Positions 1 to 48,264 of a stretch of 48,264 nucleotides of DNA are shown here, one piece after another. A program made the position numbers and the translations under genes. The notes below the pieces were generated by a model. That model was not told the DNA's origin. It worked only from the letters and a program-made list of their open reading frames with translations, and did not search any database. The stretch is from Candidatus Cloacimonetes bacterium HGW-Cloacimonetes-3 (GTDB taxonomy: Bacteria > Cloacimonadota > Cloacimonadia > Cloacimonadales > Cloacimonadaceae): NCBI GenBank assembly GCA_002840645.1, contig PHBO01000017.1, forward strand, positions 1 to 48,264, in the 5' to 3' direction. Numbering within the stretch: position 1 is the first letter of the stretch; every line of letters begins with the position of its first letter.

Positions 1-40
1 AAAAGCGACGAGCACCTTGATTGTGCACGTCGGAGCTTTT
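1..40. repeat. Imperfect palindrome at window start, terminator-like
   Basis: The left part (AAAAGC, GACG, GCAC) is mirrored by GTGC, CGTC, GAGCTTTT around a short TTGATT loop, with small bulges. It could be the terminator of a gene upstream of the window, but no clear U-tract follows in either direction. A purine-rich stretch GACACAAAGAAGGGAA occurs about 35 bases further on, resembling the tail of the palindrome family described at 16857, so it may instead be a diverged member of that family. Confidence 0.4.
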
Positions 41-151
41 GCGGCAGTAGCGTGACAACTATTTCAGGACTTGACACAAAGAAGGGAACATGGATGTACT
101 CACCAAGCTTAACAGCCTGAGTCCTAAACGCTTAGCCACATTACTAAAGCG

Positions 152-190
152 ATCCGTGTTAATCCGCTCCATCCGCCCAATCCGCGTTCC
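152..190. repeat. Short ATCCG iteration upstream of ispG
   Basis: ATCCG occurs at 152, 162, 171 and 180, at 9-10 base spacing, within the ispG leader. A 68-codon frame crosses it, but its Arg/Pro/Ile-rich composition is what this repeat would produce by chance, so it is not called a gene. Nothing else was recognised in the first 290 bases. Confidence 0.45.
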
Positions 191-292
191 TATTCGCCCA
201 AACACAGCGGACAAAGTGGTACAAACAAAACCGATTAGTTTATCTACAAATTTGAGATTGACAGATTTAACATGCTTTTTCAGGCTTGCATT

Positions 293-1360
293 ATGAAAGA
301 TATTGTACGCAGAAGCACACGCCGCATCATGCTGGGAAACATCCCCATCGGCGGCTCCACGCCCATAAGCATCCAATCTATGTTATCCGTAAAAACCTCC
401 AATCTGCCTGAAGCCAGCCGTCAGATAAGAGAATTGGTTTGCGCCGGTTGCGATATTATCCGTTTCAGCGTGATGGATTTGGACGACGTGAAAGCCATAC
501 GCGAGCTTAAAAATGTGTCCACCGCACCCTTGGTGGCAGATATACATTACGATTACCGTCTCGCCTTGGCATCCATCTCGGCAGGGATAGACGGCTTGCG
601 CATAAATCCCGGTAATATCGGCAAGGTGGAAGGGGTTCAAGCCCTGGTGGCAGCCGCAAAAGAGCGCATGATTCCCATCCGCATCGGAGTGAACAGCGGT
701 TCGCTGCCAAGTGAGTTATTACACAAGTATGGTGTTTCCGCCAAAGCTATGGTGGAAGCGGCTTTGGAGCATATCCGCATCCTGGAAGACCTAAACTATC
801 AGGAAATTAAAGTATCCGTGAAGGCTTCTTCCATCCCGCTGGTGCTGGAAAGCTACCGTAAGCTTAGCCAAGTGTGCGATTACCCTCTGCATCTGGGCGT
901 CACCGAAGCGGGAACCATGATGCGCGGCAGCATAAAAAGTGCCATTGCCCTGGGAATTCTGCTGGAAGAAGGCATGGGCGATACTATAAGGGTTTCACTA
1001 ACTGCCGATCCCGTGAAGGAAGTAGCCGTGGCAAAGGAAATCCTGGTATCTTTGGGGCTGCGCAAGGGGCTTTCGATAATCTCATGCCCAACCTGCGGAC
1101 GCACCCGTATAGACCTTATCAGCCTCTCTGAACAGGTGGAAGCTGCGCTGGCAGAATATGTTGATTACCCCATCTCCATCGCCGTGATGGGCTGCGCAGT
1201 AAACGGTCCCGGCGAAGCCAGAGAAGCGGATTTTGGCATTGCAGGCGGCAGAGGCGAAGGCTTGCTGTTTGCACGTGGAGAGATTGTTAAGAAAGTGCCG
1301 GAAGATTGCCTTGTAAAAGAGCTTGTGTCCATGGTGCAGGACTACATAAAGACTATTTAA
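293..1360 (+). CDS. ispG: 4-hydroxy-3-methylbut-2-enyl-diphosphate synthase (IspG/GcpE)
   Basis: This is the [4Fe-4S] enzyme that converts methylerythritol cyclodiphosphate to HMBPP in the MEP isoprenoid pathway, in the cytosol. The N-terminus has the family pattern of RRxT, IGG and PISIQSM, followed by a TIM-barrel. The C-terminal cluster ligands are visible in CPTCGR and in GCAVNGPGEAREAD. The length of 355 residues is normal for the short bacterial form. The frame opens at 272, but the methionine at 293 gives the usual start MKDIVRRSTRR; neither start has a good ribosome binding site. Its stop codon overlaps the next start (TAATG), so it is probably co-transcribed with the transporter genes downstream. 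Confidence 0.93.
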   Translation: MKDIVRRSTRRIMLGNIPIGGSTPISIQSMLSVKTSNLPEASRQIRELVCAGCDIIRFSVMDLDDVKAIRELKNVSTAPLVADIHYDYRLALASISAGIDGLRINPGNIGKVEGVQALVAAAKERMIPIRIGVNSGSLPSELLHKYGVSAKAMVEAALEHIRILEDLNYQEIKVSVKASSIPLVLESYRKLSQVCDYPLHLGVTEAGTMMRGSIKSAIALGILLEEGMGDTIRVSLTADPVKEVAVAKEILVSLGLRKGLSIISCPTCGRTRIDLISLSEQVEAALAEYVDYPISIAVMGCAVNGPGEAREADFGIAGGRGEGLLFARGEIVKKVPEDCLVKELVSMVQDYIKTI

Positions 1361-1893
1361 TGTTGCTGAAGCTGTTCTTTTCCTTCCTGAAGATTGGTGC
1401 CTTCACCATCGGGGGGGCTTATGCCATGATTCCGCTGATTCGCAAAGAGGTGTGCGAAACGCATAACTGGATAAGCGATGAAGAGTTTATGGACGGGCTG
1501 GCAGCAGCCCAAAGCTGTCCCGGTCCCATAGCCGTGAATATCAGCATCTATGTGGGCTATCATATTGCCAAGGGCAAGGGTATGGCTGTGGCTGTTCTGG
1601 GCACTATTATCCCCTCTATAACGATTATTATGCTGGTTGCCATGCTGTTTAACAACTATGCCGATGCCGACCTTGTGAAGAAAGCCTTTCATGCCTTACG
1701 TCCGGCAGTTGTTGCGTTAATCGCTGTTCCGCTGGTGCAGATGGCTCGCAGAGCAGGGGTAAACATTCGAAACCTCTGGTATCCTCTGCTTTCTGCTGTA
1801 CTGGTGGGAGTTTTGCTTATCAGCCCCATGTACCTTATAAGTGCTACAATTGTGTTTGCTGTGTGGCAGGGTTTGAGGGCTAAGCAAGCATGA
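1360..1893 (+). CDS. Chromate transporter family protein, first half-size subunit
   Basis: A 177-residue hydrophobic protein of the short-chain CHR family (half of ChrA). Such proteins work as pairs of homologous but non-identical subunits that export chromate or related oxyanions from the cytosol. The diagnostic motifs near the start are GAFTIGGAYAMIPLI and the conserved CPGPIAVN turn, followed by several membrane segments. The ATG overlaps the ispG stop in TAATG; the longer frame from 1306 would run inside ispG and was not used. The stop overlaps the next subunit through ATGA, fitting stoichiometric production of the two halves. The substrate is inferred from the family only; many members transport something other than chromate. 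Confidence 0.85.
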   Translation: MLLKLFFSFLKIGAFTIGGAYAMIPLIRKEVCETHNWISDEEFMDGLAAAQSCPGPIAVNISIYVGYHIAKGKGMAVAVLGTIIPSITIIMLVAMLFNNYADADLVKKAFHALRPAVVALIAVPLVQMARRAGVNIRNLWYPLLSAVLVGVLLISPMYLISATIVFAVWQGLRAKQA

Positions 1894-2408
1894 TCTATCT
1901 GCAATTGATGTTCACTTTTATGAAGATTGGCTTGTTCAGCTTCGGCGGTGGATATGCCATTCTGGCGATGATCCGGCAGGAAGTGGTGTTAAACAACCAC
2001 TGGCTTAGCCAAACGCAGTTTATGGATGTGGTGGCAATCTCGCAAATGACCCCGGGACCCATCGCCGTAAATGCTGCTACCTTTATCGGCTATCAGAAGG
2101 GCGGGGTGTTTGGAGCCTTGCTCTGCACCTTTGGGGTCATTCTGCCTTCGCTGATAATTATGCTGATCGTTACTATTACCTACCTGAAGCTGAAGAAACA
2201 AAAGTGGTTTATGAATGTGTTCAGTAAGCTGCGCCTGCTCTCTGTGGGGCTTATCGCTGCTGCGCTGATCATGGTGTTTGAAGATGCCATGCGGGATTGG
2301 TTTTCCGGTATAGTGTTTGCGGCTTGCTTGGTAGCGGGGTGGCGTTTTAAGCTGAACCCGTTCTATATGCTTATTGCGGCGGCAATTGTAGGAATGCTGC
2401 TCGGCTAA
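1890..2408 (+). CDS. Chromate transporter family protein, second half-size subunit
   Basis: A 172-residue partner of the preceding gene, again with the CHR signature (GLFSFGGGYAILAMI near residue 12 and TPGPIAVNAATFIGY) and about five to six predicted membrane segments. It begins inside the last codons of the previous gene. Together the halves correspond to one full-length ChrA split into two chains. A hairpin lies about 30 bases past the stop, but its A-tract is on the 5' side, so it fits better as the terminator of the convergent gene at 2477. Confidence 0.85.
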   Translation: MIYLQLMFTFMKIGLFSFGGGYAILAMIRQEVVLNNHWLSQTQFMDVVAISQMTPGPIAVNAATFIGYQKGGVFGALLCTFGVILPSLIIMLIVTITYLKLKKQKWFMNVFSKLRLLSVGLIAAALIMVFEDAMRDWFSGIVFAACLVAGWRFKLNPFYMLIAAAIVGMLLG

Positions 2409-2429
2409 GCCACGCAATTCACAGAGAAT

Positions 2430-2455
2430 AAAAAAAGGGGCATTGGATGCCCCTT
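2430..2455 (-). terminator. Rho-independent terminator of the TRL-like lipoprotein gene
   Basis: GGGGCAT (2437-2443) pairs with ATGCCCC (2447-2453) around a 3-base loop. Read on the minus strand the stem is followed by a run of seven T residues, which suits the gene ending at 2477. It may also slow transcripts arriving from the chromate transporter genes. Confidence 0.8.
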
Positions 2456-2476
2456 CTAAATGCATGTTTGGTGAGA

Positions 2477-2758
2477 TTAGTCTCCGGTAACGATGGTTTC
2501 GTACTTAATCATGAAGATCATCCAGGTCATGTTATAATCCACAGTTGAAATCTTCTTAATGCCACCATTTTCGGCTGCTTTTGCAATAGCTGAGCTTTTG
2601 TCCATCATGGGAGGAAAGCCTAAATAGCCAACCTGAGTGTAAGTCCCAACTTTACTACCCAATGGGTTTGAAGTTGCGGATACGGGGCGGTTAATGGAAC
2701 ATGCTGAGAGTAACAGGATCAGCACTAAGACTGACAGGATAAGAACTTTCGTTTTCAT
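2477..2758 (-). CDS. TRL-like family lipoprotein
   Basis: A 93-residue protein. The N-terminus is a lipoprotein signal peptide with an LSAC lipobox (Cys near residue 20), so it should be lipid-anchored in the envelope. The mature part matches the TRL-like (tRNA-associated locus) family: a KVGTYTQ strand, an AIAKAAENGGIKKISTVDY core and a short terminal strand ending in YETIVTGD. The family has no established biochemical role. It stands alone, with a good terminator directly after it. The ATG at 2758 is preceded by a GGAG sequence. Confidence 0.75.
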   Translation of the reverse strand: MKTKVLILSVLVLILLLSACSINRPVSATSNPLGSKVGTYTQVGYLGFPPMMDKSSAIAKAAENGGIKKISTVDYNMTWMIFMIKYETIVTGD

Positions 2759-2851
2759 ACGAATCTCCTATTTATTATTGCGCGCAATTCTTAGGAGTAT
2801 AGTTTTCTCGTCAAGAAAACAATAGAGTCACATACGTTTGGCTTGTTTTTC

Positions 2852-2881
2852 TTGCCAAAAAAACTATCTTGTTTCTATACC
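2852..2881 (+). promoter_or_regulatory. Possible promoter of glycogen phosphorylase
   Basis: TTGCCA (2852-2857) and TATACC (2876-2881) are 18 bases apart, about 20 bases ahead of the start codon. An alternative pair is TTGTTT with TATCTT 16 bases later. The region is T- and A-rich, so the match is weak evidence. Confidence 0.3.
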
Positions 2882-2900
2882 ATTCTATATGGGAGGAACT

Positions 2901-5354
2901 ATGAAAAGCACTTTTGCCGAGAAGCTTTCTCATCTTAGTGTAGAAAGCAGTGCAGCCCAGATCGTGATGCGTTTTATGCAGCATCTGAAGTTTGAACTGG
3001 GGAAAGACGAGTTTTCCGCCACTCCCTTGGATTGTTACCTCAGCTTTGCCTCTGCTGTGCGCAGCATTTTGCTGAACAACTGGCTAATCACCCAACCACA
3101 GGAATATTTCGCCAAACGTAAAAGAGTATATTATCTATCCTTGGAATACCTTATCGGGCGCAGCCTGGGCAATGCCATCCTGAATCTGGATATCCACAGG
3201 CAGAGCATAAAAGCCCTATCCGAGATGGGTTATGACCTTAAGCTGATAAGCGAAATTGAATGGGATGCCGGCTTGGGCAACGGAGGTCTGGGCAGGCTTG
3301 CAGCATGCTTTTTGGATTCCCTTGCCTCGCTTAAAATACCTGCCTATGGATATGGCATCCGCTACGAATACGGCATATTCCAGCAGAGTATAGTCAATGG
3401 AGAGCAGGTGGAAAGCCCTGATAACTGGCTACGTTATGGTTCAATCTGGGAAATACCTCACCCGGAACGGCTTTTTCCTGTGCATTTTGGCGGCTGCGTG
3501 AAAGAACGCATCAGGGAGGATGGCAGCAAGGCTAAGCACTGGATACCCGGCGAGCAAGTAATGGCAATGGCGTATGACTACCTGGTGCCCGGCTTTCAGA
3601 ACGGTTATGTAAACACACTAAGGCTGTGGAGTGCTAAGAGCAGCCGTGGTTTTAACTTAAGCTTCTTTAACGAGGGAGATTATGTGCAAAGCGTGGCGGA
3701 TAAGAACCATTCCGAGTTGATCTCCAAAGTACTGTATCCCAATGATAACAATATGCAGGGCAAAGAACTGCGCCTGAAACAGGAATACTTCTTTGTCTGC
3801 GCCACATTGCAGGATATTCTGCGCAGATTTGGCAAGAAGTTTACAGATTATCGGTTGTTGCCGGATAAAGTAGCGATACAAATGAACGACACCCATCCCG
3901 CCATCGCCGTAGCAGAACTAATGCGCATCCTTGTGGATGACAAAGCAATCCCCTGGAATACCGCCTGGGACATCACGCAGCAGTGCCTTGCTTACACCAA
4001 CCATACCATTCTGCCGGAAGCACTTGAGAAGTGGCAGGTAGCCCTGTTTGAGAAGGTTTTACCGCGACATATGCAAATTATCTACGAGATTAACCAACGC
4101 TTTCTTAGCTCGATACAGCTTAGCTCCGCCAGCCCCCAAACTATCCGCAACCTGTCCATTATCGAGGAAGAGCCGGTGAAAAGCGTACGCATGGCGAATC
4201 TGGCAATCATAGGCTCGCACAGCGTGAACGGAGTTTCCGCCCTGCACACTCAGATATTGAAGGATAAGGTATTCAGTGATTTCTACAAGCTGCACCCGGA
4301 GCGCTTTAACAACCGCACCAACGGCATCACACCCCGCAGGTGGCTGATGCTGTGCAATCCCCGCCTTAGCGAACTGATCACAGAAGCCATCGGTCCTGCG
4401 TGGATGAACGACCTGCTGCTGCTAAGCAAACTAAACAAGCTGAAGGATGACAGTACTTTCCTGGCTGATTTGGGCGATGTTAAGCATCTTAACAAGGAAG
4501 AATTCTGCCAATACTACACTTCCGTCCTTCATCACAATCTTAACCCGCACAGTATCTTCGATTTCCAAACCAAGCGCATGCATGAATACAAACGCCAGCT
4601 TCTGAACGCTCTGGGTATTATCCACCTCATCCACCGCATCCGCAGGGGAGAATCTGTGGTGCCACAGAGCTTCTTCTTTGCTGGGAAGGCAGCACCCGGC
4701 TATTTCACGGCAAAGCTTATCATCCGCTTTATCTGTGCCATAAGTGCTTACATTCAGAAGGATAAGAAGCTTTCCGAGCACTTAAACGTGATATTTCTGC
4801 CCAATTACCGGGTTAGCCTGGCAGAGCGGATTATGCCTGCTGCGGAAGTATCCCGCCAGATTTCCACCGCCGGTACGGAAGCATCCGGCACGGGGAATAT
4901 GAAGTTTGCCCTGAACGGAGCGTTAACCATCGGTACTCTGGACGGCGCAAACATCGAGATTAGAGACGCCGTAGGAGCAGAAAACTTCTTCCTCTTTGGC
5001 ATGAACGCACAGGAAGTGCAAGCCCTTAAAGAGAAAGGTTATCATCCCTTTGAGGTGATGCAACATAACCCCGACATCAAAGAAATCTTTGCCTTTATAG
5101 AGTCTGAAGTGCTTTCGCCGTTGCAGCCGGGCTTGTTCAAGCCGCTAACCGATCTGCTTCTGCATCAGGGTGATACCTATTGCCTGATCGCAGATCTTGC
5201 CGACTATCTTAGGGTTAGCGGGGAAGCTGCTGCTGCCTATCAGGATAAAACTAAGTGGAACAGAATGTCCTTGGCGAATATCGCCAATATGGGCAGATTC
5301 TCCTCAGATGAGACTATAAAAGGCTATGCTAAGGAGATTTGGGGAGTGATGTAA
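2901..5354 (+). CDS. glgP: Glycogen/maltodextrin phosphorylase
   Basis: An 817-residue PLP-dependent enzyme that releases glucose-1-phosphate from alpha-1,4-glucans in the cytosol. The family signature EASGTGNMKFALNGA lies near residue 660, with the lysine that holds PLP; other conserved blocks include DAGLGNGGLGRLAACFLDS and NGITPRRWL. The length is typical of bacterial GH-like GT35 phosphorylases of the glgP/malP type. The ATG at 2901 follows a strong GGGAGGAACT ribosome binding site, so the upstream extension from 2838 was rejected. No other glycogen genes flank it. Confidence 0.95.
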   Translation: MKSTFAEKLSHLSVESSAAQIVMRFMQHLKFELGKDEFSATPLDCYLSFASAVRSILLNNWLITQPQEYFAKRKRVYYLSLEYLIGRSLGNAILNLDIHRQSIKALSEMGYDLKLISEIEWDAGLGNGGLGRLAACFLDSLASLKIPAYGYGIRYEYGIFQQSIVNGEQVESPDNWLRYGSIWEIPHPERLFPVHFGGCVKERIREDGSKAKHWIPGEQVMAMAYDYLVPGFQNGYVNTLRLWSAKSSRGFNLSFFNEGDYVQSVADKNHSELISKVLYPNDNNMQGKELRLKQEYFFVCATLQDILRRFGKKFTDYRLLPDKVAIQMNDTHPAIAVAELMRILVDDKAIPWNTAWDITQQCLAYTNHTILPEALEKWQVALFEKVLPRHMQIIYEINQRFLSSIQLSSASPQTIRNLSIIEEEPVKSVRMANLAIIGSHSVNGVSALHTQILKDKVFSDFYKLHPERFNNRTNGITPRRWLMLCNPRLSELITEAIGPAWMNDLLLLSKLNKLKDDSTFLADLGDVKHLNKEEFCQYYTSVLHHNLNPHSIFDFQTKRMHEYKRQLLNALGIIHLIHRIRRGESVVPQSFFFAGKAAPGYFTAKLIIRFICAISAYIQKDKKLSEHLNVIFLPNYRVSLAERIMPAAEVSRQISTAGTEASGTGNMKFALNGALTIGTLDGANIEIRDAVGAENFFLFGMNAQEVQALKEKGYHPFEVMQHNPDIKEIFAFIESEVLSPLQPGLFKPLTDLLLHQGDTYCLIADLADYLRVSGEAAAAYQDKTKWNRMSLANIANMGRFSSDETIKGYAKEIWGVM

Positions 5355-5394
5355 GGCTTTGCCTCTTCGTTTCCAGCATCAATTTCGCTGGCAA

Positions 5395-5463
5395 TACGCA
5401 TGAATTACGCATCGCATCCGTATTTCATGCGTAATGCATAAGTAATTCCAGCAAGGAAGAAGG
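5395..5463 (+). repeat. Intergenic palindrome with purine-rich tail (copy A)
   Basis: TACGCATGAATTACG (5395-5409) pairs with 5419-5433 with one mismatch around a 9-base loop, followed at 5450 by AGCAAGGAAGAAGG. The same palindrome and tail occur inverted at 34784-34853. It belongs to the family discussed in the findings. Confidence 0.75.
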
Positions 5464-5471
5464 TAGTATTT

Positions 5472-5508
5472 GCACACGCCTCGTGTGCTGACAGCCGAGG
5501 GCGGCTGT
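5472..5508. repeat. Two adjacent 7-bp hairpins
   Basis: GCACACG (5472-5478) pairs with CGTGTGC (5482-5488) over a 3-base loop. ACAGCCG (5491-5497) pairs with CGGCTGT (5502-5508) over AGGG. Neither has a U-tract. They resemble the short hairpins seen around 29965-30240. Confidence 0.55.
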
Positions 5509-5541
5509 AGTTACAGAATTGGATTATGGATGCAGGAAGGA

Positions 5542-6612
5542 TCAGCTAAGCCCAAGGCGTTGCTGCTGATAGCTGTTGTTCTGTATGTGCTGCCACCACT
5601 GTTTGTGCTCCAGATACCATAGCACTGTCTTGCGGATACCCGTGGCAAAAGTCTCGGCAGGCTGCCAGCCAAGTTCGCGTTGTATCTTGGAAGCATCGAT
5701 GGCATAACGCAGGTCGTGCCCGGGTCTGTCCGCCACGAAAGTGATAAGCTCGCGGTAACTTTGCAATTTGACGGAAGGCATCAGCTCGTCCAAAAGAGTG
5801 CAGACGGTCTCCACTATCTGTATATTCTGCATCTCGTTACATCCGCCGATGTTGTATGTTTCTCCGCTGATTCCCTGGCTTAAGATGCTGTTTATCGCAG
5901 TGCAATGATCGTCCACGTACAGCCAGTCCCGCACGTTTATGCCCTTGCCGTAAACAGGCAACGGCTTGTGTGCCAGGCAGTTGATTATCATCAGAGGTAT
6001 CAGCTTTTCCGGGAACTGGTATGCGCCGTAGTTATTGCTGCAATTGGAGATCGTAACCGGTAAGCCAAAGGTGCGGTGCCAGGCGCGGACAAGGTGGTCT
6101 GAACCTGCTTTGGAAGCGGAATAGGGCGAGGAGGGATCGTAGGGAGTGCTTTCTGCAAATAAGCCAGATTCACCCAGCGAGCCATATACTTCGTCCGTGG
6201 AAACATGGTGGAAGCGAAAAGCAAGTTTATCCGCTGCGGGCAGGCTGCGAAAATGCTCCAGCGCAACACCCAGAAGGCTGGCGGTGCCAAGCAGATTGGT
6301 ATTGATAAAATCCATGGGAGCATCGATGGAGCGGTCAACATGGGATTCGGCAGCAAAATTGACGATGGTATCAGGATTGAATTGCTTTATTATTGCGGAA
6401 ACACGAGCTGTGTCACAAATATCCGCTTGCTCAAAGAAGTAGCTGCTTCCGCCATGCTTGGCTTCAATATCGCTCAGGCTTTCGGGGTTGCCGGCATAGG
6501 TAAGTTTATCCAGATTAAGCACTTTAGCGCTAAAGGCGGGATCGGAAAACAGCAGGTGGATGTAATTGGCACCGATAAAACCTGCGCCGCCGGTAACGAT
6601 AATGCGCTTCAT
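5542..6612 (-). CDS. rmlB: dTDP-glucose 4,6-dehydratase
   Basis: A 356-residue short-chain dehydrogenase of the extended type. It converts dTDP-glucose to dTDP-4-keto-6-deoxyglucose in the dTDP-rhamnose and deoxysugar pathway. The NAD-binding TGGAGFIGAN motif is at the N-terminus. The catalytic STDEVYGSLG and YSASKAGSD (YxxxK) motifs and the substrate-binding NNYGAYQFPEKLIP block are all present. The length is normal. It starts 5 bases after the parB stop on the same strand. The other rml genes are not in the window, so this copy is separated from its pathway partners. Confidence 0.95.
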   Translation of the reverse strand: MKRIIVTGGAGFIGANYIHLLFSDPAFSAKVLNLDKLTYAGNPESLSDIEAKHGGSSYFFEQADICDTARVSAIIKQFNPDTIVNFAAESHVDRSIDAPMDFINTNLLGTASLLGVALEHFRSLPAADKLAFRFHHVSTDEVYGSLGESGLFAESTPYDPSSPYSASKAGSDHLVRAWHRTFGLPVTISNCSNNYGAYQFPEKLIPLMIINCLAHKPLPVYGKGINVRDWLYVDDHCTAINSILSQGISGETYNIGGCNEMQNIQIVETVCTLLDELMPSVKLQSYRELITFVADRPGHDLRYAIDASKIQRELGWQPAETFATGIRKTVLWYLEHKQWWQHIQNNSYQQQRLGLS

Positions 6613-6617
6613 AACGG

Positions 6618-7466
6618 CTATTTCAGCTTATTCAGGATGCTTTTAAGCTGCTCCAGCTCTTCCGGGCTTTTGTATTCCAGAGTAATCTTGCCCTTGCCCT
6701 TATGCTCGCGAACCACAGCTTTAACCCTGAAAAGAGAGCTTAGCTCCTGCTCGAAACTACGGATCAGAGCGGTGCGCTTGGGGGTGTCGTCCTCTTTCTG
6801 CAAGGATTGCACGTACACCTTGGCTTTATCTTCCGCCTGGCGGACAGTAAGCTTGTATTTAACGATGAAATCGGCAAAACTCTGCTGGTAATCCGGCTCT
6901 ACGGCAAGCACACAACGGGCGTGACCGGGGCTGATGGCGTCACTGCTCACCATGCCCTGCACTTCGATGGGAAGTTTCAACAGGCGGATACTGTTGGTGA
7001 TGGTGGCGCGATCTTTGCTCATGGACTGTGCGATCTGCACATGGGTAAGCTGGAAATCCTCTGCCAAAGCGGAATAAGCCAGGGCTTCCTCGATGGGATT
7101 CAGGTCTTCACGCTGGATGTTTTCGATGATGGCAAGCTGAAGCTGTTCCTTTTTGGATACGCTGCGGATAACAACCGGCACCATGTCCATGCCTGCCAGC
7201 TTGGCGGCTTCCAGGCGTCTTTCACCCGCGATAAGCTCATATTCCGTAGCGCTGGTTTTGGTGACGATAAGCGGCTGGATGATGCCATTCTCTTTGATGG
7301 ATTCAGCAAGCTCCGCCAAACGCTGCGGATCGAAGGTTTTGCGCGGTTGATAACGGTTTGGCTTGATCTGCCCGATCGGCAGGGTACCAATACCCAATTG
7401 TGCCGTATTGTTGTTATCCCGCTCCGGAATCAGAGCCGATAAGCCACGTCCAAGATGTTCGTTCAT
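6618..7466 (-). CDS. parB: Chromosome-partitioning protein ParB (Spo0J)
   Basis: A 282-residue ParB CTPase and DNA clamp that loads at parS sites for chromosome segregation. The N-terminal part holds the NRYQPRKTF motif and the CTP-binding GERRLEA box, in which Leu and Glu replace the more usual WRA. The ENIQREDLNPIEEA segment follows, then a helix-turn-helix around VQIAQSMSKDRATITNSIRLLKLP. The C-terminal dimerisation region is leucine-rich. Its ATG overlaps the parA stop (TAATG). I found no full parS palindrome in the window. Confidence 0.95.
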   Translation of the reverse strand: MNEHLGRGLSALIPERDNNNTAQLGIGTLPIGQIKPNRYQPRKTFDPQRLAELAESIKENGIIQPLIVTKTSATEYELIAGERRLEAAKLAGMDMVPVVIRSVSKKEQLQLAIIENIQREDLNPIEEALAYSALAEDFQLTHVQIAQSMSKDRATITNSIRLLKLPIEVQGMVSSDAISPGHARCVLAVEPDYQQSFADFIVKYKLTVRQAEDKAKVYVQSLQKEDDTPKRTALIRSFEQELSSLFRVKAVVREHKGKGKITLEYKSPEELEQLKSILNKLK

Positions 7467-8242
7467 TAGTTGTTTCCTTGCTTACTGCGCTCTATTACTT
7501 CGTTGGCGAGATTCAGGTAGCTCATTGCTCCCGGTGAACGGATGTCGTATAAAAAGATAGGTTTGCCGAAGCTGGGTGCCTCGGTGAGCTTAATATTACG
7601 CGGGATCACGGAGCGGAACACCTTTTCTTTGAAGTACCTGTGCACTTCCTTCGCCACCTGCATGGAGAGGTTCACGCGTTTGTCGAACATCGTAAGCAGG
7701 ATGCCGATAATGCCCAGATTGGGGTTAAGGTTCTTCTGGATAAGGCGGATAGTGGTAAGTAGCTGGCTAACGCCTTCCAGAGCATAGTATTCGCACTGGA
7801 TGGGCACAAGCACGTCCGTGCTGGCTGTCATGGCATTAACGGTAAGCAGCCCCAAAGATGGCGGGCAATCGATAAGGATGAAATCGAAATCATTCAGGAT
7901 GGGTTGCAAAGCTTCTTTCAGCTTATGCTCGCGGGCAAATTCGTGCACCAGCTCTATTTCCGCACCGGTGAGATGGATGTTACCGGGAACGCAGAAGAGG
8001 TTTTCGGTATTGGTTGGCACAATCGTGCTGGCAAGGGGAACGCGCCCGATAAGCGCATCATACACTTGCAGTTCCAGCTTCTCTTTGTCTATACCAACCC
8101 CGCTGGAAGCATTCCCCTGAGGGTCAAAATCTATCAGCAGAGTCTTCTTTTCCAGCACCGCCAGCCCGGCAGCAAGATTCACCGCCGTTGTGGTCTTGCC
8201 CACACCGCCTTTCTGGTTCACAATCGTTATTACTTTTGCCAT
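7466..8242 (-). CDS. parA: Chromosome-partitioning ATPase ParA (Soj)
   Basis: A 258-residue deviant Walker ATPase that positions ParB-bound DNA. The Walker A motif KGGVGKTTTAVNLA is near residue 11 and includes the signature lysine. LIDFDPQGNASSG and LIDCPPSLGLL (Walker B) follow. The length is that of chromosomal Soj proteins. It lies between rsmG and parB, the common rsmG-parA-parB order near many bacterial origins. dnaA, mnmG and other origin genes are not visible here. Confidence 0.95.
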   Translation of the reverse strand: MAKVITIVNQKGGVGKTTTAVNLAAGLAVLEKKTLLIDFDPQGNASSGVGIDKEKLELQVYDALIGRVPLASTIVPTNTENLFCVPGNIHLTGAEIELVHEFAREHKLKEALQPILNDFDFILIDCPPSLGLLTVNAMTASTDVLVPIQCEYYALEGVSQLLTTIRLIQKNLNPNLGIIGILLTMFDKRVNLSMQVAKEVHRYFKEKVFRSVIPRNIKLTEAPSFGKPIFLYDIRSPGAMSYLNLANEVIERSKQGNN

Positions 8243-8268
8243 ATATGTCCTTATCTTAATGTGCTTTA

Positions 8269-8910
8269 TCAGTGCATCATCAGGTCGCGCTGTTTGATGC
8301 CCACTATCCTGCGCAATCCCAGATCGGGATCAGTAGTTTCCAGCAGAATTTCGTGCTTCAGGTTTTCCAAATCCTTTAGTTTCTGAGATTTGTAGAATAT
8401 CACCATGCCAGATGATTTCAACAGCCTTCTAAGCGGAGCCAGGTAACGTTCTTCCAGAGCCACGGCACGACACACGATATAGTCGTAACTGGGGCGTCCT
8501 GCCGTGAAGGCATAATCTTCCAGTCTGGAGCATACCACCGAGGTATCCGGCAGTGACAAAGCTTCCACAAATTCCTGCATGGCATGTGTCTTCTTTTGCA
8601 CTGAATCCAGCATTACCAGCGTGCATTGTGGCACAATCAGCTTTAAAGGAATCCCCGGAATACCGCCACCGGAACCAAAATCCAGCACCGTCTTATCGGT
8701 TAAATCCAAACATTCCAACGCAAGCAGGCTGTCAAGGAAATGCTGAACCCAATACCTCTCCAGCGGGATATTACGGGAAACAAGGTTCACTACCCGATTG
8801 GTGGTGCTAAGTAGCTGAAAATAATGCTCAAATCTTCCCATGAGCTGGGGTATATCTGCAAAATCTCTTTCCTTCAGGTATGCTTCGAAGCGTTTCTTTG
8901 GCTCGGTCAT
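8269..8910 (-). CDS. rsmG: 16S rRNA (guanine527-N7)-methyltransferase RsmG (GidB)
   Basis: A 213-residue SAM-dependent methyltransferase that modifies G527 of 16S rRNA (E. coli numbering). The SAM-binding glycine loop TVLDFGSGGGIPGIPLKL is near residue 90. The family's NLVSRN block is upstream, and VCRAVALEERYLAP is downstream. Its ATG overlaps the stop of the preceding large secreted protein gene (ATGA), and parA follows 26 bases later, so it is read in one transcript with parAB. Confidence 0.93.
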   Translation of the reverse strand: MTEPKKRFEAYLKERDFADIPQLMGRFEHYFQLLSTTNRVVNLVSRNIPLERYWVQHFLDSLLALECLDLTDKTVLDFGSGGGIPGIPLKLIVPQCTLVMLDSVQKKTHAMQEFVEALSLPDTSVVCSRLEDYAFTAGRPSYDYIVCRAVALEERYLAPLRRLLKSSGMVIFYKSQKLKDLENLKHEILLETTDPDLGLRRIVGIKQRDLMMH

Positions 8911-11447
8911 GGTTTCTTCTCCGGTATATTGCGGATGAGTGCCTGCACAAGGAAGGATTCATCCTGATTCATGGTTTTTAGGGCACTGATGGCTTCCTCA
9001 CTGCCTATTTGCAGCAAGGAACGCGCAGCAATGTAGCGATACCGCTCACTGGGATGATTAGCATAGCTGCTTAATACCCTGATGCTTTCTGTGCTCTTGA
9101 TACTGCCGAGCAGCGAGATGCAGGCTGTGGTGTATCTCTTTGCTGCCAGATGCTTACGTATGGGAACGATAAGAGTGCTGTCGCCAACTCCGGCAATCAG
9201 GCTCATGGCGGTCTTGGCTTTCAGGCTGTCTGCGTCCTCCACCAAGCCAAACAAATCTGCCTTAAAGGCGGGAACATCCTTCAAGAATGCTTCCAACGCG
9301 CGGTAATCCAGCCCGGATTTACTGTTCAATTTATTATCCAAAATATAGGGTAAAGCCTCTTCGCTGCGTGCAGCTAAAACTTTTCTGGCTTCTTTCACCC
9401 GTTTAACGGCACTGCCCACTTCCCACTCGGAAGCAGCAGCAAAAACTTCTGCAATAGGCGCATCGGCAGCAACAAGCGGGTCTTCTCCTGTTGCTTCCTC
9501 GGCAGCAACGGTGAGCGCAGCATTCAAGTCTATATCTCTGCCGATGCCGTATGAGCCCTTCTGCCATGTTTTGTTATCTGCTTTTGTGCTGTCGGGATAG
9601 CTATCCTTGCCGCCCATATCCAGGAACAGCCCGATGCTTCCCGTGGAGCGTGCCAATGCCCCATTGCCATAGTTCTGGGCTTCATTGCGTTCATAACGGT
9701 CGTCACCCTGTTTATCCACAAAGATGCCGACGGAATTGCTTAAGCCCAGCCCATTACCGCCGTGGATGGAGTAGGCATCATTCCCGCTGTTGTCTATCAA
9801 GGCACCAACGCCCCAATCGTGCCCTGCGCCCTGCCCGGGTCCGTTACGGCTGTAATAAGTATCGTTACCTGAGCCGTCATAAAGAAAGCCGCAGGCAAGA
9901 TGAATGCCGGAGCCCTGAGGGTAGTAAACAGCATTATACACGTCGTTTCCTGCTTCGTCTATCAATACTCCCGTGGCATACCAGTAGCCCACGCCCTGAG
10001 CATACACGCCGCCTAAGTATTTGTCGTTGCCTGTTTTATCGTACAGCAAGCCTAAGCCCCCGGCAAAATCCGGGCGCATGCCAAAGCCCATGCCTTGTCC
10101 CATGCTGCGGTAGTCATCCGGCATCAGAGGAGCATGCGTGTATTTCCCTCCCAGTTGGTAAACATCTGCTCCGCTGTAATCTAACAAGGCACCCACACCG
10201 CGCACGCTGCCCATGCCCTGAGCCATGGTGGTGGCAGTGTAAGTATCGTTCCCCGCATAATCCACTAACATGGAAATTCCCTGCATTGCTGCGCCTTGGG
10301 AGAATAAGCCGCTGCGGTAAATATCGCTTCCGGCATAGTCCACATGCAGGTTCAAGCCAAGCAGGCTGCTGAAGGCAAAATCATCTGTCAGGTAGGTGTC
10401 GTCGCCCTTGATATCGTAGGAAATGCCATGTCCGGCTATGCTGCTGAACATCCCCCCGGGTTGTGTGTTGCGGTAAGTGTCATCACCGCTGTAATCTATC
10501 AAGAGATAAGAATAGTTATCCTTGCCGGTATTCAGGTTCATCTCATAAATATCGTTACCAGCGGGGTCTATCAGCAGGCATAAGGGGCTGTTTGCCAGAG
10601 CTTTAATTTCGCAAACGTCGTAAGTATCAGCCACCACCGTGCCGATAATCATCACGCCATGTTTCGAGCGTTTTACAAGGGGCTTTCTATTGGTGTACAG
10701 GAACTTAGCTGCACCCTGCTTCATCACCTGCGAAGCGGCATAGTATTTGAGGGCGGAAAGGTACAAGAACTCATAGTTTATATCCGCAAATATACCTTCC
10801 AAAGCGTCTGTATTCAGGTTATCGGGATTGGGCAGCCCTTTTTGGTTGAGCAGCAGCTTGTATTTATCCGCATCTTCACTTTCGGCGAAGGCATTGTAAT
10901 AGAAAGCAGTTAGGCTATCCATGCGGGCATTTCCCAGCTCGGAACGCAAGGCAGCCATTTCTCCGCTCAAGCTCTGCAACACGGTTTCCCAAAACTTAAA
11001 GAGGTCTTTAGGCTTCTTCACTTTGGCATCGAAAAGGCTTAAGTAGGCGAAATATGCCTCTGCATACACTTCAATGGCGTCGGGACTTCCCCAGGCGATA
11101 CTGGCGAAGTGATTCGCCATTTCCGCTATTGCGGCATCGTTTTTCAGGGCACAAACCCGGCGCAAGTCGCCCACTTGGGCAATGCCGCTAAGTGGCTTCT
11201 GCAAAGCATTCAGGTGCCATGCGCTTTTCTGACGGGTGGAAAGATCCCAGTCCTTTTCGAAGCTCAGAGCTTCGGGATTCAAATGTGCCTCTGCCAGCAT
11301 CTCATGTAACTGGGATACAGCAATATCGCTTAAGGGAGAATAATCCGTGCCAATGCTGTCCTGCTCCGCGGCAGGAGGTAGCTGGGCAGCTAAGCCAATG
11401 CAAATAAACAGCATAAACAGTACAGAAAGATACCTTGAAAACATCAT
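8907..11447 (-). CDS. Secreted protein with twelve D-x-x-G-x-D-x-Y repeats and C-terminal HEAT-like region
   Basis: An 846-residue protein of unknown function. Residues 1-21 form a signal peptide ending near LAAQ, so it is exported. Residues 25-280 are mostly helical. From about 286 to 620 there are twelve copies of a G-[NDSAK]-D-x-Y turn, usually preceded by hydrophobic-D-[YEN]-x and followed by a glycine-rich QGxGxxxGxG segment. The period is roughly 24-35 residues, suggesting a beta-solenoid. The turns recall RTX calcium-binding repeats but lack the GGxGxD nonapeptide. Residues 690-846 read as HEAT/PBS-lyase-like helical repeats. A GAAGAGG ribosome binding site precedes the ATG. It shares an operon with rsmG and parAB although it has no obvious link to segregation. 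I do not recognise a named family. Confidence 0.75.
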   Translation of the reverse strand: MMFSRYLSVLFMLFICIGLAAQLPPAAEQDSIGTDYSPLSDIAVSQLHEMLAEAHLNPEALSFEKDWDLSTRQKSAWHLNALQKPLSGIAQVGDLRRVCALKNDAAIAEMANHFASIAWGSPDAIEVYAEAYFAYLSLFDAKVKKPKDLFKFWETVLQSLSGEMAALRSELGNARMDSLTAFYYNAFAESEDADKYKLLLNQKGLPNPDNLNTDALEGIFADINYEFLYLSALKYYAASQVMKQGAAKFLYTNRKPLVKRSKHGVMIIGTVVADTYDVCEIKALANSPLCLLIDPAGNDIYEMNLNTGKDNYSYLLIDYSGDDTYRNTQPGGMFSSIAGHGISYDIKGDDTYLTDDFAFSSLLGLNLHVDYAGSDIYRSGLFSQGAAMQGISMLVDYAGNDTYTATTMAQGMGSVRGVGALLDYSGADVYQLGGKYTHAPLMPDDYRSMGQGMGFGMRPDFAGGLGLLYDKTGNDKYLGGVYAQGVGYWYATGVLIDEAGNDVYNAVYYPQGSGIHLACGFLYDGSGNDTYYSRNGPGQGAGHDWGVGALIDNSGNDAYSIHGGNGLGLSNSVGIFVDKQGDDRYERNEAQNYGNGALARSTGSIGLFLDMGGKDSYPDSTKADNKTWQKGSYGIGRDIDLNAALTVAAEEATGEDPLVAADAPIAEVFAAASEWEVGSAVKRVKEARKVLAARSEEALPYILDNKLNSKSGLDYRALEAFLKDVPAFKADLFGLVEDADSLKAKTAMSLIAGVGDSTLIVPIRKHLAAKRYTTACISLLGSIKSTESIRVLSSYANHPSERYRYIAARSLLQIGSEEAISALKTMNQDESFLVQALIRNIPEKKP

Positions 11448-11513
11448 GTAAACCTCTTCGTGAAACTATTGTATGATAAGGCTGCAATTTGTCAATTTCT
11501 TTCGGGTTTTCTT

Positions 11514-11580
11514 GCTTCTTTCCTGCTCGAACTTCAGTATCATTGCAGGTTTCATCCGTAATTAATCTGCAATGATACTG
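11514..11580 (-). repeat. Intergenic palindrome with purine-rich tail (copy B)
   Basis: CAGTATCATTGCAG (11535-11548) pairs perfectly with 11567-11580 around an 18-base loop. On the minus strand it is followed by AGCAGGAAAGAAGC (11514-11527), the tail shared with copies A, C, D and E. The 245-base gap holding it contains nothing else recognisable. Confidence 0.7.
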
Positions 11581-11692
11581 CAATAGCACCATGGGAAATG
11601 GGGGACAAGTATGGAGAAAATGAACTAAATCCACAAGCCCAGTTCATAAGATTGTTGTATAGGTGTTTAATTTCATTTGCAAATAGCCGGCA

Positions 11693-12664
11693 TTAGAGCT
11701 TGTTGATAATATCTATTAGTTCTTCTTTATTGATTTTGGTGAAGTCCACCTTCAGAAACAGGTTCCTTTCTTTGTCTTCGATGCTTTTTATCTGGTCTTC
11801 TGAGTCTCCTTTCAAACACTTCACTTCGTAGGCAATTACTTGCTGGGCAAAGCCCTTTACATCGATGTGAAGCGGATCGGAGCACTCTAACAAATCGCGT
11901 ACATAACCCCATGTTTCGTGGCTGATTAGGATTTGATCCTCTGCGGCATGAGCCGAAAGCCTGGCGGCAAGGTTAACGGGACTGCCGATAATCGTGTAGT
12001 CCATGCGTTCGGAAGAGCCGAAATTGCCGACATTTACGAAGCCGGTGTTGATGCCCATTCGTATTTTTAGAGGATAAGGGTAGCCCAGTTCGAACCATGT
12101 TTTTTGCAGTTCACCCAAGCGATCACGCATTTCCAGAGCCATGGATACACATTGCCGGGCATGCGTATAATCATCGGCAAAATCCGGATCACCAAAGAAA
12201 ACCATGATCGCATCGCCAATGTATTTATCCAGTGTTCCGTTGTGTTTGTTAACGATATTGGTCATTTCTTCCAGATATGAATTTAGAATAATAGAAAGTG
12301 ATTCACTCTCCATATTGTTGCTATGGGCAGAGAAGTCCTTTATGTCGGAGAAAAAGATAGTTAGTTTAATGCGTCTGGTTTGGTTCAGTTCTCCTCTTTC
12401 ACCGCCATGGGTTATCTTCTTGAAAAGAGGTGGGGATACGTAGCGGCTAAGCCTTTCGAGCAGTTTGAGGGTGCGCCGCTGCTGTTTATCGCTAAGCCTC
12501 GTTAGGTTAAAGAAGTTATTCAGAATTCTAATATAAGAATCAAGCAGTTCCCGATAGTCGCTAATCTTGATTGAGCCACTTGCTTCGTTATTCGCCAAGC
12601 TCTCTTTAGCTTTATCGATCAGCTCGCGTTCAGCCTTGAAAACGTCATCAATGTGCGAAGTCAT
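11693..12664 (-). CDS. Class III adenylate/guanylate cyclase in a SiaBC operon
   Basis: A 323-residue soluble protein with a class III cyclase catalytic domain from about residue 95 to 275. The two metal-binding aspartates are in FFSDIKDFSAH and YIGDAIMVFFGD. The purine-selecting lysine precedes YIGD, and the DYTIIGSPVNLAARL block carries the catalytic Asn and Arg. The K/D-T pattern favours ATP as substrate, making cAMP the likely product. The N-terminal 95 residues are helical and may be the regulatory or dimerisation part. It starts 6 bases after the SiaC-like gene with an AGGA site, so it is the last gene of the SiaB-SiaC-cyclase operon. In Pseudomonas the equivalent slot is filled by the diguanylate cyclase SiaD, which suggests that SiaC here controls this cyclase. 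Confidence 0.88.
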   Translation of the reverse strand: MTSHIDDVFKAERELIDKAKESLANNEASGSIKISDYRELLDSYIRILNNFFNLTRLSDKQQRRTLKLLERLSRYVSPPLFKKITHGGERGELNQTRRIKLTIFFSDIKDFSAHSNNMESESLSIILNSYLEEMTNIVNKHNGTLDKYIGDAIMVFFGDPDFADDYTHARQCVSMALEMRDRLGELQKTWFELGYPYPLKIRMGINTGFVNVGNFGSSERMDYTIIGSPVNLAARLSAHAAEDQILISHETWGYVRDLLECSDPLHIDVKGFAQQVIAYEVKCLKGDSEDQIKSIEDKERNLFLKVDFTKINKEELIDIINKL

Positions 12665-12670
12665 AGATTC

Positions 12671-13051
12671 CTAATATGCTGAACCCACCAATTGGTAGGG
12701 GAAATGTGCTTCTTCCAGAAACATCATGCACTGCTCACGATAATCTTCGTCATCTTCCGGGTACTTCCAAATTGCGCTTATCTGGTTTCCTTTATCAAAG
12801 TATTCACTCAGTTTGGTGAAAAAATCTATCAGCATCTTGCTGCTGCTGGTATTCAAATAGTCTATTTGTAAGTATATATCCAGTATCTGAATCTTCTCTG
12901 CAAAGTAAACATCTATTTTTGTGAACAGCGGCTGATACAATTCCAGGGCATTTTCCGGGTAGGAATCTCCTATTATCTTCAATGTTCCCATGTTTAAATC
13001 CAACTCTATGTATGGGGTGTATTTAGTTGCTGTAAGGATGTATGGTTCCAT
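12671..13051 (-). CDS. SiaC-like regulatory phosphoprotein (DUF1987)
   Basis: A 126-residue protein with the DUF1987/SiaC fold pattern: an N-terminal strand TPYIELDLN, the G-x-S-Y-P-E-N motif near residues 28-34, a long helix, and the phospho-acceptor loop YLNTSSSKMLIDFF. The threonine of that loop is residue 68, the same number I recall for the phosphorylated threonine of P. aeruginosa SiaC. In that system the unphosphorylated form binds and activates SiaD. The gene lies 3 bases after the SiaB-like gene and 6 bases before the cyclase, which makes the cyclase its probable partner (inference). Confidence 0.85.
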   Translation of the reverse strand: MEPYILTATKYTPYIELDLNMGTLKIIGDSYPENALELYQPLFTKIDVYFAEKIQILDIYLQIDYLNTSSSKMLIDFFTKLSEYFDKGNQISAIWKYPEDDEDYREQCMMFLEEAHFPYQLVGSAY

Positions 13052-13054
13052 AGC

Positions 13055-13624
13055 TTAGTCCTCTACGTTTATCCGGACTGCTATCTCAAAGAACACCTCA
13101 TCGCCAGCAAGCTCTTCAAACGTGTATTCCATGGGACGATTTGCTTTGCGGGCAATCTCGATCCACCCCAAACCGGCACTTCCGTCCGCAGTGATGGTGC
13201 CCTCCTTAAGCTGCTTCTGATAATGAAGCGTTAGTTCTGCAGGCGACAGCGAATTAAGGAAGTCTATGCGGGTTTTTATCGTGGGGATAGAGTTACGATT
13301 GATGATATTACCGGAAAACACCAAAAACTCATTCTCAGTTAGATTGCCGATTCCTATTATTCCAACCCCTGCATCTTTACGGCTGTGGGCATCAATTTCT
13401 ATCCTGTCCGTGGAGTATTTCAGGATATTCTGAGCCGTTTCCACCAATATCGAGAAGATGCGGCGGATTAATTTCTCATCACAATCGTCCGTATGCAGCT
13501 TCTCTTTGATTGATTCGCCGAATGAAGTTAAAATATCCTGAGTTAGCGGACCTTTGTAGGAAAACTGTATATTGTTGTCATGCATCACTCTAAATACGTT
13601 ATACGCACTGAAAGTATTCTTCAT
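13055..13624 (-). CDS. SiaB-like protein kinase (DUF6272, GHKL-type)
   Basis: A 189-residue protein resembling SiaB, the kinase that phosphorylates SiaC. It has an N-box-like segment LVETAQNILKYS near residues 60-71 and a glycine-rich ATP-lid segment GSAGLGWIEIARKA near 148, as in small GHKL kinases of the anti-sigma-factor type. The ATG at 13624 with a GAGAGG site upstream is preferred over the longer frame from 13666. It is the first gene of a three-gene operon, divergent from the PP2C-type sensor at 13815. Confidence 0.82.
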   Translation of the reverse strand: MKNTFSAYNVFRVMHDNNIQFSYKGPLTQDILTSFGESIKEKLHTDDCDEKLIRRIFSILVETAQNILKYSTDRIEIDAHSRKDAGVGIIGIGNLTENEFLVFSGNIINRNSIPTIKTRIDFLNSLSPAELTLHYQKQLKEGTITADGSAGLGWIEIARKANRPMEYTFEELAGDEVFFEIAVRINVED

Positions 13625-13814
13625 AATAAACCTCTCAACTGACAGTATAGTTAAGAACACATGCAAAACAAGTTTACTTAGAGTTACATGATTTCTCTCA
13701 AATCTGCTGATGCCCCACTCTGTTATTCAGGATTAAGCAAGCTACGTTTAATTTTTTGACTATCATATCCGATATGGTTCTCAGTTATGTGATTTATTAG
13801 TTCCAGGAGGAACA

Positions 13815-16805
13815 ATGCATAAAGCCTGCTATATGATGGCAATAATCTTAGTCAGCGGACTTACGATGAGTTTTTCCCAAAGTGCTGAAACAGCTAAAGT
13901 CCTGCAAGAATACAAGCAAATAGTGGAAGAAAACAAAAGCTACCGGACATATAGAGCTGAATCCGGACTTCGGGGTAACGCCGATTATCAATTCTCCGAT
14001 GCAGATGGCTACAGGTGGTACACTTCTGACCATGAAGGATTCCAGATATACCGTTTTAACGGGATTAAGTTTGTGGATATGTTCGCAGGAGAAAAGTCTG
14101 CTGCCAAGGACACCATGCTTCCCGTATTAGTTAAGTCTATAGTTACAAGTACCATCTATACAGCCGGTATTCACAACCTGTATGAATGGCAGAATTACAA
14201 CTGGAAGAGATATACATTCCCCAAGAATGACAGGATACTTCAGATTCGGGAAAACGATGGGCAAGTTTATTGCATCGGCGAAAAGGGGGTGGGCATACTG
14301 AAACAGGGATTTTGGGTTTACCGTCCCTTCAATGGTAAGATTACGGTAGCAGAGGCAAGCAATGCTTATGTGGATAAAAAAGGAATTGTATATAGTATGG
14401 TGCTACAAAATCAGGGTGGTTTGACCGGCGACACATCAATGTACATCAAGCAGTTTTCTACTCTTAAGACTACTCTCATGCCCATTGCCCAAAATCTGTT
14501 TAACGTCTCCGAGCCTCAAATCTGCTTCGATTACCGTAAGGAAGTGATGTGGATATACTTAGCAAAAACCGAACTGCTGTACAAATATAGCCTCAGGAAT
14601 ATGCTGGTGCAGAAGGTCTCCTTAGAACAGGGAGAGCGCATATATAGCATTTCCACCACAGACAAAGGCACAAATTGGTTGATAACTGTTAACTCCGGCG
14701 TCCTTGCAGCAGCGGAGCTTACTGCCGAATACCCTCAGAATAAAGTGATGAGATACAGCTCTACAAGCATGAGTTTTAATCCCGCTTACCTTGACTATCT
14801 ATACCTGGAAAACCAGCTCCTGCCCCTATCTGCGGATGACAACCTTGCTAATAGCAGTATTTATAACCGCATCCGCATTATAGAGCCGAATCCCCAAACC
14901 CGCCTCCTGGAAGTGAAAGAGCTAATGAATCCGCTCAATGCTAATATCTGCAAACAAGTTTATCACTTTGGTGATTTACTGTTAATGGACATGAATAACG
15001 AGAATTTCAGGAATGTAAGAAGCATACTTGCGTTGAGATATCCCTTCGAGCGGTTTACCCAAAGAGATATTCTAATGGATGCGGATAAATATAGCCTCAG
15101 CTATAACGAGCAGATGGATGTTATCCTCTTTCAACGTATGGGGAAGATATCGCTTGTCCCGATCATTATCATCTGCGAGAAAGTAAATAGTTCCTTATCT
15201 CCCTCCCATGCTAATTCCTTCAAGGCTGATAGCGCTGCAAAGCGTAAAGCCACGGGCAGCAGTAAAGAGCCATATATAGACGACAGCAAGCTCCACTATC
15301 TTTCTGATAACACCTGGCATACACTGGACATCCGAAAGTATGAAATGCATGGGCAGCCTGCTAATGTAATAGCTTTGGATGGCATTCTTTGGCTCTGTTT
15401 CGAAAACGCTTTACTGCGTTTTGATCCCAAACTTGATACAAGCTATACCTACACCCCACAAGAGGGTATTCCGTACGGGATGACGGCAGTTTTTGCAGAG
15501 CTTGGTAAGCTGATGATCAGCACCAAAGATGCTACCTATAAATTTACCGAATACCAAAATGACCTCAAGGTGGATATCCCCTACATAATTGTTTCGGACA
15601 GCCTGAAAGTTAGCATCGAAGACAGGGTAGTTTTACCTTATACACAACGCCGCCTGGAAATACCGATAAGCATCCTTGGTCCGCTTTATCCCGAACTATG
15701 CACTGTATCATACAGGCTTCTGGGTTTTAGTAAAGACTGGGTCGAGATGGTTTATCTGGAAAGAATTCGTTATCTAAAACTGCCCTATGGCGCATATACT
15801 TTTGAGGTAAGTGCCAGGGCTGCGAATGGATTACAGACCTCCGTTAAAAGTTTTTCATTCAGAATTAAACCCCCATGGTACTTCACTTGGTATGCTTATG
15901 TAGTATATTTTTTGGCTGGGCTGATGGTCTTTTTTCTTATCTACAGATGGCGCATGTATCGTTACCGCGAAACCAACCGCCAGCTTGAACTGCAAGTGGC
16001 GGAACGTACCCACGAACTGCAGGAATGGCAGCTAAGGATGACTCAATCCATAGATTATGCCTTGCTTATCCAGAAATCTATGCTTCCTCAGGATGATCAG
16101 CTGCTGCGCTTGTTCAAGGAGCACTTTATTCTCTGGCATCCGCGGGATACCGTTGGCGGTGATTTATATTGGCTGCATGAACTCCCTACAGGCAATGCCA
16201 TTCTCTTTGCGGTGATAGACTGCACCGGACATGGCGTTCCGGGTGCATTGGTTTCTATGACGGTGAATTCTGCCCTGAACCATATTGTGAAGGATCAGGG
16301 TATAAACACACCGGAGGCTGTTTTGAAGCAATTGCATCAGGATATTGGGCTTACCCTGCATCAGGAAAGTGAAAAATCCCAGCAAGACGGACTGGATATA
16401 GCATTGATTAAAGTGGATTTCAATTCCCAAGTGCTTAGTTTCGCAGGAGCTGCAATGGATATCCTTATTTATCAGCCGGATAGTCCGGAGCTAATTGTTC
16501 TGAAGGGAAGCAAGTACCCCATCGGCGGGCTGAAACACCGCAAAAATCTGTTTTTTGAACCACAAAAGATAAATTACCCCCCAAACTCAAAGGTATATCT
16601 ATTCACCGATGGTATTCTGGACCAAACTTATGAAAACATCTCGAGGATGAAAAGACTGGGACCGGAGCAATGGAGAAATATTATTAAAGATATGGGAGAT
16701 AAGCCCTTACCCGAACAAAAAAATGCTCTGGAAGAGTTAGTTGCACAAATGCTGAAGCTGGATGATCAGAGAGATGATATCACGATAGTGGGGCTAAAGC
16801 TATAA
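13815..16805 (+). CDS. Membrane sensor with Y_Y_Y domain and C-terminal SpoIIE/PP2C phosphatase (SiaA-like)
   Basis: A 996-residue protein. The order seen is: an N-terminal signal sequence, a long region of about 45-580 that looks like a periplasmic beta-propeller of the hybrid two-component kind, a Y_Y_Y domain around 585-690 (YRLLGFSKDWVEM and YGAYTFEVSA), one membrane segment near 690-712, a short coiled coil (ERTHELQEWQ), and a SpoIIE-type phosphatase domain from about 760. The phosphatase metal residues are in GGDLYW, DCTGHGVPGA, DGLDIAL and FTDGILDQ. It follows an AGGAGG site. Divergence from siaBC-like genes suggests it dephosphorylates the SiaC-like protein after sensing an external ligand. 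The architecture differs from Pseudomonas SiaA, which has a different sensor region. Confidence 0.85.
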   Translation: MHKACYMMAIILVSGLTMSFSQSAETAKVLQEYKQIVEENKSYRTYRAESGLRGNADYQFSDADGYRWYTSDHEGFQIYRFNGIKFVDMFAGEKSAAKDTMLPVLVKSIVTSTIYTAGIHNLYEWQNYNWKRYTFPKNDRILQIRENDGQVYCIGEKGVGILKQGFWVYRPFNGKITVAEASNAYVDKKGIVYSMVLQNQGGLTGDTSMYIKQFSTLKTTLMPIAQNLFNVSEPQICFDYRKEVMWIYLAKTELLYKYSLRNMLVQKVSLEQGERIYSISTTDKGTNWLITVNSGVLAAAELTAEYPQNKVMRYSSTSMSFNPAYLDYLYLENQLLPLSADDNLANSSIYNRIRIIEPNPQTRLLEVKELMNPLNANICKQVYHFGDLLLMDMNNENFRNVRSILALRYPFERFTQRDILMDADKYSLSYNEQMDVILFQRMGKISLVPIIIICEKVNSSLSPSHANSFKADSAAKRKATGSSKEPYIDDSKLHYLSDNTWHTLDIRKYEMHGQPANVIALDGILWLCFENALLRFDPKLDTSYTYTPQEGIPYGMTAVFAELGKLMISTKDATYKFTEYQNDLKVDIPYIIVSDSLKVSIEDRVVLPYTQRRLEIPISILGPLYPELCTVSYRLLGFSKDWVEMVYLERIRYLKLPYGAYTFEVSARAANGLQTSVKSFSFRIKPPWYFTWYAYVVYFLAGLMVFFLIYRWRMYRYRETNRQLELQVAERTHELQEWQLRMTQSIDYALLIQKSMLPQDDQLLRLFKEHFILWHPRDTVGGDLYWLHELPTGNAILFAVIDCTGHGVPGALVSMTVNSALNHIVKDQGINTPEAVLKQLHQDIGLTLHQESEKSQQDGLDIALIKVDFNSQVLSFAGAAMDILIYQPDSPELIVLKGSKYPIGGLKHRKNLFFEPQKINYPPNSKVYLFTDGILDQTYENISRMKRLGPEQWRNIIKDMGDKPLPEQKNALEELVAQMLKLDDQRDDITIVGLKL

Positions 16806-17125
16806 ATGTTGCATATTTAGCTTCCCCTTCCATTGCCCTTGCTGATATCTCTTATGCTTCCCTAACAATTCCATAATGATTCCCTAATGCCGTTAGGGAA
16901 TTGTTAGGGAATTGTTATGGAATCATTAGGGAAACAAGCAGGGACAAAGAAGGGAATGTCAAAGGGTGATTGTACGCGCCTTTCTCCCGATATCCGCTAT
17001 TAACAAGTTAATTCCTACAGGTGTACGTGCAAGTTTGTTTTCTTAATATTGGACAGAGCATTACAGCAAGAGCTGCAAGTTAATTTGTTTTGTCCTTAAG
17101 GTAAGTATCCGGTATTCGTTAGCTT
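16806..17125. other. 320-base intergenic region between convergent genes
   Basis: It contains the large palindrome at 16857-16956. Further on are two loosely similar stretches, TGCAAGTTTGTTTT near 17029 and TGCAAGTTAATTTGTTTT near 17080. No gene, tRNA or clear U-tract terminator was seen. Confidence 0.6.
16857..16956 (+). repeat. Large intergenic palindrome built of CCCTAA-type units (copy C)
   Basis: Both arms are made of reiterated ATTCC(C/A)TAA units meeting around TGCCG at about 16889, giving a long imperfect hairpin. It is followed at 16937 by AGCAGGGACAAAGAAGGGAA, the purine tail common to this family. Loop and tail geometry match copies A, B and D although the stem sequence is unrelated. 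Confidence 0.7.
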
Positions 17126-17977
17126 CTACTCTGCATAATAGCTGAAGTACCTATTCTCTTCAGAGCTTTTGGTGCCGTTATTCACAATTTCCAGCTTAAC
17201 CCAGTTCCCATAGGTATCATAGCTATAATTACGCGTTACCCGGGTTGTAGTATTGTACATGGGATCAAATGTAACTATGCTAACTGCATTGCCCTGCTCA
17301 TCGTAAGTCTTGGTCTGTTTGCTGGAGAGCTTTTTTTCCTGATAGATGGATTCCTCTATGCATTGATTATGGGAATTGTACTTGTAAACACGACGGCGTA
17401 TTTGCTTTTTGGAAGTATCCATAGTGCGCGAATCCAGTAGATTGCTATTTTTATCATAGCTGTTTTCCAGATAGTAAGATAGCTTGTCGTTCTTATCATA
17501 GTAATTCTCGCGGACAATGTTTCCAGCAGCATTATAGATATACTCGATGGATTGATATGGCTTACCGTAGAAGTCCCTGGTTTTCTTCCAGGATATTTGC
17601 TGTTTGTCGTTGTATGTAAAGTAGTGGGTTTTAGTGTCGGACAGGCTGTACTCCTTGCTTTCGGTAAGCAATCCGGAGGCATTGTATGTGTGATAATCCC
17701 CGCTCACAACCAGCCCATTACCATCTTTCTTTTCCATGGATATTAGCCGATTAGCGGCATCATAAATGTACTCATAGTCGCTACTGCTATAGTGTTCATT
17801 TCCCCACCATCTGGAGTATATCAGCCCCTCGGGAGAAAAATAAATAACTTCAGTATCGTTTATCATGCGTTCCACACTTCCCTTCAAATGAAACCTTTGC
17901 CAGTCCGTCTGCGGAACAGCACAAAGAGATACAGAAATTATTGTTAACAAGAGCAGGGCTAAGTTTACTTTGTTCAT
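17126..17977 (-). CDS. Secreted YD-repeat (RHS-like) protein
   Basis: A 283-residue protein with a signal peptide of about 19 residues (MNKVNLALLLLTIISVSLC). The rest consists of repeated YxYDxxG/N-xx-I/L segments, such as YIYDAANRLISM, YNASGLLTES, YIYNAAGNIVRE and YDTYGNWVKLE. These match the YD repeats of RHS and teneurin-type proteins, which form beta-strand wraps. There is no RHS core PxxxxDPxG motif or toxin tail, so it is a short stand-alone YD protein, probably periplasmic or at the surface. No partner gene is evident. Confidence 0.75.
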   Translation of the reverse strand: MNKVNLALLLLTIISVSLCAVPQTDWQRFHLKGSVERMINDTEVIYFSPEGLIYSRWWGNEHYSSSDYEYIYDAANRLISMEKKDGNGLVVSGDYHTYNASGLLTESKEYSLSDTKTHYFTYNDKQQISWKKTRDFYGKPYQSIEYIYNAAGNIVRENYYDKNDKLSYYLENSYDKNSNLLDSRTMDTSKKQIRRRVYKYNSHNQCIEESIYQEKKLSSKQTKTYDEQGNAVSIVTFDPMYNTTTRVTRNYSYDTYGNWVKLEIVNNGTKSSEENRYFSYYAE

Positions 17978-18056
17978 ATCACACCTCTATTACTTCATTC
18001 TTCATATATTTAGGGTTATCTTCAGTGCTGTCAGGGTCATTTGTAGTCCTAACTGT

Positions 18057-18620
18057 TTATAGCATGCCAAACCAATTGCCATCATGGAAATCGTCCTCAA
18101 ACTGCTTGCGATCTCCCTCTTCTGCAATTGCCTTTCCCGCCTCTTCCGCAAGTTTGTAGTACTTTGTAAAGCCTACCTTATCACCATTCAAAGCCAGTGC
18201 TCTCGCCATAGCAGAATAGGCGTATGCAAGATCCCAATCCTGAATCTTTTGTTCGATGGCTAAATTCAGGGTGATTGTGGCATGATATTTAGCTTCTTCC
18301 TTGTGTTTCAGCATAGTATAAACATGGCTTAGCATCCACTGCCCCCGTAGAATGTTCACAGGTTGCCCAATCTGCCGCCAATGGTACAGGGATGCATGTG
18401 CGGTATCCAATAGTAATTCTTCGTCTGAAGAAGTTCTGCCTTCTTTCAGTAACAAGTCCCAGCTTTGGTTAAACAAGCTGGCTGCAAGGCTTTGGTGTAT
18501 TGCATTTTGTTGTTCCGGGGTCATCGCTTTCTCCTTTACCTCAGCATCTGCTGCAAAGGCGGTATTGTAGCTAAATATAATCGTTATGATGAGGCAGCCA
18601 AGGTGTTGCAATTTTAGCAT
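18057..18620 (-). CDS. Exported helical-repeat (TPR-like) protein
   Basis: A 187-residue protein with a signal peptide ending near TAFAADA. The remainder is alpha-helical with TPR-like spacing: HASLYHWRQIG, RGQWMLSHVYTMLKHKEEAKYHATITLNLA and LAYAYSAMARALALNGDKVGFTKYYKLAEEAGKAI. The family is not known to me. It follows nifJ on the same strand, but the hairpin at 18642 lies between them, so it may have its own promoter. Confidence 0.6.
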   Translation of the reverse strand: MLKLQHLGCLIITIIFSYNTAFAADAEVKEKAMTPEQQNAIHQSLAASLFNQSWDLLLKEGRTSSDEELLLDTAHASLYHWRQIGQPVNILRGQWMLSHVYTMLKHKEEAKYHATITLNLAIEQKIQDWDLAYAYSAMARALALNGDKVGFTKYYKLAEEAGKAIAEEGDRKQFEDDFHDGNWFGML

Positions 18621-18641
18621 ATCTTCTCCACACTACAGTTA

Positions 18642-18662
18642 GGGGGAGCTTTTTGCTCCCCC
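18642..18662 (-). terminator. Hairpin after nifJ
   Basis: GGGGGAGC (18642-18649) pairs perfectly with GCTCCCCC (18655-18662) around five T residues. It lies 23 bases past the nifJ stop. No U-tract follows on the minus strand, so termination may be partial or factor-dependent. Confidence 0.55.
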
Positions 18663-18684
18663 CTACTGGTTATATTATTATGGT

Positions 18685-21600
18685 TTAGGTAAGTTTCTTA
18701 TAGGTTTCGTATCTTTCCTTGAAGAATACGCCTGCTATCTCATTTAGCTCTTTAGCGCGTTCAGGGAAGATGTTTTTTAAGCCGGAGTAACGCTTCTCGG
18801 CATCCATGAATTCCTGCACGCTGATGGTAGGTTCTTTGCTATCCAGAGTGAAGGGGTTCTTGCCTTGCAGCTTGTTTAGCGGATTGTAGCGGTACAGCAG
18901 CCAGTATCCGGCATCCACGGCAAGCTTTTCGTGCTTTTGGCTCATGCTCATATCGATACCGTGCTGAATGCAGGGAGCATAGGCGATAATGATGGCGGGT
19001 CCGGGATAAGCTTCCGCTTCCTGAATCGCCTGCATCGCCTGGTTCTTGTTGGCACCCATGGCAATGGACGCTACATACACATAGCCGTAGTTCATCATCA
19101 TCATGCCAAGGTCTTTCTTGCTGGTGCCTTTACCGGATTCGGCAAAGCGGGCAATAGAGCCCATGGGGGTAGATTTTGATGCCTGACCGCCGGTGTTGGA
19201 ATACACTTCGGTATCCAGCACAAAGACGTTTATGTTATGGTTGGAAGCCATCACGTGGTCCAGACCGCCATAACCGATGTCATAAGCCCAACCGTCACCG
19301 CCGATCGCCCAGATGGACTTCTCGATAAGGTAATCCTGAAGCTCGATAGCACGGCGCATCAGCTTGGCACAGCCTTCGCAGGCGGTTTCCATGGCCTTGG
19401 GGAGCATATCTTTCAGTTTGGCTGCATTATCCTTGGCAGGAGCATCCACGGCGTCCCAGGCTGCTAAACGGGCGCTGATGGTTTCCTTCAAAGCAGCATC
19501 AATGTTCTTTTCCATCAGGCGTTCAAGAGCAAGCTTGAGGAGTTTGCGGTGGGAACGAACCGCCAGGCGCATGCCATAGCCGTATTCCGCATTATCTTCA
19601 AAGAGGCTGTTTGCCCAGGCAGGACCCTTGCCGTCTTTGTTTTTGCAGTAAGGTATTGTGGGGAATGTTCCGCCCCAAATGGAGGAGCAACCCGTAGCAT
19701 TGGCAATTATCATACGGTCGCCAAAGAGCTGGGTAAGTAGCTTAATATAAGGGGTTTCGCCGCAGCCGGCGCAGGCACCGGAGAACTCCAGCAGGGGCTG
19801 CTTGAACTGGCTGCCCTTAACTGTGCCTTCCTTGAAGTTTGCCATCACGTCGCTGGGCAGAGCATCGAAGTATTCGTAGTTGGCTTGTTCGCCCTTGGCG
19901 CGTTCGTCTTCGATGGGACTCATCACCAATGCGGCTTTGGGGCATTCGTTCACGCATACTCGGCAGCTTTGGCAATCGTCTATATAAATCTGAATCTTGT
20001 ATTGGTAGCCTTCGGCACCGGTAGCCTTAAGAGTGTTAAAGCTTTCCGGTTTGCCTTTCAGGTCTTCATCTTTGGCAAGTTTGGCACGGATTGCGGCATG
20101 AGGGCATACGAAGGAGCATTGGTTGCACTGGATGCAGTTTTCTGAAACCCAATGCGGTACGGTGGCGGCAACGCTGCGCTTTTCAAGCTTGGCAGTACCG
20201 GTAGGTACATAGCCGTCCAAAGTCATTTCGCTAACTTTAATCTGGTCGCCCATTTCTCGCATGATCGGCTCTATCACCTGATTGGTGAAGTCGTCCATAC
20301 CATCCGGCACCAGCTTTTTCTTGGCAGTGTTACAGGCAGGCAATGTGGCAGGAACATCAATCTGAACAAGAGCTTCGTTCACTTTATCCACGGCGTTGAG
20401 GTTCATCTGCACCACTTCATCGCCCTTGCGTCCGTATGTCTTTTTAATGCTGGATTTAATAAGTGCAATGGCTTCTTCACGTTCCAGAACCCCGGAAATA
20501 AGGAAGAAAGCGGTTTGCATAACAGTGTTTACCCGTCCGCCAAGCCCCACTGCTTCGGCTATTTTAAGCCCATCGATGTTAAAGAACCTTATCTTTCTTT
20601 CGATAATGGTTTCCTGCATAGAGCAGGTTAGCTTATCGAAGGCTTCAGCACTGTCCCAGTTTGAGTTAAGCAGGAACACGCCATTTTCCCTGATACCGCC
20701 AAGGATGTCGAATCTGCCAATGAAAGCCTGATTGTGGCAAGCGACAAAATCCTCGCGGGTAACCAGATACTGGCTGTGAATGGGGGTTTTACCAAAGCGC
20801 AGGTGGCTTCTGGTGGTACCGCCGCTTTTCTTGCTGTCGTACTGGAAATAGCCCTGGACATACATATCCGTGTGATCACCGATAATCTTGATGCTGTTTT
20901 TGTTAGCACCAACGGTGCCATCGGAGCCAAGCCCCCAGAACTTACATGATATAGTTCCGGCAGGAAGTGAACTGATGTTTTCATCGATGGCAAGGGAAAG
21001 GTGGGATACATCATCCTCTATACCTACGGTGAAGCCGTGGAAACCCTTGTTAGCCACGTGTTTGTAAACTGCAAGCACCATACTGGGGGTGAATTCCTTG
21101 CTGGATAAGCCATAGCGTCCGCCGATGATGTTCAGGTCGCTTCTGTCTTTAAGCGCGGAAACGATGTCCAAATATAGTGGTTCGCCGATAGAGCCTGGTT
21201 CCTTGGTTCTGTCCAGCACAGCGATGTGTTTCACGCTGACGGGCAGGGAATTGCGGAAGTCTTCCACGCTGAAGGGGCGGTACACCCGCACTTTCACCAT
21301 GCCAAGCTTCATATTGCGTTCTTTATTAAGATAGTCAATTGCTTCTTCGATGGTCTCACAACCGCTGCCCATGGCAACTATCACGCTTTCTGCCTGCGGG
21401 TGACCTACATAATCGAATAGCTTATAGCTGCGGCCAATAGTGTCGCCAACCTGCTTCATGGTCTCGGCAATAATGCCGGGAGCTTTATCGTAATAAAGAT
21501 TGCTGGTTTCGCGTCCCTGGAAATACACATCGGGGGCATGCTGACCCACTTTGATGCGGGGATTATCCGGGCTTAAAGCACGCATGCGGAAGGCTTCGAT

Positions 21601-22200
21601 CAATTCGCCATCATCCAGCTCTGCCATGGTTTCGTAATCTATCACATCTATCTTTTGCAGTTCGTGGCTGGTGCGGAAGCCGTCGAAGAATACGAGGAAG
21701 GGAATAGAGGTCTTCATCGTGGCAAGCTGCGCCACCACGCCGAGGTCCATAACTTCCTGAACGCCGTTGCAGGCGATAAGGGCAAAACCGGTGTTACGAG
21801 CGCTCATCACGTCGCTGTGGTCTCCGAAAATGGAGAGGGATTGTGCCGCCAAAGAACGGGCGGTAACGTAGAAAACGGTAGGCAGCATCTCGCCGGCTAT
21901 CTTGTGCATGTTAGGAAGCATCAGCATCAGGCCCTGCGAGGCTGTGAAAGTAGTGGTAAGCGCACCTGCAGAAAGGGAGCCGTGCACTGCGCCGGCAGCA
22001 CCGGCTTCGGATTGCATCTCGATCACATCGACCGTGGTGCCGTTAATATTCTTTCGTCCTTCCGAAGCCCAGGCATCGGAAAGCTCTCCCATTGTGGAAG
22101 AAGGGGTGATGGGGTAAATTGCTGCCACTTCAGCGAAAGCATAGGCAACATGCGCAGCAGCGGTATTGCCGTCCATGGTAGCTTTTTTTTGTGTAGCCAT
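18685..22200 (-). CDS. nifJ: Pyruvate:ferredoxin (flavodoxin) oxidoreductase
   Basis: An 1171-residue single-chain enzyme that oxidises pyruvate to acetyl-CoA and CO2 and reduces ferredoxin, central to anaerobic metabolism. Domain order is as expected. The N-terminal pyrimidine-binding domain contains YPITPSSTMGEL. The gamma-type domain follows, then two [4Fe-4S] motifs, CIQCNQCSFVCPHA near residue 686 and CQSCRVCVNECPKA near 741. The C-terminal TPP domain contains GDGWAYDIGYGGLDH near 965 and DTEVYSNTGGQASKSTP. CAGCGETPY is also conserved. The length is standard. An AAGGAG site precedes the ATG. The enzyme is oxygen-sensitive in most organisms, which supports an anaerobic host. Confidence 0.97.
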   Translation of the reverse strand: MATQKKATMDGNTAAAHVAYAFAEVAAIYPITPSSTMGELSDAWASEGRKNINGTTVDVIEMQSEAGAAGAVHGSLSAGALTTTFTASQGLMLMLPNMHKIAGEMLPTVFYVTARSLAAQSLSIFGDHSDVMSARNTGFALIACNGVQEVMDLGVVAQLATMKTSIPFLVFFDGFRTSHELQKIDVIDYETMAELDDGELIEAFRMRALSPDNPRIKVGQHAPDVYFQGRETSNLYYDKAPGIIAETMKQVGDTIGRSYKLFDYVGHPQAESVIVAMGSGCETIEEAIDYLNKERNMKLGMVKVRVYRPFSVEDFRNSLPVSVKHIAVLDRTKEPGSIGEPLYLDIVSALKDRSDLNIIGGRYGLSSKEFTPSMVLAVYKHVANKGFHGFTVGIEDDVSHLSLAIDENISSLPAGTISCKFWGLGSDGTVGANKNSIKIIGDHTDMYVQGYFQYDSKKSGGTTRSHLRFGKTPIHSQYLVTREDFVACHNQAFIGRFDILGGIRENGVFLLNSNWDSAEAFDKLTCSMQETIIERKIRFFNIDGLKIAEAVGLGGRVNTVMQTAFFLISGVLEREEAIALIKSSIKKTYGRKGDEVVQMNLNAVDKVNEALVQIDVPATLPACNTAKKKLVPDGMDDFTNQVIEPIMREMGDQIKVSEMTLDGYVPTGTAKLEKRSVAATVPHWVSENCIQCNQCSFVCPHAAIRAKLAKDEDLKGKPESFNTLKATGAEGYQYKIQIYIDDCQSCRVCVNECPKAALVMSPIEDERAKGEQANYEYFDALPSDVMANFKEGTVKGSQFKQPLLEFSGACAGCGETPYIKLLTQLFGDRMIIANATGCSSIWGGTFPTIPYCKNKDGKGPAWANSLFEDNAEYGYGMRLAVRSHRKLLKLALERLMEKNIDAALKETISARLAAWDAVDAPAKDNAAKLKDMLPKAMETACEGCAKLMRRAIELQDYLIEKSIWAIGGDGWAYDIGYGGLDHVMASNHNINVFVLDTEVYSNTGGQASKSTPMGSIARFAESGKGTSKKDLGMMMMNYGYVYVASIAMGANKNQAMQAIQEAEAYPGPAIIIAYAPCIQHGIDMSMSQKHEKLAVDAGYWLLYRYNPLNKLQGKNPFTLDSKEPTISVQEFMDAEKRYSGLKNIFPERAKELNEIAGVFFKERYETYKKLT

Positions 22201-22711
22201 TTAGGGTAACTCCTTATTTTATATCTTGTTAAATCAATATACTTCTTTTAGGGACATAGTTTTAAAGAGGGGTTTATGTCAATCATTTTATCCTAAGTGC
22301 TTGGGTTGTGCGCATGTTGATAGGGGGATTATGCACCCAGACATGCATTTCAAATCAGCTAATGCCACTTTGACTACTAACATTGATTTAGACCATTTAT
22401 TGCTCTGAAGATTCCCGTAACCCTCCCATATCCGATACGGGAGGGTTACGGGAAGGATATGCCCTGCAAGCAAGGGAGAAGGAACAAAACAACATATACC
22501 ATAGAGCGCTAAGTGGTGTATGGAGGCGAAGGCTGTTTCGCCCACACCTGTTACAGCCTAACAGGGTGGTGTTTACCGCGGGGGCACTTGCAGCGTCAGG
22601 GAAGGGAAAGCCACATCATCCCAGAGAGTTCTGAAAAGTATTACTTGCTATACGTTAGTTCCATAAAGGTGTTTCTTGACTAAAAAACCGCTGCTGATAA
22701 GCTGGGTTCTT
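22201..22711. other. 510-base intergenic region between nifJ and the carboxypeptidase gene
   Basis: It holds palindrome copy D (22412-22482). Two smaller hairpins are GGCGAA/TTCGCC (22525-22542) and CCTGTTA/TAACAGG (22547-22565). The short open frames here cross these palindromes and were not called. Promoters for both flanking genes should lie here, but none is clear. Confidence 0.6.
22412..22482 (+). repeat. Intergenic palindrome with purine-rich tail (copy D)
   Basis: TTCCCGTAACCCTCCC (22412-22427) pairs perfectly with 22439-22454 around ATATCCGATAC. The tail AGCAAGGGAGAAGG follows at 22469. The core is almost identical to copy F at 46527. Confidence 0.8.
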
Positions 22712-23737
22712 ATGAAGTTTGAACAGTTATTTCACTTGGCAATTACCTTTTTGGCGTTTATCAGCCTTGCCTCATGCGCAACGGCGAAGGGGAATGTGTA
22801 TCCGCTTGGTTCGGGATATTTACGGCAGGATAAGCTATTTGAAGAGCTAACCCGGATAGCCGGATTGAACCCTGCTTTAGTACAACTTCGAATAATAGGA
22901 TTCAGCGCAAATGAGAAACTACCGCTGTACGCCCTGGAAATCGGGGCTAAAAAGGCAACGCATAATATGCTTATCATCGGTCAACACCACGGGGACGAGG
23001 TGATAGGGGTAAATATCTCCGCTGCCTTTGCGGAGCACTTGATAAACCAATATGCGGCAAATGCGGAATACAAAAAACTCCTGGAGCAATACCGCTTCTG
23101 GATTGTTCCCACTCTTAATCCCGAAGGCTTTCGGGTTGTAAGTTCCGGGCAGTTTCAATTCAAGCGTAAAAACAACACCGATACAGATGGGAGAAAGCGC
23201 TTGGATCTGCGTACAGAAGGGGTTGATCTTAACCGTAACTACCCTGTGTTCTGGGATCTGGATACGGATATTAACGTTAACAGTCCGTTTTACAAGGGTA
23301 AGGGACCGGTTTCCGAAAGCGAGATCAAGGCGATTATTGCACTGGCGCAGCAACAGAATTTCGAGCTTTGCATATTCCTGCACAGCTCGGCATCCGGCGC
23401 ATACAGCGAGAAGATATATCTGCCGGCGCGGGGGAATAACTCTGCCCTGTTTATCCAGACCAAGACCCTTGCCCACAGTTATGCAGCAAGCGTGAAGCGG
23501 GACTACTCTCCGGGGACATACACTGTTCCCGATGGTTTGGCTTCCGAGGTAGGTAATGCCCGCAATTTCTTCTTCCACAGCATGGGAGCAATGGCTTTTC
23601 TGGTGGAGACGGGCGGGATAAACAGCAACGGACAGAGCGTTATCCACCCGGATAATAAGATGCTGGATAAGATTGTGAAGAAACATGTTCGTGCCCTTAG
23701 CAAGCTTTTTATCGGGCTGATGCCCGAAGATAAATAG
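22712..23737 (+). CDS. M14-family zinc carboxypeptidase, probable lipoprotein
   Basis: A 341-residue metallopeptidase of the carboxypeptidase A type. Zinc ligands are in QHHGDE (HxxE) and in FLHSS. The substrate-binding arginine is in GVDLNRNYP, and the catalytic glutamate is in FLVETGG. The N-terminus MKFEQLFHLAITFLAFISLASCA is a lipoprotein signal with an LASC lipobox, so it is likely anchored in the envelope, facing the periplasm, where it may trim peptides or cell-wall stems. The ATG at 22712 gives the cleanest signal peptide but has a weak ribosome site. A TTG at 22676 preceded by AAAGGTG would add 12 residues. Confidence 0.85.
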   Translation: MKFEQLFHLAITFLAFISLASCATAKGNVYPLGSGYLRQDKLFEELTRIAGLNPALVQLRIIGFSANEKLPLYALEIGAKKATHNMLIIGQHHGDEVIGVNISAAFAEHLINQYAANAEYKKLLEQYRFWIVPTLNPEGFRVVSSGQFQFKRKNNTDTDGRKRLDLRTEGVDLNRNYPVFWDLDTDINVNSPFYKGKGPVSESEIKAIIALAQQQNFELCIFLHSSASGAYSEKIYLPARGNNSALFIQTKTLAHSYAASVKRDYSPGTYTVPDGLASEVGNARNFFFHSMGAMAFLVETGGINSNGQSVIHPDNKMLDKIVKKHVRALSKLFIGLMPEDK

Positions 23738-23773
23738 GACAGCTGGACAGAAAGAACCCTGAAAGGAGAAACC

Positions 23774-24829
23774 ATGCAGTTTATAAGGGACTTACGGAAT
23801 CCTGATTCCGAATTGTCGAGAACCCTAAACAACCTCTACGATGGTGTTTATGTGGTAGATACCACTCGCACGATTCTGTTTTGGAACAAAGCAGCAGAAG
23901 CCATGACGGGCTACAGTGCAGCGGAAGTAGTGGGTAAAAGCTGTAAGGATGATATTCTGAATCATATTGACGAGAATGGAATACTGATGTGCAGAAGTTC
24001 ATGCCCTATCGTGAAAGCAATTGCCTGTGCGGGTACTTCCATAGCCAAGGTGTATCCCAAATCAAAATCCGGCAAGCGCTTCCCGGTGGAAACACATGTT
24101 TCCACTGTAATGGACGATAATGGAGCTGTGGTGGCAGCGATAGAAGTTTTCCGGGATATCTCCCATCAGGAAGAATATCGCATCATACAGGAGAAGTTTA
24201 ACGGCATTATTCGTAAATACGTGTCCACTGCCACCTATAGCGATATTCAAAGCAGGATAGCGGGAAACACTCCGGCGGGACAAACCCGCATTCTTGATCT
24301 CAGCGTGTTGTATCTGGACGTAGTGAATTTCACCGGCTTTGCGGAAAAGAACAGTGCTGATGCCACGGTGAGGCTGCTGAACGACCTGTTTGGTATATGT
24401 GACGTGATAACACGAGAGTGTTTTGGGGATATAGACAAGTTCATCGGGGATGCCATAATGGCTGTTTTCGTGGATGCCAACGATGCCGTGCGCAGTGCAA
24501 TAAAGATTCTGGAGACCGGAATCCCGGAACTGAACAAGATACGCGAAGAGAATAACGAAAGCTGTATCGCCATCAGGATAGGAATAAACTCCGGCTTGGT
24601 GCTTCAGGGCGATGTGGGGACGATTGACCGTAAAGACCTCACGGTGATCGGCGATACGGTGAATACTGCGGCACGGATAGAGAAATCGTCAATACCAAAC
24701 AGATTGATGATCTCCGAAGCTACGCTTGCACGGCTGGATGAAGAGCTACATCAGCTATTCGTTTTCCATCACGAAGTGGAACTAAAGGGGAAAAGCGAAC
24801 CGATGAAGCTGTTTATCCTGCAAATGTAA
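23774..24829 (+). CDS. PAS-domain class III nucleotide cyclase
   Basis: A 351-residue soluble protein. The N-terminal PAS domain (about residues 10-130) includes LYDGVYVVDTTRTILFWNKAAE and FPVETHVSTVMDDNGAVVAA and holds several cysteines (MCRSSCP, ACAG). A short linker leads to a class III cyclase domain (about 175-345). Metal-binding residues are LDVVNFTGF and KFIGDAIMAVF, and the catalytic block is KDLTVIGDTVNTAARIE. It probably makes cAMP in response to a small ligand, redox or light cue detected by the PAS fold. The AAAGGAG site supports the start. It is the second class III cyclase in the window and is unrelated in its regulatory region to that at 11693. Confidence 0.9.
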   Translation: MQFIRDLRNPDSELSRTLNNLYDGVYVVDTTRTILFWNKAAEAMTGYSAAEVVGKSCKDDILNHIDENGILMCRSSCPIVKAIACAGTSIAKVYPKSKSGKRFPVETHVSTVMDDNGAVVAAIEVFRDISHQEEYRIIQEKFNGIIRKYVSTATYSDIQSRIAGNTPAGQTRILDLSVLYLDVVNFTGFAEKNSADATVRLLNDLFGICDVITRECFGDIDKFIGDAIMAVFVDANDAVRSAIKILETGIPELNKIREENNESCIAIRIGINSGLVLQGDVGTIDRKDLTVIGDTVNTAARIEKSSIPNRLMISEATLARLDEELHQLFVFHHEVELKGKSEPMKLFILQM

Positions 24830-24873
24830 AAGCAAACATTTTGGGAGATCATAATTAGTTAAAAGGAGCCGTC

Positions 24874-26988
24874 ATGGATGATATAAAGGGAATCAGAACT
24901 GTTATCCTGAATCAGGGAACACCTGAGGAACTTCGGGAAAAGGTGCGCCACTATTTTCACCAGACCTTCGCCATAGAAGAAAAGCTGTATGAGCTTATTG
25001 CCCATGAAGAAGGCTTCTACTTGCGACCGGATCCCCTCAGGCACCCGCTGGTGTTCTATCTTGGGCACACTACTGTTTTTTACATAAACAAGCTTCATAT
25101 GGCTCACATCATCAATAGCCGCATAAACCCGGAGTATGAATCCATGTTTGCTATTGGTGTGGATGAAATGAGCTGGGACGACTTGAACGAAACACACTAT
25201 AACTGGCCTACCATTCCCGAAGTACGGGCATACCGGGATAAAGTGCGGGGCTTGGTAGATGAGCTGATTAGCAATCTGCATGTGCCGGAGACCGGAATCA
25301 CCTGGGATAGTCCGTGGTGGGCGATTATGATGGGCATAGAACATCAGCGTATCCACCTGGAAACATCTTCGGTGCTGATAAGGCAGCTGCCCCTTGAAGA
25401 GGTGCGCCAGCTTGAGTTCTGGAGTATTTGCACCGAGAGCGGGGATGCACCGGTAAACGAACTGTTAGACGTTCCCGGCGCGGAGATTGTGCTGGGTAAA
25501 TCCTGGGATGACCCCCTCTATGGATGGGATAACGAGTACGGAAGTAAGCGCATTCAGGTAGATGGATTTAAAGCCTCACGCTTGCTGGTTTCCAATAAGG
25601 AGTATCTTGCTTTCGTGGAGGCAGGAGGATACGGAAGAAAGGAATACTGGAGCGAAGAAGGATGGGCGTGGCGAAATTATCGGCTATCTGAACACCCGCG
25701 CTTCTGGCAAAGTGATGAGGATGGCAACTGGATGCTACGCACCATCGCCAGCCTGATACCAATGCCCTGGAACCACCCTGTGGAAGTGAACTATCTGGAG
25801 GCTAAGGCTTTTTGTAACTGGAAGGCATTATGCACCGGGAAAGCCATCCGCATGCCTACTGAGGCGGAGTGGTATTGCCTGAGGGATGCACATATAAACA
25901 GCGATCAGCCCTATTGGGACAAAGCACCCGGGAATATAAATCTGGAACACTATGCCTCCACCTGCCCGGTAAACAAATTCAGCTTCGGCGATTTTTATGA
26001 TCTTATCGGGAATGTGTGGCAGTGGACAGAGACGCCTATATCCGCGTTTCCCGGCTTCAAGGTGCACCCGTATTATGACGATTTCACCGTGCCAACCTTC
26101 GATACCCGGCACAATCTGATAAAAGGCGGATCATTTATCTCCACGGGAAACGAAGCTATCCGCAGCGCACGTTATGCCTTCCGTCGCCATTTCTTCCAGC
26201 ATGCAGGCTTCCGCTATGTGGAAAGCACAAATCCCATCTCAAGCGAAAGCAGCCCTTATGAGAATGATCCCGAAATCCTGCCATGGTGTGCTCTGAACTG
26301 GGAAGAAAGCCCCTGGGGAGATAACTTCCACACCTCGCTAATCTGGAAGCTGCTGCCCTATCTTGACCAGGTGAAGCACGATTCAGCACTTAGCATCGGC
26401 TGCAAAACTGGACGCAGTGCCTTCGAACTGGCAAAATACTTCGCCAAGGTAAGCGGCTTGGATTCCACCACCAGGCTAATCCGTTTAGCCTCGCAGATGA
26501 AGGATGAAGGCTTCATACGCTACTACAATGTGGAAGAAGGCGATATCTTTGCCACAGCAGAGAAGAGCCTTGCAGATTATGGCTTGGAAGCCACAGCCGA
26601 CAGGTGCGAATTCTGGCAAGCCGACAGTGCAAACCTACCTGCGAAGTTTAGTGCCTATGACTTCATCCTTGCCGAAAACGTGCTGGAGCGAAGTGCTAAT
26701 CCGGTTCGCTTCTTGGAAGCAATACACTCAAGGCTAAATCCCGGAGCAGTGCTTGTGATAGCGGATGCGTATAACTGGAAAGATGAGCTTACTCCCGCAG
26801 CTAACCGCCTGGGCGGTTACCGTAAAGATGGTGAGCCACAGCGCAGCTTTCAGGGGCTTGCTGACATCCTGGAACAGCACTTCGAATTGCTTGCACCTCC
26901 CTTCGACCTCCTGCAGGGCTTGAGACATAGTGCCCGCAGCTGGGAATTGAAGCAGGTACAGGTGAGCGTTTGGAAGCTTAAATTATGA
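24874..26988 (+). CDS. ovoA: 5-histidylcysteine sulfoxide synthase / mercaptohistidine methyltransferase (OvoA-type)
   Basis: A 704-residue protein with the OvoA architecture. A DinB-like domain (about 20-170) holds the iron-binding HX3HXE motif HQRIHLE and an earlier LGHTTVFY histidine. The formylglycine-generating-enzyme-like domain (about 200-450) includes GNVWQWTETP and KGGSF. A C-terminal SAM methyltransferase domain (about 480-704) includes LSIGCKTGRSAFELA. OvoA joins histidine and cysteine with O2 to make the ovothiol precursor; a separate PLP lyase (OvoB) and the fused methyltransferase finish the pathway. No OvoB is visible here. The AAGGAG site and length support the start. It is coupled by ATGA to the secreted protein downstream. 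Confidence 0.88.
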   Translation: MDDIKGIRTVILNQGTPEELREKVRHYFHQTFAIEEKLYELIAHEEGFYLRPDPLRHPLVFYLGHTTVFYINKLHMAHIINSRINPEYESMFAIGVDEMSWDDLNETHYNWPTIPEVRAYRDKVRGLVDELISNLHVPETGITWDSPWWAIMMGIEHQRIHLETSSVLIRQLPLEEVRQLEFWSICTESGDAPVNELLDVPGAEIVLGKSWDDPLYGWDNEYGSKRIQVDGFKASRLLVSNKEYLAFVEAGGYGRKEYWSEEGWAWRNYRLSEHPRFWQSDEDGNWMLRTIASLIPMPWNHPVEVNYLEAKAFCNWKALCTGKAIRMPTEAEWYCLRDAHINSDQPYWDKAPGNINLEHYASTCPVNKFSFGDFYDLIGNVWQWTETPISAFPGFKVHPYYDDFTVPTFDTRHNLIKGGSFISTGNEAIRSARYAFRRHFFQHAGFRYVESTNPISSESSPYENDPEILPWCALNWEESPWGDNFHTSLIWKLLPYLDQVKHDSALSIGCKTGRSAFELAKYFAKVSGLDSTTRLIRLASQMKDEGFIRYYNVEEGDIFATAEKSLADYGLEATADRCEFWQADSANLPAKFSAYDFILAENVLERSANPVRFLEAIHSRLNPGAVLVIADAYNWKDELTPAANRLGGYRKDGEPQRSFQGLADILEQHFELLAPPFDLLQGLRHSARSWELKQVQVSVWKLKL

Positions 26989-28964
26989 AACACCTGCTGC
27001 TTGTTGCTACTGGTTTATGCTTGGTTTTGGGGCTGGGTGCAGAGCTAATTAGTATCGGCAGCGGGGCTGTGCTGAACCAGGGCTTGCCTATAGAACCGGT
27101 AGCCCGCTACAGCTATTCCCAACAGCTCTTTCTGGCTTCAGAGATAGGGGTGGGCGGCAGCATTGATGCCCTCCACTTTCAGTACAATGTCTCCAGCCAG
27201 CTATTTTTTGCCGGCAACAGGCAGCTAACGATATACCTTGGGCACACATACCGCACCTTTATGCAAAGCTGGGTTCCTGCCGATAGCCTTTTCCCTGTGT
27301 TTAGCGGGATGCTGTCCGAAGCGGATTTCACTTCCGGTTTACCGGGTAGCGGCTGGCTGCAAATAAGCCTTGCCACCCCCTTCCTGTACGACGGCATCCA
27401 CAATCTGGTGCTGGCAGTAGATGAAAACGGCTCGGATTACGGCAGCACGGCAGATGATTTCTTCTGTAGCAACACAGGTGTACAGCGTGCCATCCAATTC
27501 CAAAACATGAACATTAATCCCGATCCCCAAAGCCCTCCCACAACCGGCTTCGCCATCAAAACCCATCGCTCTAACCTGCGCATAAGCATGCAGCCGCAGC
27601 ATTATTACCCCGTGCAACCAAGCCCCGCCGATGCTGCCACAAATGTTCCCATATACCCTGATCTTCACTGGGTAAGCCTTTGTGACAGCTATGCCCTTTG
27701 GTTTGGCACGCGTGCGGATAGCCTTGCGCTGCTTGGCGATAACATCCCGGGACCCATGTGGCAACTGGCAGCGCCCTTGCAGTATAACCGGCAATACTTC
27801 TGGCAGGTAATGGGCTATCACAATGCAGAGACATTTCTATCCCCAATCTGGAGCTTCCAAACCACCGGAGAAGCCATATCCCCTCCTGAAAACCTCAGCG
27901 GCTTTTTCAACGGGCAAGGGGTGCAGCTTTCCTGGCAGGCTCCCCAAACAGGTATAGCCGGCAGCTACAAAGTGTATCGCAACTCTGCGCTCCTAAGTAC
28001 CACTACACAATGCTCCTGCTCCGATGTAAATGTAATAGCAGGCTTCACTTACTACTATCATATTACAGCCATAAACTCATCTTCCACCGAAAGCGGAGCC
28101 TCGAATCTCGTTAGCGTCACCATCCCCAACACTCAGCCGGATATGGTGATCAACCAGGGCTTTGAATCCGTAGCTTCCTTCACATCTATCATTCCCGGCT
28201 GGCAAATCATGGATATGGATGGTTTCAACTCCTGGATATGGAGTAGTTACTCTTTTCCCCACCAGGGCGAAGCTTATGGCTGGCTCTGCTTTTCTCCAAG
28301 TGAAACAACTCCCCCCATACCGGGCTATGCCCCCTATTCCGGTTCTAAAATGCTGATGGCAATGAGCAGCCTGATTCCTCCCAATAACGACTGGCTCATC
28401 AGCCCTGCTGTGCATCTGGGGCAAACGGCAATGCTTACCTTCAAAGCCTGCTCTGCCTCGGCAGATTTCGGATTGGAAAGGCTGAAAGTGCTTGTTTCAA
28501 CTTCCGGTACTACACCGGCTTCCTTCACCGCTATCAACCCCGGAAACTATCTTGCCGTTCCTGCACAGTGGACTGCCTACACCTACGATCTCTTTGCCTA
28601 CTCCGGACAGCGCATCCACCTTGCATGGAACTGTGTTTCTTTGGATGCATTTGCCCTGTTTTTAGATGATATTCAGCTTACCGGTGCCGGTGCCTGGGTG
28701 GGTGTAGAGGATTACATTCTGCCACCTTTGGCTTTTAGCAGCTTTCCCAATCCGGCAAAAAGCAGCTTTAACATCGTTAATAAAAACGGAGATCCCTTCA
28801 CTCTGGAACTATATGATCTCAAGGGACGCACTCTATATACTGGAAAAGATCTATTGGGCTTCAGCAGTACCAATCTATCAGCTCCGCTTCCCTCAGGCAT
28901 CTACTTTATGCGCATTCGCCAAAATGGTAAAAGCTGGGTGCTTAAACAGGTCATTGTTAAATAA
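26985..28964 (+). CDS. Secreted protein with FN3 and choice-of-anchor J-like domains and a T9SS C-terminal sorting domain
   Basis: A 659-residue extracellular or surface protein. The signal peptide occupies about residues 1-20. Residues 20-200 are an unassigned beta-rich domain. Around 295-385 is a fibronectin type III domain (LSWQAPQTGIAGSYKVYRN). Around 390-565 is a choice-of-anchor J or MAM-like jelly roll (NDWLISPAVHLG, LKVLVSTSG). The last 80 residues form a Por/T9SS sorting domain: FPNPAKSSFNI, LYDLKGRTLY and LPSGIYFMRI. That ending implies export by the type IX system. Its start overlaps the ovoA stop, but a functional tie to ovothiol is unproven. Confidence 0.85.
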   Translation: MKHLLLVATGLCLVLGLGAELISIGSGAVLNQGLPIEPVARYSYSQQLFLASEIGVGGSIDALHFQYNVSSQLFFAGNRQLTIYLGHTYRTFMQSWVPADSLFPVFSGMLSEADFTSGLPGSGWLQISLATPFLYDGIHNLVLAVDENGSDYGSTADDFFCSNTGVQRAIQFQNMNINPDPQSPPTTGFAIKTHRSNLRISMQPQHYYPVQPSPADAATNVPIYPDLHWVSLCDSYALWFGTRADSLALLGDNIPGPMWQLAAPLQYNRQYFWQVMGYHNAETFLSPIWSFQTTGEAISPPENLSGFFNGQGVQLSWQAPQTGIAGSYKVYRNSALLSTTTQCSCSDVNVIAGFTYYYHITAINSSSTESGASNLVSVTIPNTQPDMVINQGFESVASFTSIIPGWQIMDMDGFNSWIWSSYSFPHQGEAYGWLCFSPSETTPPIPGYAPYSGSKMLMAMSSLIPPNNDWLISPAVHLGQTAMLTFKACSASADFGLERLKVLVSTSGTTPASFTAINPGNYLAVPAQWTAYTYDLFAYSGQRIHLAWNCVSLDAFALFLDDIQLTGAGAWVGVEDYILPPLAFSSFPNPAKSSFNIVNKNGDPFTLELYDLKGRTLYTGKDLLGFSSTNLSAPLPSGIYFMRIRQNGKSWVLKQVIVK

Positions 28965-28977
28965 ACAAAAACACTTT

Positions 28978-29022
28978 GTCATTCCCGCCTATTTTGTCTT
29001 TCCCGAGCAGTCGGGAATCCAG
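28978..29022. repeat. Degenerate CATTCCCG...CGGGAATCCAG palindromic repeat
   Basis: GTCATTCCCG starts at 28978, and an inner hairpin CCCGA/TCGGG (29002-29015) ends in GGGAATCCAG. It resembles the elements at 37162, 37276 and 30275. Confidence 0.6.
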
Positions 29023-29065
29023 TCTATAAACATTTAACTTCTAACTTTAAACTCCCCAAACCCAG

Positions 29066-29105
29066 TAACAAAAACCCACGGAGAGCCGAAGCCCTCCGTG
29101 AGCAT
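29066..29105 (-). terminator. Terminator of the 29121-29747 gene pair
   Basis: ACGGAG pairs with CTCCGT around an inner loop, and the outer ACCCA/TGGGT extends the stem. On the minus strand a GGTTTTTGTT tract follows, as expected for the end of the two-gene unit transcribed leftwards. Confidence 0.75.
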
Positions 29106-29120
29106 GGGTACTTGTGTGGT

Positions 29121-29282
29121 TTAGCCGATTTGCTTGTCCATCTCACTGAAGAAGATATCCAGGAGGATAGCCACCACCAGTTCGAAAAAGACCTGCTCGT
29201 TCTCTTCGTTGATAAGCGGGATGTTCACCACTTTGTTGATGCGGGTTGCCAGTTCCTTTACCAGAGAAGTGTTGTTTTGCAT
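29121..29282 (-). CDS. Uncharacterised 53-residue protein
   Basis: A small gene reading MQNNTSLVKELATRINKVV... and ending ...FSEMDKQIG. It has a strong GGGGAGG ribosome binding site 5 bases before the ATG. It lies 12 bases after the 150-residue gene on the same strand and is followed by a good terminator. The sequence is amphipathic with a hydrophobic run (VFFELVVAILLDIFF) near residues 33-47, but has no signal peptide. The site, spacing and terminator argue that it is real. I do not recognise the family. Confidence 0.7.
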   Translation of the reverse strand: MQNNTSLVKELATRINKVVNIPLINEENEQVFFELVVAILLDIFFSEMDKQIG

Positions 29283-29294
29283 CACATCCTCCCC

Positions 29295-29747
29295 TTACAT
29301 GTCTGCGGTTAGTTCATCCGCATCAGGCACGTTGGGCAAATAGCCGTTTTCCACTGCATCGGCTATGCTGGCGATATCGCCGCCCAGGGTCTGAAGGTCG
29401 GTGTGAGTAACCGTAGCCAGATCGACGTGCCCTTCATCCAGTTTGGAAAACAGGAACATCATCTTAACAAAGATGGCAAAGGAGGTGGGGGCAAGCTTAC
29501 CCGCCGGCACCAGAGCCTGATACTTTCCGGCATACACCTTCAGGTCGTCCTTGTAACCTGTGGAGCAATCCCCGAATACGTTTGCCAGGTTTTTAATCTT
29601 CGCACCCATACTGGTGTTCTGGGTGGTTGTGCGTGGCATCACATACTTGCGTCCGATGCACAGGCTGCCATTGCGGTAGCTGCCATAGGTCATCTCGTCT
29701 GCGGTACCTGTGTAGGTTTTGATTCCGTACTTAAATCGTACTTTCAT
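29295..29747 (-). CDS. Uncharacterised 150-residue protein
   Basis: The protein starts MKVRFKYGIKTYTG and has a beta-rich first half (TYGSYRNGSLCIGRKYVMPR) and a helical second half rich in Ala and Asp. There is no signal peptide or membrane segment. An AGGAGAAGAA sequence precedes the ATG. With the 53-residue gene downstream it forms a two-gene unit. The basic N-terminus and acidic C-terminus could suit a small structural or nucleic-acid-associated protein, but I cannot assign a function. Confidence 0.65.
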   Translation of the reverse strand: MKVRFKYGIKTYTGTADEMTYGSYRNGSLCIGRKYVMPRTTTQNTSMGAKIKNLANVFGDCSTGYKDDLKVYAGKYQALVPAGKLAPTSFAIFVKMMFLFSKLDEGHVDLATVTHTDLQTLGGDIASIADAVENGYLPNVPDADELTADM

Positions 29748-29818
29748 GTTTCTTCTCCTGTCTGTTTTATGATAGGCATTTTGTTTTTCCGGAAAATCTT
29801 GCCTTCATAGTAGTGTGG

Positions 29819-29855
29819 GGGACAGAATTGGAAATTTGGGACAGATTTTGGATTT
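29819..29855. repeat. 18-19 base tandem duplication
   Basis: GGGACAGAATTGGAAATTT is followed directly by GGGACAGATTTTGGATTT, a diverged second copy. A related GGGGGACAAG occurs near 11602. Function unknown. Confidence 0.6.
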
Positions 29856-29964
29856 ATTTTTAGGGGAGCCCATAAAACACAGGCGGAAAGGTGGGATAAA
29901 TCTATCTATGTTAAGGGCTTAGGGGAGGGGAAAGTTTTTTTTGAGTTCTGGGGGTTTTGGAGTT

Positions 29965-30239
29965 GCATGCGTCTCGCATGCACTGGGAAAGCAGGCATCT
30001 TGCCTGTGTGGGTGAGAAAGTTAGCCGTTTTAACTGTTACATTGGAAGGAGAGAGGAGTGATGCGCGTAGTTATGAGAAAGGCGTAAAATGTGACGATTG
30101 CTGTACAGAGGCGTAGTCGTGACGACTACAGAACCAGTGCATTCGAGGACGCATGCAATTCCAATGCGGGGGTTGGCACCACCGGATTCATCCGGTTTTA
30201 AAACCTGCTTAACCTGCCTTTATGCCAGATAAATCTGGC
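29965..30239. repeat. Series of 6-7 bp perfect hairpins with 2-3 base loops
   Basis: The pairs are GCATGCG/CGCATGC (29965-29981, loop TCT), CAGGCA/TGCCTG (29992-30006, loop TCT), GTAGTCG/CGACTAC (30113-30129, loop TGA), ACCGGAT/ATCCGGT (30181-30196, loop TC) and GCCAGAT/ATCTGGC (30224-30239, loop AA). A weaker one (GACT/AGTC) follows at 30250. None has a U-tract. Confidence 0.65.
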
Positions 30240-30454
30240 GTTTCCGACCGACTGAAGTCTGTGTTCCAACACCTTGTCATTCCAGACTTGAACCGGAATC
30301 CAACATCAAAACTACCATAGAATGATGCGTGTAAAGTCGAATGGCTTTCACCCTATTGAATAACATAATGCCACTGAAAACGATAACCTTTCACATTAAT
30401 CCCACAGTAGCATTTCATTTGTCTATTGCATCCATTGTTAACACAGTCATAAGA

Positions 30455-31210
30455 CTACGACTGTGACGAAATCTCTTTGTAAGAAGCTATATCTAAGTTC
30501 GAAAGATACCTTAAGAACTTCTTAGACATAGGATGATAAGTAGCTATTGTCAATCCTCCAGCAAAGAAACCGCCCACTATAGGTACTGCTTTCCCAACCA
30601 ACTTCCCAAAACCCTCTTTTGTTAACTTTATGCCGATCCACTTAGCTATTTGCTTCGCTAGATTATAAAAGCCGAACTTCGTCAAGGCTAACTTAGGTAA
30701 TCGACGAGCTAACTCGTCCGCCAGCTTCTTGGAAAGTAGTTTCACGGCTGTCTCAGCTTGATGAGAACCAAACATAACACCTATGAAAACAATTAGCCTG
30801 CTCATAGTCTCATCATCAAGGTTGTCTTGATCAATCTCAAAATCTGGCCATCCCATAAGATATGCAAGTTTTTGAATGATTACTAAAACATGGAAGTAGT
30901 ATTGTGCTAAATCAGCTGGTATAGTGCCCGGAGCATATGGTAGTCCCGGTAGACCTAGACCGAAAGAGATTAAAGACACTTTTAGAGTGTGGAGTTTTAT
31001 TGAGCTTCTTGCTAGTTTTATTCTGAGGTTTAAATCGACTTTTCGCACTTCTACTGGATCTTTGACAATTACACGTAGAGTTGATAAAGTAAGACGTTTT
31101 GATAACTGGTTGTACAAGAAATCATCCCTTTTCACAACAACACCTGGCATTTTCATGGCAATCATTAGAGCTTTGTAAAACAGATTGTGTTTAATTACTT
31201 CGTTTGTCAT
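30455..31210 (-). CDS. EcsC-like family protein, last gene of the TIR operon
   Basis: A 251-residue protein. It shows KALMIAMKMPGVVVKRDDFL at the start, GLPGLPYAPGTIPADLAQYYFHVLVIIQKLAYLMGWPD in the middle, and a glycine-rich VPIVGGFFAGGLTIATYHPMSKKF near the end, a pattern I associate with EcsC-related proteins. Two hydrophobic stretches could touch a membrane. The ATG at 31210 has an AAGGAAA site and overlaps the preceding gene by 20 bases. Its role in the island is unknown; EcsC-type proteins do occur beside defence genes. Confidence 0.5.
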   Translation of the reverse strand: MTNEVIKHNLFYKALMIAMKMPGVVVKRDDFLYNQLSKRLTLSTLRVIVKDPVEVRKVDLNLRIKLARSSIKLHTLKVSLISFGLGLPGLPYAPGTIPADLAQYYFHVLVIIQKLAYLMGWPDFEIDQDNLDDETMSRLIVFIGVMFGSHQAETAVKLLSKKLADELARRLPKLALTKFGFYNLAKQIAKWIGIKLTKEGFGKLVGKAVPIVGGFFAGGLTIATYHPMSKKFLRYLSNLDIASYKEISSQS

Positions 31211-31685
31211 CAAGATTTTCCTTATTATTTAGAGATAGAATTAGGTCAATATACTGAGGAGAGAATGTTAACTCATTAATCTCTAGTCTACTCAGCGCAT
31301 GAGTTAGTGTATTGCTATGGTATTTTTTTAACAGTCTAAGTATATCAATTTCAATCATATTACCTTCGATTGAGAAAACTGCGATTTTTCTTTTACTCAA
31401 GAGATTTAAGATTTTGTCGCTGATTCCTCTAGTTCTAAAAGACAAATTGCATTTTTCAACGGAAGCAGTGTATGAAACATACTCAAGGTCAATACTCACG
31501 GGTATAGATAGTTTCTTGGAAACCCCATAATAAACCGTTAACTTAACACGATCATCTGAGCTTTTAACAATTAGGTCGACCACCCCTTTCATTTCAAAAC
31601 TAAGTAAAAAATCAGATACCATACTATCAGTGATCCGCAGTTTTAATTGTGATTCAAAAGGATGTTTTAAGATTAATTCTATCAT
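31191..31685 (-). CDS. Uncharacterised 164-residue protein in the TIR operon
   Basis: The protein begins MIELILKHPFESQLKLRI. It alternates short strands (VVDLIVKSSDDRVKLTVYYG, SIPVSIDLEYVSYTASVEKC) with a helical C-terminal third (EIDILRLLKKYHSNTLTHALSRL). It has no signal peptide, membrane segment or recognised motif. It lies 82 bases after the TIR gene and overlaps the EcsC-like gene. AT-rich codon use matches the island. Confidence 0.55.
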   Translation of the reverse strand: MIELILKHPFESQLKLRITDSMVSDFLLSFEMKGVVDLIVKSSDDRVKLTVYYGVSKKLSIPVSIDLEYVSYTASVEKCNLSFRTRGISDKILNLLSKRKIAVFSIEGNMIEIDILRLLKKYHSNTLTHALSRLEINELTFSPQYIDLILSLNNKENLDDKRSN

Positions 31686-31767
31686 ACTCTTTTTATCCTA
31701 TATCAGGTTTTCTTACTTACCAACCTTCACTTTTACACAGAACTAGATCGCATTGCTGCACTGTGTA

Positions 31768-32274
31768 CTATAACTCAAAACCCTTATATATCTGTTCAGG
31801 TAGATGATACTGACCTGTCTTTCCCAAAGACCTTTGTTTGCTTATGAATTCAAATGTCCACTCATTTAGGGAATGTTTAATTGGCTTCATTCCGAACTTT
31901 ATATGCAATGCTATATGTTTTTGAAGGATTGGTGGGCATAAATTAGTGTCCATTTCTTTCTTTCCATTTAAATTTGCACAGATTATTGGTATATCCATTT
32001 CTATTGCAGTTTCAATTTCCCACCTAACAAATTTGTGGAGATTTTTAGTATGCTCTCCTATTAGCAAAACGACGGATTTTGTATTGTTCAATCGTTCTCT
32101 TAGCCTTCTTTTAATTGTGTCTTCGGAACTAGTTTCCATGAGATTATTAAGATCATGGGCATTATGAAAATCGAAATCAATCTTATCGTGTTCTTTCCAA
32201 GCTTTCATGATAAGGTAATAATGCATATCATTATCTGCATCAAAAGCAACGTATGTTTTGTTACGGTAAGACAT
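31768..32274 (-). CDS. ThsB-like TIR-domain protein (Thoeris family, DUF1863-type)
   Basis: A 168-residue protein with the short TIR-like fold of Thoeris ThsB. It has a first strand KTYVAFDADNDMHYY, the helix LIMKAWKEHDKIDFDFHNAHDLNN, TIKRRLRERLNNTKSVVLLIGEHT, and FVRWEIETAIEMDIPIICANLNG. Glu86 in VRWEIE is the likely catalytic residue. In Thoeris, ThsB senses infection and makes a cyclic or conjugated ADP-ribose signal that activates ThsA. The ATG directly follows the membrane-protein stop (TAAATG) with an AGAGG site, so the two are translated together. No SIR2-SLOG or macro-domain ThsA is adjacent. Confidence 0.82.
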   Translation of the reverse strand: MSYRNKTYVAFDADNDMHYYLIMKAWKEHDKIDFDFHNAHDLNNLMETSSEDTIKRRLRERLNNTKSVVLLIGEHTKNLHKFVRWEIETAIEMDIPIICANLNGKKEMDTNLCPPILQKHIALHIKFGMKPIKHSLNEWTFEFISKQRSLGKTGQYHLPEQIYKGFEL

Positions 32275-32970
32275 TTAATCCTCTTTAGCGGGTTTTGGTA
32301 TTGATTGGCTTAAAATAATCACTAAAAAGATGAAAGAAACTATCTGCTGAGATGTTTGTAAATATAGTCCGAATGCATTAACTACCGATAGAGAAGAAGA
32401 TAATAGAAATGTGTTTGAAATGCTATACTGTAACACACTGTACAAACTCGCAGGAGTCCCGTTTTCCCATAGAATGTACCTAGCAAGTCCGTTCCCCAAA
32501 AGATAAGTATAACATAGAATATTAAATACAATAGCTAACATAAGGTTGGCAAATCTTCTTGTCTGCCAGTGAGAACAACTATCAGAGGGTTTCCTCCAAA
32601 CATGGTGATAAAAGTAAGTAAACACGTTCATGATGAGCAAATATATGACTATCTTTAGAATGATCGCATTGTCTGGCATAAGCATAAACAGAATCAAGAA
32701 GACAAACTTCACAACTACAAATATATCTATCGCCCAATTGTATGCAGCTTTTCTACTGATGTCCTTCATGATGAATTTGCATAATTGGTAAAAAATGAAT
32801 TTGAACCACTCAACAAAGTTGATTAACCAAAGTAAGTTAACTACCCCAGAGAAGATAATGTATATAAAACCGTATTCAGAACGTTTCTTATATTCCTCAC
32901 TCAGCTTATCAAACACTTCGGCAATGGTATTGATGATCTTCGTATGTGTGGATGTTTTTTTCATCTTCAT
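32275..32970 (-). CDS. Multi-pass membrane protein, candidate effector of the TIR operon
   Basis: A 231-residue protein. A short cytosolic N-terminus precedes hydrophobic segments near residues 33-55, 78-98, 101-120, 141-162 and 208-223. The stretch 177-205 between the last two, SLYSVLQYSISNTFLLSSSL and following, could be a re-entrant loop like that of two-helix ion-channel pores, but no TxGYG filter is present. It begins inside the stop of the Zn-ribbon gene (ATGA) and ends against the TIR gene. That position suggests a membrane-damaging or channel effector controlled by a TIR-made nucleotide (inference). No ligand-binding domain is recognisable. Confidence 0.65.
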   Translation of the reverse strand: MKMKKTSTHTKIINTIAEVFDKLSEEYKKRSEYGFIYIIFSGVVNLLWLINFVEWFKFIFYQLCKFIMKDISRKAAYNWAIDIFVVVKFVFLILFMLMPDNAIILKIVIYLLIMNVFTYFYHHVWRKPSDSCSHWQTRRFANLMLAIVFNILCYTYLLGNGLARYILWENGTPASLYSVLQYSISNTFLLSSSLSVVNAFGLYLQTSQQIVSFIFLVIILSQSIPKPAKED

Positions 32971-33971
32971 ATCTTTTTGGAAAGCCCCATGGCTTCGATG
33001 CGGTTAATTAATCGCTGTTTCAAGTCCGCTTCATCTTTCCATAGGATGTGTTTAATATGACTTGTATCAAACTTCATATCTTCTTCTGTTCTATCTTCAC
33101 GACAAGTGAGAATCACAGGAATCCCAAGCCCATAAGCAAAGCCAGCTTCATAATAGACATTTTGGCTAGCATCCGTAACATCTGCAATAACAAATCTACT
33201 TTTCCGAATGCCGGCTATTATAACATCCGTAATGCTATTACCATGTTCATCATCCAGCGTTACATACGGAATAAGCCCACATTCAGATACTGCCGGAGCT
33301 ATAGCAGTGTCATAGATTTGCTTCATGGTTCCTCCTGTATCAAAATGAAAGGCTACAAATACTTGATTTGAATATGGGCTTTGTTCTTTTAGTTCCTGTT
33401 CTTTTTCCCACCCTTTCATTGTAAGCATTAATAACTCATCTGTTAGATGGAGTTTCCCTCCATTATCCATAATGGGATCGTCATTTTTACCCCGACCCTT
33501 AATATAACCTAACTCATAAGCGGATTTAATTATAAAACAAAAATCGGATTCATTCTTAGCGAAACAAATTGGATAGTCTTTGGAAGCATCAAATCGCACG
33601 AATTCAGATAATGAGGGTTGCTTGCTCGCGATATACTCAATTAACATATAAACTTGATCAAATGGTGTGGAAGGTAAAAAAAAGCCCTCCCTAAGATCGT
33701 CAATTGTTTGAACAATCTTTATGGTTTTACTGCCAGTATGTTCTCTGATCAATGAATGTTGTCTTAAATACCCAAGAAATTCTTGTTTACTGATTTGACC
33801 TGTTTCTAAGTTGTCAAATACCAAAGATCTGTTGATGTAAACAAGTCCACAGCATAGGCAATCCCCATGAAAGCATATTACAGGTTGTTCATGGCCATGA
33901 TTGGTCTGTACTGGAACAATTTTGATATCACAATCTGGTCTCCCACAAATTGGGCATTGTTTTTCTATCAT
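32967..33971 (-). CDS. Zinc-ribbon protein with nucleoside 2-deoxyribosyltransferase/TIR-like domain
   Basis: A 334-residue protein. The N-terminal cysteines (C6, C9, C14, C33, C38, C40, C41) form one or two zinc ribbons (CPICGRPDC, CFHGDCLCCG). A middle helical region (about 50-195) is unassigned. The C-terminal domain (about 200-334) resembles nucleoside 2-deoxyribosyltransferases and the related TIR fold: VFVAFHFDTGGTMKQIYDTAI, SRFVIADVTDASQNVYYEAGFAYGLGIPVILT. Glu275 in YYEAG is the expected catalytic glutamate. It may cleave a nucleoside or NAD-like molecule or bind a nucleotide signal. It is the first gene of the five-gene operon; the hsdS remnant lies just upstream. Confidence 0.72.
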   Translation of the reverse strand: MIEKQCPICGRPDCDIKIVPVQTNHGHEQPVICFHGDCLCCGLVYINRSLVFDNLETGQISKQEFLGYLRQHSLIREHTGSKTIKIVQTIDDLREGFFLPSTPFDQVYMLIEYIASKQPSLSEFVRFDASKDYPICFAKNESDFCFIIKSAYELGYIKGRGKNDDPIMDNGGKLHLTDELLMLTMKGWEKEQELKEQSPYSNQVFVAFHFDTGGTMKQIYDTAIAPAVSECGLIPYVTLDDEHGNSITDVIIAGIRKSRFVIADVTDASQNVYYEAGFAYGLGIPVILTCREDRTEEDMKFDTSHIKHILWKDEADLKQRLINRIEAMGLSKKI

Positions 33972-33983
33972 ATATACTCCTTA

Positions 33984-34175
33984 TCAACTCCACATCATAT
34001 CTATTCGCTCTTTGATTTTCAACTCGTAGTACGTAATTAGCTGTACGGACACACCAACCAGCTTTTGTTCGTGCTCTATTCGTTCTACTATCGCTTTTTG
34101 CGTTTGGTAGTCTGGTACCGGTATTCTAAACTGTTTGATTTCTACTAAATGCAAGTTAGTTACAGTTCCAGATTT
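33984..34175 (-). pseudogene. Fragment of type I restriction specificity subunit (hsdS C-terminus)
   Basis: About 63 codons in one frame end with TGA at 33984. The frame reads SGTVTNLHLVEIKQFRIPVP, then DYQTQKAIVERIEHEQKLV and YYELKIKERIDMMWS. This is the end of the second target-recognition domain and the conserved C-terminal helix of HsdS or an HsdM-HsdS fusion. There is no start codon context, and the upstream part is missing. It overlaps the end of the hsdR fragment in a different frame, marking a deletion joint near 34175. Confidence 0.8.
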
Positions 34176-34626
34176 TTAAATGGGCTTGCGCTTGTTTGGA
34201 AGTAAGTGGTTTGGCTTTCGTGGTATTGGACAAGCGCTTAAGGTCATTTTGGGTAGGGAACTTGATAATCAACTGTTCTGAGCTATGGTTTAAGTCCCAT
34301 AGATAGTGGGTTTCCCCATAGCTCATAATCACGTGCTTACATCTTTTAGCGATGGCATATTTCTCTGCTTGGTATTTGCCATCTAGAGGGTCTTTATCAT
34401 GTGATTTAGCTTCTAATACGGCAAGTGGGAAGCCTTTAGTATCTAAGAGCAAGTAATCGATGAAGCCTTTGGAGGCGGTCTCATAATCGTCCCCGATAGC
34501 AGATAAATCAACTGCGCCTTCTACAACTACGTTTGCCCTTCCGGTTATGTCGTCCAGAAGTATCCATCCAGCTTCTTTTAGCAAATCGTTAATATGTAAT
34601 CTTGCATTGGCTTCCTTAGATGCCAT
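34156..34626 (-). pseudogene. Fragment of type I restriction endonuclease (hsdR N-terminus)
   Basis: This frame gives 156 residues of the HSDR_N nuclease domain: HINDLLKEAGW, then GFIDYLLLDTKGFPLAVLEAKSH (the D and ExK of the PD-(D/E)xK site), and DGKYQAEKYAIAKRCKHVIMSYGETHYLWDL. A full HsdR has a further 600 or more residues with a DEAD helicase, all absent. The last few residues run into the hsdS remnant out of frame. The fragment could still be expressed, since a start and a GGGAT-like site remain, but the protein would lack its motor. Confidence 0.85.
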
Positions 34627-34783
34627 CTCGTAAATCCCTTGTAGTAAACAACATGATTGCTTCTTCCACCTATCCCTATCTGCATGATTTTCTTATATTT
34701 TCAACTAAATAAGTAAAGCTTATCTGTCAATTTAAATCTATCTGTTGGTTTAATTGCTGCCCTTGCTTGTTTCATTCCGGGAT

Positions 34784-34853
34784 GCTTCTTCCTTGCTCCA
34801 ATTACTTATGCATTACGCATGAATTACGGATGGGATGCGTAGTTCATGCGTAA
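34784..34853 (-). repeat. Intergenic palindrome with purine-rich tail (copy E)
   Basis: TTACGCATGAATTACG (34813-34828) pairs with 34838-34853 with one mismatch. On the minus strand the tail AGCAAGGAAGAAGC lies at 34797-34784. It is an inverted near-identical copy of A at 5395, sharing loop bases CATC-CATC and the flank ATGCATAAGTAATT. Confidence 0.8.
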
Positions 34854-34880
34854 TTGTTTCGCAATTGATGTAAGGAAGGA

Positions 34881-34976
34881 GTGATGAAGTGATGAGGTGA
34901 TGGAGTGATGAGGTGATGAAGTGATGAGGTGATGGAGTGATGAGGTGATGAGGTGATGAGGTGATGAGGTGATGAA
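34881..34976. repeat. Twelve tandem copies of an 8-base unit GTGATGAG
   Basis: Exactly twelve consecutive octamers of the form GTGATG(A/G)(G/A) fill 96 bases; variants are GTGATGAA and GTGATGGA. Shorter diverged tracts of the same unit occur at 43302 and 45630. Every frame that reads through has stops, so it is not coding. Confidence 0.92.
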
Positions 34977-35073
34977 TCTCTACTCTTGATAAGGGTTACA
35001 AAACAGAATCAAAGCTTGACAAATTAAAGCAGATATCAAGCATGGAACGCAATAAAGCACTTAGGATTAACAA

Positions 35074-35535
35074 ATGTTAGACAAGCTTGAAGTATGTAGT
35101 TATATCAAAAAAGATCGGGTGATAGATTTGGCTCCCATGGATAAATGGAAGTTTCTGGAGCAAATGGCAGATTTGATTGGGCAGGATCCCTTGATAAAAG
35201 ACCCTCCCAGCGTGAAGAAAGCCATTATCCTGCGGGAGAAAACCATGAGCACCGGCATTGGCGAAGGTATTGCCATTCCGCATGCCCGCACCTCCAGTGT
35301 GGATGATTTTGTGATTGCATTTGCCCGCATTCGCGAAGGCATGGAGTTTGATGCCATCGATGGTAAGCCCGTACACCTGGTGTTTATGATCGTAGCCAAC
35401 GAGAAACAAGATAAGAAATACATCCAGTTGCTGTCCAAACTGGTGTTGCGCATGAAGAGCAGCAGCCTGATAGAACAGCTTATGGCAGCAAAGGGCACAG
35501 AAGAACTATACAGGATACTGCTGGAAACCAAGTAA
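35074..35535 (+). CDS. PTS EIIA-type (PtsN-like) protein
   Basis: A 153-residue single-domain EIIA of the fructose/nitrogen class. The phosphorylatable histidine is in the conserved GIAIPHARTSSV near residue 68, preceded by LREKTMSTGIGEG. It lacks attached EIIB or EIIC domains, and no HPr or EI gene is in the window, so a regulatory role is more likely than sugar transport. Its stop overlaps the antiporter start (TAATG). With the antiporter and the PII-like gene it forms a three-gene operon, so it may tune ion transport, as PtsN does for potassium in E. coli (known there, inferred here). Confidence 0.85.
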   Translation: MLDKLEVCSYIKKDRVIDLAPMDKWKFLEQMADLIGQDPLIKDPPSVKKAIILREKTMSTGIGEGIAIPHARTSSVDDFVIAFARIREGMEFDAIDGKPVHLVFMIVANEKQDKKYIQLLSKLVLRMKSSSLIEQLMAAKGTEELYRILLETK

Positions 35536-36734
35536 TGCCTCAAACCCATATACTATCCTTTCTTGGTGTTTGCCTGCTATTTTCCCTGCTAACGGGGAAG
35601 GGCGCAAACTTCTTAAAAGTCCCCATTATCATCGGATACATCATCACCGGGGCACTCTTCGGTCCTGCCATCCTGCATTACATCAGCGCTTATCAGGTGG
35701 AAGACCTCAGCTTTATCAATATCATCACTCTATCTCTTATCGGCTTTAATATCGGCTCTGAACTGCGCTTCAAAGAGCTTCGGGCAATGGGCAAGAAGAT
35801 TATTATCATCGTTATATTTGAGGCTTCGCTTGCCTTTTTGGTAACCGCTGCCGCTACTGCGTTGGTGCTAAAAAGCATCCCCATGGGGATTATCTATGGT
35901 GCTTTGGCTTGCGCAACCGCCCCCGCCGGTACGATAGACGTTATCCGCCAATATCAGGCAAAGGGAACCTTAACTTCCACTTTGTTCGCGGTGATGGGTT
36001 TAGATGATATTTTCGCCCTGATTGTATATTCCATAGGCATTCCCATTGCAGGTATTATGCTTGGTTCGCAGGATGTAAGTGTGTCTTTTGCCCTCCTGGG
36101 TGCATTCCGGGATATCCTGCTGGAGATTGTGATCGGTGCCGCATTCGGGTATTTGTTAGCGAGATTGGGACGCTATATCCACGAGCAATCACTGTTCCTT
36201 ATCTATTCTTTGGGCAGTTTGTTTGTGATGTGCTCGCTGGCGCAAGTGTTCGATATTTCCCCGATTCTGCTTACCATGAGCGCAGCAATTGTGATGACCA
36301 ACATGAACGGCATCGTTACCAAGAAGTTTACGCATTCACTCACCCAATGGTCTCCGCCCGTGTATTTGATGTTCTTTGTGCTGCTGGGTTCAAGGCTGGA
36401 TTTCAAGATAATGGCTTCCTTCGCCCTGCTGATTGGCGTTTATATTGTGTTCCGCTCCCTGGGTAAATTGGGCGGGGCATATTATGGTGCCAGCATTGCC
36501 GGTGCGGAAAGCAAAATTAGAAAGTATCTGGGCTTCACCTTGCTATCTCAGGCAGGGGTAGCCATAGGTCTTAGCCTTGGTGCAGCCAAGATATTGAACG
36601 ATATGCACATGAATGAAAGTGCAACGCAAGTTTTAAGCGTTATGACCGCCTCTACGTTTCTGATTATGCTGATTGGTCCCATATTGGTAAAATACGGACT
36701 GAGGAAAGCCGGGGAACTGAGGTTAAAAGACTAA
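35535..36734 (+). CDS. Cation:proton antiporter (CPA2 / KefB-like family)
   Basis: A 399-residue membrane protein with about twelve to thirteen hydrophobic segments. The N-terminal PIIIGYIITGALFGPAIL is typical of Na+/H+ or K+/H+ exchangers of the CPA2 group. Further motifs are TAPAGTIDVIRQYQAKGTLTSTLFAVMGLDDIFALIVYS and a C-terminal LSQAGVAIGLSLG. It has no C-terminal TrkA-N/RCK domain, leaving the co-transcribed EIIA and PII-like proteins as possible regulators. The transported ion cannot be told from the sequence. Confidence 0.85.
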   Translation: MPQTHILSFLGVCLLFSLLTGKGANFLKVPIIIGYIITGALFGPAILHYISAYQVEDLSFINIITLSLIGFNIGSELRFKELRAMGKKIIIIVIFEASLAFLVTAAATALVLKSIPMGIIYGALACATAPAGTIDVIRQYQAKGTLTSTLFAVMGLDDIFALIVYSIGIPIAGIMLGSQDVSVSFALLGAFRDILLEIVIGAAFGYLLARLGRYIHEQSLFLIYSLGSLFVMCSLAQVFDISPILLTMSAAIVMTNMNGIVTKKFTHSLTQWSPPVYLMFFVLLGSRLDFKIMASFALLIGVYIVFRSLGKLGGAYYGASIAGAESKIRKYLGFTLLSQAGVAIGLSLGAAKILNDMHMNESATQVLSVMTASTFLIMLIGPILVKYGLRKAGELRLKD

Positions 36735-36749
36735 TGCAGGAGTTTTAAG

Positions 36750-37067
36750 ATGTATATGGTGTTTCATTTGTACAGTGACAGGTATTTGGACGACGTTATT
36801 CTGGCACTCTCCGAAGCCGGCATAGAAGATACAATCGTGCTTACGGGGGAAACTTTGGGGCAAAAAATGCTGTATGATATCCCGCTGTTTGTTTCTTTTA
36901 AGGATTCACCGGATATCAAACAAGGCTATGGCAGCGTGATAATGGGCATAGCAACTGCGGAAGAGATAAACTTTGCCTTTGATGAACTGAAGAAATCCGG
37001 GCTGGACTTGCAGAAAAAGGGCTTGGCAAAGGTATTTCTGCTGCCTGTGGAGCAAGTGATAGAGTAG
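36750..37067 (+). CDS. PII-like signalling protein
   Basis: A 105-residue protein with the alternating strand-helix pattern of the PII/GlnB superfamily: MYMVFHLYSDRYLDDVILALSEAGIEDTIV, then YGSVIMGIATAEEINFAFDELKKSG, and a final VFLLPVEQVIE strand. It lacks the classical T-loop tyrosine of GlnB, so it belongs to the broader PII-like group linked to transporters. An AGGAG site precedes the ATG. It ends the operon, 23 bases before a strong terminator. Confidence 0.7.
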   Translation: MYMVFHLYSDRYLDDVILALSEAGIEDTIVLTGETLGQKMLYDIPLFVSFKDSPDIKQGYGSVIMGIATAEEINFAFDELKKSGLDLQKKGLAKVFLLPVEQVIE

Positions 37068-37090
37068 CTGATAGTTTTATCCCACAAATG

Positions 37091-37126
37091 AACAAAGGTG
37101 CAGGTAAATCCCGCACCTTTGTTTGT
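37091..37126 (+). terminator. Terminator of the EIIA-antiporter-PII operon
   Basis: AACAAAGGTGC (37091-37101) pairs perfectly with GCACCTTTGTT (37113-37123) around an 11-base loop and runs into TTG. The stem position just after the PII-like gene supports this role. Confidence 0.8.
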
Positions 37127-37161
37127 ATAGCTGTAACTCTGTAGGATAATGTCAAAACCCG

Positions 37162-37304
37162 CTGTCATTCCTGCGGAGGCAGGAATCCAGACATTGAAAC
37201 AGCTCCTGAAGAGCGAAAGATAAGCATTTGCCTATCAATACATTATAGTGCTACACCACTGGGGTTTGGACAGAGCTGGATTCCCGCCTCCGCGGGAATG
37301 ACAG
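37162..37304. repeat. Inverted pair of 29-base CATTCC...GGAATCCAG elements (MITE-like)
   Basis: The first element (37162-37190) and the second (37276-37304) are inverted copies differing at two positions. Each forms its own hairpin, ATTCCTGC/GCAGGAAT and ATTCCCGC/GCGGGAAT, so the two differences are a compensated base pair. They enclose 85 bases with no frame. Related degenerate copies are at 28978 and 30275. Confidence 0.8.
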
Positions 37305-37354
37305 ATGTGAGCGTGCATTTAAGGCTTTCTTTCCAGGAGTGATAGCTGTTTTCT

Positions 37355-38635
37355 TTATTTGCTTAGCTGTTTTATCACCGCTTTGCCGGGGAAGTAGGCA
37401 GCTTCGCCAAGTTCTTCTTCGATGCGCAGCAGTTGGTTATATTTATCCACACGTTCGCTGCGGGAGATGGAACCGGTCTTAATCTGTCCGGTGTTCATTG
37501 CCACGGCGAGATCGGCGATGAAGGTATCACCCGTTTCACCGCTGCGGTGGCTAACCACGCATGTCCAGCCTGCTTTGTGCGCCATGTTGATGGCGTCGAT
37601 GGTTTCGGTAACGCTGCCGATCTGGTTCAGCTTAATCAGCACGGAATTGGCTGCTTTTTCCTTGATGCCGCGTGCGATTATCTCCGGATTGGTAACGAAG
37701 ATATCATCGCCCACAATCTGAATCTTGTCGCCCATTTTGGCATTCAACTTTATCCAGCCATCCCAGTCGTTTTCGGCGAGGCCGTCTTCGATGGAGCAGA
37801 TGGGGTATTTCTTTACCATGGCTTCGTAGTATTTGATCATGGCGTCGCTGGTAACTTTCTTGCCTTCGAACACATACTTGCCATTTTCAAAGAAGCTGGA
37901 AGCAGCAGAATCGATGGCAATAAAGATGTCCTTACCGGCTTTGTAACCGGCAGCTTTGATGGCTTCTACGATCACGATGAAGGCTTCTTCGTTGCTGGCA
38001 AGATTGGGGGCAAAGCCGCCCTCATCGCCTACGGAAGTAGCCAAGCCACGCTTTTTCAGGATGGCTTTTAAGGCATGGAATATCTCGGCATTCATTTGCA
38101 AGCCTTCGTGGAAGGTCTTGGCTCCCAAAGGCATAATCATGAATTCCTGGATGTCCACGTTGTTATCGGCGTGTGCTCCGCCGTTCAGGATGTTGCTCAT
38201 CGGCACGGGGATGGTGTAGGCATTCACGCCGCCAAGGTAGCGGTATAAAGGTATATCCAGCTCTACCGATGATGCGCGGGCAACCGCCATGGAAACGGCA
38301 AGAATGGCATTTGCGCCAAGCTTGGCTTTGTTGTGGGTGCCATCAAGTTTCAGCATGATCTTATCGATATTGGCTTGCTGGATGGATTCCATGCCAAGCA
38401 GTTCTTCGCAAATCAGATCATCGATATGGGAGACGGCTTTCAGCACGCCCTTGCCGCCGTAACGCTTCTTGTCGCCGTCACGCAGTTCTATGGCTTCGCG
38501 TTCGCCGGTGGATGCGCCACTGGGCACTCCTGCTTTGGCGATAACGCCACTATCGAGATGAACATCGGCTTCCACGGTGGGGTTCCCACGTGAATCCAGT
38601 ATTTCGCGTCCTTTAATGTACAGTATTTCGGACAT
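37355..38635 (-). CDS. eno: Enolase (phosphopyruvate hydratase)
   Basis: A 426-residue glycolytic enzyme converting 2-phosphoglycerate to phosphoenolpyruvate. The N-terminal [19 protein letters not shown] is typical, followed by [16 protein letters not shown] and [23 protein letters not shown]. The metal and active-site blocks [38 protein letters not shown] and [17 protein letters not shown] are intact. The length is standard. An AGGAGG site lies 7 bases before the ATG. It follows recX with an 86-base gap, so it may have its own promoter (a TATAGT stands near 38664) or be read through from recA-recX. Confidence 0.97.
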
Positions 38636-38721
38636 ATTTTCCTCCTATAGGAATGATAAACTATATGTTTTGGTATAAGATAAACGGTTTTGGGCAGCGT
38701 GCAAAGAGCAGTAGTAAGCAC

Positions 38722-39339
38722 TCAATCTTTGCTTGCCTGCCATGCGCTGTTGATAAGCTCCAGATCAAAACCCTTGCGGAACAGAGAAGTAAACACCTTC
38801 TCTTTCTGCTTGGGCAGGGGAAGCTCGCGGTGCTGAAGCCGAAGCTTAAGAACCATTTCCTTCAGGGCTTCCAGGCTGTCCTCAGGGTTATAAAGCTCGG
38901 CTAACACATCTTCCCAAAGCGCGGAAGGCAGCGATAACTCCCGCAGCTTGTGGACTATGTGGGTGCGGCTTTTCCGGCGTTCCACAAGCGAACTGATGAG
39001 GATACGCACGAAGCGGGCATCATCTATGTATTTACGCTCCAGATAGTCCGTTACGATCTTGCCGCTGATGGACGGATGTACATGTTTGCGCTTCAGATAG
39101 TCCCGGCACTGGCTGCTGCTGTGTTCGCTATCGGCAAGGTATTTCAGCAGCTGTTCTCGGCTTTGCTTTTCGATAAGCCCATAAAGCTCATCGAAGGCAT
39201 CTGTGTTGATTTCTCCTTCAAAAGGGAGAGGATACAGGGGAAGGAGGGTTCTATCGCTAAGAACCCCCCAGGAAACGTTATCTATTAGTATCTGAGAGCT
39301 ACGGTCGCGCTCAAATCTCTTCTTGATCTTCAGTAGCAT
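38722..39339 (-). CDS. recX: Regulatory protein RecX
   Basis: A 205-residue protein with three-helix RecX repeats: [60 protein letters not shown] in the middle and [18 protein letters not shown] at the end. RecX binds RecA filaments and limits recombinase activity. The ATG at 39339 overlaps the last 29 bases of recA in another frame and has a GGAAG sequence before it. This overlap fits the common recA-recX coupling. Confidence 0.85.
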
Positions 39340-40366
39340 TATCTTCCGGGGTGCTGGTGAACTCCTCCGGGCTTATTTTATCGCGTAGTTTGGCTTCTAT
39401 TTCTGCCTGTAATGCGGGGTTTTCCTTCAGGTACATCTTGGTCTTGTCCGCACCCTGACCCAGCTTGGCTTCGTTGTAACTGAACCAGGAACCGCTCTTC
39501 TTTACGATCTCTTGCAGAATAGCCATATCCAGAATGATATCCAGATGCGAAATGCCTTCGCCGAAGATGATGGGGAATTCCACGGTCTTGAAAGGCGGAG
39601 CGAACTTGTTCTTCACTACCTTCACCTTGGTGCGGGCTCCGATAACCTGAGTTTCGGCACCGGCTTCCTTGATAGCACCGCCGTAGCGGACTTCCAGACG
39701 CACGGAGGAATAGAACTTAAGTGCTACGCCGCCGGTGGTGGTCTCGGGGTTCATATAGGGGCTGCCGCCTATCTTCATACGGGTCTGGTTGATAAAGATA
39801 ACCGCTGTGTTGCTCTTGGATACGATAGCAGTAAGCTTGCGCAGCGCTTGGCTCATCAGGCGGGCTTGTAAGCCTACGTGGCTGTCGCCCATGCTGCCTT
39901 CAATCTCCTGTTTGGGGACGAGGGCGGCTACGGAATCGATGATAATTAAATCCACTGCGGAACTGCGTACCAGGGTTTCTGTGATCTCCAAAGCCTGTTC
40001 TCCGCCGTCTGGCTGTGAAAGCAGGAGGTTATCCGTCTGCACTCCCAAGCGCTTGGCATAGGAAGTGTCCAAAGCGTGCTCTGCATCCACGAAAGCGACC
40101 GTACCGCCCAGTTTCTGGCATTCGGCTGCGATGTGCAGGGTTAAAGTGGTCTTGCCCGATGCTTCCGCACCGTAAACTTCTGTGATTCTGCCTTTGGGTA
40201 TGCCGCCGATACCGAGGGCGATATCCAGATTAAAGGCACCGGTGGGGATTACGTCCACTACTTTTAAAGGCTTGTCGCCCAAACGCATCAGAGTTCCCAC
40301 TCCGTATTTCTTTTCTAACTGCGAGATAGCCGTTTTCAGGGCGGCATCTTTGTTCTTATCCAGCAT
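39311..40366 (-). CDS. recA: Recombinase RecA
   Basis: A 351-residue DNA strand-exchange ATPase and SOS co-protease. The N-terminus has [13 protein letters not shown]. Walker A reads [13 protein letters not shown], with Ala in place of the more common Pro at the second position. Further blocks are [32 protein letters not shown] and [22 protein letters not shown]. The C-terminus is acidic ([10 protein letters not shown]). It starts 12 bases after thpR and overlaps recX. No clear LexA box was recognised upstream, which is expected because the operon begins two genes earlier. Confidence 0.97.
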
Positions 40367-40378
40367 TTTACCTCCGGG

Positions 40379-40933
40379 TTATTTTAGGTTATATTGTTCT
40401 ATTACAGAATAGCTTGGTCCACTGGGTGCAAGCACGCTGCGAAACAGGCAGATGCTTTGGTAAACCAGGCTTTGCTTATTAATCTCGGTTTGCATGATCT
40501 CGCGGGCAAGCTCATCGTGCATGGCGGTTTTCAGGCGTGCCAAAGTTACGTGCAGCTTCAGATATTTGCGGTCAGGCTCTATCCCCAGGCTACGCAGCGC
40601 ACCTATCATCCGCCTTTGCAGCTTGAACACATCCTCGTTTTCTGCTTCCAGCTTCAGCCACAGCATGCGCGGTTCCTTGGCAGGGAAAAGCTCTAATCCC
40701 ATAGCTTTGAACTTGAAAGCAGGGAAGCCGATTAGCAGCTCTTTAATAGCTTCATCCACTTCAGATAGGAGCTCCGGCTGCACGTCGCCGATAAATACCA
40801 GCGTAAGATGCAGGTTCTCCGGTTTCACCCAGTTTATCCCTGCAGCAGTCCTGCCCTGATACCGGTTTAGTATCTCCACCAATTCGGTTTTCAGCTCTGC
40901 GGGTAATTCCAGCGCTATGAAAGAGCGTATCAT
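40379..40933 (-). CDS. thpR: RNA 2',3'-cyclic phosphodiesterase (ThpR/LigT family)
   Basis: A 184-residue member of the 2H phosphoesterase family, with both catalytic HxTL motifs: HLTLVFIGD near residue 46 and HVTLARLK near residue 128. The start MIRSFIALELP is typical of ThpR, which opens 2',3'-cyclic phosphates on RNA ends. It lies 3 bases after the DUF355 gene and 12 bases before recA, an arrangement (thpR-recA) seen in several bacterial groups. Confidence 0.9.
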   Translation of the reverse strand: MIRSFIALELPAELKTELVEILNRYQGRTAAGINWVKPENLHLTLVFIGDVQPELLSEVDEAIKELLIGFPAFKFKAMGLELFPAKEPRMLWLKLEAENEDVFKLQRRMIGALRSLGIEPDRKYLKLHVTLARLKTAMHDELAREIMQTEINKQSLVYQSICLFRSVLAPSGPSYSVIEQYNLK

Positions 40934-40936
40934 GTA

Positions 40937-41419
40937 TTAGCGTTTGTACCCTATATCTTGCAGGAACTTCTTGCGGTGGCTGATATCTGTATCCAGCTCT
41001 ATTCCCTTGGGTGCGTTGCCGTCTATAACGCCTAATATTCCGCGCCCCTGCTCTGTTTCGGCAAGAATTACCTGCACGGGATTGGCAGTGGCACAGAAGA
41101 TGGAAAGCACCTCGCGACAATCTTTTATGCCGGGCAGTACATTGATGGGAAAGGCATCGCGCATGATAATAAGGAAGCTGTGTCCCGCACCTAAACGTCG
41201 CATGTTTTCCACGGCAAGCTCTATCAGGTTGTTATCCGTGCCGTCTTTACGTACCAGGCAGGGACCGGAAGCCTCGCAGAAAGCCAGCCCGAACTTTATT
41301 CCGGGGACGCTGGTAACCATCACTTCGTAGAGGTCTTCCACGGTTTTGATGAAGTGGCTTTGTCCTAAAATCACATTGCAATCGGATGGAAAACAAAGTG
41401 CTTCGGTGATTATTTCCAT
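40937..41419 (-). CDS. Adenosine-specific kinase-like protein (DUF355/COG1839)
   Basis: A 160-residue protein of the family described as adenosine-specific kinase. Conserved blocks are CNVILGQSHFIKTVEDLYEVM, GIKFGLAFCEASGPCLVRKDGTDN, GAGHSFLIIMRDAFPINVL and CATANPVQVILAETEQGRGILGVIDG. The enzymatic name rests on a small number of homologues. The ATG at 41419 with a GAGGAAC site nearby is preferred to the frame opening at 41458. It is the first gene of the run leading to thpR, recA and recX. Confidence 0.8.
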   Translation of the reverse strand: MEIITEALCFPSDCNVILGQSHFIKTVEDLYEVMVTSVPGIKFGLAFCEASGPCLVRKDGTDNNLIELAVENMRRLGAGHSFLIIMRDAFPINVLPGIKDCREVLSIFCATANPVQVILAETEQGRGILGVIDGNAPKGIELDTDISHRKKFLQDIGYKR

Positions 41420-41509
41420 TGTCCTGTTCCTCACTATTTCTCTATACTGCACAAGCAAGGAAAATCAGAGGTTTATGGATGTCAAGCAAAAGTTTGGCAC
41501 AGAAGAAAC

Positions 41510-41535
41510 AAAGCCTCCCCGTTAGGAGAGGCTTT
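41510..41535 (-). terminator. Terminator of groEL
   Basis: AAAGCCTCCCC (41510-41520) pairs with GGAGAGGCTTT (41525-41535), allowing one G-U pair, around GTTA. On the minus strand the stem is followed by GTTTCTTCTG. It lies 27 bases after the groEL stop. Confidence 0.8.
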
Positions 41536-41562
41536 GGCGTATGAGTATATATTGGGTTTGTT

Positions 41563-43260
<1,698 letters not shown>

Positions 43261-43263
43261 CTA

Positions 43264-43291
43264 ATTATAGCCGATATTCTGTCAAGAGCAA
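43264..43291 (-). promoter_or_regulatory. groEL promoter
   Basis: On the minus strand, TATAAT (43269-43264) stands just upstream of CIRCE, with TTGCTC (43291-43286) 16 bases before it. A perfect TTGACA is also present but only 10 bases from the -10 box, too close to be its partner. The location next to CIRCE supports a sigma-70-type promoter. Confidence 0.65.
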
Positions 43292-43301
43292 ATTAAAAAT
43301 A

Positions 43302-43333
43302 GTGATGAGGTGACGGGGTAATGAGGTGATGAT
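43302..43333. repeat. Four diverged GTGATGAG octamers
   Basis: The units read GTGATGAG, GTGACGGG, GTAATGAG, GTGATGAT, the same repeat as at 34881. Confidence 0.7.
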
Positions 43334-43533
43334 GTGGAGAGAGTAGGACAGGGTTAAACCCCATAATTCATGCTTACACTTTGTTCCAACGCTTTTTACA
43401 TAGCTGTATTGATTTACTGTACCATTTACCGTTAGATCTGCGCTTATGAGGGAGATGTTACAATCGAAATGCTTACTTTATCGGAGTATTTATTCAATAT
43501 CTCCACTCTGCATTTTGTCTAGAACTTTATAGA

Positions 43534-44112
43534 TCATTTATCAGTTATGTTTTTGTTAATATGTATGCTGTCTGATTTGGTACGAATAAACTCTGCAAAT
43601 TGAGTAAAAATAGTGATATCCTTTTTGCTAAATTTCTTGTCGTATTTATAGTCTGCAATTAGCCTAATTTTATCGTTTTCACTCTTCCCAATTTTCAATA
43701 TTGTTTCATCATCTATAAGGAACGTTGCATAAGCAATAAACATGGTGCCCTCTAAGTTTACGTTGTTGTTACCATTGTCATTTACAGATACGTCTTCGCC
43801 TGTTAGTAAAATTACTTCACTATATCTTATTGGTCGGTCGCCTATGCTAAGTATCTTTATGAAATAGTATGATAACTCTGGGTCTTTCATGTCCATGTTA
43901 TAATATAGTCTCATCGAGATGCTTGGGCTTCCTAACCCACTTAGAATAGTGATAGGTTTAGTAAAATATTGAATAGTATCTGGGTTAAATTCATCTTTGT
44001 TCTCAAAAATAGGATAACTCTTCGTTTTAGGCATATTCCCATTTTCGTTGTAAGCACATGATGATGTAAGCAAAATCACACTTACGATAAAAGTTAATAT
44101 CATCTTGTTCAC
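43534..44112 (-). CDS. Uncharacterised lipoprotein
   Basis: A 192-residue protein with a lipoprotein signal peptide (MNKMILTFIVSVILLTSSC, lipobox TSSC). The mature part is polar and predicted to be mostly beta strands (ITILSGLGSPSISMRLYYN, MFIAYATFLIDDETILKIG). It has no recognised domain. Base composition is AT-rich compared with groEL. It is followed by the octamer tract and lies 59 bases after the small gene upstream. Confidence 0.6.
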   Translation of the reverse strand: MNKMILTFIVSVILLTSSCAYNENGNMPKTKSYPIFENKDEFNPDTIQYFTKPITILSGLGSPSISMRLYYNMDMKDPELSYYFIKILSIGDRPIRYSEVILLTGEDVSVNDNGNNNVNLEGTMFIAYATFLIDDETILKIGKSENDKIRLIADYKYDKKFSKKDITIFTQFAEFIRTKSDSIHINKNITDK

Positions 44113-44171
44113 TACTTTTCCTCCTCTTTATTCCAACGTTTTTTTGATACTCTCTAACTCCCAAACATACC

Positions 44172-44513
44172 TTAAGTAATGGTTCCACTACCAAGTGTTT
44201 TAATTAACTGAACTATCTCGTTAGCCTTGTTTTGCATATTAGTTTCTTGTGTTATCGAGGTTAAAAAGCAAGATGCTGTAATAATAACAGCCCAAATGTC
44301 TTTTCCCATAACCTCAATTTCGATTTTGAAAGATATCGGCCAGTTTGTTGATAGTATCCTTAATCTCTCTGAAGCCTCAATAATGTATCCCTTGTTGATG
44401 TTTACGCCAGATTTAATCGTTAAACCCATGCGCATACATGTTTCATTAATCACGGTTATTAATTCCTTCCCATCCCCATTGTATTTTAAACTTGATACTA
44501 CAGATTTTGCCAT
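44172..44513 (-). CDS. Uncharacterised 113-residue protein
   Basis: A small soluble protein beginning MAKSVVSSLKYNGDGKELIT. It has an N-terminal helix (VINETCMRMGLTIKSG), central strands (GYIIEASE, FKIEIEVMGKDIWAVIITASC) and a C-terminal helix (NKANEIVQLIKTLG). The frame has a GGAGA site before the ATG. No known family is recognised; the two-layer pattern would suit a small regulatory or chaperone-like fold. It shares an AT-rich block with the lipoprotein and the DNA methyltransferase. Confidence 0.55.
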   Translation of the reverse strand: MAKSVVSSLKYNGDGKELITVINETCMRMGLTIKSGVNINKGYIIEASERLRILSTNWPISFKIEIEVMGKDIWAVIITASCFLTSITQETNMQNKANEIVQLIKTLGSGTIT

Positions 44514-44592
44514 AATTGTCTCCTTTAACCATAAACTTTTAACTTCTAACCTCTAATATCTAACCTTATAAACCCCTTTCATACTTCCAGTT

Positions 44593-45537
44593 TCATCGGA
44601 TATACACCCTTCTTTGTAAGTTTTTCCTGTCGAATTCAACCCAGTCTTCTATTGGTGTATCTTTTACTAATGCCAAACGTTGTTTTGCCCATTCCAAGTA
44701 TTCATCATTCGAATCGCAACCCAGCCACCTGCGTTTAAGTTGTTCACTGCTCACTACAGTTGTTCCAGAACCAACGAATGGATCAAGAACAATGTCACCA
44801 GGATTTGAGGAAGCAAGAATAAGCTTTCTGAGAAGCTCTTCTGGTTTTTGGGTAGGGTGGGGTGTTTTTTCGTTCATCCCATTACAGGTAGTGGGTATTT
44901 CTATCACATCTTTTGCTTTTGCACCGTTGGGATGGGGGGTCCAATCATTTGCCTTGCCATTGGCATACTGGCTTGTCTCTGCTTGCGGGTGCATGGGGTA
45001 TTTAAGAGTATGTCCATGATAAGGGATTCTAACATCATCTGTGTTAAATGTGAAATTATTGCTTTTTCGGAAATGGAGGATGCTTTCGTGGCTGCGACCC
45101 CAATCATTACCCAGATTTGCTTTATTTTTGTAATGCCAGATAAGCCATTTTACACTTTTGAATAAATCCATACAGGGGCTAACTAAATTTGCTATTATTT
45201 CTGAATAGCCACAAACATAAAATGTCCCTGTAGGTTTAAGGATACGGTGCACTTGGGTTATCCATTCCATGCTCCATTCCTGATAATGGCTGCTACTGTT
45301 AAAATAGTCCCAATCTGCTTTTTTTATGTTATATGGGGGGTCAGCAAAGACTAAATCTATTGAAGCATCTGGGATGGTCGTTAGCCAAATCAATGAATCT
45401 CCATGATATAGCGCACCACTTTCTGAAGTATATACTTGTTTAATTGTTTGGTTTAGATAGAAGCCATTATCTATATTATGCTGGATAGCATTCACAAGAT
45501 GTGTGTTCTTGGGTAATTGAGCAGCTTCAAATGGCAT
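44593..45537 (-). CDS. Site-specific DNA methyltransferase (adenine- or cytosine-N4-specific)
   Basis: A 314-residue amino-methyltransferase. The catalytic motif IV, DLVFADPPYNIKKADWDYF (near residue 60), precedes the SAM-binding motif I, DIVLDPFVGSGTTVVSSEQL (near residue 245). That is the beta-group order shared by type II and orphan enzymes. THPTQKPEELLRKLI is also typical. The ATG at 45537 has a GAGG site; the TTG at 45543 was rejected. No restriction gene is beside it, so it may be an orphan or a remnant of a lost system. Confidence 0.88.
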   Translation of the reverse strand: MPFEAAQLPKNTHLVNAIQHNIDNGFYLNQTIKQVYTSESGALYHGDSLIWLTTIPDASIDLVFADPPYNIKKADWDYFNSSSHYQEWSMEWITQVHRILKPTGTFYVCGYSEIIANLVSPCMDLFKSVKWLIWHYKNKANLGNDWGRSHESILHFRKSNNFTFNTDDVRIPYHGHTLKYPMHPQAETSQYANGKANDWTPHPNGAKAKDVIEIPTTCNGMNEKTPHPTQKPEELLRKLILASSNPGDIVLDPFVGSGTTVVSSEQLKRRWLGCDSNDEYLEWAKQRLALVKDTPIEDWVEFDRKNLQRRVYIR

Positions 45538-45629
45538 AGTCAACCTCGTATATTTCTTCTATAGGGCAGGATGAAATAGCTTCTTGTTTCAGTCAAGGGA
45601 AAACTTGCTTTCATTCATTGTTCATGAAG

Positions 45630-45661
45630 TAATGAAGTGATAGGGCGATGGGGTTATGAAG
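45630..45661. repeat. Four diverged GTGATGAA-type octamers
   Basis: The units are GTAATGAA, GTGATAGG, GCGATGGG and GTTATGAA, the most diverged of the three tracts. They lie between the DNA methyltransferase and the SAM methyltransferase, in a 240-base gap with no gene. Confidence 0.55.
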
Positions 45662-45777
45662 TTTCCAATGGAGTTTCAATATCTCTTTGGCGCGTGATTA
45701 TCCTTGCCAAGAATGCGCACAGGATTTATCTTGCCCGTGAATCTTGTCCTATAATTTGCTACTAACGGGGTGGAAAC

Positions 45778-46482
45778 ATGAACCATAAAGAGCATTATCG
45801 TATAGATGCAGAAGCGTTTGATTATTGGTCTGCACATCATTTTACGGCGGCGGAGAAGCGTCGCAACCAGTTTACTATCAAGCTGGCAAATATCCGTGCC
45901 GGGCAGAAGGTATTGGATATTGGCAGCGGCAGGGGCTGGTTTAGCCTTCATGCCGCTTCTTTGGGAGCGGAAGTTACGGCAATGGATTTGAGTGCCACAA
46001 ATCTGGCACGCATCAAACAGACAGACAACCGCGTAAACACGCTGCTGGCGGATGCAACCGAGCCTTTGCAGACAGGGCAAAAGTATGATTTACTGGTAGC
46101 CCTGGAAGTTCTGGAGCATATTGTGAACCCGGCAGAAGCCGTGGCGAACTGGAAAGCTATACTAAAACCCAAGGGCAGATTGCTGATAACCGTGCCCTAC
46201 AAGGAAATTATCCGCTATTCACTGTGTATTCACTGCAATGCCAAAACCCCGTTTAATGCCCATTTACACAGCTTCGATAAAGATGCTTTGGCAAATTTGC
46301 TTAAGGCAAGCGGTTTGCGGGTGCGTTCTTTGCAGCCGTTCTCGCACAAGCTTCTTCCTCTGCTGCGCCTGGATGTTATCAGCCAAAATCTCCCCTTGCC
46401 AATATGGTGCTGTTTGGATAAGATTAGCAGAATAACGGGCGACAAGTATAATTACCTGGCAGCGATCTGTAGCTTAGCCTGA
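45778..46482 (+). CDS. Class I SAM-dependent methyltransferase
   Basis: A 234-residue methyltransferase of the UbiE/UbiG-like type. The glycine-rich SAM site is VLDIGSGRGWFSLHAASLGAEVTAMDLS near residue 43. The later motif reads YDLLVALEVLEHIVNPAEAVANWKAILKPKGRLLITVPY, where EVLEH is the usual metal- or substrate-side segment. The substrate cannot be told. A GGGGTGG sequence precedes the ATG. It stands alone between opposing genes. Confidence 0.8.
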   Translation: MNHKEHYRIDAEAFDYWSAHHFTAAEKRRNQFTIKLANIRAGQKVLDIGSGRGWFSLHAASLGAEVTAMDLSATNLARIKQTDNRVNTLLADATEPLQTGQKYDLLVALEVLEHIVNPAEAVANWKAILKPKGRLLITVPYKEIIRYSLCIHCNAKTPFNAHLHSFDKDALANLLKASGLRVRSLQPFSHKLLPLLRLDVISQNLPLPIWCCLDKISRITGDKYNYLAAICSLA

Positions 46483-46668
46483 TAAGTACCTGTAAAAGTA
46501 GTTAACTATCCCTGCTTTTTGCCCATAACTATCCCGTAACCCTCCCGTATCCGATATGGGAGGGTTACGGGATAGTTACCGCTGGCATACATGTAAAAAG
46601 AAGGGATGAAGCCGGAGAAGCCAAGGTAGAAACTTAGTGTTTAGGAAGAGCCGGGAGAATACCAAGCT
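46483..46668. other. Intergenic region with palindrome copy F between convergent genes
   Basis: Apart from the palindrome at 46527-46577 and the purine stretch at about 46596, nothing was recognised. The palindrome sits between two convergent genes, where a bidirectional terminator would be expected. Confidence 0.55.
46527..46612 (+). repeat. Intergenic palindrome with purine-rich tail (copy F)
   Basis: AACTATCCCGTAACCCTCCC (46527-46546) pairs perfectly with 46558-46577 around GTATCCGATAT. The core matches copy D at 22412, with G/A and T/C exchanged at the two loop ends. The tail here is weaker: AAAAAGAAGGGATGAAG near 46596. Confidence 0.8.
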
Positions 46669-47781
46669 TTAGGCAAAGAATTCGTTAAACTCTGTTTTTA
46701 ACAATTCCAATAGCAGTTTCAGGTTATGGTTTTTCAGGTAGGAAAGCGAGAAAACAGGATTGGTCTTGTAGTCAAGGGGCACATAATCCATAATCTCGTT
46801 ATGCTCAGCAAGATGCTTTTTAAACTTCTCATGGTTGGGGCTTTGTGCATCAATGCTGATGTCTTTGCCGTTATAGCCCAGAATCCAGGCATAATTGTGT
46901 TTTTGTCTTGTTTCCCAGATAGCAGACCAATCAGCCGGCTTGTCGTCAAAATAAGCTATTATGGGCTGAAAATTATAGCTGTGATAAGTGATGTCTGCCA
47001 AACCGAAACCACCATATCGCATCGGGTTTAGCTCTATGGGAACCATTACGCCGTTTTGCAGCTTGAATTCTGCATGGATAGGGAAGCTTTTCAGGTTCAT
47101 AACCAGGTTCAGTTCTATAAAAAAGCTCAGAAAAGTATTTAGATAACTATCGAAGATGCCCTTATTGGTATAGTACATCAGGTGAAAGTAATCCGCTATC
47201 TCCGGCTCCGGATGGAAATATATGTTCATGATCGCGGGTTTGCCATGTTCATCGAAGAACATATCCACCGCATACTCGTTACCTGTGATGTATTCTTCGA
47301 TAATGTACTCATCTCTGGTTAGGATACTCTCCGGGAAGAACTTAACGCTTGCTTGCACTTCCTTGTTCATCTCGTATGCCAGCTGGTGCAGGTCAGTATC
47401 TTTATCCGCAATGCGAACGCCTGTTCCGAAGAAGCCTTTAAGGGGTTTTATCACTACTTTCTTATCCCCAAACTCCAAGCCGGGAATCTCTGCCAGAGTA
47501 GCCTTGGCAAAGTAGAAATCAGGGTAGATAGAACTAAGTACTTCACGGCAGAAGTACTTGTTTTTCAGCTTGTTAATCCCCTCAACATAGTTCTTGTCCT
47601 GCATTCTGTCCATCACGATGCTAAGAGATGTTTCCGATGGCACATACACCTTATCCGCGGGGCTGAATACTATATCGCTTTGCTCCAGCTCTTCGCCGTT
47701 CATGGCGATGATATCGCTTCTTTGGGCGAGTTCATTGATGAATTTGCTGTTATAGGTGTTTCCTGTAATTATGTAATTCAT
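46669..47781 (-). CDS. ATP-grasp domain protein
   Basis: A 370-residue protein with an ATP-grasp catalytic region. The ATP-binding strand KKVVIKPLKGFFGTGVRIAD with its glycine loop is near residue 128, EYIIEEYITGNEYAVDMFFDEHGKP is in the middle, and the metal-binding HAEFKLQNGVMVPIELNPMRYGGFG is near residue 247. Such enzymes join a carboxylate to an amine or thiol using ATP; the substrate is unknown. The first 100 residues look like a Rossmann-like pre-ATP-grasp domain. No amino-ligase partner gene is adjacent, so a peptide-bond or small-molecule ligase is only inferred. Confidence 0.8.
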   Translation of the reverse strand: MNYIITGNTYNSKFINELAQRSDIIAMNGEELEQSDIVFSPADKVYVPSETSLSIVMDRMQDKNYVEGINKLKNKYFCREVLSSIYPDFYFAKATLAEIPGLEFGDKKVVIKPLKGFFGTGVRIADKDTDLHQLAYEMNKEVQASVKFFPESILTRDEYIIEEYITGNEYAVDMFFDEHGKPAIMNIYFHPEPEIADYFHLMYYTNKGIFDSYLNTFLSFFIELNLVMNLKSFPIHAEFKLQNGVMVPIELNPMRYGGFGLADITYHSYNFQPIIAYFDDKPADWSAIWETRQKHNYAWILGYNGKDISIDAQSPNHEKFKKHLAEHNEIMDYVPLDYKTNPVFSLSYLKNHNLKLLLELLKTEFNEFFA

Positions 47782-47924
47782 TTTTCTCTCTTTTCATCTT
47801 GTTATTTAATCAGCTTTTCGCCCTGTTAGTATCTTGTCAATCCTTATAATTGGCATGCTTTGCTAACTACCTGCTTTTGTTGCTTTTAAACTAAATACAG
47901 CCTTGCTTGAAATACAGGAAAAAA

Positions 47925-47949
47925 ATAGACGGACTATGCGTCCGCCTAT
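47925..47949 (-). terminator. Terminator of the partial secreted-protein gene
   Basis: ATAGACGGAC (47925-47934) pairs with GTCCGCCTAT (47940-47949) with one mismatch around TATGC. On the minus strand it is followed by CTATTTTTTTCC, a clear U-tract. Confidence 0.85.
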
Positions 47950-47985
47950 CTATGTATAATCTTAGTTTGTTATCTTAGCAGAGTT

Positions 47986-48264
47986 TTACCACCGGATTAC
48001 TTTGGCAATTGCCCTGTCCTCGCCGGATTCCACTCTGATGAAATACACGCCTGTGGGAACTTTAGTTCCCTGTGCATCCAAGCCGTTCCATTGCAGCTTA
48101 TTCTCGCCGGCAGGAAGGGCATGGGTAATTGTGTACACCTTCTGTCCCTTCATGTTATAGACAGTGGTGGTAAGCGGTGCGGCAATCTTGGTTTGCACGG
48201 AGATGGAAAGCCCGTCCACAAAAGGATTGGGGTAGGCAGAAGAGATGTGCAGTGCGGGAATGGA
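47986..48264 (-). CDS. C-terminal part of a secreted protein with FlgD-like/T9SS sorting domain (partial)
   Basis: The reading frame is open to the window edge; the start lies beyond 48264. The 92 visible residues form a C-terminal sorting domain: SSAYPNPFVDGLSISVQTKI, then VYNMKGQKVYTITHALPAGENKLQWNGLDAQG and VPTGVYFIRVESG. The YPNPF start and the W-x-G-x-D turn are the FlgD Ig-like form of T9SS-associated tails. This indicates an exported or surface-attached protein; its main domain is not visible. Confidence 0.85.
   Translation of the reverse strand, partial: SIPALHISSAYPNPFVDGLSISVQTKIAAPLTTTVYNMKGQKVYTITHALPAGENKLQWNGLDAQGTKVPTGVYFIRVESGEDRAIAKVIRW

Follow-up and report, generated by a model that had tools for sequence, protein, structure and literature searches.

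The window analysed here, the whole stretch of 48,264 nucleotides, belongs to the 2.68 Mb assembly of Candidatus Cloacimonetes bacterium HGW-Cloacimonetes-3, a member of the Cloacimonadota with HGW-Cloacimonetes-1 as a near relative. On the (-) strand, the genes for a SiaB-like kinase (13055..13624), a SiaC-like STAS-fold switch protein (12671..13051) and a class III nucleotide cyclase (11693..12664) follow each other in this order with intergenic gaps of only 3 and 6 bp, and a gene for a SiaA-like sensor phosphatase (13815..16805) lies divergently on the (+) strand. This layout of four genes with its narrow gaps and the divergent PP2C sensor had been proposed in a first-pass annotation, and coordinates and family matches confirmed it in full. 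Scans for promoters and terminators gave signals no better than chance or below. The genome encodes one SiaC, six class III cyclases, two GGDEF genes and six cNMP-binding proteins.

The SiaB-like kinase has 189 amino acids when read from its ATG, which was taken as the start, and its open reading frame extends upstream to a TTG at 13666. It matched the NCBIfam model SiaB_fam_kinase (NF038262) with 158.9 bits against a cut-off of 85, Pfam DUF6272, and the structure 6kko_A with an E-value of 7e-14. The motif ETAQN at residue 62 provides the catalytic glutamate and the following asparagine that define a SiaB-family kinase, and the predicted catalytic Glu62 corresponds to Glu61 of the Pseudomonas aeruginosa protein. 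The SiaC-like protein (126 amino acids) matched Pfam SiaC (PF09345) with 105 bits against a cut-off of 24.5 and the structures 6kko/6k4f with an E-value of 2e-16. It aligns with P. aeruginosa SiaC without gaps, so that the numbering is the same and Y65, N67, T68 and S69 are identical. A phosphorylatable Thr or Ser in the NTSS loop, the hallmark of SiaC (DUF1987) proteins, is thus present, and Thr68 (codon 12848..12850, (-) strand) is the predicted phosphorylation site.

The SiaA-like protein of 996 amino acids consists of a predicted propeller, a Y_Y_Y domain (residues 626-685, 15690..15869 on the (+) strand; PF07495, E 1.2e-7), a membrane helix, a coiled coil and a PP2C/SpoIIE phosphatase domain (residues 794-995, 16194..16799 on the (+) strand; PF07228, E 1.1e-21). 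The phosphatase motifs DCTGHG, TDG and RDD lie within this domain, and a GGD is found just upstream, at 781. The NCBIfam SiaA model (NF038263) matched residues 719-995 with 187.7 bits, which is under its equivalog cut-off of 700; a membrane PP2C phosphatase of the SiaA type is nevertheless recognisable by the SpoIIE domain and by SiaA-PP2C as the top fold match. A structure model of low confidence (pLDDT 54.5) resembled the propeller/Y_Y_Y sensor BT4673 and SiaA-PP2C (6k4e) but is too weak to support detailed claims. Of the propeller/Y_Y_Y input suggested earlier, the Y_Y_Y part was therefore upheld by PF07495, whereas the propeller rests only on this low-confidence fold match and found no Pfam support. 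The term phosphorelay, used for the locus in the first-pass annotation, does not apply, as the system is a Ser/Thr partner switch instead.

The cyclase (323 amino acids) matched PF00211 with 88.6 bits, and its best match in the PDB was CyaB of P. aeruginosa (3r5g; E 4e-55, 190 bits), which was also the closest fold in Foldseek with 48% identity over the catalytic domain. The metal-binding residues D107 and D151, the purine-specifying pair K147 and T224, and the transition-state pair N231 and R235 are invariant across the 10 cyclase orthologues, and the metal Asp, Lys/Thr and Asn/Arg pairs expected of a class IIIb adenylyl cyclase are hence all present. Since the active-site residues are the same as in CyaB, cAMP is the likely product, as far as can be judged from the sequence and without any product data. 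Guanylyl and pyrimidine cyclases also occur among class III folds, and the PADLOC models for PycC match the catalytic core, so that cGMP, or cCMP or cUMP as in Pycsar defence, could be formed instead. We give this only a small chance, because K147 and T224 are shared with the adenylyl cyclases CyaB and CyaC, the Lys position being occupied by Glu in the guanylyl cyclase Cya2, and because the match to CyaB is far stronger. Pycsar itself was rejected as a candidate: the PycC matches cover the catalytic core only, with 99 bits at best, and the neighbouring genes that were scanned showed no effector domain of this type by Pfam.

The link between this predicted adenylyl cyclase and SiaC lies in its N-terminus. 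Residues 1-95 (12380..12664, (-) strand) are predicted to form a SiaC-docking stalk and a linker to the catalytic domain, as judged from profile-profile alignment (hhalign), an AlphaFold2 helix and profile matches. About 75 of these residues make up a helical domain, a homologue of the stalk through which Pseudomonas SiaD binds SiaC. In the crystal structure of the P. aeruginosa SiaC-SiaD complex, Ser82 and Gln86 of the SiaD stalk hold Thr68 of SiaC, and mutation of this motif weakens function (PMC8457831). The SiaD stalk segment (7e6g) reads LRRLEKVARISDRYQQMMRDLN, and residues 47-70 of the cyclase read ILNNFFNLTRLSDKQQRRTLKLLE. In their alignment, RLSDKQQ of the cyclase (residues 56-62; 12479..12499, (-) strand) is the counterpart of SiaD R80-Q86 (RISDRYQ), with S82, D83 and Q86, the residues touching SiaC Thr68 and its neighbours, identical. 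The AlphaFold2 model places the motif within a single long helix (residues 34-75) that continues into the core of the cyclase, so the cyclase meets the description of a helical stalk with an S/D/Q motif facing Thr68. It does not show the two tandem motifs, 32 residues apart, of SiaD; only the single motif is present, and the linker between motif and catalytic domain is longer than in SiaD.

A direct match to SiaD was not obtained, neither by phmmer of the stalk alone against the PDB nor by hmmsearch of a cyclase-only stalk profile against the PDB, because the stalk is too diverged; the connection to SiaD runs via intermediate GGDEF proteins. When the 10 cyclase stalks were compared with the GGDEF stalks of Tistrella, Caballeronia, Azospirillum, the genome G439 and P. 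aeruginosa SiaD, hhalign returned a probability of 97.4% (E 1.4e-11, 77 columns), and the homology reached the first helix (F..E...). The Asp of the motif is invariant in all 29 aligned partner segments and in SiaD. Rhizobial plasmid cyclases were considered as stalk-bearing relatives and discarded, as their alignment is limited to the catalytic domain and linker. A scan of genome contigs with one protein gave matches solely in Cloacimonadota.

A search for the same gene set in other genomes, as the first-pass annotation had suggested, found the order siaB-siaC-cyclase in 10 Cloacimonadota genomes, and the arrangement is therefore not a matter of chance. SiaC is present in 18 of 125 Cloacimonadota genomes, and in 10 of these the gene after siaC encodes the same cyclase (G000, G004, G015, G035, G039, G045, G050, G053, G071 and G098). 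The Sia loci of the remaining eight carry another partner protein: a histidine kinase (G086, G103), a PAS-HisKA protein (G058, G059, G068), a short zinc-ribbon-like protein (G119, G121) or a GGDEF protein with the stalk, located before the phosphatase gene (G122). These partners share the stalk pattern. A tree of SiaB and SiaC groups nine of the cyclase loci together in a single clade (bootstrap/SH-aLRT 99/98) and places that of G053 outside it on an open branch. From this placement a second acquisition of the cyclase in G053 is possible but not shown. SiaC genes of the clade lying beside GGDEF genes would have spoken against the cyclase as target; none do so in the nine-locus clade. The more distant Cloacimonadota loci have other outputs, among them the stalk-GGDEF protein of G122.

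A stalk profile built solely from the N-termini of the 10 cyclases matched 25 of 434 open reading frames from the collected loci (some of them duplicates of one genome), each of them a SiaC-locus partner. Searched in six frames against the 125 Cloacimonadota genomes, it matched 18 genomes at one place each, namely 17 of the 18 genomes with SiaC, always at the SiaC locus, and one of the 107 without. The SiaC-bearing genome that was missed is G059, in which the motif has diverged, and the single match without SiaC (G107) is a stalk-GGDEF protein adjoining siaA and siaB. The association of stalk and SiaC is strong (Fisher p 8e-19, or 1.4e-9 when the 10 genomes behind the profile are left out; not corrected for relatedness). 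Beyond the phylum, the profile found histidine kinases (G174/G425/G430 and G391), a GGDEF protein (G439) and a zinc-ribbon protein (G488) at SiaC loci.

As the partners of SiaC vary between loci, the cyclase might be a mere neighbour, with another protein as the target of SiaC. This is very unlikely, since the stalk persists across loci while the protein that neighbours siaC changes, and the cyclase is the only docking-stalk protein that the profile detected in the genome of the window: the other five class III cyclases had no stalk, and the two GGDEF genes, which lie on other contigs, were not matched. The cyclase as target of SiaC, first read from gene order, is thus supported beyond it by a SiaD-type docking stalk that co-occurs with SiaC. 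At the interface, several SiaC residues that contact SiaD differ in the window (E110 to Met, R103 to Asp, L107 to Gln), and the P. aeruginosa pair R103 (SiaC)-D91 (SiaD) corresponds to Asp103-Lys67, with the charges swapped. Among the pairs examined, the partner residue was non-acidic in 18 of the 19 with an acidic residue at SiaC position 103, and acidic in three of the four with Arg103 (p 0.009, uncorrected for descent), which is suggestive of co-evolution but no proof.

The analysis establishes the gene order, the homology of each part, and a docking domain that is linked to SiaC across genomes, whereas SiaC-cyclase binding and activation by unphosphorylated SiaC are inferred by extension from the P. 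aeruginosa structure, and the product is inferred as well. On this basis, we consider it probable that the locus encodes a SiaABC-type partner switch with a class IIIb adenylyl cyclase as output and unphosphorylated SiaC as activator. An inner-membrane sensor, with propeller/Y_Y_Y outside and PP2C inside, would remove the phosphate from Thr68 of SiaC, and SiaB would put it back. Unphosphorylated SiaC is proposed to dock on the N-terminal helix of the cyclase around Arg56-Gln62, and as the cyclase has one motif and SiaD two, a 2:2 complex with two SiaC per cyclase dimer is predicted. Docked SiaC may stabilise a parallel coiled coil that joins the two catalytic domains and turns on cAMP synthesis. 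Phosphorylated Thr68 would find no room between the helices, so that kinase activity would switch the cyclase off.

Docking by itself leaves the sign of control undetermined. As the cyclase bears a single motif where SiaD has two, and its linker is longer, SiaC might also hold the cyclase inactive until phosphorylation frees it. We regard such a reversed switch as unlikely. Class III cyclases need a dimer for catalysis, and in P. aeruginosa binding of SiaC activates SiaD and likewise stabilises a parallel dimer (PMC8457831). The retained motif is moreover the counterpart of the catalytic-proximal motif, which matters most in SiaD (PMC8457831). A possible effector emerges from G039, where the cyclase gene is followed, 47 bp on and on the same strand, by genes for an ABC transporter and two cNMP-binding proteins. 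As the siaB-siaC-cyclase genes run on into this trio, a cyclic-mononucleotide-gated transporter is inferred as candidate effector; the orthologous trio is found in the genome of the window on another contig. None of the six cNMP-binding proteins of the genome was recognised as a cAMP regulator of the CRP type, with its DNA-binding domain; they are of other kinds.

The earlier proposal that the locus may control cAMP instead of c-di-GMP thus gains support from the stalk, its co-occurrence with SiaC and the catalytic residues, with activation and product still inferred, but the contrast was drawn too narrowly, as histidine kinases, PAS-HisKA and zinc-ribbon proteins are outputs as well. It seems fairly likely that SiaC is a general plug rather than a c-di-GMP regulator as such, with a docking domain of about 75 residues repeatedly fused to cyclase, GGDEF, histidine kinase, PAS-HisKA and zinc-ribbon proteins, and that SiaABC drives interchangeable outputs across phyla. 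If true, this would be comparable to receiver domains in the exchange of outputs. One recognisable docking domain predicts the SiaC target within a genome, so that a target can be assigned to the SiaC loci of an uncultured phylum, and it points to cAMP-type signalling and two-component kinases as further pathways that a Ser/Thr partner switch may feed. SiaC/DUF1987 is widespread, and in the literature searched it was characterised only as activator of one diguanylate cyclase, SiaABC being described solely with SiaD and c-di-GMP; its role outside this activation was left open (PMC8457831). No description of SiaC control of a cAMP-type cyclase was found, which is weak evidence of absence as most subscription papers were outside the scope of the search.

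Compared with known systems, the locus resembles SiaABCD of P. aeruginosa (PA0169-PA0172) in its PP2C sensor, SiaB kinase, SiaC Thr68 and stalk-bearing target enzyme. It differs in its class III cyclase output in place of the GGDEF protein SiaD, in one docking motif instead of two, in the divergent siaA gene, and in a periplasmic propeller/Y_Y_Y input where the P. aeruginosa SiaA is of HAMP type. As the strict definition of SiaABCD requires a GGDEF output and the output here is a PF00211 protein, the locus falls outside it, though its switch is of the SiaABC kind. With P. aeruginosa CyaB and other class IIIb adenylyl cyclases the enzyme shares the catalytic domain and the purine-specifying Lys/Thr, but in comparison with CyaB the N-terminal SiaC stalk replaces another input domain and there is no membrane part. 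The sensor is similar to BT4673-type hybrid two-component sensors in its propeller and Y_Y_Y periplasmic architecture (a low-confidence match), with a PP2C phosphatase in the cytoplasm where those have a histidine kinase. To the extent that PMC8457831, which cites them, describes HsbA-HsbD and BgrV-BgrR, a STAS-type partner-switch protein under phosphorylation control also sets a nucleotide cyclase there, but the targets are diguanylate cyclases, and SiaC here is of the DUF1987 family. A c-di-GMP biofilm-signal switch of Pseudomonas appears to be joined here to a likely cAMP enzyme via a copied docking helix.

A second class III cyclase of the window (23774-24829, forward strand) carries a PAS domain, lacks the SiaC stalk and is a natural control. 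In another Cloacimonadota genome (G039), the SiaC-cyclase genes form a single run with an ABC transporter and, after it, a pair of stand-alone cNMP-binding proteins (L024:2939-7794), and the same transporter set is present in the window's own genome on contig C30 (L067:1851-5000). This set is a candidate cAMP-gated transporter in both genomes. Secreted RHS-repeat-like proteins of about 283 aa, which look alike, adjoin the SiaC locus (window 17126-17977) and the transporter set on C30 (L067:750-1598).

Three different PP2C sensor phosphatases surround a single siaB-siaC-cyclase set in G050 (L026:495-11800), which suggests one switch with several inputs. In G204 (L077, contig C29), siaB lies between two siaC copies with an adjoining PP2C gene and two further weakly SiaC-like ORFs close by, and no stalk partner was seen at this locus. 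siaA, siaB, and a stalk-GGDEF gene are found in G107 without detectable siaC (L119); either the assembly is incomplete or the gene has been lost. In G488, from another phylum, a Cache-HAMP class III cyclase, itself stalk-free, immediately follows a siaA-siaB-siaC-stalk set (L095:3569-5284).

Short proteins consisting of the stalk and a CxxC...CPxC zinc-ribbon-like C-terminus sit downstream of siaC in two phyla (L056:7095-7556, L057:982-1452, and L095:5404-5832). The stalk was also identified on PAS/HATPase kinases (L075:3881-5428, L094:4587-6200, and L096:6382-7980), each followed by a response regulator, an order that would link the Ser/Thr switch with two-component signalling.

Follow-up and report, generated by a model that had tools for sequence, protein, structure and literature searches.

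OvoA in Cloacimonadota: a conserved, probably O2-dependent ovothiol enzyme in a phylum in which cytochrome bd and haem-copper oxidases were not found

OvoA is the first enzyme in the synthesis of the antioxidant ovothiol, and the characterized OvoA enzymes are O2 dependent. In passages of PMC9103826, H170, H174, and E176 of E. tasmaniensis OvoA, which form the same HX3HXE motif as in the protein described here, are reported to be important as shown by mutation, and a passage of PMC10903977 gives Y417 of that enzyme the role of active-site tyrosine. PMC9103826, a 2022 review, also names, in the passage concerned, two anaerobic species with OvoA, and Proteiniphilum, another OvoA bearer, is described in a part of PMC12631010 as a facultative anaerobe. 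Cloacimonadota are placed mainly in anoxic habitats in a passage of PMC13082233, and a passage of PMC8542988 regards them as obligate but aerotolerant anaerobes of the oxic-anoxic interface, inferred from desulfoferrodoxin and catalase. OvoA was found over the model cut-off in 35 of 124 Cloacimonadota genomes. This count probably misses one genome or more, because an OvoA fragment of 272.6 bits, under the cut-off, lies at a contig end of another genome (G077:C47:7-504). No literature joining ovothiol and Cloacimonadota was found in a search that covered the older phylum names in part, and an earlier mention is possible in the 2021 survey of bacterial OvoA by Brancaccio, which reportedly lies behind the two-species statement of the review. 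Measured against the two species named in that passage (PMC9103826), the record of OvoA in anaerobes is widened to 35 of the 124 genomes of one uncultured phylum. What is new to us is the apparent spread and retention of OvoA across a phylum in which cytochrome bd and haem-copper oxidases were not found, not the protein. An enzyme that apparently needs O2 is kept at one locus, under purifying selection, in a phylum that gave no hit over the cut-off for either of these respiratory oxidase families, and the purpose of ovothiol becomes testable within one group, by comparing close relatives with and without ovoA at the same place.

The window, a DNA stretch of 48,264 nucleotides, is one entire contig of a 2.68-Mb assembly (97.5% complete) from a member of Cloacimonadota. 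Across the 300 residues compared, six OvoA loci named as Candidatus Cloacimonadota show full identity to OvoA from genomes of this phylum. Its ovoA gene (Table 1) encodes a protein with the domain order of OvoA, namely, DinB, FGE-type, and methyltransferase. The NCBIfam model for the N-terminal sulfoxide synthase equivalog domain (TIGR04344, ovoA_Nterm) matched residues 9 to 449 with 675.4 bits against a cut-off of 400, and that for the 4-mercaptohistidine N-methyltransferase domain (TIGR04345, ovoA_Cterm) matched residues 462 to 701 with 236.8 bits against a cut-off of 170; the Pfam methyltransferase match spans residues 501 to 633. The scores of the window protein with the EgtB model (TIGR03440, 176.5 bits) and the model of SenA, the selenoneine enzyme (NF041186, 168.6 bits), are far under the respective cut-offs of 360 and 420. 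The top solved protein by sequence is the bifunctional OvoA_Th2 (8khq; E value of 2.2e-236, residues 7 to 701), which shares the two-domain order over the full length, the metal ligands, the tyrosine, and 350 of 691 aligned residues with the window protein. 8khq also ranked first among structures for the predicted model. Single domains of the model gave target TM scores of 0.93 to 0.96 with OvoM/OvsM and, for the N-terminal fold, 0.84 to 0.87 with the EgtB-IV proteins (8vig and 8vih); however, the latter lack a methyltransferase domain. Superposition of the full-length model on 8khq was poor (TM about 0.62), which we attribute to domain placement and to residues 404 to 426, which are badly modeled. 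The full OvoA domain order with HX3HXE iron ligands, as read in the original prediction, is thus borne out by NCBIfam, Pfam, 8khq, and alignment, and, judged from its sequence, the window protein is a true OvoA, a known kind of enzyme.

Table 1. Features of the window, with positions counted from its first nucleotide
Feature	Position	Strand	Details
Second adenylate/guanylate cyclase-domain gene	11693-12664		On the same contig
Pyruvate:ferredoxin oxidoreductase	18685..22200	-	1171 aa; Pfam
PAS domain + adenylate/guanylate cyclase domain gene	23774..24829	+	44 bases upstream of ovoA
ovoA	24874..26988	+	704 aa, ATG start; bifunctional 5-histidylcysteine sulfoxide synthase / 5-thiohistidine N-methyltransferase; both OvoA models over cut-off, 8khq match, tree placement
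DinB_2 domain	25006..25365	+	Residues 45-164, bearing H65, H157, H161, E163; Pfam
HX3HXE motif	25342..25362	+	H157-H161-E163
FGE-sulfatase fold domain	25456..26220	+	Residues 195-449; Pfam, 100 bits
Y401, active-site tyrosine position	26074..26076	+	Alignment; probably equivalent to Y417 in the E. tasmaniensis enzyme
C-terminal SAM methyltransferase domain	26257..26976	+	Residues 462-701; TIGR04345
T9SS-sorted secreted protein	26985..28964	+	659 aa; Por_Secre_tail + choice-of-anchor J; ATG overlaps ovoA stop by 4 bases
PADLOC candidate PDC-S30	30455-31213		GC 0.33-0.39 group
Thoeris ThsB	31768-32274		GC 0.33-0.39 group
Weak TIR effector match	32967-33971		GC 0.33-0.39 group
Weak type I restriction fragment	34156-34626

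H65, H157, H161, E163, and Y401 are invariant in the alignment, in all 34 Cloacimonadota rows and in all 75 other OvoA rows. Y401 is also a tyrosine in both EgtB-IV rows, and its equivalence to Y417 is inferred, since E. tasmaniensis OvoA is absent from the alignment. Conservation among the 75 other OvoA rows reaches 97% or more in 167 columns; of these, 156 are retained by 90% or more of the Cloacimonadota rows, and 11 differ in more than 10%. The clearest changes are proline to glycine at residue 141 (18 of 34 rows) and tryptophan to histidine at residue 301 (11 of 34 rows, including the window). A changed active site in Cloacimonadota was rejected, as all of the metal and tyrosine positions checked are the same as in the 75 other OvoA proteins. 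In six gene pairs, dN/dS ranged from 0.082 to 0.202 for the whole of ovoA, from 0.071 to 0.168 for the synthase part, and, slightly higher, from 0.091 to 0.254 for the methyltransferase part, with synonymous sites near saturation (dS of 2.4) in the G000/G002 pair, which includes the window. By these ratios, ovoA is kept by purifying selection.

The neighborhood of ovoA is shared among relatives. A family of T9SS-sorted proteins of about 660 amino acids is encoded directly behind ovoA on the same strand in 19 of the 25 loci of the window's family, beyond which the locus of G024 is cut by a contig end. A DEAD/DEAH helicase gene comes next in 11 Cloacimonadota loci. The secreted-protein gene is also present in relatives without ovoA, mostly still with the helicase behind it, although this does not hold for G001 and G003, which belong to the same genus as the window. 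Because the gene persists in this order where ovoA is absent, a functional link between OvoA and the secreted protein is weakened, and the link may be only positional. The fold of the secreted protein was predicted with a pTM of 0.40. On the upstream side, a PAS/cyclase gene similar to that of the window precedes ovoA in G002. In one genus, a divergently oriented hydF (assigned from a Pfam match of the protein in G014) is found on this side whether ovoA is present (G018, G019, G020, and G022) or absent (G014, G015, G017, and G026). Two loci carry unusual copies. In G093 (L124 7418-9543), ovoA is split by frame into ORFs of 562 and 157 amino acids, by assembly error or decay. In G009 (L148 2572-3984), a 471-amino-acid OvoA has no methyltransferase domain and the secreted-protein gene starts immediately after it, so G009 may stop at 5-thiohistidine.

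The evolution of OvoA in the phylum was addressed with a tree of 111 rows, which was rooted on two EgtB-IV proteins on long branches and held 8khq as its sole characterized OvoA, without Erwinia or trypanosome OvoA and without other EgtB types. In this tree, the window protein groups with OvoA and apart from EgtB-IV, and not with the non-ovothiol FGE/DinB enzymes that had been considered as an alternative placement. The 25 usable OvoA proteins from the window's family fall into a single clade (SH-aLRT of 99) in which genera stay largely together. The remaining nine Cloacimonadota rows diverge close to the base, and the Cloacimonadota label needs three changes on the tree. 8khq groups with an OvoA from Hydrogenimonas and lies outside the Cloacimonadota rows, and the OvoA proteins of Proteiniphilum and other Bacteroidota form separate clades. 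No OvoA over the cut-off was found in G001, G003, and G007, which belong to the same genus as the window and are 99% complete. G017 (L178 4866-4941) retains only the initial ~25 codons of ovoA, as a relic between hydF and the secreted-protein gene; the rest of ovoA is gone. The alignment of G017 with G022 covers the hydF start, the intergenic region, and the ~25 ovoA codons in 435 columns with 75% identity, with E values of 8e-76 at the DNA level and 6e-8 at the protein level. Relics were also sought in 17 further loci where ovoA does not immediately precede the secreted-protein gene, including that of G045, whose ovoA sits elsewhere. The best match there had an E value of 0.003; only the G017 match counts, because shuffled stretches gave E values of <0.01 in 7 of 54 cases. 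On a marker tree of the secreted protein and the helicase, covering 48 of the 49 family genomes (helicase in 35), ovoA presence changes 11 times, at least 8 of them on starred branches, and G017 falls inside an ovoA-bearing group. Read in this way, the G017 relic shows a loss at a shared locus, not a gain. Since there is a single OvoA clade for the family and a shared locus, we infer that repeated loss explains the distribution better than repeated gain; by tree and synteny, ovoA would have been in the family ancestor and then lost repeatedly, one of the losses being the deletion relic.

The original prediction had pointed out that no OvoB gene is nearby, which is right for this contig. The sole PatB-family C-S lyase (TIGR04350), the family proposed as OvoB, over the cut-off in the window genome lies on another contig than ovoA, upstream of dapD (C1:62989-64122; 474.7 bits against 340). 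Lyases over the cut-off are encoded in 76 of the 124 genomes, comprising 31 of the 35 with OvoA and 45 of the 89 without it; the association with OvoA seen over all genomes is gone within genera (p of 0.70). The OvoA-bearing genomes without such a lyase are G004, G011, G033, and G086, and in G004 and G011 a partial match falls just under the cut-off. The lyase gene is the same-strand upstream neighbor of ovoA in G079 and G082 and lies two genes upstream of it in G059, so that a dedicated OvoB is plausible in these three genomes. The lyase of the window genome is a candidate only, and a weakly founded one, because it lies upstream of dapD, the family occurs without OvoA as well (the 45 genomes above), and no link holds within genera.

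The genome had been described as apparently anaerobic, with the pyruvate:ferredoxin oxidoreductase of the window as the mark. The oxidoreductase is there, and the description holds for the families searched. Cytochrome bd subunit I was matched in none of the 124 genomes of the phylum, and the same search matched 10 of 14 control genomes. COX1 of the haem-copper oxidases was over the cut-off in none of the 124, with one broken match below the threshold and 8 of the 14 controls matched. The class I ribonucleotide reductase (RNR) small subunit was found in 1 of the 124, a genome with 8% contamination, and in 7 of the 14 controls. The window genome, at 97.5% completeness, has no match to cytochrome bd I, haem-copper oxidase, or class I RNR, and aerobic respiration by the two oxidase families is therefore not encoded as far as this search reaches. 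A search for oxygen-defense genes, which had also been suggested, found superoxide reductase in 106 of the 124 genomes and the flavodiiron-type ODP domain likewise in 106 (104 over the cut-off), with both present in the window genome. The ODP domain is no specific mark of O2 reduction, because it was also matched in 12 of the 14 control genomes. Catalase was found in 28 of the 124 genomes, some of which rest on partial matches (G008, G036, G041, G043, and G048), and was not matched in the window genome. By these tests, Cloacimonadota cells appear to be equipped to meet O2, not to respire it with cytochrome bd or haem-copper oxidases.

The occurrence of catalase follows that of OvoA. Catalase was found in 16 of 35 genomes with OvoA versus 12 of 89 without it (Fisher p of 0.00025), and the permutation p values were 0.0008 within genera, 0.012 within families, and 0.003 within genera in the 74 genomes that are at least 90% complete. 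One genus contributes much of the signal, with catalase in 6 of 8 OvoA-bearing genomes and in 0 of 5 others. Within genera, Cas1, used as a neutral patchy control, and the oxygen-defense gene MsrA showed no association with OvoA (p of 0.95 and 0.67, respectively). An association of superoxide reductase with OvoA over all genomes is gone within genera. The marker tree yielded eight independent pairs in the window's family, of which an average of 3.9 had catalase changing in the same direction as OvoA and 0.5 in the opposite one; the sign test on these eight pairs was not significant (median p of 0.25). The direction is consistent but only suggestive. In the same suggestive sense, the association points to O2 exposure.

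We consider it probable that the protein is a true and functional OvoA that depends on O2 in the usual way and that aerotolerant anaerobes have retained, and its use would most likely fall at times when O2 traces enter the cell. As in characterized OvoA, the N-terminal iron site would join cysteine to histidine through their side chains, with the small amounts of O2 that reach the cell. The PatB-type C-S lyase from the other contig may then release 5-thiohistidine, which the C-terminal domain, going by its family, would convert with SAM to ovothiol A. Ovothiol may act beside superoxide reductase, the flavodiiron-type protein, and, in some relatives, catalase. The original prediction had offered three options, of which ovothiol as a protection against O2 traces fits best, with superoxide reductase and the ODP domain widespread and neither oxidase family matched; the link with catalase adds to it in a suggestive way only. 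Its second option, an enzyme that works differently, finds no support in the conserved columns or at the active-site positions. The third, recent acquisition, is contradicted by the single clade of the family, the locus that relatives share, the composition of the gene, and the deletion relic in G017. The patchy occurrence in 35 of 124 genomes, with the gene missing over the cut-off from three members of the window's genus, the frame-split copy in G093, and the relic in G017 could suggest a gene of recent arrival that is in transit or in decay. However, the family's 25 OvoA proteins form one clade in which genus groups are largely kept, the locus is the same in several genera, dN/dS is low, and the GC content, GC3, and codon use of ovoA agree with those of the core genes of the contig, from which three genes of the AT-rich stretch downstream differ. 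With the G017 relic indicating loss at a shared locus, recent acquisition is extremely unlikely.

It is also conceivable that some oxidant other than O2, for example hydrogen peroxide or a different electron acceptor, serves the enzyme in making 5-thiohistidine in the cell, so that ovothiol would be formed under full anoxia. Purifying selection on ovoA in a phylum in which the two respiratory oxidase families searched were not found would agree with this, as would OvoA in Geobacteraceae, Desulfobacterales, and Dysgonomonadaceae (among the 80 matches listed of 581), and a passage of PMC9103826 raised a possible alternative ovothiol pathway from two anaerobic species. However, the active-site positions checked are unchanged in comparison with the 75 other OvoA rows, the known O2-free routes to ergothioneine use different proteins, EanB and MES, according to a passage of PMC10903977, and OvoA tracks catalase, which suggestively points to O2 exposure. 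An O2-free route is accordingly rated as improbable, and the narrower claim of anoxic 5-thiohistidine formation by Cloacimonadota OvoA, with something else than O2 as the oxidant, as very improbable; if true, it would give oxygen-free life a route to ovothiol within a family characterized as O2 dependent. The main role may, alternatively, be something other than that of an antioxidant, the thiol serving as a signal, in metal binding, or as an acyl carrier, or the enzyme removing O2 and cysteine through thiol oxidation side reactions. The conserved neighbor is indeed a secreted protein and not a redox gene, a passage of PMC9103826 reports that OvoA oxidizes cysteine in side reactions, and PMC12631010, in the part concerned, sees little convincing evidence for antioxidant reactions under physiological conditions. 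The secreted-protein gene, mostly with the helicase, is nevertheless kept without ovoA, so this link is perhaps only positional, and conservation of the methyltransferase domain favors ovothiol A as the product; a non-antioxidant main role appears unlikely to us.

Among the 80 matches listed of 581, OvoA also occurs in the anaerobe-rich groups Geobacteraceae, Desulfobacterales, Dysgonomonadaceae, and Paludibacteraceae. In the same 80 matches, at least 11 loci have a member of one gene cluster one or two positions upstream of ovoA; the representative of this cluster, the sole member scanned, is a GNAT acetyltransferase, which resembles the published setting of a 5-thiohistidine N-acetyltransferase. 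The 34 Cloacimonadota loci have no member of this cluster close to ovoA. Immediately behind the ovoA pair, where the helicase gene stands in other genera of the family, the window contains a foreign-looking stretch (29295-34626). Its ThsB, PDC-S30, and TIR genes have GC contents of 0.33 to 0.39, versus 0.51 for ovoA.
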